Origin: Apostichopus japonicus
Taxonomy: Eukaryota; Echinodermata; Holothuroidea; Aspidochirotida; Stichopodidae
Reading direction: 5' to 3'
Assembly (NCBI RefSeq): GCF_037975245.1
Contig: NC_092561.1
Location: 2,268,501-2,332,500 of the forward strand
Length of the DNA stretch: 64,000 nucleotides
Shown: piece by piece, positions 1 through 64,000 of the stretch
How positions within the stretch are numbered: the stretch's first letter is position 1
Layout: every line of letters starts with the position of its first letter
Program-made: the position numbers and the translations under genes
Notes under the pieces: generated by a model
What the model saw: only the letters and a program-made list of their open reading frames with translations
Databases searched by the model: none
What the model was told of the DNA's origin: nothing

Positions 1-1232
1 CTTCCGCTCAGTGGCAATTGTTGGACTTAACATGGAATACCACTTATGGTCATCTTCCTAGTCTGACACCGGACGAACCGTTAAACCGTCATACCGTGGC
101 GTCGTTTTACCTCCATTTGGAGAGAAAATCACAATTTTACATCACTGCACTCCTTATCCCTTCGACGTTACTAACTTTCCTGGGGTATATAACTTATCTG
201 GCGCCACCTAACGGCGGCGAGCGATTATCGTTAAGTGTATCGATGGTTCTCGGTTTGACGATTTTTCAATTGCTTATGTCTGATCTGCTTCCTATAACCG
301 ATAAACAGTCACATTTCGGGTTTCATCTTTTCGTCAACTTTGTCTTCGTCGCTTTGAGCCTCCCACTCGCCTTAATAAATATAAACATCTGCAGCGGGGA
401 GGCAAGATTCAGCCGTCTCAAGAAAGACAATACGTGCATCCGTCATTTACTGCTAGAGCATCTTCCTCGGCTTTTGTTTGTGGTGCCACTTTCCCAAAGA
501 TTGAAAAGGAAACAGAGAGGCCTGAAGGTTGCACCGGAGAAGAACTTTGGAGAAGAAGAAGAAGATAAGCAGGAAGAGAATAATGGAACAGTAACTAAAG
601 AAAAGGGAGAAGATGATGTCAAAAAAGAGGTATTTTGGTCACACTTCTTATTGGTGGGAAAACAATTTATCTCTCTGTAGTCTAGGGTAATTGAGAGAGT
701 TGAGAGAAGGTGGTTTGGTGGGATTTGAGGTACTATGAGGGGGGGGGGGAGGAGAGGGTGGGGGTACGAGTTAGTGACCTTATCATCAAATTTACCTTAT
801 AAACCTATGGGAACAAACTCAGTTGTGGAGTTTTTTTAATCTCTTAAAGGTTCCCCTATAAATTTAAACTGCATCACACCCGTATAGGATATTGTAAGGT
901 TCCCAATAAACATTTAATTATCCTGGGAGTAGTCCCTGGGAAAGGCAGCTCTCTTTTCCTACGGTAGGGGACTACCTGTTAGCCAATCGATGAGTTATTC
1001 ATGACGTCATTTACAGCTCTACTTCAGAATGTTTCCAGAACCTTCAAATTGATAATTCAGTGTCCTTGCAAATCACACTCAAATATGTTTTTCTCTCCCT
1101 CTTTAGGAATTGATAGAAGCCTGGCTCCTAGCCCTAGTCATGGATCGCATTTTCTTTATCATATTTGTTGTAGCGCATTTGGTTCGACTCCCTCTTCTCG
1201 CAAAGACAATTTTATGGTCAAGAGGAAGATGA
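1..1232 (+). CDS. Nicotinic acetylcholine receptor-like Cys-loop channel subunit, C-terminal exons (partial)
   Basis: Pentameric ligand-gated cation channel subunit of the plasma membrane. The first exon is open from the left edge (a possible acceptor CAG lies at 9-11) to 629, where GAG meets a GT donor. The second exon runs 1107-1232 after a pyrimidine-rich AG and joins in phase 0. The translation holds the end of the ligand domain, M1 (QFYITALLIPSTLLTFLGYI), M2 beginning GERLSLSVSMVLG, M3 (HLFVNFVFVALSLPLALINI), a Glu/Lys-rich cytoplasmic loop of about 85 residues, and M4 in the last exon (WLLALVMDRIFFIIFVVAHL), ending SRGR. The GE before M2 is the cation-selective form in this family. The Cys-loop and agonist site lie outside the window, so subunit type is unknown. 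Reading on past 629 without splicing gives a product lacking M4, which I take as intron read-through. Confidence 0.88.
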
Positions 1233-3059
1233 TGGGTAGCATAGTTAGTCATTGCTTCCATCATTACGTGTTGGTGAGCGGTGTCTCTATCGATCAGTTC
1301 CACGACTACTATGCGATCCATTTACTGCTAACTTTATGTTTTTTTGTTCACTTTTTATGTTACATTTTGTGTGAGCATGGTGACGGGTAGATAGTTAGGC
1401 GGGTGGGGGTGAGGGGGGGGTATATTCGAGTCGTATCACGTCAGAAAAGCTTTGATATAACATTGCAGGAAGGGTTGAGAGGGTTGGGAATATAATCAAA
1501 GGGTGAATGACTTTATAAAAATATTAAAATCATAACTTAACCATACAGTAATATAAAGATGAACATTTGACCCTATTCTATGTCATTGTAGTTTTATAAA
1601 TTTCTGAAAAGGGTGAGTTGGATGTACGCCGCAGGTCGTAGAATCATCGTAATTTCCTATGTTTGAACAGTCAGTATTTACAAGGTATCCTTCTTTATAT
1701 TTTTGCAGTTTTGCAATAAACCTATTATCTGTATTTTATTTATTGTATCATTTATGAATTCAAAGCAGGCTCGTATTGTCAGGCGGTGACACAAAGGGCC
1801 GTAACCAGCCACCAACCCCCACCCCACCGTGAAAAATGCTGTATACCCACCTCCCATTCTCTGCCACCATTATGTGTGCTATAACGTCACGAGTAACAAG
1901 ATTACCCCCCCCCCCCCCCCCCGCTTTTAGATTGTTGGTGCCTGCCCCTCCAAATCCGAATTCCTAGCTATATATATACTCACTGCAGCGTGCCGAAACG
2001 TTCCCTTTAATTTAATTCACAACACACTTGAGAGAAAATATTATTTTAGCCACGACTAGCACTTGAAAGATTGCAACCGGAGAAAATTTAATAGCACCAA
2101 TTTCAAAAATGGAAAAGACAATAGGTTAAAACATTATTAATCATATTTGATTGTAGCTTTCTTTTGTAATTTATTGACAAATATTCCTCCAACACATAAT
2201 GATAGCGCTGGTTACTACAACAGGCTTCAATATACGATACTGCTCTTCTTTCACACAGTAAAGGAACATAATGCAGTTATACAGAGTTGGCAAGGGCCAC
2301 ATTGCGTTGGATGTCACCGACGGGCTGCTCTAAATCCTAGTCTAGGAGCGAAATCCTGACATTTTCTTGCTTTATTTCAACTATATAGGGTAATCTACTC
2401 TAGTCTTGCAAAACTACAACTGCCTATTAAAATAGAAACCCCAGCCCCTCAAAAGAATTCACTATAATCGCCTCCAACAAAAGATTGGATGCCTCGGTTG
2501 ATAGATACCTTCCAATTCATGACGTCATTAGGTTGATATCTCGTGTTAGCTTCAGATTCCTGTACGTTCTTTTTTCCAGGTTTGTTTATGTATTATAATC
2601 TTCGTCAGTTTCCAATGTTATTATACACATCTTTTAAGAAACAGGAGAAAATAAAAATAGGTGGTCAGCATACAAAAATTAGAGGTGGACAACATACTTG
2701 AGGGGACATGTCCTCATACTGCCCGATATCTACTGGTTTATTGACCCAGTTGTTTTGTTTACAGATACGGTTATATATGTTTTAGATATATACTAGTGGT
2801 ACTGTTGAAATCACAGGGCTGTTATGAATTGGTAAAAATATATAGGGTCACCATTGACATGGTTTATGCACAAACGTAAGATCCATTTCACTCAACCAAA
2901 AGATTTCTTTCTTTGTAAACAATAGCGTTGAATGAATTTAATGAAGCAATCAGAATAGGCAGATATTATATGCGTGTTCACTTTGCCCTCTCCAACAATG
3001 CGCACAACAGCTAAGTAAAGTAAAGGGTTTGTTGTTACTCCTGCATATAGTCTATATAC
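1233..3059. other. 3' flank and intergenic spacer
   Basis: No coding region I can support. It holds the probable 3' UTR of the channel gene (AATAAA-like motif near 1716), a long C run at about 1905-1922 and short AT-rich stretches. The small open frames here have no recognisable protein character. Confidence 0.5.
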
Positions 3060-3101
3060 ACACCCCTCGTGAATTTTCCATTCCCTATTAAACTTGACAA
3101 A

Positions 3102-6100
3102 ATGGAACCGCATTGGCTTCTGTTGTGTTTGGTTGTTTTCGATGGATGGACTATTGCTCGGACTAGCACTATAGGTAACGAGTATATTGTACTATATATA
3201 AACTCTACTTTGATTAGATTTAATGTTAGTGTTCTGATAGTGTTCTGATTAGTTAGTATAATTTTCGTGTGAGTTTGAATAAAATGAAAATGACAATTGA
3301 TGTAGCTAGGATGTTGCCTGTCCTATATATACGATGCGTGCTGTTGTAGGAACTATCAGGAAACTAAATTATGCAGGACTCGAGGCCTAAACATAACTAA
3401 CGGACTATTAATCATCTCCATTTAACATATTATTGATCAAAATCATCCTTCAAACTAACAAATTCATATGAATCTTACCCTTCATAGTTTCCTTATTTAG
3501 ACATACACAAGTTGCCTTATAGGTGTCCATATCGAGAGTCAGTGAAGAGCAAATGATATATCATTGACTGATACATGTCAAAGGTTACCCAAGGCCCAGG
3601 CGCAATTACCCAGAGGGTGTAAGGTGTACCCCCTTCAACCCCACCCTAATTTTTTTTTATAGTTATTAGCAAAGTCTTGCGTAGAGATATACTTAATATG
3701 GACAAAACCTTAATATTTCTCAGAATGCACCACATCACGTACGTCATATCTGGAAGAGTAACCCAACATCCCACGACATGGAAGTAATAAAAAATGGTTT
3801 CATGTTAAATGTCCCCTATTCATACATGTTACAGGTTGTATGTCTATTCGCCTCATATCATTACCTTATGCCCAGTGGCGTAGGAAGGTACTTTTGAGTG
3901 GGGGGGGGGCTGAAGACTGATGGCCGGCCTGGGGTAGGGGTCTAAGGGGAGGGGGTGTCCCCCTCCCTTTTGGAATTTTTTGCATTTCCAGGTAGCCTCA
4001 GATGCAATTTGGTGCAATATAGCACACTTCAACACCCACTCCATTTTGTAAACTTAATTTTGTATTTTCACCAGGCCTTAGATGCAATTTGGTTCTCCAA
4101 ATGAGATTTTTTTCTCATTTGGAAATGAAAAAGCGGTTTTCTGACTTGCGAAGCGGGGGGGGGGGGCGGAATGATACTTCCGCCCCTCCACATTTTTCAC
4201 TGGGGGGGCTGGCGCCCCCAGCCCCCCGGTTCCTACGCCCTTGCTTATGCCTATATGTCAATTGTGTTATAACAAGTGTACCCTATGCCTATACATGTTC
4301 CAGGTTATATGCGTATTCGCCTCATGTAATTACCTTATAGGTCTATATGTCAAATGTGTTATAACAAGTGTACCATATTCCTACGTGTTACAGGTTATAG
4401 GTCTATTCGCCTCATGTCATTACCTTTGGCCTATATGTCAATTTTGTTATTCAAGTGTACCCTATTCCTACATGTTACATATTATATGTCTATTCGCCTC
4501 GTGCCATTACCTTATGCCTATATGTCAATTGTGTAATAACAAGTGTACCCTATTCATACATGTTACAGGTTATTAGTCTATTCGCCTCATGTAATTACCT
4601 TATATGCCGATATGTCAATTGTGTTATTACAAGTGTACCCTATGCCTATACATGTTCCAGGTTATATGCGTATTCGCCTCATGTAATTACCTTATAGGCC
4701 TATATGTCAATACTTTCATAGCAAGTGTATCCTATTCCTACATGTTACAGGTTATAGGTTTATTCGCCCTATACGTTGATTCGATGGTGGATCAGTACGA
4801 GAATGCATTCGCTGACTTACTTGGCAACCGATGCTCCTCGTTTTACTCGTAAGAATAAGTTAAATCTAATGAATCCTGGGTAACCGTAGAATAATATATG
4901 GTTACTGTATAGTACGACTGCATACCATCATCTTCTTATGACATCACTGAAGCCACTATTGTAAGCTTACAATACAATTTAATTCTTTTGTTTATCTTCG
5001 TTTGAATTTTTGTTTTATCATTTGCGCCTTAGTTTATTTTAATGCTCATTGTTTATTTGTTTTTGTTGTTAATATTTATCTTACCAGGCACAGTGTCCAT
5101 TCAAGGGTCACCAACACTCGAGGTTATGGAGGACGTCGCTTACAGTCGAATCGAGTTTAGAGCAGAGGCTAACGGTGCTGTCAAATATGGCGACTTGGAG
5201 ATAGGTAAAACTTAACATGAACATTTATATAGATTTTTCGTATATATAAAGGCAGCATTGCTTTCAATCTAATAGAGCAGACGTTTTAGTTAATATTCTG
5301 CTAGGATGTCTTTAGATTTCCATGACTATGAAATTTATCTTTAGCTGTTTCATTTTAGCAGGTATATTGCTAGAAAGTCATTTAGTTAGCTAAGCATTAT
5401 TTTAACTCCTTACTGAAATGAAAAACATGATTATCAAGATGGTTTTCAATTTTATCCTCGAAGTATATACCATTGACGATGTATCCGGAATGCCAGATGT
5501 GGAACCTGGTTTCGACTTCACGCCCTCATTGGGGGCGTTTCCCAACACGTTCACTGTAACGATCCAAGAAGGAGCTACAGAGAGCAATCTGTTTGTACTT
5601 CAAGTCATAGATGATTGTCACGTTGAAGATGAAGAGGTACTTCGATTCGCCCCGTTAGCTACCGTTGCCTATACGACCAACGGCGATCTTTATTCGGTCA
5701 TGGCAGATATGCTTGACGTCACAATCAGCGAAGGAACAGCTGGTGAGTTCTTCAGTCATGAAGTAACAGTGACCAGGTGACAGTACGACAGTCAGTGTAA
5801 CAGTATAGAACCAGAACTTAAAGGGGAAATTGTCTCAATCTTAAATTCAAAAGAGCATCCTAAGAGCATTTTGAATCTTGGAGGTCTAAAGTTTTTAATA
5901 ATGCCGTGAGACTTTATTAATGATTTTAGAAATAACAGAGTAACTGATGTCATAATGATGATTGAGCTATATAAATCATCTATCAACTGAACAAAGAAAT
6001 ACTCTTACTGACAAATCATGACACTGCTAGCGAAAATGACATTGATCCATATTGAAATATTCCAAAATGAGTCACATTTTATTAAAATACGAACAATATT

Positions 6101-6280
6101 TTAATAAGAAAGTTAAGGCTTTTGAAGAACAACTCGTGATGACGTCACAGACAAGCTTGAATACTGTAAGATATTGTGGAACGGTTTATTTGGTAAACAA
6201 CTATAACCTAACGTGTGTCATGATACATAAAAGAGTACCAAATAGTATAATTTTTTTTCCGCTCGATATTTATTATTTTA

Positions 6281-6317
<37 letters not shown>

Positions 6318-9300
6318 TGCTATTATTATTATCACCATATTATTTCAATTGGAACACCTTGTCCGTCAATTATTCTCAGATACGGAGTCAATCGAGATCC
6401 AGATAACTCCTGAAAATCCTGATCTTGGTATAGTGATCTTTGAAGGCGAGACAAATGCAGTGATACCTATAACAGGCTTCGAGTGCCGCAGCGTAGACCC
6501 GAGAGCATTGCCAATCGAAGTCACATGTACTGCAAGTAAGTTGTTCTATTCTAAACATTTTTAGCAGATTCCACAAATATTTGTCAGTATTAATACAACA
6601 GCTTCCAAGTAGAAAAATGAAATCGTGTATCTGCATATGCAGCTCCTGCTTGTAATATATGTTGTCACAATGAATGTTGACTGACTAAAGCGACGTCAAA
6701 GATCGATTCTTTCAAGCATTCATCCATCCATCGATTATTCTTTTCATCCATCCATCCATCCATCCATCCATCCATCCATCCATCCATCCATCCATCCATC
6801 CATCCATCCATCCATCCATCCATCCATCCATCCATCCATCCATCCATCCATCCATCCATCCATCCATCCATCCATCCATCCATCCATCCATCCATCCATC
6901 CATCCATCCATCCATCCATCCATCCATCCATCCATCCATCCATCCATCCATCCATCCATCCATCCATCCATCCATCCATCCATCCATCCATCCATCCATC
7001 CATCCATCCATCCATCCATCCATCCATCCATCCATCCATCCATCCATCCATCCATCCATCCATCCATCCATCCATCCATCCATCCATCCATCCATCCATC
7101 CATCCATCCATCCATCCATCCATCCATCCATCCATCCATCCATCCATCCATCCATCCATCCATCCATCCATCCATCCATCCATCCATCCATCCATCCATC
7201 CATTCATTCATTCATCAATCCATCTACTCTAGTGGCAATCGTTCTTCCATCCATCCATTCTTAAGCTTCCGTCCGTCCATCTATCTACATTATATTTATA
7301 TCAGTAATGATGAATACGATATTTGTATCATTGACAGCTCTTACACAGACAGATCCAACTAACGGTCTACCTTTAACTAATGCTGACTTCATCATTTCTG
7401 AGGTTGTCCAGTTAGCTCCCGACGATGGAAGTTTCACAATCCAAATTAATGATGACACTGTGATTGAAGAACCCGAAGTGTATCATGTCGGATTCAAAGA
7501 GGCTGGATGTGGTACAGGCAATGCAGTTCTTGTAAATGATAGAAAAACAGAACCATTTACCATAATTGATAACGGTATGTGCTGTACATACTACATAGTA
7601 TCGTTATTTTACTATTGGTCACGCTGTAGGGGTATAAGAGGTACAATTCATCCCCTACGCCCGCCCCTCCCACATGCGCCTCCACCTTTGTTTATATCCA
7701 CACCGTATCGGCTAACTGTTTGGGGCATTAATGCGAACGACACATTGAGTGACGTGTAACTGGTTCAAAATTCAACTCTGATTTCGCTTGTGATTGGGCC
7801 TTAAGTTATCAGTAAACAGAGCAAAACATATGCAAATCAAAGAGAATGTGATTCAAGTTCAATTGTATTTGTTCTGCTTTTACATAAGATGTTCTTCATT
7901 GGCAGATTTCTTCATAAGTGTTATTTAAATAAATGGAACTATAGCAGACGAGATGTACTCTAGAATTATTAAACCAGAAGTCATCAACCACAATTGACCA
8001 AGATTGACGAATATTCACTGCGACCTCTATTCTATTCTATTTTTTTCACAGATGACGAGATATTTTATGGTATCGTTAGCCCGGCAAGCATTGGTCGCAA
8101 AGAGTCAAGTGATGTTAATGTTTACGCGATTACGACTCAGATTGACACAGATACGACCATTGTGGGTAATAATGCCGTGTGTCCTTTTAAGGTCCAATTA
8201 CCGCCTTTTTGTAAATCTACCGACCTGACCTGCGACCCAAGCGATGTCTATGGAACTAACACCGTATTTCGTCGACCTAAAAGGGAGTCTCGCGGTCGTT
8301 TTGGAAGTTACATCATAACTGCTGCTTACAGTACTCCTCAGTCCATACCGGTGTTCGTTTTACCAACCAGTGGTAAGTTCGACTCTCATATGTAGCATAC
8401 GTCCATTAAAGCCCGATTGACTTACACACTAAATCACAAAAGTAATGTGGTCTCTAAGTCTGTATAAAAGTTCTCATTAGCTAAACGCTTGCCATCACTA
8501 GATAGCTGACAAGTTGGCCTTTCATGGTAACATAAGTTATCCGTATCATGACCATGCAGATTTTTAATTGCTATCAGAACCTGAAGTTTCCGTCACTTGT
8601 AAACAAACAAGCCTCTTCACTCAGTGGTAAATAATTTTCGTACGCTGCTCCTGGGAGGCCTTAAGGGTTCTAAACTTGCCTCAAATGACCCAATTTTTGC
8701 ACCATATGTGCTTCTATTCTTGCTTTTTAACATACAAGCCACACAAAAAACAAAAACAAAAACAGATCCTGATTGATAACAGGTCAAGAAAAGATGTTCT
8801 CCTGCTGCATTTTGGCACTTTTCCCAAAAGGCAACAATCGGGCGGATCTGTATAGACTCTAATAGGAGTATGCCACCTCAAGCAATTGTTGACAGGGGGC
8901 GGGCGTCCATCTCACAAAATAACGTGGGTTAATATGAAGTCAGAGAACATATATCAAAGCTTTATTTTCTCTTTAAAGATGTAGGAGATTTGTTTATTCA
9001 TCAATATCGATGACTTTAACTCGGAAAGTATATCAGTAACCTAAATATTTTCTTTTTCACTTTTTAAAGCTGAATTTTAATTAGGTTGTAAATCTTCAAA
9101 ATCTTACTTCACCCGATATTATAACGCAGATTCAGGTCCTTTCGTCATTTTACTAAGGTATTTATGTGTTTGCAACAAATTACGTGTTCACAATAAGCGA
9201 ATTTGAATTTGTATAACCTCAAAAAGCAAAGGTTATGGAACACAAATTGAATGTATTGTTTTCAATGTATTGTTCCATCCCGTTAGATGTACTAAAACCC

Positions 9301-12020
9301 ATTCGCGGTCCAACCATTACGATCAATGATGGCGAAGACGTGGTTATCGGGGTTGACTTTTCTTCATTCACCCGGGAGTTGAGATGGAAATTTAATGGGA
9401 AGGAGTTACCGAAATTTAGTGGTAAATGTCACTTTGAAATAAAGAAAGCTAAATACGGCACCCACGACGGTTACTATGAGGTTACCCGAGTACAACGCCG
9501 GGATAGTGGATGGAGGACGATCATACGGTTAATCATCAGACGTAAGTGAATCAATTAACACTACTCGATAAGAATACGGGTACTGGTCGGTTTGTTATAG
9601 TATTGTATAATCATAAATGTACAGTTTAAGGGGGAAAAAATCATATTTCAATCGTATATTGTTGAAATCAATATCTGCCATTAGCAAATTAGAAATATCA
9701 AATTCAGTAGGAAATGATCATTTATTTTGAAGAAAAGTGAAGATATTATTAGTTCGAAAACGATTTGACACCATAACCGTAATAAATGAGAGTCATATGG
9801 GTTTCATCTAACCGAAAATGTAAGTAGAAAACATATCCTAATAAGGGAGTTGTTCCATAAAAACTCCCTGTTCCAATCAAAGATCACACCTCAAGTTCAA
9901 TTCGGTACAATCTGGTACAATCCAGAAAACAATATGGAAGGGGGCGTAAGAGAATTTCAATTTATTTCTGAATGTTAAGGCATATGAGGCAACATGTATA
10001 GTCTATTTGTTTTTATATTTATAACGGTTTATATCGTGGAACTGCTTCATGTCCTTGTATCCTCGTTGACTATGACCAGATGACTTTCACGTTATTAAAA
10101 ATAAAATTACAAACTTGATAACCTAAGATACCAGTTACAGAATGTTGCTTTCAACTGACGATGATTGAAACACGTCATTTACTCTGTTAATTTCAGAATG
10201 TTCGGCTTGCCAATTCATCGGTGCATCGTCCGATTGTACCGATCTCGGTTCACCTACGACGACGTGTAAATGTTATAACGGAGGAGTTTGTCCAAGTACT
10301 TTTGGAGGAACAGACGATTGGAAATGTGTTTGTCCATTAGGGTTTTATGGAAAGCGATGCGCAACAGGTATGAATGAATGCATGAAAGCATTAATGAATG
10401 AATGAATGAATACATGCATGAATGAATTGGCATATGAATATATGCATGAATGTATTAAGAATTAATACATGAATGATAGAATGCATGCGTAAATGAAAGA
10501 ATGAATCAATTAATCAGTCAATGAATCAATGAATGAATAAATCAATCAATCAACCGATCAGTATATTGGAGCGGCAGGGTTTTATTGACAGCGGTGCGCT
10601 ACATGTATGAATAGATGGATGGACGTATGAATGAGCTGATTGACACATGGATGGATGGATGAATTAATGAATGCATGAATGATGTCATGAATGCATGAGT
10701 AAGTGAATGAATGAATGAATATACATATCACTCAACCATGCTGTGGTTAAATCCTACGTTTAAGTGTAGATTGAGTTTTCTATTTAAGTCGTTTCTCTTA
10801 ATCAAAATTGGTTATTGTTTTCAGTTTACCCAGGAAATATCCGAATCGGTCCACCAGCTAAAGGTCTAACATGCCGCGACCTGGATAAAGGCATATCACG
10901 TGACTGCCGGGGTGTACTTTTCTGCTATGCTGACCCATTAGGATGTCTCTGTGCTCGCGGTTACTGGGGAGAGAAATGCGATAGAGGTATGTGTTCACAA
11001 ACAATTCATGCAAGTCGCATAACTCAGTTTTGTAACATTTCTTTGAACTGTAAGATATTTTGACTGGCTGGTCAGAACTCAGTGGAGTCTGAATTCTACT
11101 AGTTTCATCAAAATTCTTTTATTTTAAGAGATATTTTTCCGTGTTGGGGATGAAAGAAGTTTACAGTATATATAATATGATCACATTAATATAATGCTCA
11201 TTAATTGATATGTCGTGTCAGTCATTTTACTCTTCCAGATGCGATCATAAATCATCTCGAAAGCATTCACACCTTCCTGATAATTAAACACGCCTTGAAG
11301 GATAGTTTACTCGTTATAGTACAGAAAATAGACAGCATATTCTTGAAAACTTCTAGCAACGGAGCATCCCATTATTGAACATTACGTTACTCTTAATCCA
11401 ATTACAATACTGATGCTGGGGGAGCTGGGTGGGAAGGGATGAGAGGGGGGATTCAGGGTGAAGTCAAGGGATGGAAGGGATGGGAAGGGAATGAAAGGGA
11501 AGAGAAGGAAAGGAAAGGTGAAGGGAGGTCGGAAGGGATGAGAGGATAAACTTTCTACAAGAGTATCTTTCTTTCAAAAGGTCTTAGAGATTATTGGAAC
11601 GCAAAAAAAAATAAGGTGGCAGTCGGTTTGGCACAATATTGAAGTTCAGGACTCCAACTGTCTAAAGCCTGTTTTGATTATCATTTCTAAAGTCTGAGAT
11701 ATGACAGTATGAAAGTAGTACCCTACAGCTAGAGTAAATACTCTCATCGGTTGACTGACCTTACGGGAGTTATTCTTTTGTCATTCTTAGTTCAATATTC
11801 CATCGCAATTATTAAACTTATCCAGCTCTGAAAATAAAGACTCATCTGTTCTGTGTAATTGTCTGTTTCAGTGTGTCCTAATGGACGATTTGGAGCAAGT
11901 TGTCTTCAACGCTGTAACTGTGTTGGACCTTGGGACAGCTGCGATCCTAAAACTGGCGTCTGTAAGTCAGGGCAGTGCAAGACAGGGTTTGACGGCGCAA
12001 ATTGTCAAGTAGTTGAATAG
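3102..12020 (+). CDS. Secreted Calx-beta / Tie-like Ig-EGF protein, copy A (639 aa)
   Basis: Ten exons: 3102-3174, 5088-5204, 5464-5742, 6380-6535, 7338-7574, 8052-8372, 9287-9541, 10197-10367, 10825-10986, 11872-12020; every intron is phase 1. Residues 1-20 are a signal peptide ([19 protein letters not shown]). Residues 25-156 and 157-287 are Calx-beta-like, with FDFTP, an IDD then EDEEVLRF, and a second INDD then EEPE. Residues 288-394 form a Cys-bearing spacer with a furin-like RRPKR at 361-365. Residues 395-479 are Ig-like with few cysteines. Then come three EGF repeats: [48 protein letters not shown]. From memory the order and spacing match the Tie2 Ig2-EGF1-3 block (CKSYVFCLPDPYGCSC). 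No transmembrane or kinase exon follows before the stop. It is probably a secreted binding or decoy protein; the ligand is unknown. Confidence 0.88.
3785..4775. repeat. Minisatellite of about 90-bp units in intron 1 of copy A
   Basis: Direct repeats of a unit of about 88-92 bp containing CAAGTGTA (near 4273, 4364, 4452, 4540, 4630 and 4722), each followed by CATGTTACAGGTTAT and TATTCGCCTCATG-type segments. One more diverged unit lies to the left of the inserted MITE. The same array, inverted, is at 36003-36490. Open frames across it are by-products of the repeat. Confidence 0.9.
3873..4243 (+). mobile_element. hAT-type MITE, copy 1
   Basis: Non-autonomous DNA transposon of 371 bp with terminal inverted repeats CAGTGGCGTAGGAA and TTCCTACGCCCTTG. 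It is flanked by exact 8-bp target duplications CTTATGCC at 3865-3872 and 4244-4251. It sits inside the minisatellite of intron 1. It carries internal G and C runs and no transposase. Relatives are at 34885-35223 and 56938-57306. The 8-bp duplication and CAGTG-like ends are hAT hallmarks. Confidence 0.92.
6724..7213. repeat. (ATCC)n microsatellite of about 480 bp
   Basis: A nearly perfect tetranucleotide tract in intron 4 of copy A, starting after CATCCATCGATTATTC and degrading to CATTCATTCATT at its right end. The matching place in copy B (about 31700-31830) has only short degenerate GGAT/GGAC remnants. The minus-strand WMDG-repeat open frames are artefacts of the repeat. Confidence 0.97.
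9844..9869. repeat. Short hairpin, AGGGAGTTGTT type (intron 7, copy A)
   Basis: AGGGAGTTGTT, a short spacer, then AACTCCCT, an imperfect inverted repeat. The counterpart in copy B is at 29174-29199. A near-perfect relative lies far outside the duplication at 63315-63346, so it is a dispersed palindromic motif. Confidence 0.6.
10370..10730. repeat. Degenerate TGAA/TGCA-rich simple repeat in intron 8 of copy A
   Basis: Imperfect ATGAATGA, ATGCATGA and TGAATCAA units fill most of the intron. The reverse complement is at about 28080-28440 in copy B, so the repeat predates the duplication. Confidence 0.85.
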
Positions 12021-12055
12021 GCACAATAATACATGTAAACCACTTTTTTTCTTTT

Positions 12056-13887
12056 CTTCTGTCGAACTTTAAAACATCAGCGGTTCCACCATTATATAGA
12101 TAATCTTGGGCTAAATTTATTTTTGAATCATTGAAAATGGAACATACTCTTAAGCATCCCGATGAAAGCTTACATTAAATATTTCTACGTTTGTAAGATC
12201 TTGATGGAGGAAGTTTGTTATATGTCGTTGTAACGTCTGCAGTATAAAGGTTTGCATATCCACAGGAAATAAAAAAAAACAGGAAAAACGGCCAAGATAT
12301 TTGTCTTCTCTTTACATTTCCTGTTTTGGGATCTGATTAGTTTATATTTCTCCTGATTTATTCGAGTACACATTCAAGTATCCTCTGCATGATATCCAGT
12401 GATATCATATTATTTTTGTTTTTCATTTTGTTGTTGTTATAGTTATAGTTGCAAATTTACCTGTCGTCTGTTATGAACTGCATAATGAGAAGCACACAAA
12501 ACGGTCTACGTGATCACACTGTTTTTTAATTGTTGTTTTATATTAATTGCCTATGAAATACACAGATTTCTTTGTAATTTATTTAACGGATATAATACTC
12601 AGTTAGTAAATCAAACCATGCATGGTACTATGGCTTTAAACAACAAGAAAAATATGTTAACAACAATAATAGCTGCAATAGACACATGTATATAGATAAC
12701 CCATTTGAGCTGTAGATCTCTCTCGAAAAATTGGAGTTAGATGGCCTTTGACCGCTAATATAAAATCACTCACCCCCCTTCCCTTTGTGCTTATTCTGGG
12801 CTTTGCATTGCGTAAAATCATTAAAACTGCATATTGCAGATGCCCATACGACACGTGAATAACATTTTGTAAGATTGCTGATTTATATCCGAGCAATATT
12901 CATGTGTAATTTTTCCGCACATTTTCTTGTTAGGCCCTCGCGTACAACGTCAACAGTCGAGTTAACATTAGGTTCAAAGATTACAAGTTCGGTTGACATA
13001 AGTCTACCTCGGAAAAATATATATGTGGCGTATTTTCTGGGAATGTACGGTGGATAATAAAAGCCATACTTCCGTTTTATAAATGTGTTATGTTTAAGAT
13101 TGTTGTCAGTTTTGGGCTTTTTATGTGACTGTTGACATGCTAAATCGCAGGGCCATCAATCCAGTTCAAACAATGATATATATTCCTTCATGCGGTGATG
13201 ATTAGAACTCCTGTTCACAAGATCTTCACTGTGACCAAGTGAAACTAATAAACTGAACTTTTCCAATAAACCCTTTCTGATTTTCATACATTCCTTTCTT
13301 CCGTAAATAGTTAAAAAAACATTGTTTATGGTTCCAACAATATGATGTATGTTTTTTTGGTTTTTTAGTTTACTGGTTCACTGGATGTCTCAGTTAAGTC
13401 ACTTGCATGAAGATATTATCAGTTCACCACAGAAGTTGGATATATAACTTTGTATTAATTAAGCTCCTATGTGGTCCACGAATGGATATGCATAACACTT
13501 TAAAAATATACTTTCAAAAAACAAACATGATTATGTGCTAAATTTACTGACTTTTGGTCTATAGTAATTTAAGGCAACATAACGCAAGAAATCCAAACTA
13601 TTTTTTTTTTGCACAAACTTTCGTTTAAACGTTTAATTTATATACCTCATTTACAATCTGGATAACATGCCTCCATCCAAGTTTTACAAAGGGTGGGGTG
13701 GGGTGTGGTTGGGTGGGAACTGGACCCATAGACCCCCCCCCCCCCGGCCCCGCCCCTCTAAATGGAAGTTGACCTCAACGACCCAAGGGTCACATCCCCT
13801 CGCTGATCAAATCCTGAATCCGCCCATATAGATCATCCCTTAGGAGAGCAATCTCTCAGCCTCCATTCCCATTATGATGAGAGAAGA
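12056..13887. other. Intergenic spacer between copy A and the SLC5 gene
   Basis: AT-rich with no supportable gene. A block at 13660-13830 has G runs, then C runs, and ends in a sequence typical of decayed repeats; I could not define its ends. The two flanking genes converge here, so it should hold both poly(A) regions. Confidence 0.5.
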
Positions 13888-15105
13888 TCAAAGCCTAGTC
13901 CCCGTTTGTTCATCTTCTCCAGATGAACTGACTTTCATCTTAAAGATCCTATTATCAATTTTCGTTTTGTTCTTACGTTCCTTCATCTCCTCTTTGTCCA
14001 ACAACGCAGATTTTGTACTTGATTTCTTCCTGTTTATGAATAAAAGATATATAAATAAATTAATTAATATCCACACACCCACACACACCCGCACACATAT
14101 ACAAACAATATTGTTCAATACACCATTGCATGACTGTTTATGATTTACATATTGAACGCTACTTGCTACCATATATCATTGAACATTGCTGAACATTGTT
14201 AATATGAAAAAGGGTATTTGTTTCGCCGAAGAACAACATATTTTACTGAGGCAAAATATAGGATTTCATAAAAGATAATTACCTTTTTACTAAGGGCAGA
14301 TCCTGGGATGGAGAAGGGGTTGGGGTTGGAGGGGTAATGATATTTTCAAACTCACACAAATATTAATAGTATTTATTAAGACAATCTTGCCTGTAGACCC
14401 AATTATTGATCCTATTTATAGCATAGTGGAGGAGGTGATGGAGAGGGGAGGGGGTCAGGAACATACATGGGATGGAGATAAGATCGGATTCAGTCTTGTA
14501 TTGTTCATCGTGTGCGACATGGGTATATGATTAGATCTAAAAGTCACAGCATGGAAGGGGAGTGCAGGTGTAGGAGAAGAAAGAGAGGGAGGGTGTTACC
14601 AGAGAAGGGTACAAAGCAGAATGAGAAGAGAGTAGAATAATAAGACCTGCTTACCTTATAAATGTTGATAATAGACTTGGGTCTATTTCTTTGATATTTT
14701 GATCGGGATCTAACCGTCGGAAGAATTCACTCATAATCAAGGATAGTATAACTGTTGTTGATAGGGTTAGAAATGAATACCACTGGAACGAAAGCTGACA
14801 GAGATTTTAAAATAAAGACTGGTTAATGTTCACAATATTACAGACATAGCACAATTTTGTTTGTATAAAAACTACAAGCTGATGTGAACTTTCTGCAAGT
14901 TTTCATTATAGCTAAAAAGTTAAATTATAGATAGGCTAAAATCTAAATGCTTAGAAATGATAGTTGCCACGGGTTTTGGTTACCACTGAAATAATTTTTT
15001 ATAAAACTATTTTCCACTATCCCCTTATTGACACCGGGACAAGTGCTGTTACCATAACGCCCTTTCGGCAAGCTTATATGCAAACCCATATACACCGTTT
15101 ATATA

Positions 15106-15142
<37 letters not shown>

Positions 15143-15405
15143 GTGTATTTAAATATTAGCAAAAAACATGTATACATACCTTGTAAAGTCCAAACATATC
15201 AGAGCGTCCGGCTTGTACATATGATCCAATAATGCACCATATACCCATTAAGAATCCAGTAACAGACCCTATCAGTACCCCACTAGAAAAGAGAAGAAGA
15301 AATAGAAAGAAATGTTAATGTTGTTCTTGCTAAATCTCTCTCTCTCTGACTATGAGATTCAACTTCGATGTCATTTATAACAACAGCATCTAAGAATAGT
15401 TTTGT

Positions 15406-15464
<59 letters not shown>

Positions 15465-17740
15465 TTAAAAAAAATAATAATAGAATATGTAAACATATAT
15501 TTCGAATACCTGTATATATACAACAGTAACACCTGTGTTTAGTTATCAGCTTCTGCAGTTTACCTTTGATTCACGAAAATAAAGACGAGTATGCTGTTTT
15601 CATCTGTATCAATTACCGTGCAAATATATGACGTCATACAGCTGGCAAGCGTATGTGACGTCATACAAAAACAACAACAACAACAACAAAATAATCGTTT
15701 TTAAAAGTCCTTTTCAATCCTCGTAATTTTCAAGTTGAAAAGATGACTGAACCAAGTACCTTAGAGCCTACATACGTAATCAATGTAAATTGACCATGCA
15801 ACAAACTTGCCCCATTTTCCACAAGTAGTTCCTCAAACTTCTCTGTACAAATATTTTTGTGCAAGATTTTGAAGAAAAAAAAAACTGGTAATTGATAAGG
15901 AACTTGTTTACAATAATTTTGACTCACTATGTGTTAGCTCTTGGCCAAAGCATGCCCAAAGTGAATGACCCGAGTAAGGGTCCTCCCACTGCTCCGAATA
16001 TGGTATTAAACAAGGCAACGAGTGTGTTAAGATTCACACATACGTAGGCTAAGGCTATACAAACTGCTCCGTAGACGGATACTGTAAGAGAATAATATGT
16101 TGTGTTAGTAATAGTTATTAATTTTGAACAATAAATCGCCAATAACAGGCTACATCATGATAGCTTAAGAGTCACAGCTTTACAGGCTTGCGTTTAGTAT
16201 ATAGAAAGAATTAAAAGAGTAGAAAACCGGTGATCAGCCAACTATAATCTTTTGAGCTAAAATCATGTGTAAAAAAGTACATGTTCCCTTTCTAAGGGGC
16301 TCATTATACACTTTTGACGATTATCACAGAATCACAGTCGCGATGCAAGGGGACTTTTGGGGTTTAGAGCGGGTCAGTTAAGAAGTTGCGTTTTCGTGTT
16401 CATTTTCTCTCCTGGGTAACCGTAACTATTCTTAAAAAGTAGCATCATCTTTACCTCATAGAGGGCTTTTGTAATAAACAACTCTCTAAAATATCTGAGT
16501 CTATTGCTTTCAGTATCTGCAAATGAATTCTTCATATGGTCTTTCTTGTCTGAGTAAAATATACTGACCTATTACTTTGGTTAGAGTTGTATCTTAAAAG
16601 TAGCATCATCTTTACCTCATAGAGGGCTTTTGTAATAAACAACTCTCTAAAATATCTGAGTCTATTGCTTTCAGTATCTGCAAATGAATTCTTCATATGG
16701 TCTTCCTTGTCTGAGTAAAATATACTGACCTATTACTTTGGTTAGAGTTGTATCTTAAAAGTAGCATCATCTTTACCTCATAGAGGGCTTTTGTAATGAA
16801 CAACTCTCTGATATATCGGATTCTATTGCTTTCAGTATCTGCAAATAAAATTCTTTATGGACTTTCTTGTCTGAGTGTAAGATATACTGACCTAATACTT
16901 TGGTTAGAGTTGTATCTTGTCTCTCTGTTGATGTTTTCCGTTTGTCTATTGTCACTCGAATTGGTCTAATGACATCAATCAGCGTAACAGCTGACATTGC
17001 ATTTAAATTGGAAGAAATGGTACTGCAAAGAAACAAGATGTAAATATATATATATATTTCTGTATGTATCCTATACATATATATTTAGTCTATATATAGC
17101 ATCTATATATAATATAGGAACTGTATATAGGCTATATTGGCTATATATAAAGACTATATATATAGGCTATATATCAGGGTTGTCCAACCTTTTGCAGAGG
17201 AGGGACGCATGGAATGATTATGATGAAGGAGGGGGCCGCATGAACCCTATGCTCGATTTTTGCCCGAAGCCCAAGGCAACAAGATATGAGCACTGCGCGC
17301 AGAGCGCACTGATTTATTTTCCTTCCTGATTAAACATGAATAAAGTCCAGCCGCCCCCCCCCCCCCCTCCGCTGAGAGAATGTTACACAAACTGACCTAC
17401 ATGCAGTGTTTTGGACCCAGAAGGTTCGAATGATTGATTATATAGCTTAAAATTGTTATCAATAAATCTACTCACTAACATTTCGCACCGTAGAGCATCT
17501 CTGGCGGGCCGGACGCAACCATGCGGCGGGCCGGACTGTGGCCCGCGGGCCGTAGGTTGGACAACCCTGCTATATATAAATAGGCTATATATATATATAG
17601 GCTATATATAAAGCAATCAGCGTCCATGGCCTAGTTGGTTAGGGTGTCCGCGTACAAAGCGGGAGGCCCGGGTTCGAATCCCGGTGGAAGCTGGAAGTTT
17701 TTTCACTGTTCTGGATTTTCCTTCTCATTACGTTTTCATT

Positions 17741-17771
<31 letters not shown>

Positions 17772-20700
17772 TAATTTAAGTCAAGAATCCTTTTCCCATT
17801 GTGTTATATATGCATGAAGTTTTAACATATTCATCAGGTTACTCACCTGAGAGATCCCGCAACGAGGCAGGATATATATAACCCCTGGTAACCGGGAATT
17901 CCCCCAAATTGCTCACTCACAAAGAAGACAGTAATCTAGGGCATAGAAAATATGTTGTCTTAAATTTGTTTTCTTAATTGCGAAAGATTTCATGTCCGAA
18001 AGAAACTTACAAAGCCACTAACCACAATGGAAGACATAGAAGTAAATCAAATAAAGATTAAGTTAAAAGGGAAACATCGTTTGCAGTCCCCCTCCCCCAC
18101 TTCTACATTGTCACCCCTCCCGTCCCCTCCCTCCCCAAACAAGATCGAAAAAAAAGTGTACATTGTCAAATGCCAAATAAAAACGTTGTTGTATGCAATC
18201 AACGCATTTAAGAGAAGAAACAGTAACATCAAGTGTTTTTCTTCTTCAAACTTGTCAAATGAATTTTCTGCATTTGAGAGCCTTATCTTTCTTGCTATAC
18301 CTGGTCTGGAGTGGTGGTGTTTGGTGGGCCTCGAATAGTACCGTCGATTGGGCTTGGGCCTGGGAGGTTTAAAGGAAACGTAATAACAAAAGAAATGAAT
18401 GGGAAAGGCGAAGAAACGAATAGTTTTCTTGAAAACAAAAAGTATAAATCTGAATGCTGACATAGGACGATTATAACTTGTATTATAAAATTATCAATTT
18501 TATTTAACATGTTATTTGTGGCCTGAAACCTTACGATAAGTTTAGTTTAACTTAAGCAATGGAATCCAGTTATGACTGACAATGTTTGCTTTATTAGTAT
18601 TGCACAAACGTGACGTCAAAGCTAATTATACACATTATATATAGCTGTAAGTTCAAATGCGCGTAAATTATTGATCGCATGGATAAAATATTTTGTACCT
18701 TACTAATTTCAACTTGTGAGATTCTCATGTAGAGATGGCTTTTATCTGGAATGGAGACATTGTTGTGTGGAATTCCATTTACTGCATCACATGTTGGGGT
18801 GAGTCACTCGTAGATTGTTCATATTATAGAAAAAAAAAGATGTTACTCACCATAGTAATAGGCATACATAACAAGTCCCTGTAGGCAACATATAACGAGT
18901 ACCCCAACCAGCATCGGGATGTTCATAGCTAAAGACCTGTTAATAGAGAAATTAGAATGTTTTTGTTTTAAATATTTTTTACTGTGGTAGATGACTTGTT
19001 TCAATTCATAAACTAACTTAGGTCTTTACACAACAATATCATTTTATTGATATGTCAATTAAGTACCACTATACTGCAGAAACAGAAAATAAACAAACTG
19101 CGCATGCGTATTTTGGGTACATATATATATATACGCGCTAGAACCTTGACCGAAAACTGTGAGTCACAATACACTAATGAAGTCAGTACCGTGGCCCCGT
19201 AACATCCTAAATGAGTGTATGATTGCCAAGTATGATGGAAACCGTTCCCTTCTTCAGGGAGACTCAAGATCATTTGACATTATATCTTATGCATAACTGA
19301 TGAGTCATAAGATATTTGATAAGATAATTGTCCAACTCTCTGACGACATAATTACGTGCCACACTTTCGATTGAAAAGATGTACTTTTTCGTTTCCGTTT
19401 ATGCAAATGAGAGGGTCATTACGAGATGACCTTCCACCTTTTAATACTAACAATTGTGCGTCTTTAAGACTTCTTGCAGATAGAACCCGTTGTACTGATG
19501 TTTGCGATACTCCCCAGACTGCAAGATTCGTCAAATAATTCCCAATCATTAGATTGGTAAAAGTAAACCGCTCTGTCAGGTCCAATGGAAATCTTTCAAT
19601 TGGAAAAGAGTGAAAAAAAAGAGTGAGAACACACTAAATATGACATCCATGTAAAAATAAAATTGTAGAAAATTGATCGACATTAAATTAACGCACATCA
19701 CTTATAACAAACTATATGTTTGGTATTAAACTCAGATGTGCAGTGTTGGTATAGGCCATCGGTATTGTTATTAGCTAATCATCATTGTCTGCTAGGAATG
19801 CCAGCAAATATGCTAAGATGTGACAAGTAATGGTCACAAACGTGCACAATTTCGCGCAGGTATTTTACAACAATACTCTCATACCGCTTTGGCTTCTCTC
19901 TCTGAGGCGTTTCATTGTGTATAGCGACCCCCCCCCCCCCACACACACACACACACCGTATCTCGATTTCCGAGAATAATATGAAAGCTTGTATCCTCTA
20001 GACAAGTATTTTTGAAAGTTTCATGAAGTTTTACCAAATGTTGGACCACTAAAAGTTAAAGAAGTGGCTTATAATCTTTAACCATAGAAGCTTCCTAACT
20101 ATTTCAGCGTTCGTCACGTGACATGCTTTTACTCGACCAGCCTGTATTTCGGCCTCCCTTAGTGTGTAAAACATGCATTTGAAATGACTGCGGCTGAGTG
20201 AAGTTGTTTATTCCTTTGTTTATATACGGTCCTCTTAATAATATGAAAAGAGTTCGTAAAAAAGTTGGGAATCTTAAGTATAGAGCTGGTCAGTAGACAC
20301 TCGAATGTTTGAAGAGTTGTTAGATTTCTAACAGTGAACGCAGTATAAAAAGCAAGCAGATACCCATAGGCGAGTGCCTATAGTATAACATTGATTGCGT
20401 AGTAATGTAGTATTATGTGTTATGTAGTTTAAGCCAACCATATCTTAGCCAACATAGGCATGTACTTGATAGACTATCACGGCTGACTGATAGTAGATAT
20501 TCCATATGTTATGCGCATGGATATGCTATACGAACTCCTGGATCAAAGTGCGCCTTACCTCTCAGGGAGGAAGTTAAGGGGAGGGAAGGGGGTGGGGGGG
20601 GGGTATATTGTAAGCTTGTCTTCGTGACAAACAGAAACGGTATTATTCACCCAGTTCAGTGAAAACAATCATGATGTTGCTAACATTTATCAAGACAGGA

Positions 20701-23700
20701 CTTCTACGTTAAGCGTTTAATTTCTTGATTTTGTCATGATTCTGTAACTATAGAGACTAAGCTTCAAACAAGAATTATGTTATGCCTCATTTAAAGGTAA
20801 AAGATGACCCATGCAAGATAATGTCACACCTACATGCATGCACAGTGAAGGTATGTTAAATTATTTCCAATATATTTCCAATATAATGTCTCATGCATTT
20901 GTAACTGATAAATATTGCGCTGAATATGGATGTAATCCATGCAAATGATACTGTGTACCTCCTAAAGGATATTAATTGAGTGAACCAATTAATTCATGCT
21001 TCAGTAAGCCGGCTGTATATTGTCTTGAACATATTGCTAACGTACTAAGAATACAAATATTATTGATTTTGTTAGGTATTTTTTCTTCGTTTGGTAAATA
21101 AAAAGGCTATACCCCTGGTCCGTTCGCTTCTTATAATTTTTGTTCTCGTCGCCTCTCGTCGTCGTCGACTTCGTGAATAAAACAACCCGTGACACAAGCT
21201 TAACAAATGGGAGCAGATCAGGAACTCGCTAAACACAATTGAAGGAAAAGCTTCTCTAAAACTTACTGAAACATGTCTGTTCGATTCGCCATTTTGTTGA
21301 TTTCCCAGACGTACGTGAAACCTCCGGCAGCGTTGGTACCCGTGATGATCAGAACAACAATAGTAGAGAACATAACAATAGACATGAATGCGTCCGTCCA
21401 AATCACGGCCCTTAGTCCTCCCTGTGAGTGAATTGGGTATGTACCACTGGTCATTGAAAAGAACACCATTTCAGCGCATGCTGCATTTTAATACCATTTT
21501 TCCTTTTTTTTTACTTTTCTCCATAAATGTACGTTTAAAATGGATAATCCAGTTGTAGGAGTTACATTGTTATTAAAATTGCTAAGAAGTTCTTTTTAAT
21601 CCCTCTTTGAAAACCCTCTCGCACCCTAACAGTATTTGAGGGTGGGATAGGGGGTGGGGTGGGTGGGTGGGGGAGAGATACATGCATAAAGTTTTCTGAT
21701 TTGTTACCAATACATCCGACGGCAACCGAGTAAGTTATGTCACTATGACAATTCACCTGAAAATATCTTATGTTTTTCTTGGAAAGAGAAGTTCGAAATT
21801 TTAAATGTCTGCAGCCAGACACTATACTGAATTTCGAAAACTAAACAAAAGATTCCAAAAGCATCACTCTTTCAAGAAGAATTGCCAGCAATAATATAAT
21901 ATAGGAGAGCAAATTCCTTGGTATAAGCAATCTACCTGCATTGTGCTTGTTTTCTTTCTAAATTTACATAAGAGCGTTCACCTTACGTGAACAGAATTGG
22001 TTGAGAATTGGGACTGATGGAGGACCGGGGAACTGAACTAATTGTAACCCACAACTTTACATAGCAATAAAAGTAAACGGACCTGTAATACTCCCTTGAT
22101 ATACTTTTCATGTTATGGTGGTTTATTGGCGTACGGACATTTAAAGTGAATGTAATTTAAAGTTCATGAAAAGTAAAACCAAAAATTCATTCGAGTGCAA
22201 AGTTACGTTCATGGTTAGTGATACCAAACATAAGAGACCGTTAGCGCTTTACAAAACTCGGCGGTACCAGTCATTCAAGTGCCATCCCACCTTATGAATA
22301 TTCAGAGATATTAACATAATTTTTGAATGCTGTTTATAACTAAACAACCTGTTTTCTCCATATATGATTTGAATACAAAACGTTTTGGACGAATAAACAA
22401 AGCGTATAATTCCCCATGAATTCCGTTCCCTTCTTATTGATTTGTATACTCATAAATGTCACCCTTTGAGCATGCGCAATACATTTTTGTTTGAAAACGC
22501 AATTCACAGCAACTTACAATTGTGGTGTAGAAGGTGCAGACAATTCCAGTGAGAAGGATTAGAATCCAGAGATTGAATCCCGTCACTACATTAAAAGAAT
22601 ATGAAATATTACACTGCGGAGAAATGAAAACTAATCAAATTTCAAACATTAAGACATCTTCTTCATTATTAATTATCAAGATGTGTTTTGCATCAAACTT
22701 CCGAGACGTTTGGTTTTGTTTCATTTCAATTGGGGCACATGCGTATGTCAAGTCGGGTAAGACCTATGCAATATATGAGGGCGCCCTATTGCGAAAGTGT
22801 TACTATATATAAGGTTATTTACTAGTGCTGCCACTAAACATCTCATCTATATATACTGGGGCTCGAAAAAGAAATAAAGTATAATAAACTAGATTATAGG
22901 ATGACAGGATTGAAAATAATGAATGTAAATTTAACTTGAACTTGGTCAAGATAAGACACGCCTCTAACGTCTTTCCAATGTAATTGTTACGTAAAATATA
23001 TACTTGTATACATTTTTGTATTTACATAGGCCTACATACCTGCTTCTATAGCCAGGGCCGGTGTGAACATAACGATAGCGGTATAAAATGTCGTTTGGCA
23101 CAGGAACATAAACGCTCCAAAGCAACGCATTGGGTAACCATAACGACGATCCAAGTACTATTAAGAAAAATACAATGGCAAGTATATAATTGAAGACCTT
23201 TTACAACTTCTTGAATGTGCGATGGCCTAGTAAATCATGTTTTCGACAAAACAAAGTAAAGTAACACAGAATCATTCTTTATTTTATAAATGTGCGTGCA
23301 TGGTATCTAATGGTAAAGTTCTATATTATTGAGCTTACCAATTTTTCCGTTTCCTCGACAACCATATATATGATTACGGTCAGTTTCTTTTACTCGTATT
23401 CCCAATTGGTATATACCAGTCCGATGAGAAAATAACCATCAAGTTATTAAATGTTATTAAATATATATTTGATATAATGTATTCAAAAGGTCTTCATTTT
23501 GTTCAACTCCCGGCACGGTGGCCCGTTGCTATGTAATAAAATGTAAGAATATTGGAAAGGTGTGTTTAGTTCAATGTTTAGATATATATAGCATTGCATA
23601 CTGACGCTACAGTATTTTTATTAATATGCTGCAAATATTCTTAGCAGTAAATTGTTGCTTAGCTTTATTTTCACTTTTGGTTCTGTTCTATTCTGTTCTT

Positions 23701-24634
23701 TTTTTTTTGCGAATGACATCTTGATTTTTGTACTTGTTTAAGCGCTTTGAGGCCTTTGCATAAAGCGCTCTATAAATATTTGCTTATTATTATTATTATT
23801 TATTCCTTAAAAAATTGCAAACCTGGTATGACGTCATAATATCCAATCCATAGAATACTGGTGCAAACAGAAAAATGACCGTTGGTAGCATGATAAAGTC
23901 TTGTAAAACGCTAGGGATGTATTCAGCACCATAGGTGTAGATTTCGGCAGGCACACCAAGCAGGGTGATGGGTGATATAAACGAGGCTAAAATCGTCAAC
24001 GCTACAGGTAAACTGAACACCTTACGATCGGCAAGGATGAATCTATAACAGTGCAAAAGAAGTTAATCATCGTAAAGTTTGTACATTATTGTAGAGTGCT
24101 TAGGGTCGCCCGTTCATCCATAAAACCCCGCCCGCCCGCCCGACCTCCCCTCATCCACCCTGCCACGCCCCCTTCCCCCACACTGCCCCCCCCCCACACA
24201 CAAAAGTTCATGAGTTGTTTGGACAATTTTATACATAGAAGGAAGTTGGTGAACGATGAATACAGGTGACCGTCTTATCGAATCAGATTAAGTCTCTCTT
24301 TCCCCCTCCCTCTCCACCCACCCACCTCCCTCTCCACCCACCCCCATCTCCACCTCTCTCTCTCTCTCTCTATTCCCGAACCTATAAAAATCATTACACA
24401 GAAGGTAAGGTCCTATGAGTACCCCCAGTCGGTGCGTTACTGGAAACAATTAATCTTAGATGGGCATCATTTACTCTTAAAGAAAATATTATCAAAATGT
24501 TCTTACTTTTTTGTGGTATTCTGACCACCTTTATAGAGTCCATGGTACAGCCCAGTGACTACCGTAATAATAAGCAGTACAGCAAAGACAATGTAGTCTA
24601 AGACTCCGAGAGAATTAGCGGTACGGCTTGCCAT
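13888..24634 (-). CDS. SLC5 family sodium-coupled solute transporter (SMCT-like), complete, 579 aa
   Basis: Plasma-membrane Na+ symporter of the SGLT/SMCT fold. Fourteen exons, all splice-consistent, in transcript order: 24634-24507, 24042-23823, 23157-23040, 22585-22518, 21421-21267, 19592-19438, 18928-18851, 18359-18301, 17935-17847, 17022-16892, 16081-15928, 15282-15180, 14794-14655, 14029-13888. Family landmarks: KGGQNTT near residue 36, SFISPITLLGVPAEIYTYG (63-81), GGLRAVIWTDAF (179-190), VWGVSQTSVQRVLSARSLKDA, GSLSTISSNLNAMSAVTL (354 on; the Ser/Thr-rich helix forming the second Na+ site in this fold), and GAVGGPLLGSFTLGMLWPRAN. Exon 7 needs the inner AG at 18929-18930, because the outer AG puts a stop in frame. 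The C-terminus is basic, then QTGTRL, a class I PDZ-binding end. The closest human relatives I can suggest are SLC5A8/A12; substrate cannot be fixed from sequence. Confidence 0.94.
15100..15142. repeat. (TA)n microsatellite in an SLC5 intron
   Basis: Alternating TA tract interrupted by a CA step, just downstream of exon 12 of the SLC5 gene in transcript direction. Confidence 0.85.
15408..15484. repeat. (AAT)n microsatellite in an SLC5 intron
   Basis: About twenty AAT units followed by A-rich degenerate sequence, in the intron between exons 11 and 12 of the SLC5 gene. Confidence 0.9.
16431..16920 (-). repeat. Three tandem ~161-bp copies carrying a duplicated exon end and splice donor
   Basis: Units begin at 16431, 16593 and 16754 (periods 162 and 161). 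Each contains, on the minus strand, ACAACTCTAACCAAAGTA followed by an ATAG or TTAG GTCAG donor. The unit nearest the gene supplies the true 3' end of SLC5 exon 10 (donor at 16891/16892). The other two form look-alike donors at 16729/16730 and 16568/16569 inside the intron. Confidence 0.92.
17175..17569. mobile_element. hAT-type MITE, second family
   Basis: 395-bp element with inverted ends CAGGGTTGTCCAACC and GGTTGGACAACCCTG and exact 8-bp flanking duplications CTATATAT. The interior is GC-rich with a C run at about 17350 and CGGGCCGGA blocks near both ends, and has no transposase. It lies in an intron of the SLC5 gene. The CAGGGNTGTCCAA-like termini resemble vertebrate Charlie-type hAT ends. 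Confidence 0.92.
17620..17765 (+). mobile_element. tRNA-derived SINE-like element (tRNA-Cys(ACA)-like head)
   Basis: 17620-17691 folds as a tRNA: acceptor GCGTCCA against TGGAAGC (one mismatch), A box GGCCTAGTTGG, anticodon stem TCCGC/GCGGG with loop GTACAAA (anticodon ACA), and a T arm with B box GGTTCGAATCC. Animals read Cys codons with a GCA anticodon, so a working tRNA is unlikely. About 50 bases of unrelated body and a (TA)n tract follow, as in a SINE. It lies in an SLC5 intron, on the opposite strand. Confidence 0.6.
23660..23812 (+). mobile_element. SINE/LINE 3' tail
   Basis: Contains TTTAAGCGCTTTGAGG, then TAAAGCGCTCTATAAAT, then (ATT)n. This is the widespread 3' tail shared by LINEs and the SINEs they mobilise. 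The 5' boundary is not clear; it may begin near 23515 at CGGCACGGTGGC. It lies in SLC5 intron 2. Confidence 0.6.
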
Positions 24635-26759
24635 TTAGATCAGACAGTTTCAAAACCACTTATCTCCGCGCTTCTGTCCCGGCAGAGTACGTTCGATATC
24701 GACGTATTGATATTCCAGAGGTATGTAATAAGGTACCCAAATGTACCAATTAACGTACTTGACCGTTTCCTTCAATTACAATACACATACTGCAGTGTAT
24801 AGTATACGAATGACATAGATTTCAATAGCAGCGACTTTCTACGGTTGCTGTTTTGCGTAACATCTACATTTGCGTCTGACAATCACTGACCTTTGTCCCT
24901 GTTATGTAATAGAAGATATTTGCGTAGGGAGGTCACTTCGGTCGGCAAATAGCGACTATCTATGATCTTGTAAAAAGTATAGTTTAAGTTATCACGGAGC
25001 AGCACTGGCGTCACTTTAATCACATGTGAACAACTTCTTCGTACAACACTTTTTTTTCAGTGCGCTAAACCGTGATATTGTGGAGGGTATTTATAAAGGT
25101 CGATGCCTTATTACACAGCAGAAAGTTCCTAAAGTAAGAAGCTCCTCAAGCTTCTCATGGAGGTGTCCTCCTGCTCAAACTAATTTAAACAGACGTATTA
25201 GGCCGTAATTGAATTCAGTGCATTTTAAAATGCAGAATTTTGCATTCAAAACCAGTATTCCGACTTACAGGCATGGAAGACTCGCCCCAAACCGCGTGCG
25301 GCCATCTCGTTGCTTGCAAGTGACGTTTTGTTCGTGTCGCTACAAAATGCAGACAGTACAGTAATGAAAGGTGATACCTTGTTATCTTTAGCTGGACCTG
25401 AGATGTCCATCGCTGTATTGTTTGTACACTGTGCTGTGGGTATTGACCGCAGCTGTATTTTACTAGTGTACACAACTGTACACTAGTGCATAGATACCGA
25501 TGGTAGCGAGCTGTGTGTGCTTATTTTCTGGGATCCATGGTGGAGCCTAACACTTCTGTTACACTTCATTCGAAAGTAGGTCAGATTACCGGCATTAGAC
25601 GTTTCTCTTTGCGCGAGTCTTCACACCCTGTAACATTCCATTGCAAAGAAGGCAAACTGACAGCGTATGATGGACTGTATATATAATGGAATGAACTGAC
25701 AGCTTTCCAAAACTATAGCCCTCGATTTATGTATTTATCTGAGAACTAAAGGAAATAGCACTGAGAGCGGATATCCTAAGATATATGAAAGTAGCAATTA
25801 ATTGCTGAGAAAGAACCATAAGGTGGGATAATGCTGGATCTGTACCAGACACGCTAATGTCATTTGTTCTGACATATATTATGCGTATGCTGAACAAGCT
25901 ATCAAAACACAAACATCTTAATGATGCACACATGAAATAAAACATGAAAGTTAAGCTCAGTTTAACAACCACGGCGGCAACGGGTTTGTTGTTATTTATT
26001 GTTCTTGTTGGTGAGGGGGGGGGGGGGGAGTGAGTGAGGTGTATAGTTTGGTATTACAATGCTGTTATTACGGTTTGTGGTATAGCTGTTGTTATGTAAT
26101 TATTATGATCTATGTGGAATGAGCTGCGGTTGATATATTTGTGGATAGACAACGGTGTGAAAGCAATGCTATACTCACCCCCACACACACCTTGAGGGGC
26201 TGATTAGTGTGCGGATTAGTGTGGATTAGTGAGCGGTGCCATACCTATGCGTATAGGTAACACAATAATGTAGGTTGGACTTATCTTTTGGGATGAATGG
26301 TTGGGGGTGGGGGGGGGGTGAGAGTGAAATTATAAGGTCTGAGTCTGTCAGTGTAGCCAGGACAGGTTTTCTGGGGGAATCTATGAATCAGCATTATCAC
26401 CAAACAGTGAAAATTGTGAAATGAAGGCAAAGTCAGAGTTTTTTTTTCTCAATTGAATATAATTGTTTAACTTGTTTATATATTTCTTACTTAAATCCAT
26501 CCACCTTCATAATGCATCAGTTGTAAAAACATATCAGATGTATTCATCACCTTGATTAATTTGTAAAATCATATAAAATGAAACGACAAATAATTTTTAT
26601 TGACATTCTTAGATACCTTCGGGGTCCTCAACGACAAAAAAAAAAATAATATAAGACTTAAAATGGTGTATTCTTGGGTCAATATAGGCTGCATATTAGG
26701 TCAATTAGTTAGACAAACATGGTATGGGAGCAAATGACTCCTTTCTATTTTCTGTCGGG
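24635..26759. other. Spacer between the SLC5 start and copy B
   Basis: Presumed SLC5 promoter and 5' UTR upstream of 24634; no TATA box I would defend. There is a G run at about 26015. No coding region is supportable: the minus-strand open frames at 25215-25475 and 25727-25972 lack family resemblance and splice context. Confidence 0.5.
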
Positions 26760-26800
26760 GTTGTAGGGGAAAAGTAAAATAAAAGAATGGTTTATATGTG

Positions 26801-37172
<10,372 letters not shown>

Positions 37173-37215
37173 TTTGGCAATTTTAACAATAAATGGAAAT
37201 TCACGATGGGTGTTA

Positions 37216-40200
37216 CAGACTTGCTGCTGTATGAACAATGTACTAGTTGTATTTTATACAGCCTACGTATATATGCGTGCATTATAAGACTGCACAACAA
37301 CTCTGTACCATTATAAAAATAATTTACGGTTCTGATTTTGTTTCTATTAATTCATTCATTTCCATTATTTACAAACAAAGGGATCTGGTGGTTCAGTGGT
37401 GCGAAATTTTACATTTTGTTCATAAAACCGTGTCATTGGTGAACCTGTATATCTCTATACACATTCATAACACTGGAGAAACGAATAATATATACACATG
37501 ATAAAGCGTATACAGTTTGATATGTATAGATCTTGTTAACACCCACGTCCACAAGACCAAAGATCGGTGGGGCAGGGGAAGAGGGATTGGGAAAAACATC
37601 TCCTCCGTTTGTCTTTAGGGAATACGCTAACTTGATTATGTCCCTTCGGTTCCAAGTTTCGCAAAGTGACAACTATTTGATTTATTTTTTTACTTTTTAA
37701 TATATTTGGCGGTCGTAGTGTCGGAAGACCGTATAGTATATACTATCTTGCTGCAAAAAAGAAAAGAAATCATATTTCAGAATGTCACCTTTCTACAGGC
37801 TAATATTTGAGGTAGAATTTTCTTGTAGATATGTCTTCATGTAGGAAAAGCAATATGTAGGTATACATCCTTCACCGTGCAGGTTAATACTTTGTTATAT
37901 CATCCACTCTTCATCTTACCGGGTAGCGTATTTTTTGTTCCCCAGGACGAACGTGGGTTTCAGGTTTTTCAGGAATTTACAAATTCGTTTGACTTCAGAG
38001 TTTGGGTTTAGAAAGTGGGTTATGGATCCAGTTTCTATGAAAATGAAGGATTGTCTTTCATAATCTGGGGTCAAACTAGGAAAAAAGATTCAGAACATGT
38101 TTCTTGAAAAAGCGTCACATGTTTGGAATCCAGGGATTTGATTGGCCGATGCCCACGTTCGTCATGGGGAAAAAAAAAACGCTACCGGGTAGTTGAGGAA
38201 TAACCTTTGACCTAGAGCACTTCTGTTACTATAGGAATTACTTTGCTTGCCTACCAGTCTTTGTTATGTTTGTCCTGGATTAGAATACCTTTCATTGTTA
38301 CAATGTTATCGCATATATACAACAGCTAATGTTGCAAGCTGTAAAATACACGAGCCTAGAACCTTACGTTAGATGCCTCTATATGGTATAGTTTCCATGG
38401 TTATAGACTTGTATATACTCATGTCTGAATACTACAATTATTACGTAGAAAGATCCATTTTCTTCTATGTAATCGATCTTGATTTGAGAAACATCTATGG
38501 GACTTTCAAAGGTATAGTTATCACAACCTATTTATACTTGAATTTCTCTCCTCTATTTTATTTATTAAGACGATAAAACTAACATTTTAAACTTGCTCAA
38601 CAGTAGACTACACTTGATTTAGTAGGTCTTTAAGAGAAAGAAAAACAGAATCAAAGTTGTATATGTCTACTTTCTTTTTTGGAGTTAAGCTTGCGTTGCA
38701 ACTATATGCTTCAATACACAAAATATTGACAGTAACTGTAGGTCTCGTTGCTATGGTAACGTGTTACTCGAGTGTCGCAATTCTTTTCAATTCTTACAAG
38801 TTCGGTCAGAGTCAGGATCAATTGATCGATAAGTCTCAGTATCAAGTTGTCTCCCATTTGCTGATTTTTATAAACATTCGAAACTTCGGTTTCTATGTTT
38901 AAACATTCATGTAACGGCATCGCCATTCCGAATTGACAGTTTGATCCGTCACGAAAAGACAACTACATTTCCAATCTTTCAAGAAATAGAGATCGTCTTT
39001 GGAAACGAGTTGTTGCCGGAGCGACTTCCTGACGTCGTCGGGAATTAATCTGAATTAATATTCTGAATTAATAGTTTGAATTAAACTCTGATACGGAACG
39101 TTAAGGGGAAGAAGGATTATAAAGGATAAACGTTTCCATCCGCGTCTGTACATAATCCATTTATCTGGAAACACGCGTTACATATTCAAAACATTCTTGA
39201 ATAAAAACGAGAGAAAGAAAATGGACTGCTCTGGATTCAAGATGTCACCTGGTACTCAAGTTATACTATGAACGTATTACCAGTGACAAGTTATACAAAT
39301 TGAGTCGACATATATCACGGAGTGCCCTAAGCTTACTATGAAATCAAAACAAAAGACGGATATACGAGTATTCGGAAGGTAAAATTTATTACTTCTCCTT
39401 GCCTTTTTTTTGTAAGTTTAATAATTATTACTATTATTACCACTTTTTTTTTGAAGGAGTGGTGTTGGGTAAAAGGGAAAAAACTCGGAGCTTTTTTTTG
39501 TATCCAAATATTTGTTTTTACCAAAGAAACTAGTTTCGTGACCCCAATATTTTTTAGACCAAACTTTTTTTCACGAAACAAATGTGACCCAATATTTGTT
39601 ATGACCCAAACAGACAGTGAAATTGCTTGTGACCCAATATTTGTTTGTACTCAAATTTGTTGGCACCAAAATAGTTTCGGACTAAATCAATTTTCGAATA
39701 AAAATGTGTTTAGATTTAGACCAAAATATGTTGCAGGCCTACCATTTATTATTGGTGGGGGGGGGGGGGCAGTGGCCTGCGCAAATGGGGGGGCAGTAGC
39801 CATGCCCCGCTCAACCTCGGGGCTCAGTCTGGGGAATTTGAAATCAATTAAGGAAGAGGTGGGGGGGGGGGGGAGGGATGCCAGTCGGGGGAATTGTGTA
39901 CTTGGTCCCACCACCCATGAAATCGTGCAGACGCTACTGGGCGAGAACCTGAATATTGTGAGGGTCGTCGTTTGTTTCGGACCATAATTTTTAGGGCTAT
40001 GTTTTTGGTTTATAGTCTTGTATCATGGTCGTCGATGTATGTACCTTTTGATTTTCCTTTATATACCTCCTTTAGTGCAACTTAATATACTGAAACATTT
40101 TACTGACTTTTTCTCTTACCGTATGTATGTACTTTTTGATTTTCATGTTTATATCTTTTTTTTTTGTGCAAATATACAAACAAAAAAACGCACGCTTAAG

Positions 40201-41664
40201 CACCTTTTTTTCTTATATAGCCCATGTAATTTTTGTTGTTCCAGTTAAGAGAAATCACAAGCGGCACGCTCAATTGGTCATCTTTTCTTCTCTCTGCAAC
40301 AATTTCAGAAGGGGAGGGTGAGGCGGAAGTTGAACCCATGGGCCCCCTTCCTGGACCCGCCCCTGGACTGTACTTTGATCTTCACAAACAATATTGGGGT
40401 CTGAAAACTTGTTTTCTTGGTACAAACGATTTTTTGGATAAAAAAAAAATTGTCCCGATTTTTTGGATAAAAAGAAATGGTTCCGAATTATTTCTTTTTG
40501 TCGGAACATAGAGACGTCGGAACATAGAGATGTCGGAACATAGAGATGTAACCGACACATATACTGTATGACAAGAAGCACTCATGGTAGGAAGTTGTAG
40601 TTGATTTTGTTTCTAAGAATATCACGTATATTTGAATCATTCTTTTGATCACAAAATGTTATGAGTTGAGACAATTAATGAATTTTGCGGGAGGCTAATA
40701 TCTCTGATACTGAAAAGGATTTTTCGTCTCACAGTAGGCCGCATGGAGAGTTGGTTAAAGTAAAATGTGCATTCAAACCACAGTAACTTGCTTCATCGCA
40801 AACTTGCATAAATTTCCGCGGTCCCTTTGACCAGGTGCTTCAGTTAATTTTTTCGTGAGTGTAAACTATATACTTCATACTTGGTCACATGTAGCCATTG
40901 GGGTCATGAGGATAGTAGCCCCGGTCCCGAGGTCAACTATAAGGGGAAGGGAAATATGGGATAGAGAATAATGCATTATCATAAAATTCTGGAGGGATTA
41001 GAGAGATGAATAGACCAAAGAGTGTCCCTGACATGTGACATAACCGTTCCTGTTCAGATTTTCGTGTTCTCCTGCCCATAGCCGGGCATTTACGGTTCAA
41101 CTACTTTGCAAATAACGGTTCCCTTTTGTCAGATGTTAGGGACTGACATGTTGAGTCCAATTGTTCGAGATCGATATTGTGTTCAGGACAAGACCAACTG
41201 AAAGGTTTTCAGATAATGGGGTATTCTCCAGTTGATCAATATTCAGTAACGCCAAAAAGGTACACATGAATAGTCACGTACGTTGGTTAGGCTCCAGTGA
41301 AATCTATACTTAAGTTGTGATAGGACATCTACTTAGCAACCAAGAAACTCTACTCGTGTGCTAACATGCACTGTATTCACAGCAGAAGCAATGTAAACAT
41401 TCGAGAAATTCAGCGATTTACCTTCTGCGAGATAATGATCAAAGGATTGTTGATAAAGTTGTTTGGTTTTCATGAATGAGTTTGGATTGGATTCAGTTTT
41501 GATTGCGAAGTCAAACTAGAGTGTTTGTGGAACTCACTGCATGCATGTTCGACAATTTACCTGTGTGTGTATGTCTGTATCATAGCCGAAACATGTGTAC
41601 AATCATTGTACACAGTATAGTAAAATAGATCTAGTGATCAGCTAACTGTGTCTATGTTCTTAAT
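37216..41664. other. Intergenic region with low-complexity repeats
   Basis: No gene I can support in 4.4 kb. 39480-40000 holds degenerate repeats built on CCAATATTTGTT and CCAAA plus two G runs (about 39758-39770 and 39861-39873). 40420-40500 has TTTTTTGGATAAAAA-like repeats. 40499-40547 has three tandem 16-bp units of TCGGAACATAGAGATG type. The open frames crossing these blocks are repeat-driven. Confidence 0.55.
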
Positions 41665-44601
41665 ATGGCGGCCATGGCCCAAAAGAAGGAGGTCGATTTA
41701 GTTCCCACTGGTGAAACCTCCTCTCAGCCGATACAAAAAAACAATGATAACGGAGAGTCGAGGGATTGTCAAGGTGCAACAGAGGAACCGAACACAAGGT
41801 ATGTCGTGGGTACTGATAAAGGCCTGCAGAGAATGAATGTAATAGAGGTGCAAACACGTATTTATATAGTTTATATACCACTTATCTTATTAGGTATTGT
41901 GGAGGGGGGGGGGGGGTTATGGTAGGATTTAATGGTATATAAAATATTGACTGGCACGAATTATTCGAACCAGTGAACACAGGTATACTTCAACGAGAAG
42001 TGACCCTTTTTTTCACAAACCTTGCATATACCGACTTTAATCATAACATTGTGGGTGGGGGGGGGATTAGGGTGGGGGGGTGGGTTAGAGGAAGGCGAAT
42101 GAGGAGGAGAGAATGCCAATGAGCTTTAAGGTAGTCTACCTTACCTTTCTCCAGGTTTCTGTAGCTTTTAATTAGGCCTAATTGACATGATTTATTTCCT
42201 TTTTTTTCTTAGGTTGAGGGCAAGAACAGACCAATGGAAATACACCGAAGCTGTTCCTAACGCTCCCGGTGAACCGCCGAATCCCTCGCCTGTGTTACCG
42301 GACATAGAAGGAGTTCACACCGGTTTATTTTTGCAGCACTTTACCAATAGCGTTAACAAAGCGCTCCATAAACAACATTGTACATGTAACGGTAAAATTT
42401 ACACATCTGAGGACTTATTCGAAAAGAGTAACCCGGCATTGTTCGGTAGGTCTAAATCAGAAATCGTTTATAGTCCGCAACATCGTAAAACCGTCAAATT
42501 ACCGCGATTGAGAAACGATGCCTCATTGGTTGGAGGGAATGTGGACATTGCAATTGAAGAAAAAGGAAAACCACCTCTACAGGTACAAATTGAACGCGAG
42601 GCAAGAGATATTCACATGTACGGTATGTACTTACAAACACTCGATGAAAACGACGACACCGTTTTTAATGAGGATGGGGAAATTCGATTACCGAACCTAA
42701 TGGATATTCATGACTTAGAAGGTAACAGCTGGAAAATTATACAAGAACCAAAGAAATCGCGTGATTCCAAACAAAAAAGCAGGTTTGATCGAAAGTTGTT
42801 TGGTGATGCGATTAGCGATTATTATGAGGAGCCTAAATCGCGATCTGCGAAGTCCAATACATCGAATGGGAGAGACATCAAGCAGGAATCTGATAAGCCA
42901 AAGAAAAAGTTTATAGATGTTATGATTTCGTCTGCAATACCAAATAACAGCGATGCAGCATCGATATCTGAATCAAGTCTTCATTCGACCAGCAGTGAGA
43001 TGTTACCCAAGATGGAACCACTTTGTAATACCGCGCCTGCGCACACGACTCAAATACGCTCGCCGCCATTCGTGTGTGACGAGATGGGTAGAAAAGCGCT
43101 GTTATGGCGGTATGCATCCGAAGTTAGAAAAGGTGAAATCACATATCGCGATTATTTGACAAAGATATCCGATATATCGTCATTATACCGTGATGATGCC
43201 GGTGGTAATAAACGACAGAAGAGAGAACACTCACCACAAAAGGTTACCGCTGATGGCGATTTAATCAAAATACCTCGAGCTGATGTCGATATCGAGGCTG
43301 AAAACAATGGTCCGGTACTTCTTAGTCTCTCAAGTGCGTATGAACATCAGTGTGCTGCCGTGAATTTCGAACCTTCCTTCCCTCCAGAACTAGAAGTTTT
43401 ATATTCCAAAGCTGGACTTAGCGTGTCAAATTTAACAGATTCTTTCAGCAAAACATTACCGGAAAATTTTTTACAGAGGGAAAAAGAACGCTTACGGAGT
43501 GATTATCCTATGTATGACTGGAAATTGCAACAAAAACACCTGAAACTACCATCCGGACACAATGAGAGGGCTTATATGGAAAGACCGGTAAGGTCGGAGC
43601 CGTTGGCATCGAATTTGCGAAGGATAGCCGGTATTGGACCTCGTGATTTTGATCACAAAATGAAGGTTCTTTCAAATCGTAGCGGAGCTGACCAAGATGT
43701 CGTAAATATAAGAAGTTCGCAATTTTTCGATAGAAGGGGTGAGTTAAATGATATCCCAGAGACGGAAAGTGTGAAGAAACTAGTTAAAGGTGATGAAGAG
43801 AGTTCGAGAATAGAGTCCGGTGTATCGCGATCTTTTCCACCGAATCAACCACCAACGACACCTGTTGAGGTGGCTCTTACCTTCGCTAGTTGTTCGGTGC
43901 CAAATATAATGGAAACGATGGAGGAAGAGACAGAAACTGGACAAGAGGATGAAGAAAATGAGGAGGATGAGGAGGAAACTTCGGAAAGAAAGATGGAGGA
44001 AGATGGCAACATTATTACAGAACACCCGGATGCTAATCACATGACAAGAACTGGTCTGGCAACGGCAAAGTCTCAAAGGAGTGAGAGATCGTGGGGAGAA
44101 GGATTTGATGGTAAAATGTACAAAGTGAGCAAGGAGGGCCGAGTGAAATTTAATATGACGGAAAGGAAACCACGTCACCATAGTTTTGACTCGAACGCTA
44201 TCTCCAAAGGTGACGAAATTTCGACAGTTAGTGACGTAATACCTCCAAATCCGTACAACAGTAATGAGAACTTAAACGACTTGGGCTTATCACCAGGGAA
44301 ACAGGTCAATGACATCACACATTCTTTCAAAATGGATGCTACGAATAGTTGGTATTCAAAGCCTCTACCCGTCACCTTGCTAGGAATTGACACGTTGCCC
44401 GACATACAAAACTCGGGGTTACGATCGAGGTCCAGGACAGTGCGTAGCAAAAACAGTTCTAAAAGTGAGTTCTACGGTAAAAACAAGAAAGAACCTCCGT
44501 CAAAGCAGTTTTCAACTACACAAACATTAACCGGTTCCGCGAGAATCTTGCCAGTATCTTTAAGTACCAAACATGTTGTCTTTATCAGTCCCACAAAATA
44601 A
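41665..44601 (+). CDS. Unrecognised 840-aa charged, probably disordered protein
   Basis: Two exons: 41665-41798 (MAAMAQKKEVDL, donor AG/GTATG, phase 2) and 42213-44601 after a strong T-rich acceptor; AG plus G restores an Arg codon. The large second exon is open for 796 codons. The N-terminal third has the most folded-looking stretches: GLFLQHFTNSVNKALHKQHC, a Cys pair, then SNPALFGRSKSEIVYSPQ and VKLPRLRNDASLVGG. Around residue 343 is LLWRYASEVRKGEITYRDYL, probably helical. The rest is Ser/Lys/Glu-rich, with an acidic run at about 612-642 (EEETETGQEDEENEEDEEE) and a basic C-terminal tail. No signal peptide or membrane segment. I do not recognise the family. A cytoskeletal or ciliary scaffold is only a guess from composition. 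Confidence 0.82.
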
Positions 44602-44772
44602 TAACATGGATTTCAATCCGCTAGTAAGTTACGGTAACTATTATGGCATGCATGAGGTTGTTATTAAATTACACTTGGTCGTTATGCTAGAATCTAATCG
44701 GTCTTGGTCTTAATAGGCTAGAATATTAAATATGGGGATATAAATATGATTGTGGTTTACGTATGCTATATA

Positions 44773-44889
<117 letters not shown>

Positions 44890-44897
44890 TGAGACTA

Positions 44898-45038
44898 GTT
44901 GAGACTAGTAGAACACTAGTAGTTGTAACTCAGAGTTTCACGCGTTGAGCGATCATCAGACAACTGCTCAGACAATCTGATGATCGCTCATTGCGTGAAA
45001 CTCTGAGGTACAACTACTAGTGTTCCACTAGTCTCAAC
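44898..45038. repeat. 141-bp palindrome (fold-back element)
   Basis: Arms of about 63 bases with about 4 mismatches around a spacer of about 15 bases. The arms start GTTGAGACTAGT and end ACTAGTCTCAAC; the inner parts include CTCAGAGTTTCACGC and GAGCGATCATCAGA. The transcript would form a long hairpin. It looks like a fold-back MITE; no clear target duplication because the left flank is a microsatellite. Confidence 0.85.
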
Positions 45039-45469
45039 GTATATTTCGCTCTGTCCACCGGACATAGAGCACTCTGCGCCAAGATAGACGCCAACCAACC
45101 AACTTTCTATGAAGTATCTCAGATTCGAACTGTCTTGTCTAATATATTTTCTATCTGCGTAATCTGCTTGCTTTTTCTTCTATGATAGGATCGATCTCTT
45201 ATGAATGGTTGTTTTATATACCCCCCCCCCCCTTCCTTGTTGAAAGAATAGTTTAAAGATATCTCACGTCATTTTGCTCTATAGAGCTCTACAGAGAATT
45301 CAGAAAAGCTCTATGGTATTTCATATTTCTATTAGTCTCTACCTCACCGGGGAGGGGGGGGGGCAAAAAATGTAAACATTTCTATGCTTGAGCGATTGTT
45401 CGTAAGATGAGGTATATATATTTGGGTCGTCGGCAGGATGCCAATTTTTCCACACGACCCTTTTTGAAC

Positions 45470-45538
45470 ACACTTGATCGAAGGGGCCCCGCTACATTGC
45501 TGTGCCCAGGGCCCCGTGATCTCTTAAGACGGCCCTGA
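45470..45538 (-). mobile_element. Transposon end fragment (CAGGGCCGTCTTAAGA type)
   Basis: On the minus strand the sequence begins CAGGGCCGTCTTAAGAGA and continues into GGGGCCCTGGGCACAGC, the form of a DNA-transposon terminus. I could not find a matching opposite end; a G run lies at 45353-45363. Confidence 0.4.
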
Positions 45539-48500
45539 TTTGAACAAACTATAAGCGCTCTACCTTTGAGCATATTAGTGAAAGCATGTGAATATTCCCA
45601 TAGTTCACTCGACATCTCAGTTTAGTTATCGATAATTGTTGGAAGGTTTGACACGTCGCGCATATATATATAACATATATAGACGAATAACTTTATATGC
45701 GATGGATAACAGAATTGTTTGTAATGGGCTATCTAAAGTTACCGTCGTTGTACGAAAGTTCATGTTTCATATATTCGGAATATGAAATTTTCATGAATAT
45801 TCAATTATTCAAAAACATTTTGCTAACTGTTGTGAGAAACTTAAAAGTGATCCGTTGTACACCGTAAAAATACACTAATGCTATCAGTACAGGGTGCCTA
45901 GTAGTTCGATATTACTATTAATCTATGAGGAACGAACCTTAATTCTATTCAAAGTCTTTTGTCTTAAGTCTCATTAGTCTATCACACATACTATACTTGG
46001 TGAATCAGGTTGATGAAATGGTAAAAGGGCCCAGCTATAATTCTTGAACCGGATCCCCTGAATCCCTAGCTAGGCTTCTACTTGTGCCACAATATTTATA
46101 AAACAACAACTTACGCTCAATAATAAATCTGATCAAAAGTATTTTTAGCACATTTCCAAATTAAGAAATGTAACATTTTGAAATTACATGAGGAATTCTT
46201 TTTCGAGCTAAATTTTGCGTGCAATTCTGACAACATTGTTCTATCCAGCATAAGGTACAATGAAACAGACAACTTAAATTTAGCTCCTCCTCCTGCTCCT
46301 TACAGGAATTCGATACACTCACTTTGCGTAAATCCTTTCCAAATTTTTATTTTTTAAATTTTTTTATAATTATTATCCGTCTAAAATTTTATTAACAAGT
46401 TTTCGTTAATATTTGAACATCCGATTTAGGCAAACACTTGTTGTTTGCTCTTTATTTCCAATCCATATCACAGCAAGGAGATCAATAAAATAATACGAAA
46501 GTAACCAATTTTCTCCGAGAGAAATAACAACAAATAAAAATTTTACTGTTTGTTAATTGACATTTTAGATTTAATTGCTTTATCATCATCTTTATTATGT
46601 GATTCGCTATTAGAGTAAAACAATTTTTTTAAAAGTAATCTCCCAATCTGACCTAGTTTGTTGCACGAACTACGTACCTGCCCATGCATGGATGGTATTT
46701 ATCCCCATTTTTAATTACTTTCCTATTGTCATTATTCATGTGGAACACGTCTTCATTAATAAATTGATCAAATTTTTATTTGTGACAATGTAAAAAGAAA
46801 CGGAGACCGTGAAGTTAGGCTGTATTCTGTTTGTATATCGCCGTTAAATAACGGGAACGACAGAGGAAGTGACGCAAGAAATATTCCAATATTAAAATGA
46901 TCGATAACTATTGTTCTAATTTATGAGGGGGTACTTCGAGATCGTTATAGTTGTGTATAAACTGTTACATATACATTTATATTAAAATTACGGCGCTACA
47001 ATATTTACAGTCAACTATTACGATTTTTTCTTCAGAAGTGACTCACACATCATTTGCCTCTACGGCACCCCACCCCACCCCTTACACACATAACGCTCCC
47101 CTGTCCCTACCCGCACCCCATGCCCTTGTGAAGACGCTAGACAAGTCTATGCGGACAACTAATATGAATCGTTGATGAATAAAAGTCCGGTATATCGAGG
47201 CTAGCCTGTCCTGTGATGTCGTCATTATGAGGATATGTCTTACTGTGTCTGTAAGAGTCACAGTTTAACGTTTTCATTCATGCTTTTGCCAAACAATACC
47301 CGGGCTCATTCAGTGTAGCTTGGTAACTTGTTTCCCATTACAGCCAACGTTGCTAGTCGACATTCGGACTTAACTTTTGACATCAAAAGTGTTTAATCAT
47401 CGTAATAGTTCCCAAATTTTATATTATACAAATTAATGGTCAATATTAACCTAAAAGAATAAGAATTTCTATGTACTGTGAATTTGTAGAAATGTAAAAC
47501 GATATGAATGACTAGACAAAAGAAAAGTGTTAGAAATTTACGAACGATATATTTGCATAAATACCAACAACACTTTAAACGATGCGTGTACGATGAAAGT
47601 GAGATAATTGTTTAGTTTCCTTAAAAAAAAATATCCATGAAAAAACCTCCTCCTCGTCCTCCATTATAACCATTTCTTGAAGGGAGGTAGGGTGGGAGTG
47701 GGTGGGAGTGGGTTGTATGGGTGGGGGCAGTCTGCACCCACAGAACCCCCGATCTGCTTGTATACTTACCCGAGAAAATCACATCTCCAAATTTATTAGA
47801 TGCTAGCCGTCAAGATGAAATGAAAGAATTTTCAAAAGAACTTTAAACTTAATGATAATTTTCAACTGCATTGAGTTGTGACCTTTTTTGTCTATAATGT
47901 TACAAAATCTTGTGCAATGATTACTTACACAGATCATTTATTGTAGACTAACTATTTTAAGCCCTGAGTATATATATAAACTATACTTACGTGATAGCCA
48001 AGTTCAAATGTTTTTCATTATTTGGTGCCATATTTTAACAACTCAACATTTGTTAGATGAAATTTTCTGATATCTCTTCTGACCCTCTAAATTATTCACA
48101 GACACTGAGGAAAGTTGAATTAGATCAAATTGTTTTAAATTAAACAAGTTTATATGTCTCACCGATGGAAACCGTCTTGTGGTAGGAGGGAGGGGTGACG
48201 GAGGCGTGAGGGGGGGAGGGTGGTGCGAGCATCAGTTACCCTATTTAACTATATGTAACATATTTGCAGGCAATACTGATGACCATTAAAAGATTTAACA
48301 AAACATTGTCTTTATCTATCGATTAAATTTCAATCTTATTCGATTGGTATTACAGTGATCCATCAACAAATGTTACTGACATAAACTTTACATTTTGACG
48401 AATCGTATTTTTTTTCTTCTTTTTTTCAAAATTAATTTTATATGGAAAGTATTTGATACAAACAATGTCACATTTCTGGCGATTATTGTTATGCTGGTAA

Positions 48501-48649
48501 CTCACTTTTTTTGCACTTTCCTTACTGACGTAATCCATTATGTTTATGACATAATTTCGACTTGTTAATTTTCCAAATCTAATGGAAGACAAGAAGTTTA
48601 GGTAAAGCTTAGGAGAGAAAACATATTTCAATTTCCATCTGATTGTCTT
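45539..48649. other. Intergenic, AT-rich
   Basis: Three kilobases with no supportable gene, tRNA or intact element. Small G- and C-rich blocks at about 47690-47750 and 48185-48225 look like decayed repeats. Confidence 0.5.
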
Positions 48650-50440
48650 CTATTGGTTTAACTCTATATCACGAAGAATACTTTCCATGACCTCTTCAAC
48701 GTCTTGCAAAATGTCAGAATCATTTCGTGTTTGTTTGAATTGTTCAAATTTCTCTCCTTCTGTCCTCAAAACACAGTCTGTTTCTTCTCGACGTGTATTC
48801 ACTTTAAGTTTTACACAACCATTACTAATTTCTTTCTCTTTCCTCTCAAGGTCTCCATCTTCTTCAATTGACACAGGGTCTGGATTCTCTCCATCGAAAC
48901 AGTCCCCTGTAGTTTCACCTGCACGCTCTGTATTGTCCTTAGCGTTATTTTGCATTTTGAGGCCATCATTTGATATAATGACGTCATCGTTTGATATGAT
49001 GACATCATCATTTGAATTCGGAACAGCATCATTATCTCCGAATTGCTCTCGCGATAATGATGCCACCGACTCTAACCTCATTTTTGTGGTTAATGTTGAT
49101 TTTGGTCTTCGGGTACTCTCGGATACACCCGACCGCCAATCGGACACTGGAGTTGTCATTCCGGCTTTTCTGATTCTTAAGTCCGACACCGACTGAAAAT
49201 TGACGTCATTGTCTTGACGACGGAGCATCGCTTCCGGTAAAAATTTGTCACGGGAAATTTTCGACAACGGCGGGGAACGTGATCGTCTGCGTCGCTGATA
49301 AAATTGTATAGTTCCGCGACTAGCTCGTTCCTCGTCAAAGAGGTTTGAGTGCATTCCGTCACGTAGAGAAGTTTCACCTTTGGTCAATAGAGAAACCGGT
49401 TGAGACTGGAATCGCGGTAGATCGGTTTTTACAGACATGAATTCGAGCGATTCAAATTCCGATTGACTACTCGTTCGTCGATGATGTTCGAGACGAGCAG
49501 AAAGTAGCAGAGCGACCTGATGCTCCACACCAAATCTTTGTCCTTCGGTCGCCAAAGTTGAATTTAAACCTAGAGTCGACTGAACCGCATCGACTCGTTT
49601 TTGCGCGTTTTGGTGAATTTTACTAACTACAGAATCAACACTTTGAGATCTATGTACCCGTGGTCGAGAAGCCGGGGGCCTTTTTAACACCCCTGCAGAC
49701 TTTTTACACTCTAAAATATTTCTCATGATTGAATTCTCAAAATATCTTTCAAAGACCTCTCCGTTTGAAGCAATTTTAGCTGGATGAGAAGAACCCATTT
49801 TACCTGACCGAAGCTGTCTCCTTGACGTAGATTTTTCGGCTATTTTATGTTTGTATTTCTCACGGTATCTCCCTGTAGCTCCCGAAAGCATTGGTTCACC
49901 GTATGGGCTGATAGCTAATCGTTCGCAATCTCGTGCTACGTTGTATGCACTGTACGTATGACAAGTTCTATCTGGTTGTGGAAAACTGGCTCTCGTCCTG
50001 GCACATTGCGAAACTCTTAAATCGGTAGATTTTTGTCGGTTGTCCATTGTACAAAAACCATAATCGCTTTCCGACCTACGATTGTCACTTTTTGTCACGA
50101 AGTTGTTGTTGTTGTTGTTATAGTTTTTAATTGATCGGTTTGTAAGGGCAGTTCGACTAGAGCGTTTGTTCTGTATGAAAACTATCCTGGAATTCGCAGG
50201 GGCTGGAGTAGGGGCGCTTATCGTTGAAAATCTTCCAGTCACTGCCCTGGTCTTACCCTGAGCTGATTCAATATCATCGCGTTTAAAAGAATATTCCACC
50301 CGAGAGTTTCCGGTGACTGGTCGTGAACTATTCGCCTTGTCAACTTGAGATCCTGGAGTGCTTAAAGAACTCTTCGGACGCCATACTCCATTAAACTGAG
50401 TAATATCTCGAAATATATAATCATCTTCAAGATCCTCCAT
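48650..50440 (-). CDS. Unrecognised 596-aa Ser/Arg-rich protein, single exon
   Basis: Uninterrupted 596-codon frame from MEDLEDDYIFRDITQFNGVW to SILRDIELNQ. The strand and length are far beyond chance in this AT-rich DNA, and the plus-strand frame at 48687-49196 is its shadow. The sequence is rich in Ser, Arg and Asn, with an Asn run near residue 105, an RSQSVDSVVSKIHQNAQKRV helix-like stretch near 265, HQVALLLSARLEHHRR near 305, an RRRRSRSPP motif, and a tandem heptad NDDVIIS NDDVIIS NDG at about 475-491. The C-terminal 30 residues (DILQDVEEVMESILRDIELN) look like an amphipathic helix. No signal peptide, membrane segment or family I recognise. An upstream non-coding exon is possible. Confidence 0.8.
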   Translation of the reverse strand: MEDLEDDYIFRDITQFNGVWRPKSSLSTPGSQVDKANSSRPVTGNSRVEYSFKRDDIESAQGKTRAVTGRFSTISAPTPAPANSRIVFIQNKRSSRTALTNRSIKNYNNNNNNFVTKSDNRRSESDYGFCTMDNRQKSTDLRVSQCARTRASFPQPDRTCHTYSAYNVARDCERLAISPYGEPMLSGATGRYREKYKHKIAEKSTSRRQLRSGKMGSSHPAKIASNGEVFERYFENSIMRNILECKKSAGVLKRPPASRPRVHRSQSVDSVVSKIHQNAQKRVDAVQSTLGLNSTLATEGQRFGVEHQVALLLSARLEHHRRTSSQSEFESLEFMSVKTDLPRFQSQPVSLLTKGETSLRDGMHSNLFDEERASRGTIQFYQRRRRSRSPPLSKISRDKFLPEAMLRRQDNDVNFQSVSDLRIRKAGMTTPVSDWRSGVSESTRRPKSTLTTKMRLESVASLSREQFGDNDAVPNSNDDVIISNDDVIISNDGLKMQNNAKDNTERAGETTGDCFDGENPDPVSIEEDGDLERKEKEISNGCVKLKVNTRREETDCVLRTEGEKFEQFKQTRNDSDILQDVEEVMESILRDIELNQ

Positions 50441-52836
50441 TTTGCTATAGCTTACTCCCTATTTAGTATTTGTTGTTATTTAATCCTCTGATTAATCCGC
50501 TGCTGACGTAATCATAATCTTCCTTAATGTTGCCATGTACCGTTTTCAGATTTTTAATTTTAACGTCACATAAACCATGACTTATCACTTGATATATGGT
50601 AATCTACTTAACTCGTTGTAACGTTAGGCTGGGTTCCAAACATAGCCTAAGCTTTCTGCTGCAGTGTAAGTTTCAGACCTTTAAGCCATTTTATAGTTTA
50701 TATTTGAAGCATGGCAGTATGAGCTATCCATAAATGATGATATACGACGTATATAAAGTATTTTCTAACAAATATTGTATAAAGCAACAACAACAACGTA
50801 CTCTAACATTTACGAATACACAGTTGACACGCACTTAAAATGTCACAATTAACTGAACTGAACACACACAAATTAGCATATCCATCAATCCAACGGATTT
50901 AGTTATCATGTATAACACAATGAAGCCTACACTCGACAGTTTGTGTTCGCAGTAACACTGTAGTAAAACATCCTCGAATTTATGTCCAAAAGGAGCTCGG
51001 TGTCCATGACAACTGTCATAAGAAAAGTAACCCTCCTTAACAAGATCGGGAGAAATGAATTAGATAATGTTAAGTTGATACGTCGTATTTGACCAAAATT
51101 ATCATGTTTCGTTGATCAGATCATGTATTGATAAACGTTGGTAACACTTTCTAAATGTCCTTATGTGTGCAATCAATTTGGGAACTAATGGCCCAGGGAC
51201 ACACGCTGTAACGATATAACAGAATCCGGTTGTATCCCTTTAAGATCGATACAACAGCTTTAGTGATAAGTCTTAAAAGATTTCAATCACGTTGAAAGGA
51301 GGTATTGTTATAGGTACATGGTAACCAAGGTACCGATCGAATATATAGGTTAAGCAACTCTGCAACTCATAACCAGGGCCAGGACAAAGAAGAGGAACAA
51401 AACAACCCCCTCTATAGAATTATGCGACCATGTAGAACTCGAACTACGAGGTTGCTACATCTTGGTATTCTGGGATTATGCTAATCTTGCTATGAGTTGA
51501 ACCGACATAGTAAAAGAGCGTCTGCTACTATAGTGATCATCGGTAATAAGGCCGTGAGGGAAATCAGTCGGTGACTGGAAAATTAAAAATAGTCCAACAA
51601 GATATGATACGTCTTCCTACGACATGCAAATCTAGAATAAATCCTTTGCATAATGACAACAGCAACATCATCAGACAATAACAAAACAAGAACAGAAAAC
51701 TGGCTGGCTGGCTCGAATTTCGGCAACTTTATTTGAATATGCAAATGCGACACTTATACAGTGGGGATGTGGGAGAGAATATCATTATGCATGTGGATAT
51801 TGCTTTATGCTTTAAATCTTTGTATAGATTTACTTGTCAATTAGAAAACAATATGGAAATCTATTAATATTCCAAGTATAAGTGGAGTTTCTTTAGTGGG
51901 GGAGGGGGCGGAAGGTGGGAGATGAGATTTCATCGTGCATGATAAAAAAATGTCTCTGTCATTACAGTCCATCTCTTAAAGTTTATCTTAGCAATATGGA
52001 CATATTAAATATTTTATACTTTAATAAATATTGCGACATCTACGCCATGTATTGTCACTGAATGGTTAATATTGTCTCCTATATTGTTTGTCAGTTTCTA
52101 TAAGATTCAAAGGGAATACAATGCTTCCAATTTCACTGGTGGACAGCTCTCCAATATCAACTTCTTTGAACCTTTCTTGACCGAACGAGAAAGGAACCCA
52201 CCGTCGCAACCCTCCCATTCTCACCCTTCCCCATCTCTCCTCCATGTCCGCGCAAAAGAGAATTTAGACAACACAGAAAGTACTGTGCATATAATATGTT
52301 TGCTACAGTGAAGGTGTTATGAATACGCATGCTCAGTTATTCCCTTTTCGAAAAGAAAAAAAAAGAATAAAAACATAGCTTATTAATTCTTTCTGAATGA
52401 GACCACTACATGGAACTTGTTGTGTCTATGTTTTAACACCAGCTAAAAATTGTCAGTATCATTAGCATTATTAATATTATATAGAAAAATAAAATAAAAA
52501 TTCCGACATTTTTATAAGTATTCAGTAGCAAGAAAGGAAGACAATATTGATGAGGCAACCAGTTGGCTTTGAAAAACGTGTACACATTTTATGTTTTCTG
52601 ATTGGATTTATGATTCAGAACTGTTTTTTTTCCGGCAGTTTCCCACCAAAGTTTTATTTTTTTTTCCCCTAGTCATAATGGGTGAAATTAACACACATAG
52701 GCTACGGTTACACCAAATGAATTGTAGCTACAGTATATTCTGTAAAGATGTAAGCTTTACATCCCATTTTTAACAAGCGAATCAAGTTAATACAGCTTTA
52801 ATGGTAATTAAGATTAGCAAATCACAAATGACTTCA
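50441..52836. other. Intergenic
   Basis: No supportable gene. Probably contains the promoter of the 596-aa gene next to 50440 and the 3' end of the 540-aa gene near 52836. One G run is at about 51899-51910. Confidence 0.5.
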
Positions 52837-54459
52837 TTAGTTGACGTCATCCTCAGAATCGGAAATACCCAACTGAATATCATCATTATCATCATCATCA
52901 TCGTCATCGTCATCTTCGTCGCTATCTGAATCGTCAGAAATTCTAGAATTGAAAGTGCTCATGTTTTCCAATCTCTTCGATAAAGTCATGCCCAATTTAT
53001 TAACTTCTCCTCCCCTTCCCTCACGATCTTTACTTTGATTATACATCATAAAAGAATAATCGGCGAAAGATTCTCTGGTTTTCTGCTTCTCTTGTTTTCT
53101 TTGCTTCATTCGCTCCTGCATGCGAATAAATTTCTCCTTGGCAGTCAATGGCTCACTTGTACTATCACCGGTAACTTCCTTTGTGTTAACAGCTACAGGT
53201 GTAGGGTCAATTGAATTCATAGGCTTCTGTGATTGGTCGATAGTATTGTCACCTGACAATATTACCCTATTAGATGCAACGTCCTCTTTGAGTACATTTT
53301 TTCCTTCCTTTTCTGGTCGATCAAAATATGGCAAGCTTTTTCTTATTTCCTCTGCCTCATCTGCGTTTATGACGAGAACGGGCTTCGCTGGCTCTTGTGG
53401 CTTAATTTCAGGAATCCTATTCTCTGGTTTTGGCGGGAAATATGTTGGCTTAGGAGTCATCTCTGGTTCCTCTACTATCACCTGCTTTGTTTTGGCTTGT
53501 TTTGGTGTTTTCTTATATGATTTCGTTTTAACTGGTTCTACTGAACGACTGGTCCTTCTCAAAAATAAAAATCTTTCTTCGACAGTCGCTTGAGATACGT
53601 CAGCCAGGCACTGTCGTCTCCTCAAGATTGGACTTGAATCAAGTCGCTCAAGTTTTGGTATATTTGTGGCGTGGTCCTTCTTCCATACCTCTAATTTGGC
53701 CTGTGTATCTGATTCGTTTATCCCTAAAATAGTGTTGTTACATATATTCTCTTTCAACGCGTTTGAACTAAACTTGATTGTTCTGTGTGGCATCGGACCG
53801 GAAGTACATATGGTTTCTAAGGAAGTAGCGTAGTCTTCGTTGGACAGTCGTGTTGTCTCTATAGCCGATGAATCATGATCAGCTTCTACAGCATCCACGT
53901 ACCAGTGATCCTCTGATTCGGGTGATGCTGCCCAAACTTCTCCAAAGACCGCCGAGTTTTGGCGCGCTTTTTGTCCTTCGAGATCCCTCCTAATTTCACG
54001 CAGTCGTCTGCTCAATAAACATTCTAATTGTGAGTTGGCAAGAATCAGTGTTTGGTAAGTTGGTGACCTACTGCGAGGGTGATACCCCTCTTTGGATAAT
54101 GGAACAATCCTATATGCGTTCTTTTCCGGACGACTAGCATTTCCGGTCGGAGAACCAGTCGGAGTATTTCGACGTAGCACACTAACGCCACCGTTGACAA
54201 TATTGACGTTAAGTTTGGGGTTATTTGCGAGACTACGAATCGCAGATTTGTTGGCATTTACACCGAGATTAATCCCTAAAACTTGCCGAGAAGTTTTCAA
54301 GGAAGGTAAACTAGCTGAAGAAGATGAACGAACGAGAGGATGTAGGTCTATTCTAGTTGTTGATCTAAGGGTGGGCTCGCTACGATGAGAAAGAACTGTC
54401 CCAGCTCCTTTCCGTGCAGGTACACCTTGTACATGGTAGTTCGAATGTGGTGGCGCCAT
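52837..54459 (-). CDS. Unrecognised 540-aa protein with basic helix and acidic tail, single exon
   Basis: Uninterrupted 540-codon frame from MAPPHSNYHVQGVPARKGAG to ISDSEDDVN. The N-terminal 130 residues are Ser/Arg-rich. Near residues 148-165 is LECLLSRRLREIRRDLEGQK, a likely coiled coil, then AVFGEVWAASPESEDHWYVD, the most folded-looking block. A Pro/Lys-rich middle follows, and at about 438-462 KEKFIRMQERMKQRKQEKQK, a strongly charged helix. The tail (about 505-530) is a run of Asp with Ser, encoded by a TCA/TCG-type repeat that may vary in length. No membrane segment or signal. The gene lies in the same orientation as the 596-aa gene 2.4 kb away and has a similar style, but the sequences do not align by eye. 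Confidence 0.8.
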   Translation of the reverse strand: MAPPHSNYHVQGVPARKGAGTVLSHRSEPTLRSTTRIDLHPLVRSSSSASLPSLKTSRQVLGINLGVNANKSAIRSLANNPKLNVNIVNGGVSVLRRNTPTGSPTGNASRPEKNAYRIVPLSKEGYHPRSRSPTYQTLILANSQLECLLSRRLREIRRDLEGQKARQNSAVFGEVWAASPESEDHWYVDAVEADHDSSAIETTRLSNEDYATSLETICTSGPMPHRTIKFSSNALKENICNNTILGINESDTQAKLEVWKKDHATNIPKLERLDSSPILRRRQCLADVSQATVEERFLFLRRTSRSVEPVKTKSYKKTPKQAKTKQVIVEEPEMTPKPTYFPPKPENRIPEIKPQEPAKPVLVINADEAEEIRKSLPYFDRPEKEGKNVLKEDVASNRVILSGDNTIDQSQKPMNSIDPTPVAVNTKEVTGDSTSEPLTAKEKFIRMQERMKQRKQEKQKTRESFADYSFMMYNQSKDREGRGGEVNKLGMTLSKRLENMSTFNSRISDDSDSDEDDDDDDDDDNDDIQLGISDSEDDVN

Positions 54460-54627
54460 GTATATATTATTTCACACATCTGGGACTGGGTGTGAAATTC
54501 TCTGTTGAAATAATATTGACATATTTTTTAATATTCTTACACATCAGACATATTTATATTACGTTTCATGGTAACAGTATAAGGTAGTATACTTTTTATT
54601 TACATTTATTTTTTTTATTTACATGAA

Positions 54628-54890
54628 TAAAAGAATGGATGGATTGATGGATGGATGAATGAATGAATGAATGGTTTACGCATAACCTATACCTAGCGGA
54701 TAACACATGACGCGCACGGCTGTGCTGAAACCAACAATTAACCATATGAATGAAAGAATGGATGGATGGGTGTATGAATGAATGAATGAATGAATGAATG
54801 GATGAACGAATGGTTTACGGATAACCGCTATCTAGCGGATAACGCATGACGTACTCGGCTGTGCTGAAACCAGCATACAAATAAAGATGG
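54628..54890. repeat. Tandem pair of ~130-bp units with TGAA microsatellite
   Basis: Each unit has a (TGAA)/(GGAT) tract, then ATGGTTTACG, then CTAGCGGATAAC, then CGGCTGTGCTGAAACCA. The two units are about 90% alike by eye. They sit just upstream of a LINE 3' end and may be part of its insertion. Confidence 0.7.
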
Positions 54891-54949
54891 AAGACAAGTT
54901 TCATAGCGGTATACGACGATACATTGGTTCATATTATTGTCACAAACTT

Positions 54950-55360
54950 TTAACAGAATTAACGGTTATGTTTTATCTTCTGCACATCATTCTTTCTTTC
55001 TCCATTTCTATCTGGTTTACATTCTAGTCGGTTTCAAATCTAAAATGTTTGCTTATAGTAGTTGTACCAGAGGTCATTGTCTTAAACTCCAAAAGTCACA
55101 AGGTAGGATTAATATTCGGCATAATTTTTTTTCTAATAGGGTTGTGAATGAGTGGAACGGTTTGCCTGAGAAAGTTGTACTTGCAAGTAGTGTCAATGGA
55201 TTTAAGAATCCTTTGGACAAGCACTTTAAGCATTGTAATCGGGTCTGAGTGGTTGTGTCTTCATTTCCCCCCTCTCCTATAGGGTCCTTGATGGGGACTT
55301 GAGTGTCCCTCCTGATCCTTTTTCCCCCTACTAAACTTAACTAAACTAAACAACTCTTAT
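54950..55360 (+). mobile_element. LINE (CR1/L2/Jockey-like) 3' fragment
   Basis: Encodes the extreme C-terminus of a non-LTR reverse transcriptase: TRGHCLKLQKS, then FFSNRVVNEWNGLPEKVV, then NGFKNPLDKHF, stop at 55246-55248. A 3' UTR follows, ending in ACTAAACTTAACTAAACTAAAC short repeats (about 55328-55350). The FFS.RVVN.WN.LP..VV signature is typical of this region. The 5' part is missing, as expected of a truncated insertion. Confidence 0.8.
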
Positions 55361-56348
55361 ATTTTTTTTTATGTGTCCTCCGAAATCTTGTCAATTATTT
55401 CTCTATTTTGTAATCTCATCTCCCTCCTGTCGTATTCCGTCTACGAAAATGAAATAAAAAAAAATATAGCGACAACGAACCCGACACACTGAAGAGGCAA
55501 TGGAGAGCTACTTCGGGTGGTGTCTACTTTCCAGAGAAGTTATCTTCACTAGAGTTTGATGACACTTTAACACCAGGTTGTTGTCATTGGTCTGACTCTT
55601 GACCTCCCCCACCCGCTGGCCACATTTGTTTGGGTGGGGGTGGGGGGGGGGGGTTAGTGCATTGAATTTAAGACTTCCCACTCTCTTAAAATAAATGTAC
55701 ATACATTGAATAGTTTCGACTTAAGTTAAAGTCATTTTCATTCCAATTCTCTATATGGGTTAGGCTACTTTAGAGCCAAACATTGTATGTTTTCCTGGTA
55801 CAGTTTGGCGTAATATGTATTTACGTACAGTTTTATTAAAGTATATTATTGCGAAAGAAAGGAATATCGCTAAACTAATCCACGACTTACCATCCTTCAA
55901 TCACATTTCGTAAATAATTATAGAAAACGAACGAAGTTGATCTAAAACACTAATTATTACTCTAACTAATGCAATACGATCGGCAAACCTAACCAGTTTA
56001 CGTATATGTTTGCTTTGTACACGTCACATCATGCTACCCGTTGAGTAACAACGATAGGCAATGTTGACATGGATAGCTAAGGCTATCCTATACGCAGGAT
56101 CAATGTGTTTTTATGTATCAACAAAATATTATATATAACTCACTGTTTATTCTTGAAATGACCAGAGATAAAAACGATTCCTCGTTTGTTGCTGAACGGA
56201 ACCAGAAATAACACTTCAATTTTCCATGGTTACGCATAGTTACCAGAGCTTAGTTACAGGAGCAGTTCTACGCAAGTTAGTTTGATGGATTGCCCTAAGT
56301 CAGTAAAGTTGTTTACACACAACACATGCCAAGGAAGAATATACCTAT
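55361..56348. other. Intergenic
   Basis: No supportable gene. G run at about 55636-55651. Immediately right lies the tentative plus-strand gene. Confidence 0.45.
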
Positions 56349-58099
56349 ATGGCCACTATTGTGTTTTGTTCGTCTATTGTTAGGGCTTTATTAAGGGGCC
56401 ATGTAGGGTCGATAATAGGTACTAAAGGTACCGATGAAGACAATACCGTCACGTCCCTCCAAGGTGTAATCTCCAGACTATTAATATCGAAAATCGGTTT
56501 AGAAGGACAAAGAAGTCTATCAAGTGAGTCTAGGAAACAATGATTGAAGCTAGTGAGTCAGTCTATAAGATGTTTTGTATACGTTTGTTAGCTAATTCTA
56601 AGCCTCATAGTACATACACCCTATCATATGCATGGTCATGCAGTTCTCACGTTAAACTTGTATGGACATTAAACTTACCACTCCCCCTCCCCCTCCCCCA
56701 CACCCCCACCCAAGCAAACCTATTACCGTCCGTGTCTGAAACCTATGTATACGGTAAAACAAGAAGCAGGGAAACAGTAATTAACTTTACCGAAAAACTC
56801 CCCATCCCTCCCTACTTTTCAACGTTGAGCGAAATTCTTGCAAGGTTAATCATATTTGTAAATGCAAATTATTTGATAAGTGTACTGTGTCAGAGTGTCG
56901 TCGTTAAGGACGTCATATTTGCCAGGATAAAATAGCTCAGTGGCGTAGGAAGGTACTTTTGAGTGGGGGGCTGAAGACTGATGGCCGGCCTGGGGGAGGG
57001 GTCTAAGGGGAGGGGGTGTCCTCCTCCCCTTTGGAATTTTTTGCATTTCCAGGTGGCCTCAGATGCAATTTGGTGCAATATAGCACACTTCAACACCCAC
57101 TCCATTTTGTAAACTTAATTTTGTATTTTCACCTGGCCTTAGATGCAATTTGGTGCTCCAAATGAGATTTTTTTTCTCATTTGGAAATGAAAAAGGGGTT
57201 TTCTGACTTGCGAACCGGGGGGGGGGGGGCTGAATGATACTTCCCCCCCTCCACATTTTTCACTGGGGGGCTTGCGCCCCCCAGCCTCCCGGTTCCTACG
57301 CCCTTGAAATAGCTATTTACTCCAATATTTCATGAACTTCGGAGAACTTAGTAACTGTATTGACACAAGTCTTCACAAGTATAGACATGATTTGTTTAAA
57401 GTACCCAATTTATTATCAATCGATCAATACGCTTGTATTCGAGATATTCATCTGTTTATGACGTCATATACCTGTATAGGTAAATCTATTGCAATCGAAA
57501 TAAGATTGAAATATTACATTATTGATATATATTGTAAATATTACTAAGTTAACCTTGTTTTCGTTGTCCGTCATTTAGCGGCTACGACTTGCTCACGAGA
57601 TATTTTCTTTTAATATGAAAGGTCTAAGTTATTCAAAATTGTTAAACATCTGTTCGGTACTTACCAATATTAGTTACAATCATTACCGGAGAGCGGTCAT
57701 ATATATTGGATAAATTATTCCCGGAAGTATATTCCCTTAAATGGATTGGTCCATCTGTCCTATAGACGTATTCAAGTCACCACCGGTTGGGACGTGGTCG
57801 AGTTCGAAAGACATCCCGAACATATCCACAGACTGAATCGCGGTTAAAACTCCAGTTACACTTTCTATCAAATATCTTATATGTATTTATAAACATTTCG
57901 ATTTACTTATTATTACCTAGCACGTCACATTTCATCTTTAGTCCTTGTACGTCTTATTTTGAGTGTGTAATAACCCACAGCTACTCGAATTGTCCGGTAG
58001 GCTACAAGAAGATGATGTAGGCCTACATGTTTTAGGTCCTGTATCTATTCCGTCTCTAAACAACAGCAGTATAGAGCTTCCAGTACCGACCAAGTTAAG
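56349..58099 (+). CDS. Tentative four-exon gene, unrecognised, 3' end not found
   Basis: Proposed exons: 56349-56522 (MATIVFCSSIVRALL, donor A/GTGAGT, phase 1), 56715-56844 (very strong C-rich acceptor; SVSETYVYGKTRSRETVI, donor CAAG/GTTAAT, phase 2), 57313-57479 (YLLQYFMNFGELSNCIDTSL through DQYACIRDIHLFMTSYTCI, donor ATAG/GTAAAT, phase 1), and 58036-58099 (PVSIPSLNNSSIELPVPTKL, donor AG/GTAAGT, phase 2). All three junctions keep frame and the third exon reads like real protein. Against it: no family match, the start is uncertain (an overlapping upstream ATG at 56326), and I could not place the next exon. The third exon's acceptor lies in the target duplication of a MITE. Confidence 0.35.
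56938..57306 (+). mobile_element. hAT-type MITE, copy 3
   Basis: 369-bp member of the family at 3873-4243, same orientation, ends CAGTGGCGTAGGAA and TTCCTACGCCCTTG. Exact 8-bp target duplications AAATAGCT lie at 56930-56937 and 57307-57314. It is close to 95% alike to copy 1 by eye. Confidence 0.93.
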
Positions 58100-60077
58100 G
58101 TAAGTAAGCGCTGTTGACTTTTCTACCTTCTACCGAATAAATCCAATGAATTTTGCTTTACAAATTGTGTATACTTAACTGCTCATAAAAACAAAGCCTA
58201 AACAAACACAGTGTAATGCACCTGCAGAGGTTCACAATTGTCCAGTTTGTGTGGCTATTTCGTTTGACACTACGCTAATATTTACTCTTGGTAAGCTTAA
58301 CTCAGTATATTTATCAGATGGACGAGAGACGCGTTGACGCATTACTCCGAAAAGAGATTTTCTTCAGTTGCTATGATACAATCACTGCGATGATAATTAC
58401 TTAACAGTTGTTTTGAAAAAGAAATGACATAGATAAATGCTTTTACTGGATTTTATAAATGTTGTTATGGTTTTCTGGTTCTTTCTCTTTTTCTTTTGTT
58501 AATACGTCCGGCAAACCACACATATAGAACGATAAGAGGCAAACTTTGCGATTCCATTGTATACGCTATCATGCCCGGTGATGTTGTCTCTGTTCAATAC
58601 GCTATCATGCCCGGTAGGCCTAATGATGTTGTCACTGTTGTATACTATAATGCCCAGTCCCTTTACATCGTAAAAGGTTGGCGATCATAACGGCGTTATG
58701 TCAAAGCAGGTTTGCAAATTATTTTGAAAAACAAAGAACAAAAACAGATAGTGCATATGTGTTTATAATACAGACAAAAAAGCAAACGATATTTAAAATG
58801 ACTAATTTAAACAATTTCCAGTTGATATTCATATTATGTAATGTACATGGGATGTGGCCGTAATTGTCCAACGATCTTACGTTATAGGTCTAATTAAAAA
58901 AGTATTACATATCTATGCCATTTTATAATATAAGACATTTTCTTCTGTGTTGGTTTATGTTTATTGACGTAGATACGAACTTATTAACAGCTTATATGAA
59001 TCTTAAACACATGCATTATTACAAGGTTTAAAAAATAAACGATTGATGACGTCATCCTTCTTGGCCTTTATTACGTAACAAGTTGTCCGTCTTTGCTATT
59101 GCTTATATAGTCCCTCAAATGTACTTGAAACATGTCGTTCAGCTTAACATATAGATAGGTCATGATTTCCAAGTACTTCTATTACTCTAGTCTTATTAAT
59201 TAATTTATCATGTTAAAATTTTAAATCAGGCAACAGCATTAACTTTGGATCAACGGCTTCCTTTAGGTTATATGTTGCAGTCACACATGCAGGTTAATCT
59301 TCTTATTTCATCATACACATGCGTAGTGACCCGTGTCTGAATATTCATATATCAGCGATGGTTCCGAAATGTTTCCTGCGTCTGTGTCGCTCTGAACCAC
59401 GCATTACGTAAATGATGATGTACTCAGTGGATCTGTTATAGATAACGGATAAGATGCATAATTGAAGATTTTCTCGTATGCAAGACTTTTCTTGTATTGA
59501 TTTTTACATTTCTACGTTCGTCTTCTACGTGATGAAGGTACTGGGTATCGTGGCACACAAAAGTATAGCCCCCCCCCCCCCACCTTTCAGACTATTCCTA
59601 GATACTGAGCATTTTTCTTCTAAAGCAATCACATGGTTCCATGATAAAACTGCTGCGAGTGCATGTCAGTAAAATGACTCTTGTACTGCTTGAATGTGAG
59701 TGACCATCTAGCATATTTGGGAAGAATATAACTAAAACATATTTATCACGAGCCACGACCTTTCTTCCTTTACTCTCCAAGAGAAACATTATTACTTAAC
59801 ACACATTCACAGTAGCGTTAGCTATATATCATATAGCCTAATTGACATATCATAACGCTTATATGTGTCGTGGCTGATGTTGCTATTTTCTTAATTACCT
59901 GAGGCTATCTACGAGCTAATTGCTGTTGAAAGGAAAAGCTTGGCAACCAACATTTGGTTCAAACCTTTTTGGGAAGCGTATAGCTTTAAGTTTTATGTTT
60001 GATGTAGTTTCGGTGGGGTTATGGGTAGGGTAGGCGGTAGGTACATAGAGGGAGACAGACAAGGGTATAATACATAC
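58100..60077. other. Region without a supportable exon
   Basis: It should contain further exons of the plus-strand tentative gene or of the minus-strand gene at 60078-61802, but none stands out. A C run is at about 59570-59580. 58570-58640 has CGCTATCATGCCCGGT direct repeats. Confidence 0.4.
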
Positions 60078-61802
60078 CAACAACGGTTTCTTCATCATCG
60101 CTAAAAATCCCCTCAAACGTTTCTTCAAACGACAACGAGCTGGTCAACCTGCCTTTGAAATAAATCGGTTCACTCTCACGGCGCCTTCTGCCAGGAGGAA
60201 AGAGATGCTGTGAAATTTGCCTGATGTTTAGATCTCCCTTTTGACCTAGGATTGACCTGACGGTATCCAGTCGTTGGTACGTCCCTGAAGAAGGGAAGCT
60301 TGAATGTCTGATATGCAACGAGGAACGCCATTGCTGTTCTTCAAAACTTGAGAGAAATTTTTGGTAATTTTCTAATAATAGTCTTATAATGGTCTGATCT
60401 TGAATACGAATATCAAGCTGTGAAAGAGAGGAGAGAAATAATAATAATGATAATAATAATAATAACAATAATATTTTTTTCCTCCTGTTTATTTCTTTGA
60501 CAAAGTATATACAGAAACATACAATGTCGTGTTTTATTCTGTTGTTACAAAATAATTAATCTAATATGAAACTATTTTTTAAGCCATCATATAAATTGCG
60601 TTTTTTACAATACTGCTGAACTTTTACAGCAAACTTAAACTTATTAAAGAATGTTTCCCTGTCTAGTTGTACATTTCTTCTTGAGTAATAATAAATATAA
60701 AGCTTCATATGTAATATCAGAAAATTATATGGACTATATTCCTGACAATGAAAACCAAAGAAAATATCTTCTTTCGCAAAAAAAGAACTGCTTGTTCAAT
60801 AGTCGTCTCTCAATATCTAAAATAAAATAGGAGACCAGGCTACATTCCCAAAAAAGGTGTTCAATAGTCTCCTCGTGTAACTTACAAAAAGAACAATTTG
60901 GCGAGTCTACAATATTCATATTAAAAAGCAATTTCTTAGTAGGAATAATTCTATGCAAAAATTTGAACTGAAAATGTTGCAAACGTGCTTCAGTAATACT
61001 ATTATATGGCATCCTAAACAACATCGCCCACTGTTCAGAATCAAAAGAATACAGAATAATAATAATAATAACGACAACGACAGCAATAATAATAATAACG
61101 TCAACGACAGCAATAACAATGATAATTTTAATAATAATAATATTAATAATTGTAACATTTAAAAGCCGATTGGTTCCTAAGATGCGGTGCAGAAACCTGA
61201 ATTTGAAATATTGGATATTAGCTTCAGAAAGTGTACGGGATGGAATCTTAAAAGTAGTTAACCAATCGTCCTGTGAGAGGTCAAATGTAGTTCAATAATA
61301 ATACTAATAAAGAAACATTCACATCATAAACTCATGATGTGGAAAGAAGAAAACTTTCTGTAGTAGATCTGATAACGTTTGGTTATTGCAAGGCAACATT
61401 CAGAAATGTGAAGGTTACCGTGTAAAAAACACAGTAACTTTCTGACAAGATTATTCCATTTTATGAAACAATGTAATGAGATTCTAAACGCCAATGTGAA
61501 ATTATGACTTAAGCACTTAGCCAGTGAACAAATCATTCATGTTTTATAAATATTTTCTAAGAAAATGAAGTAACGATAGATATATTATTAGAAAAAAAAT
61601 CGATCTTTGAATAAAGGTAGTTAATTAAACTGTATGTTTTTCTTACCAAAATGTCTTTGATAATCTTAAATTTTTCTTCCAGCTTCTCCATGCGGTGGTT
61701 GCTATGAGTGACGTCATGATTTGTGGGTAGTGCTAATTCTTCTTGTGTTTTGTGTCTTCCGTTTCTTGAAATAACAGGTTCAAATTGAGGAAAATCCGCC
61801 AT
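60078..61802 (-). CDS. First two coding exons of an unrecognised gene (partial)
   Basis: Exon 1 is 61802-61647: MADFPQFEPVISRNGRHKTQ, then a charged helix (HRMEKLEEKFKIIKDIL), donor TTG/GTAAGA, phase 0. Exon 2 is 60417-60078 after a CTCTCTTTCACAG acceptor: LDIRIQDQTIIRLLLENYQK, then QWRSSLHIRHSSFPSSGTYQ, RLDTVRSILGQKGDLNIRQI, PGRRRRESEP and SFEETFEGIFSDDEETVV, donor G/GTATG, phase 1. The Met is well placed and both splice sites are strong. Helical N-terminal part, acidic end to exon 2, no membrane segment. I could not identify exon 3 to the left. Intron 1 holds LINE fragments. Family unknown. Confidence 0.7.
60500..61040 (-). mobile_element. LINE (L1/Tx1-like) ORF2 C-terminal fragment
   Basis: Minus-strand open frame MLFRMPYNSITEARLQHFQF, then FLHRIIPTKKLL, then the zinc-knuckle C-x2-C-x7-H-x4-C (CSFCKLHEETIEHLFWEC) of the zf-RVT region. 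It continues into LILHMKLYIYYYSRRNVQLD and FFNKFKFAVKVQQYCKKRNL and a stop near 60557. Only the 3' end is present. It lies in intron 1 of the 60078-61802 gene, same strand. Confidence 0.85.
61040..61160. repeat. Degenerate (AAT/AAC)n microsatellite
   Basis: AATAATAATAACGACAACGA-like tract lying between two LINE fragments; it may be the expanded tail of the fragment at 61160-61290. Confidence 0.75.
61160..61290 (-). mobile_element. Second LINE fragment homologous to the first
   Basis: Minus strand reads DLSQDDWLTTFKIPSRTLSE then NIQYFKFRFLHRILGTNRLL. This aligns with the LQHFQFKFLHRIIPTKKLL part of the neighbouring fragment at well under 60% identity, so it comes from a related but different element. 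Confidence 0.7.
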
Positions 61803-61889
61803 ACTAATAAAAAAAAATTAAAAATAAACCTTAAACTTGAATAATTAAGGTCAGTATCAAATGAAAGGATCGATACAGAGTCAATCAAT

Positions 61890-62175
61890 CAGTTAAGAAA
61901 CCAATTCGTGACATTTCCGATAATCAATCGATACCGCAAGATCATGTATAGTTTCAGGACACCATATGTTGTTTACTGTATCGGAAATTGGTGTACCGAT
62001 ATGGTACGTCTGAGTTAGTATATAAGAACAAAGTAGAATCGATACTGCTATCGTTGTGTAAATGAGTCCCCGATGTTGATAAATTGGAAAGATTTTTTTC
62101 AACAGGCAAAAGCGACAGCTATTAGATCTCCGTATTCTCTCAAAACCAATCTCAATAATGTTTCAGTTTTCCTTC
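61890..62175 (-). other. Possible exon with one membrane-spanning segment
   Basis: Minus-strand frame open from about 62165 to a stop near 61893. It reads RSNSCRFCLLKKIF, then IYTTIAVSILLCSYIL (one hydrophobic helix), then a lumen-like stretch with two Cys. The layout resembles the N-terminus of a type II membrane enzyme, but there is no in-frame ATG and no convincing splice pair. Confidence 0.2.
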
Positions 62176-62337
62176 CAATTTGATTTGGCAGTTCATCTGG
62201 GTAGGTACGTATTGAATATACAAATACCGAACTTTATTGTCCAATGGACTGGCTCAATCCAGAAACTGTTTCCAGGAGTGCTATAGTGTCAACTGTCCAT
62301 GTATAGTATAGGCTTTATGGATAACACTAACACACAA

Positions 62338-62620
62338 GGCGGAGTGTATAGCCTAGTGGTTAACGCCGGCGTCTCCCAGTCATGAGATCCCCGGTTCGAT
62401 TCCCCGCCGACAGCAATGTGTGTCGTCTGGCAAGGGTGTTGTTCAATAACAACTTCCCGACATGGACGTTAAATGGATGTGTGCCGAGAGATTGGCTTCG
62501 GTCAGCTTGCGAGTCTACAAGCCTCCATGGCTTCTTTCGCGAGTTCCTGCTTGCGGGAAGATCACATATACATACATACACACATAGGCCTACATGCATA
62601 CATATTAATCTGAAGATTGA
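62338..62620 (+). mobile_element. tRNA-derived SINE
   Basis: tRNA-like head at 62338-62408, with acceptor GGCGG against CCGCC, A box TAGCCTAGTGG and B box GGTTCGATTCC. A body follows with TTCAATAACAACTTCCCGAC and CCGAGAGATTGGC, ending in a CATA/CACA-rich tail near 62570-62610. Open frames across it on both strands are artefacts. Confidence 0.8.
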
Positions 62621-64000
62621 TTCGATCCTCTAGATTCAGGTATAGCCTAGTTGTGGTTCCATCAAACTATACCAATCATATTATACTGGCTATGGAATTC
62701 TTGAAATACCACTCAATATCTGAAGGGTCAGTAACTCTGTGCAGAGTCCTGCATGAAGTGCCAGCTAGTTGTTTGCTTTTAAGTCAGCTTTTTTCATTTG
62801 TTTGATATACGTAAACAAGTTCCATTCCATTGAAGGGTTATTGTGACGTGCTATTGTAAACCGATACCGGTACACGACCTACCTGTGTCAATATATCGAC
62901 CGAACGTTACTTCTCCTATAACATGATAGATACTTTACTTTGATTTAACTTCGATCCAACTTACAAACAAAATCTCACCAAAACAACGATTCACTTGTTT
63001 CAAAACCGCATCACAGCAACAGAGACGTATACAGATATTTATCTCTAAGGTAGAAAATATATGTTGTACAACCGGACTTCTCCCATAGCGTCCTCTCCCC
63101 CCCCCCCTCGCCCACCCCACCGAGTCCTTCAACTCCTTCCACACCTATTCTAACTAATCGTTTTAGTATTTTGTTTACAATGAGACAGGAATATAATTAA
63201 GGCTTGATCAAACCTTAACCGAATCCTGACCAAGACTCCGACAGCAACAAGTAGACTGAGTTCAAAAGAAGGTTTGATATTCAGACTGACACCGTTTCGC
63301 AAAGGGGTAAAAGCAGGGAGTTGTTATGGTTCTATAACAACTCCCTGGGACAAGCCTTGCAAACAAAATAGTGGCATTCTAACAATCCTTCTTATGGCTG
63401 TCAAAATTTCACTCACGTTGCAATTATCTATAGTGTGTTAAAGGTTGAATTATTTGTTGTTTTTCACGCTTCTGTAATTTCATTTCTTTGTAACGAAAGG
63501 GTTTATCGAAATCAAAAAGATATGTAACAAAATACTTAACTATACAGGCCACAGTGCATGCAGACCATTGACGCGCTCACATAAAAAACTGTACTAGCGC
63601 CACAGTATTATCTAGCATCGACTTCTTCAATTGAAAATAGCAGTTTTGACGATTACTTTCTGGTCTGCCATACAACAGAGTAAAACCTTCGTTTCAGTAA
63701 TAAACAAACCAAGATCCAGGTCCTTCTGTGGATTTGCGAAGAACAATATTGAACGTAATTGTAATTTTCTAATCAACCGGACTGAATATGTTGTTGCATG
63801 ATTGAAATGATCTGTTTAATCTAAGCTTTCTGAACTGTCGCGCGAGTGTTCTTTAACATTACGTATAGGCTTAAATAGTACTTAGTAGGCTACGTACACG
63901 TTAGAACCAGGAAACAGCTTTTCAATTGTGCCTCTCGAGTAACGATAAACACAAACTTAGGCTTTATTATAGTATAGTAACTGATGCTGAACTTGTGTAA
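62621..64000. other. Right-end region without a supportable gene
   Basis: No protein or RNA gene recognised apart from the hairpin at 63315-63346. A C run is at about 63099-63107. Confidence 0.5.
63315..63346. repeat. Perfect 13-bp-arm hairpin, AGGGAGTTGTTAT type
   Basis: AGGGAGTTGTTAT, six-base loop, ATAACAACTCCCT: perfect arms. Same motif family as 9844-9869 and 29174-29199 in the duplicated arms. Confidence 0.8.

Follow-up and report, generated by a model that had tools for sequence, protein, structure and literature searches.

In the published account of duplicated conotoxin genes, exons differ strongly in Dn and introns within one species are highly similar; the fast exon is described as the one encoding the mature toxin, an increase in Dn goes along with one in Ds, and the gene families are large (PMC3862624). 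In snake venom proteins, accelerated segment switch in exons (ASSET) is described as the replacement of short segments by unrelated sequence (PMC2711939). Extracellular Calx-beta domains, which are of interest below, are reported from the aggregation factors of demosponges, where they are tied to allorecognition (PMC10815962).

Here we describe an inverted pair of genes of the sea cucumber Apostichopus japonicus that can be set beside these systems. The pair resembles the conotoxin genes (PMC3862624, in the aspects described there) in that the products belong to a gene family and are probably secreted, the introns are similar and the replacement rates differ strongly between exons. Unlike in the conotoxins, however, the fast part is one internal domain exon, exon 5, and dS is not raised. 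The similarity to ASSET (as described in PMC2711939) is that a block within an exon differs while fold-forming residues are kept. The block of exon 5 is, however, alignable throughout: the two copies share 58 of 78 residues, the point changes are scattered and a single codon is inserted. Since the segment has not switched to unrelated sequence, we rejected ASSET for this exon. Our best reading is that, once the gene had been duplicated, one of its domains came under positive selection; events of this kind are known, and the gene is a new instance. A search of open-licence papers on sea cucumbers, Tie receptors and Calx-beta domains found nothing on the present gene.

The window, that is, the whole 64-kb stretch of DNA that was analysed, comes from contig C1 of a 671.6-Mb assembly of A. 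japonicus (G000:C1:2268501-2332500). Both gene copies have ten exons (Table 1), coding for a signal-like start, two Calx-beta-like stretches (exons 2-5), a middle part (exons 6-7) and EGF repeats (exons 8-10) that run to a stop codon. When the part of copy A encoded by exons 2-10 (613 residues) served as query, a public A. japonicus protein of 639 amino acids (P0001) matched it with 100% identity. The signal-peptide-like start suggests that the protein is probably secreted. The stretch from the last part of exon 7 onward, residues 473-636, aligns with the EGF repeats of the ectodomain of Tie2, the angiopoietin-1 receptor (2gy5, E 1.6e-8), and also matches 9lv4 and 4k0v. The preliminary description of this DNA had spoken of an inverted Tie-like pair, which agrees with these repeats and with the position of copy B on the minus strand. 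Unlike a Tie receptor, however, the protein has Calx-beta-like domains in front and ends after the EGF repeats, and no kinase family was found in it by Pfam search. Tie receptors have additional Ig, fibronectin and transmembrane parts. In intron 3 of copy B (about 32180-32350) there is an (ATT)n array longer than that of copy A.

Table 1. Positions of the gene features, counted from the first letter of the window.
Feature	Position	Strand	Remarks
Copy A exon 1	3102..3174	+	start codon; signal-peptide-like N-terminus, judged by eye
Copy A exon 2	5088..5204	+	
Copy A exon 3	5464..5742	+	
Copy A exon 4	6380..6535	+	second Calx-beta-like domain begins here
Copy A exon 5	7338..7574	+	phase 1-1; most likely C-terminal part of the second Calx-beta-like domain
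Copy A exon 5, core with the 26 base differences	7370..7541	+	sites 30-201 of the in-frame exon, counted from 7340
Copy A intron 5	7575..8051	+	
Copy A exon 6	8052..8372	+	
Copy A exon 7	9287..9541	+	
Copy A exon 8	10197..10367	+	EGF-like
Copy A exon 9	10825..10986	+	EGF-like
Copy A exon 10	11872..12020	+	EGF-like, runs to stop codon
Copy B gene, exons 1-10	26801..37172	-	inverted relative to copy A
Copy B exon 5	31422..31661	-	one codon longer than that of copy A

Exon 5 has AG/GT borders and an open frame in both copies. Between them, 20 of 78 aligned residues differ, copy B has one additional codon, and two changes are silent, both in Gly codons. These are exactly the counts of the preliminary description, which had considered the exon hypervariable; its estimate of about five replacements in the 300 residues of exons 6-9 was likewise reproduced (5 in 299 codons). 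The 26 base differences of exon 5 are distributed over codon positions 1, 2 and 3 as 14, 9 and 3, so that 23 of them fall in the first two positions (P=0.011 against an expectation of two thirds). An excess of adjacent double substitutions was considered and rejected, since five were observed and 3.8 expected.

We estimated substitution rates by the Nei-Gojobori method in the nine exons 2-10, with exon 1 excluded. In exon 5, 24 of 179.6 nonsynonymous and two of 54.4 synonymous sites differ (dN 0.147, dS 0.038), as opposed to 19 of 1197.2 and 18 of 383.8 (dN 0.016, dS 0.048) in the pooled exons 2-4 and 6-10. Exon 5 is the only exon of the nine in which dN exceeds dS; in each other exon dN is lower than dS. 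The dN/dS ratio of exon 5 was 3.9 by counting and 4.1 by codon-model likelihood for the exon alone (p=0.023 against omega=1; p=0.019 at kappa 2 and p=0.009 at kappa 4). When a divergence time common to all nine exons was assumed, omega was 3.15 in exon 5 and 0.36 in the other eight (p=2.4e-4), and when the time was fixed from the introns, omega of exon 5 was 1.68 (p=0.022). By one-sided Fisher tests, nonsynonymous divergence of exon 5 exceeded synonymous divergence of the same exon (p=0.034), nonsynonymous divergence of the other exons (p=1.3e-11) and synonymous divergence of the whole gene (p=2.2e-4).

The introns give a further point of reference. Of the 4504 sites aligned in introns 2-9, 363 differ between the two copies (0.081; 337 of 4365 when the simple-repeat part of intron 4 is removed), and the divergence is about 8% throughout the gene. 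According to the preliminary description, exon 5 is more diverged than its intron. This holds for nonsynonymous sites compared with all introns (one-sided Fisher test, p=0.012, uncorrected), but not for the exon as a whole, where the excess of total divergence (26 of 234 sites) is not significant (p=0.067). The choice of a neutral yardstick is itself uncertain, since the introns have diverged more than the silent sites of the other exons (p=0.017).

Because exon 5 is the most extreme of nine exons and was chosen as such, we applied a ninefold correction. The comparison with gene-wide synonymous divergence and the likelihood test with shared time then remain at about 0.002, whereas the tests within exon 5 alone and those based on introns exceed 0.05. 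The diversifying selection on exon 5 that had been proposed from the first reading of the letters is supported, omega being 3.1-4.1 in two models and 1.7 when time is taken from the introns, with p values between 2.4e-4 and 0.023; the dN/dS ratio of this exon is neither near nor below 1. Positive selection on the domain that contains exon 5, acting after the inverted duplication while the other exons were under purifying selection, is in our judgement somewhat better than an even bet, a claim that rests on one pair of sequences, A and B.

The strongest of the alternatives, in our view rather unlikely, is relaxed constraint, under which exon 5 of one or both copies drifts nearly neutrally and the high ratio reflects a silent count that is low by chance. 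Consistent with this are the mere two silent changes in about 54 sites and the lower omega of the intron clock, significant before correction only. To neutral simulations that started from copy A (3000 runs at each of the distances 0.05, 0.085, which is the intron distance, and 0.12) the two accounts relate differently. A replacement-to-silent ratio of 12 or more, as relaxed constraint would have it by chance, arose in 7.4%, 3.8% and 1.2% of the neutral runs, respectively. At least 24 replacements, however, were seen in 0%, 0.6% and 14% of them, and at least 24 replacements with at most two silent changes in 0, 0.03% and 0.3%. The test with shared time also argues against neutral drift, as does the preservation in both copies of the reading frame, the splice borders, the Cys, the DD and the TIIDND motif.

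The preliminary description had assigned exon 5 to a second Calx-beta-like domain. A Pfam search of the domains gave no Calx-beta match, and profile searches of PDB sequences likewise gave none. However, when a profile of four exon-5 homologues was compared by hhalign with nine Pfam-positive Calx-beta segments, picked from 20 loci fetched from the same genome, the match had a probability of 94.3% (E 1e-7). A Pfam search of the genome found Calx-beta in at least 52 places, many of which span only profile positions of about 41-119, and the Calx-beta exons that we inspected by eye have the layout of exon 5, with phase-1 borders and profile positions of about 42-119. Their borders, inferred from AG/GT alone, are alike at the 5' side in loci L043, L046, L050 and L051-L053 (less clearly in L047 and L049) and at the 3' side in L035, L037, L043, L046, L047, L050 and L051-L053. 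The profile comparison together with the exon phase supports the assignment, and the most likely product of exon 5 is the C-terminal part of a Calx-beta domain that has diverged from the known ones. The first Calx-beta-like stretch had no Pfam or PDB match and a weak profile match to the second. An AlphaFold2 model built with three sequences had a mean pLDDT of 30 and a pTM of 0.21, too low for use. The preliminary description had thought a variable binding surface likely. One of the changes between A and B, Tyr/Ser, aligns with a Phe shared by all nine Calx-beta segments; as a rough guide, this suggests that at least one of the changes is away from the surface, and a change at such a position would fit relaxed constraint.

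Two further sets of Calx-beta exons from the genome served as controls. On contig C17, where nine copies of a different Calx-beta exon stand in tandem, pooled pN was 0.0129, pS 0.0153 and flank divergence 0.0457 (36 non-independent pairs; a tenth exon, 50% identical, was excluded). One pair on contig C6 had pN 0.054 and pS 0.070, with 14 of 243 exon sites differing versus 17 of 390 in the one flank that could be aligned, the other flank being not alignable. Within the C17 set, copies 1 and 3 differ by four replacements in 177 sites versus three differences in 299 flank sites. Calx-beta exons of this genome accept replacements almost freely (pN/pS about 0.8), yet the ratio is below 1 in both controls, and the low pN on C17 relative to its flanks speaks for selection on exon 5. 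The ratio near 0.8, and some pairs with exons as diverged as their flanks, temper the contrast seen in exon 5 and support relaxed constraint to a degree.

Some features of the control loci are of note in themselves. The nine tandem exons on C17 (C17:15214001-15244000; L054-L056) have 96-100% protein identity. The first copy differs from the others at 30-37 of about 300 flank sites, and between copies 1 and 2 no exon site of 228 differs and 33 of 299 flank sites do, the reverse of exon 5. The C6 region (C6:17818001-17863000; L057-L061) contains tandem Calx-beta exons of several types, and two of its units, L047 and L048, are 99.5% identical over 3.1 kb.

Comparison with relatives shows how exon 5 has behaved over longer times. 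A search of the assembly with the full protein found one further gene of like architecture, copy C (C1:4067571-4074319); the other matches were to the EGF part or, in two cases, weakly to the exon-7 region. Copy C corresponds to P0003, a putative angiopoietin-1 receptor-like protein of A. japonicus, with 95-100% identity in the longer exons. It resembles A and B in that it is on the same contig, C1, and collinear with them in exons 3-10, but is an older single copy, and its exon 5 is 31% identical to that of A, a lower value than in any of the other seven exons compared (exon 3, 47 of 92 residues identical). A second related protein, P0002, is 52% identical, and in exon 5 36%, the second lowest value of nine exons (exon 2, 23%). 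This weak conservation of the exon-5 domain over long times would suit positive selection as well as relaxed constraint. At the 21 exon-5 columns that differ between A and B, the inserted codon included, 13 match neither P0002 nor copy C; P0002 matches A at two columns and B at two, and copy C matches B at five and A at none. Since the outgroup matches are split between A and B, both copies have probably changed. Protein searches for additional relatives returned none with a 121-residue piece and, with an alignment (7999 candidates scored), the same three proteins.

A different explanation is that a short gene conversion or segment exchange brought a stretch from a paralogue or a divergent allele into exon 5 of one copy; we consider this improbable, more so than relaxed constraint. 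Its appeal lies in the arrangement of the differences. They had been said to lie in the central 60 or so codons with identical ends, and indeed all 26 are in codons 11-68, forming a block of 172 sites between identical flanks of 30 and 32 sites (permutation P=0.0014). The exchange would also fit the start of intron 5, where two of the first 125 aligned sites differ. This agrees with the earlier figure of about 2 in 120 bases, which did not hold for the whole intron (28 of 429 sites, 6.5%). The low-difference start falls, however, inside the permutation range, and stretches of 120 sites with one or two differences are present in introns 6 and 7 too. Local homogenisation of introns by conversion was considered separately and rejected: the longest run free of differences, 114 sites in intron 7, is between the permutation limits of 108 (95%) and 126 (99%), with the simple-repeat part of intron 4 excluded. 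Near the end of exon 4, four adjacent bases differ, which is also in keeping with an exchanged segment.

The search for a donor argues against such an exchange. The preliminary description had named conversion from a more distant paralogue as an alternative to selection, and had suggested a search of the genome for paralogues that carry the donor sequence. With the DNA of exon 5 as query, the entire assembly yielded two places, copies A and B, and a protein search found these two and a third match at chance level (E 0.95); copy C, as noted, is far more distant in this exon. A second exon 5 hidden in an intron was also rejected, since tblastn of the protein against the window gave one per copy. 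Moreover, an ordinarily constrained donor would have added silent changes, and exon 5, with a dS of 0.038, does not exceed the other exons in this respect (0.048). A distant donor is therefore disfavoured, although one that was lost or left unassembled, and had itself evolved by replacement, is conceivable.

That one exon 5 is an assembly chimera with another locus or haplotype is very improbable: copy A has in intron 4, upstream of exon 5, a (CATC)n array some 460 bases long (about 6745-7203) that is missing in B and is a known assembly hazard, but A and B lie together in a contig of chromosome scale, their frames are open and their splice borders intact, intron divergence is about 8% along the entire gene, assembly searches found no other locus with such an exon, and the public protein matches copy A fully, though it probably derives from the same assembly.

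Positive selection on the exon-5 domain thus remains our preferred reading, and it would imply the following course of events. An ancestral Apostichopus gene, probably for a secreted protein with two N-terminal Calx-beta-like domains and a Tie2-like EGF segment, underwent inverted duplication. Exon 5, whose share of the second of these domains is about two thirds, would then have gained replacements faster than neutral, probably in A as well as in B, with purifying selection acting on the remaining exons. The exon-5 domain may be a module that contacts a ligand, with the C-terminal EGF part as a constant scaffold. The driver may be a partner that coevolves with it, for which immunity against a microbe or parasite is the most likely setting and cell or gamete recognition the second choice. 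A gene annotated as TIE1 is reported among the top genes of a holothurian coelomocyte cluster rich in immune genes, a cluster described as containing mucins, FCGBP and ficolin, and also neuronal genes (PMC11244903). Orthology of this TIE1 with the present gene is a presumption, and it is on this analogy that we take immunity as a first guess.

Under positive selection, exon 5 of this little-described family would be a probable contact site in an arms race, and the animal concerned is farmed and has no antibodies. If alleles abound, a Calx-beta domain would have to be added to the variable domains by which invertebrates are known to recognise other molecules or cells. It is tempting to go further and picture an echinoderm recognition system in which a hypervariable Calx-beta half-domain on a constant Tie-like stalk, present in many alleles, binds microbes or tells self from non-self; we regard this as highly doubtful. 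The sponge aggregation factors share the Calx-beta domain with the present gene, and self-recognition is known, from the account cited above (PMC10815962), for the sponge side only.

Some minor observations concern the rest of the locus. The four adjacent base differences near the end of exon 4 (6519-6522 in A, 32001-32004 in B) exchange Glu-Val and Asp-Tyr; they are in the same domain as exon 5 and possibly represent one multi-base event. Long open frames at 42172-44598 (plus strand) and 52840-54471 (minus strand), of 809 and 544 amino acids, had no Pfam match at E 0.01. At positions 3-677 the window includes part of a gene for a neurotransmitter-gated ion channel (PF02932). Between copies A and B there is a sodium:solute symporter gene, of which two open frames match PF00474, one above the curated cut-off and one just below it.
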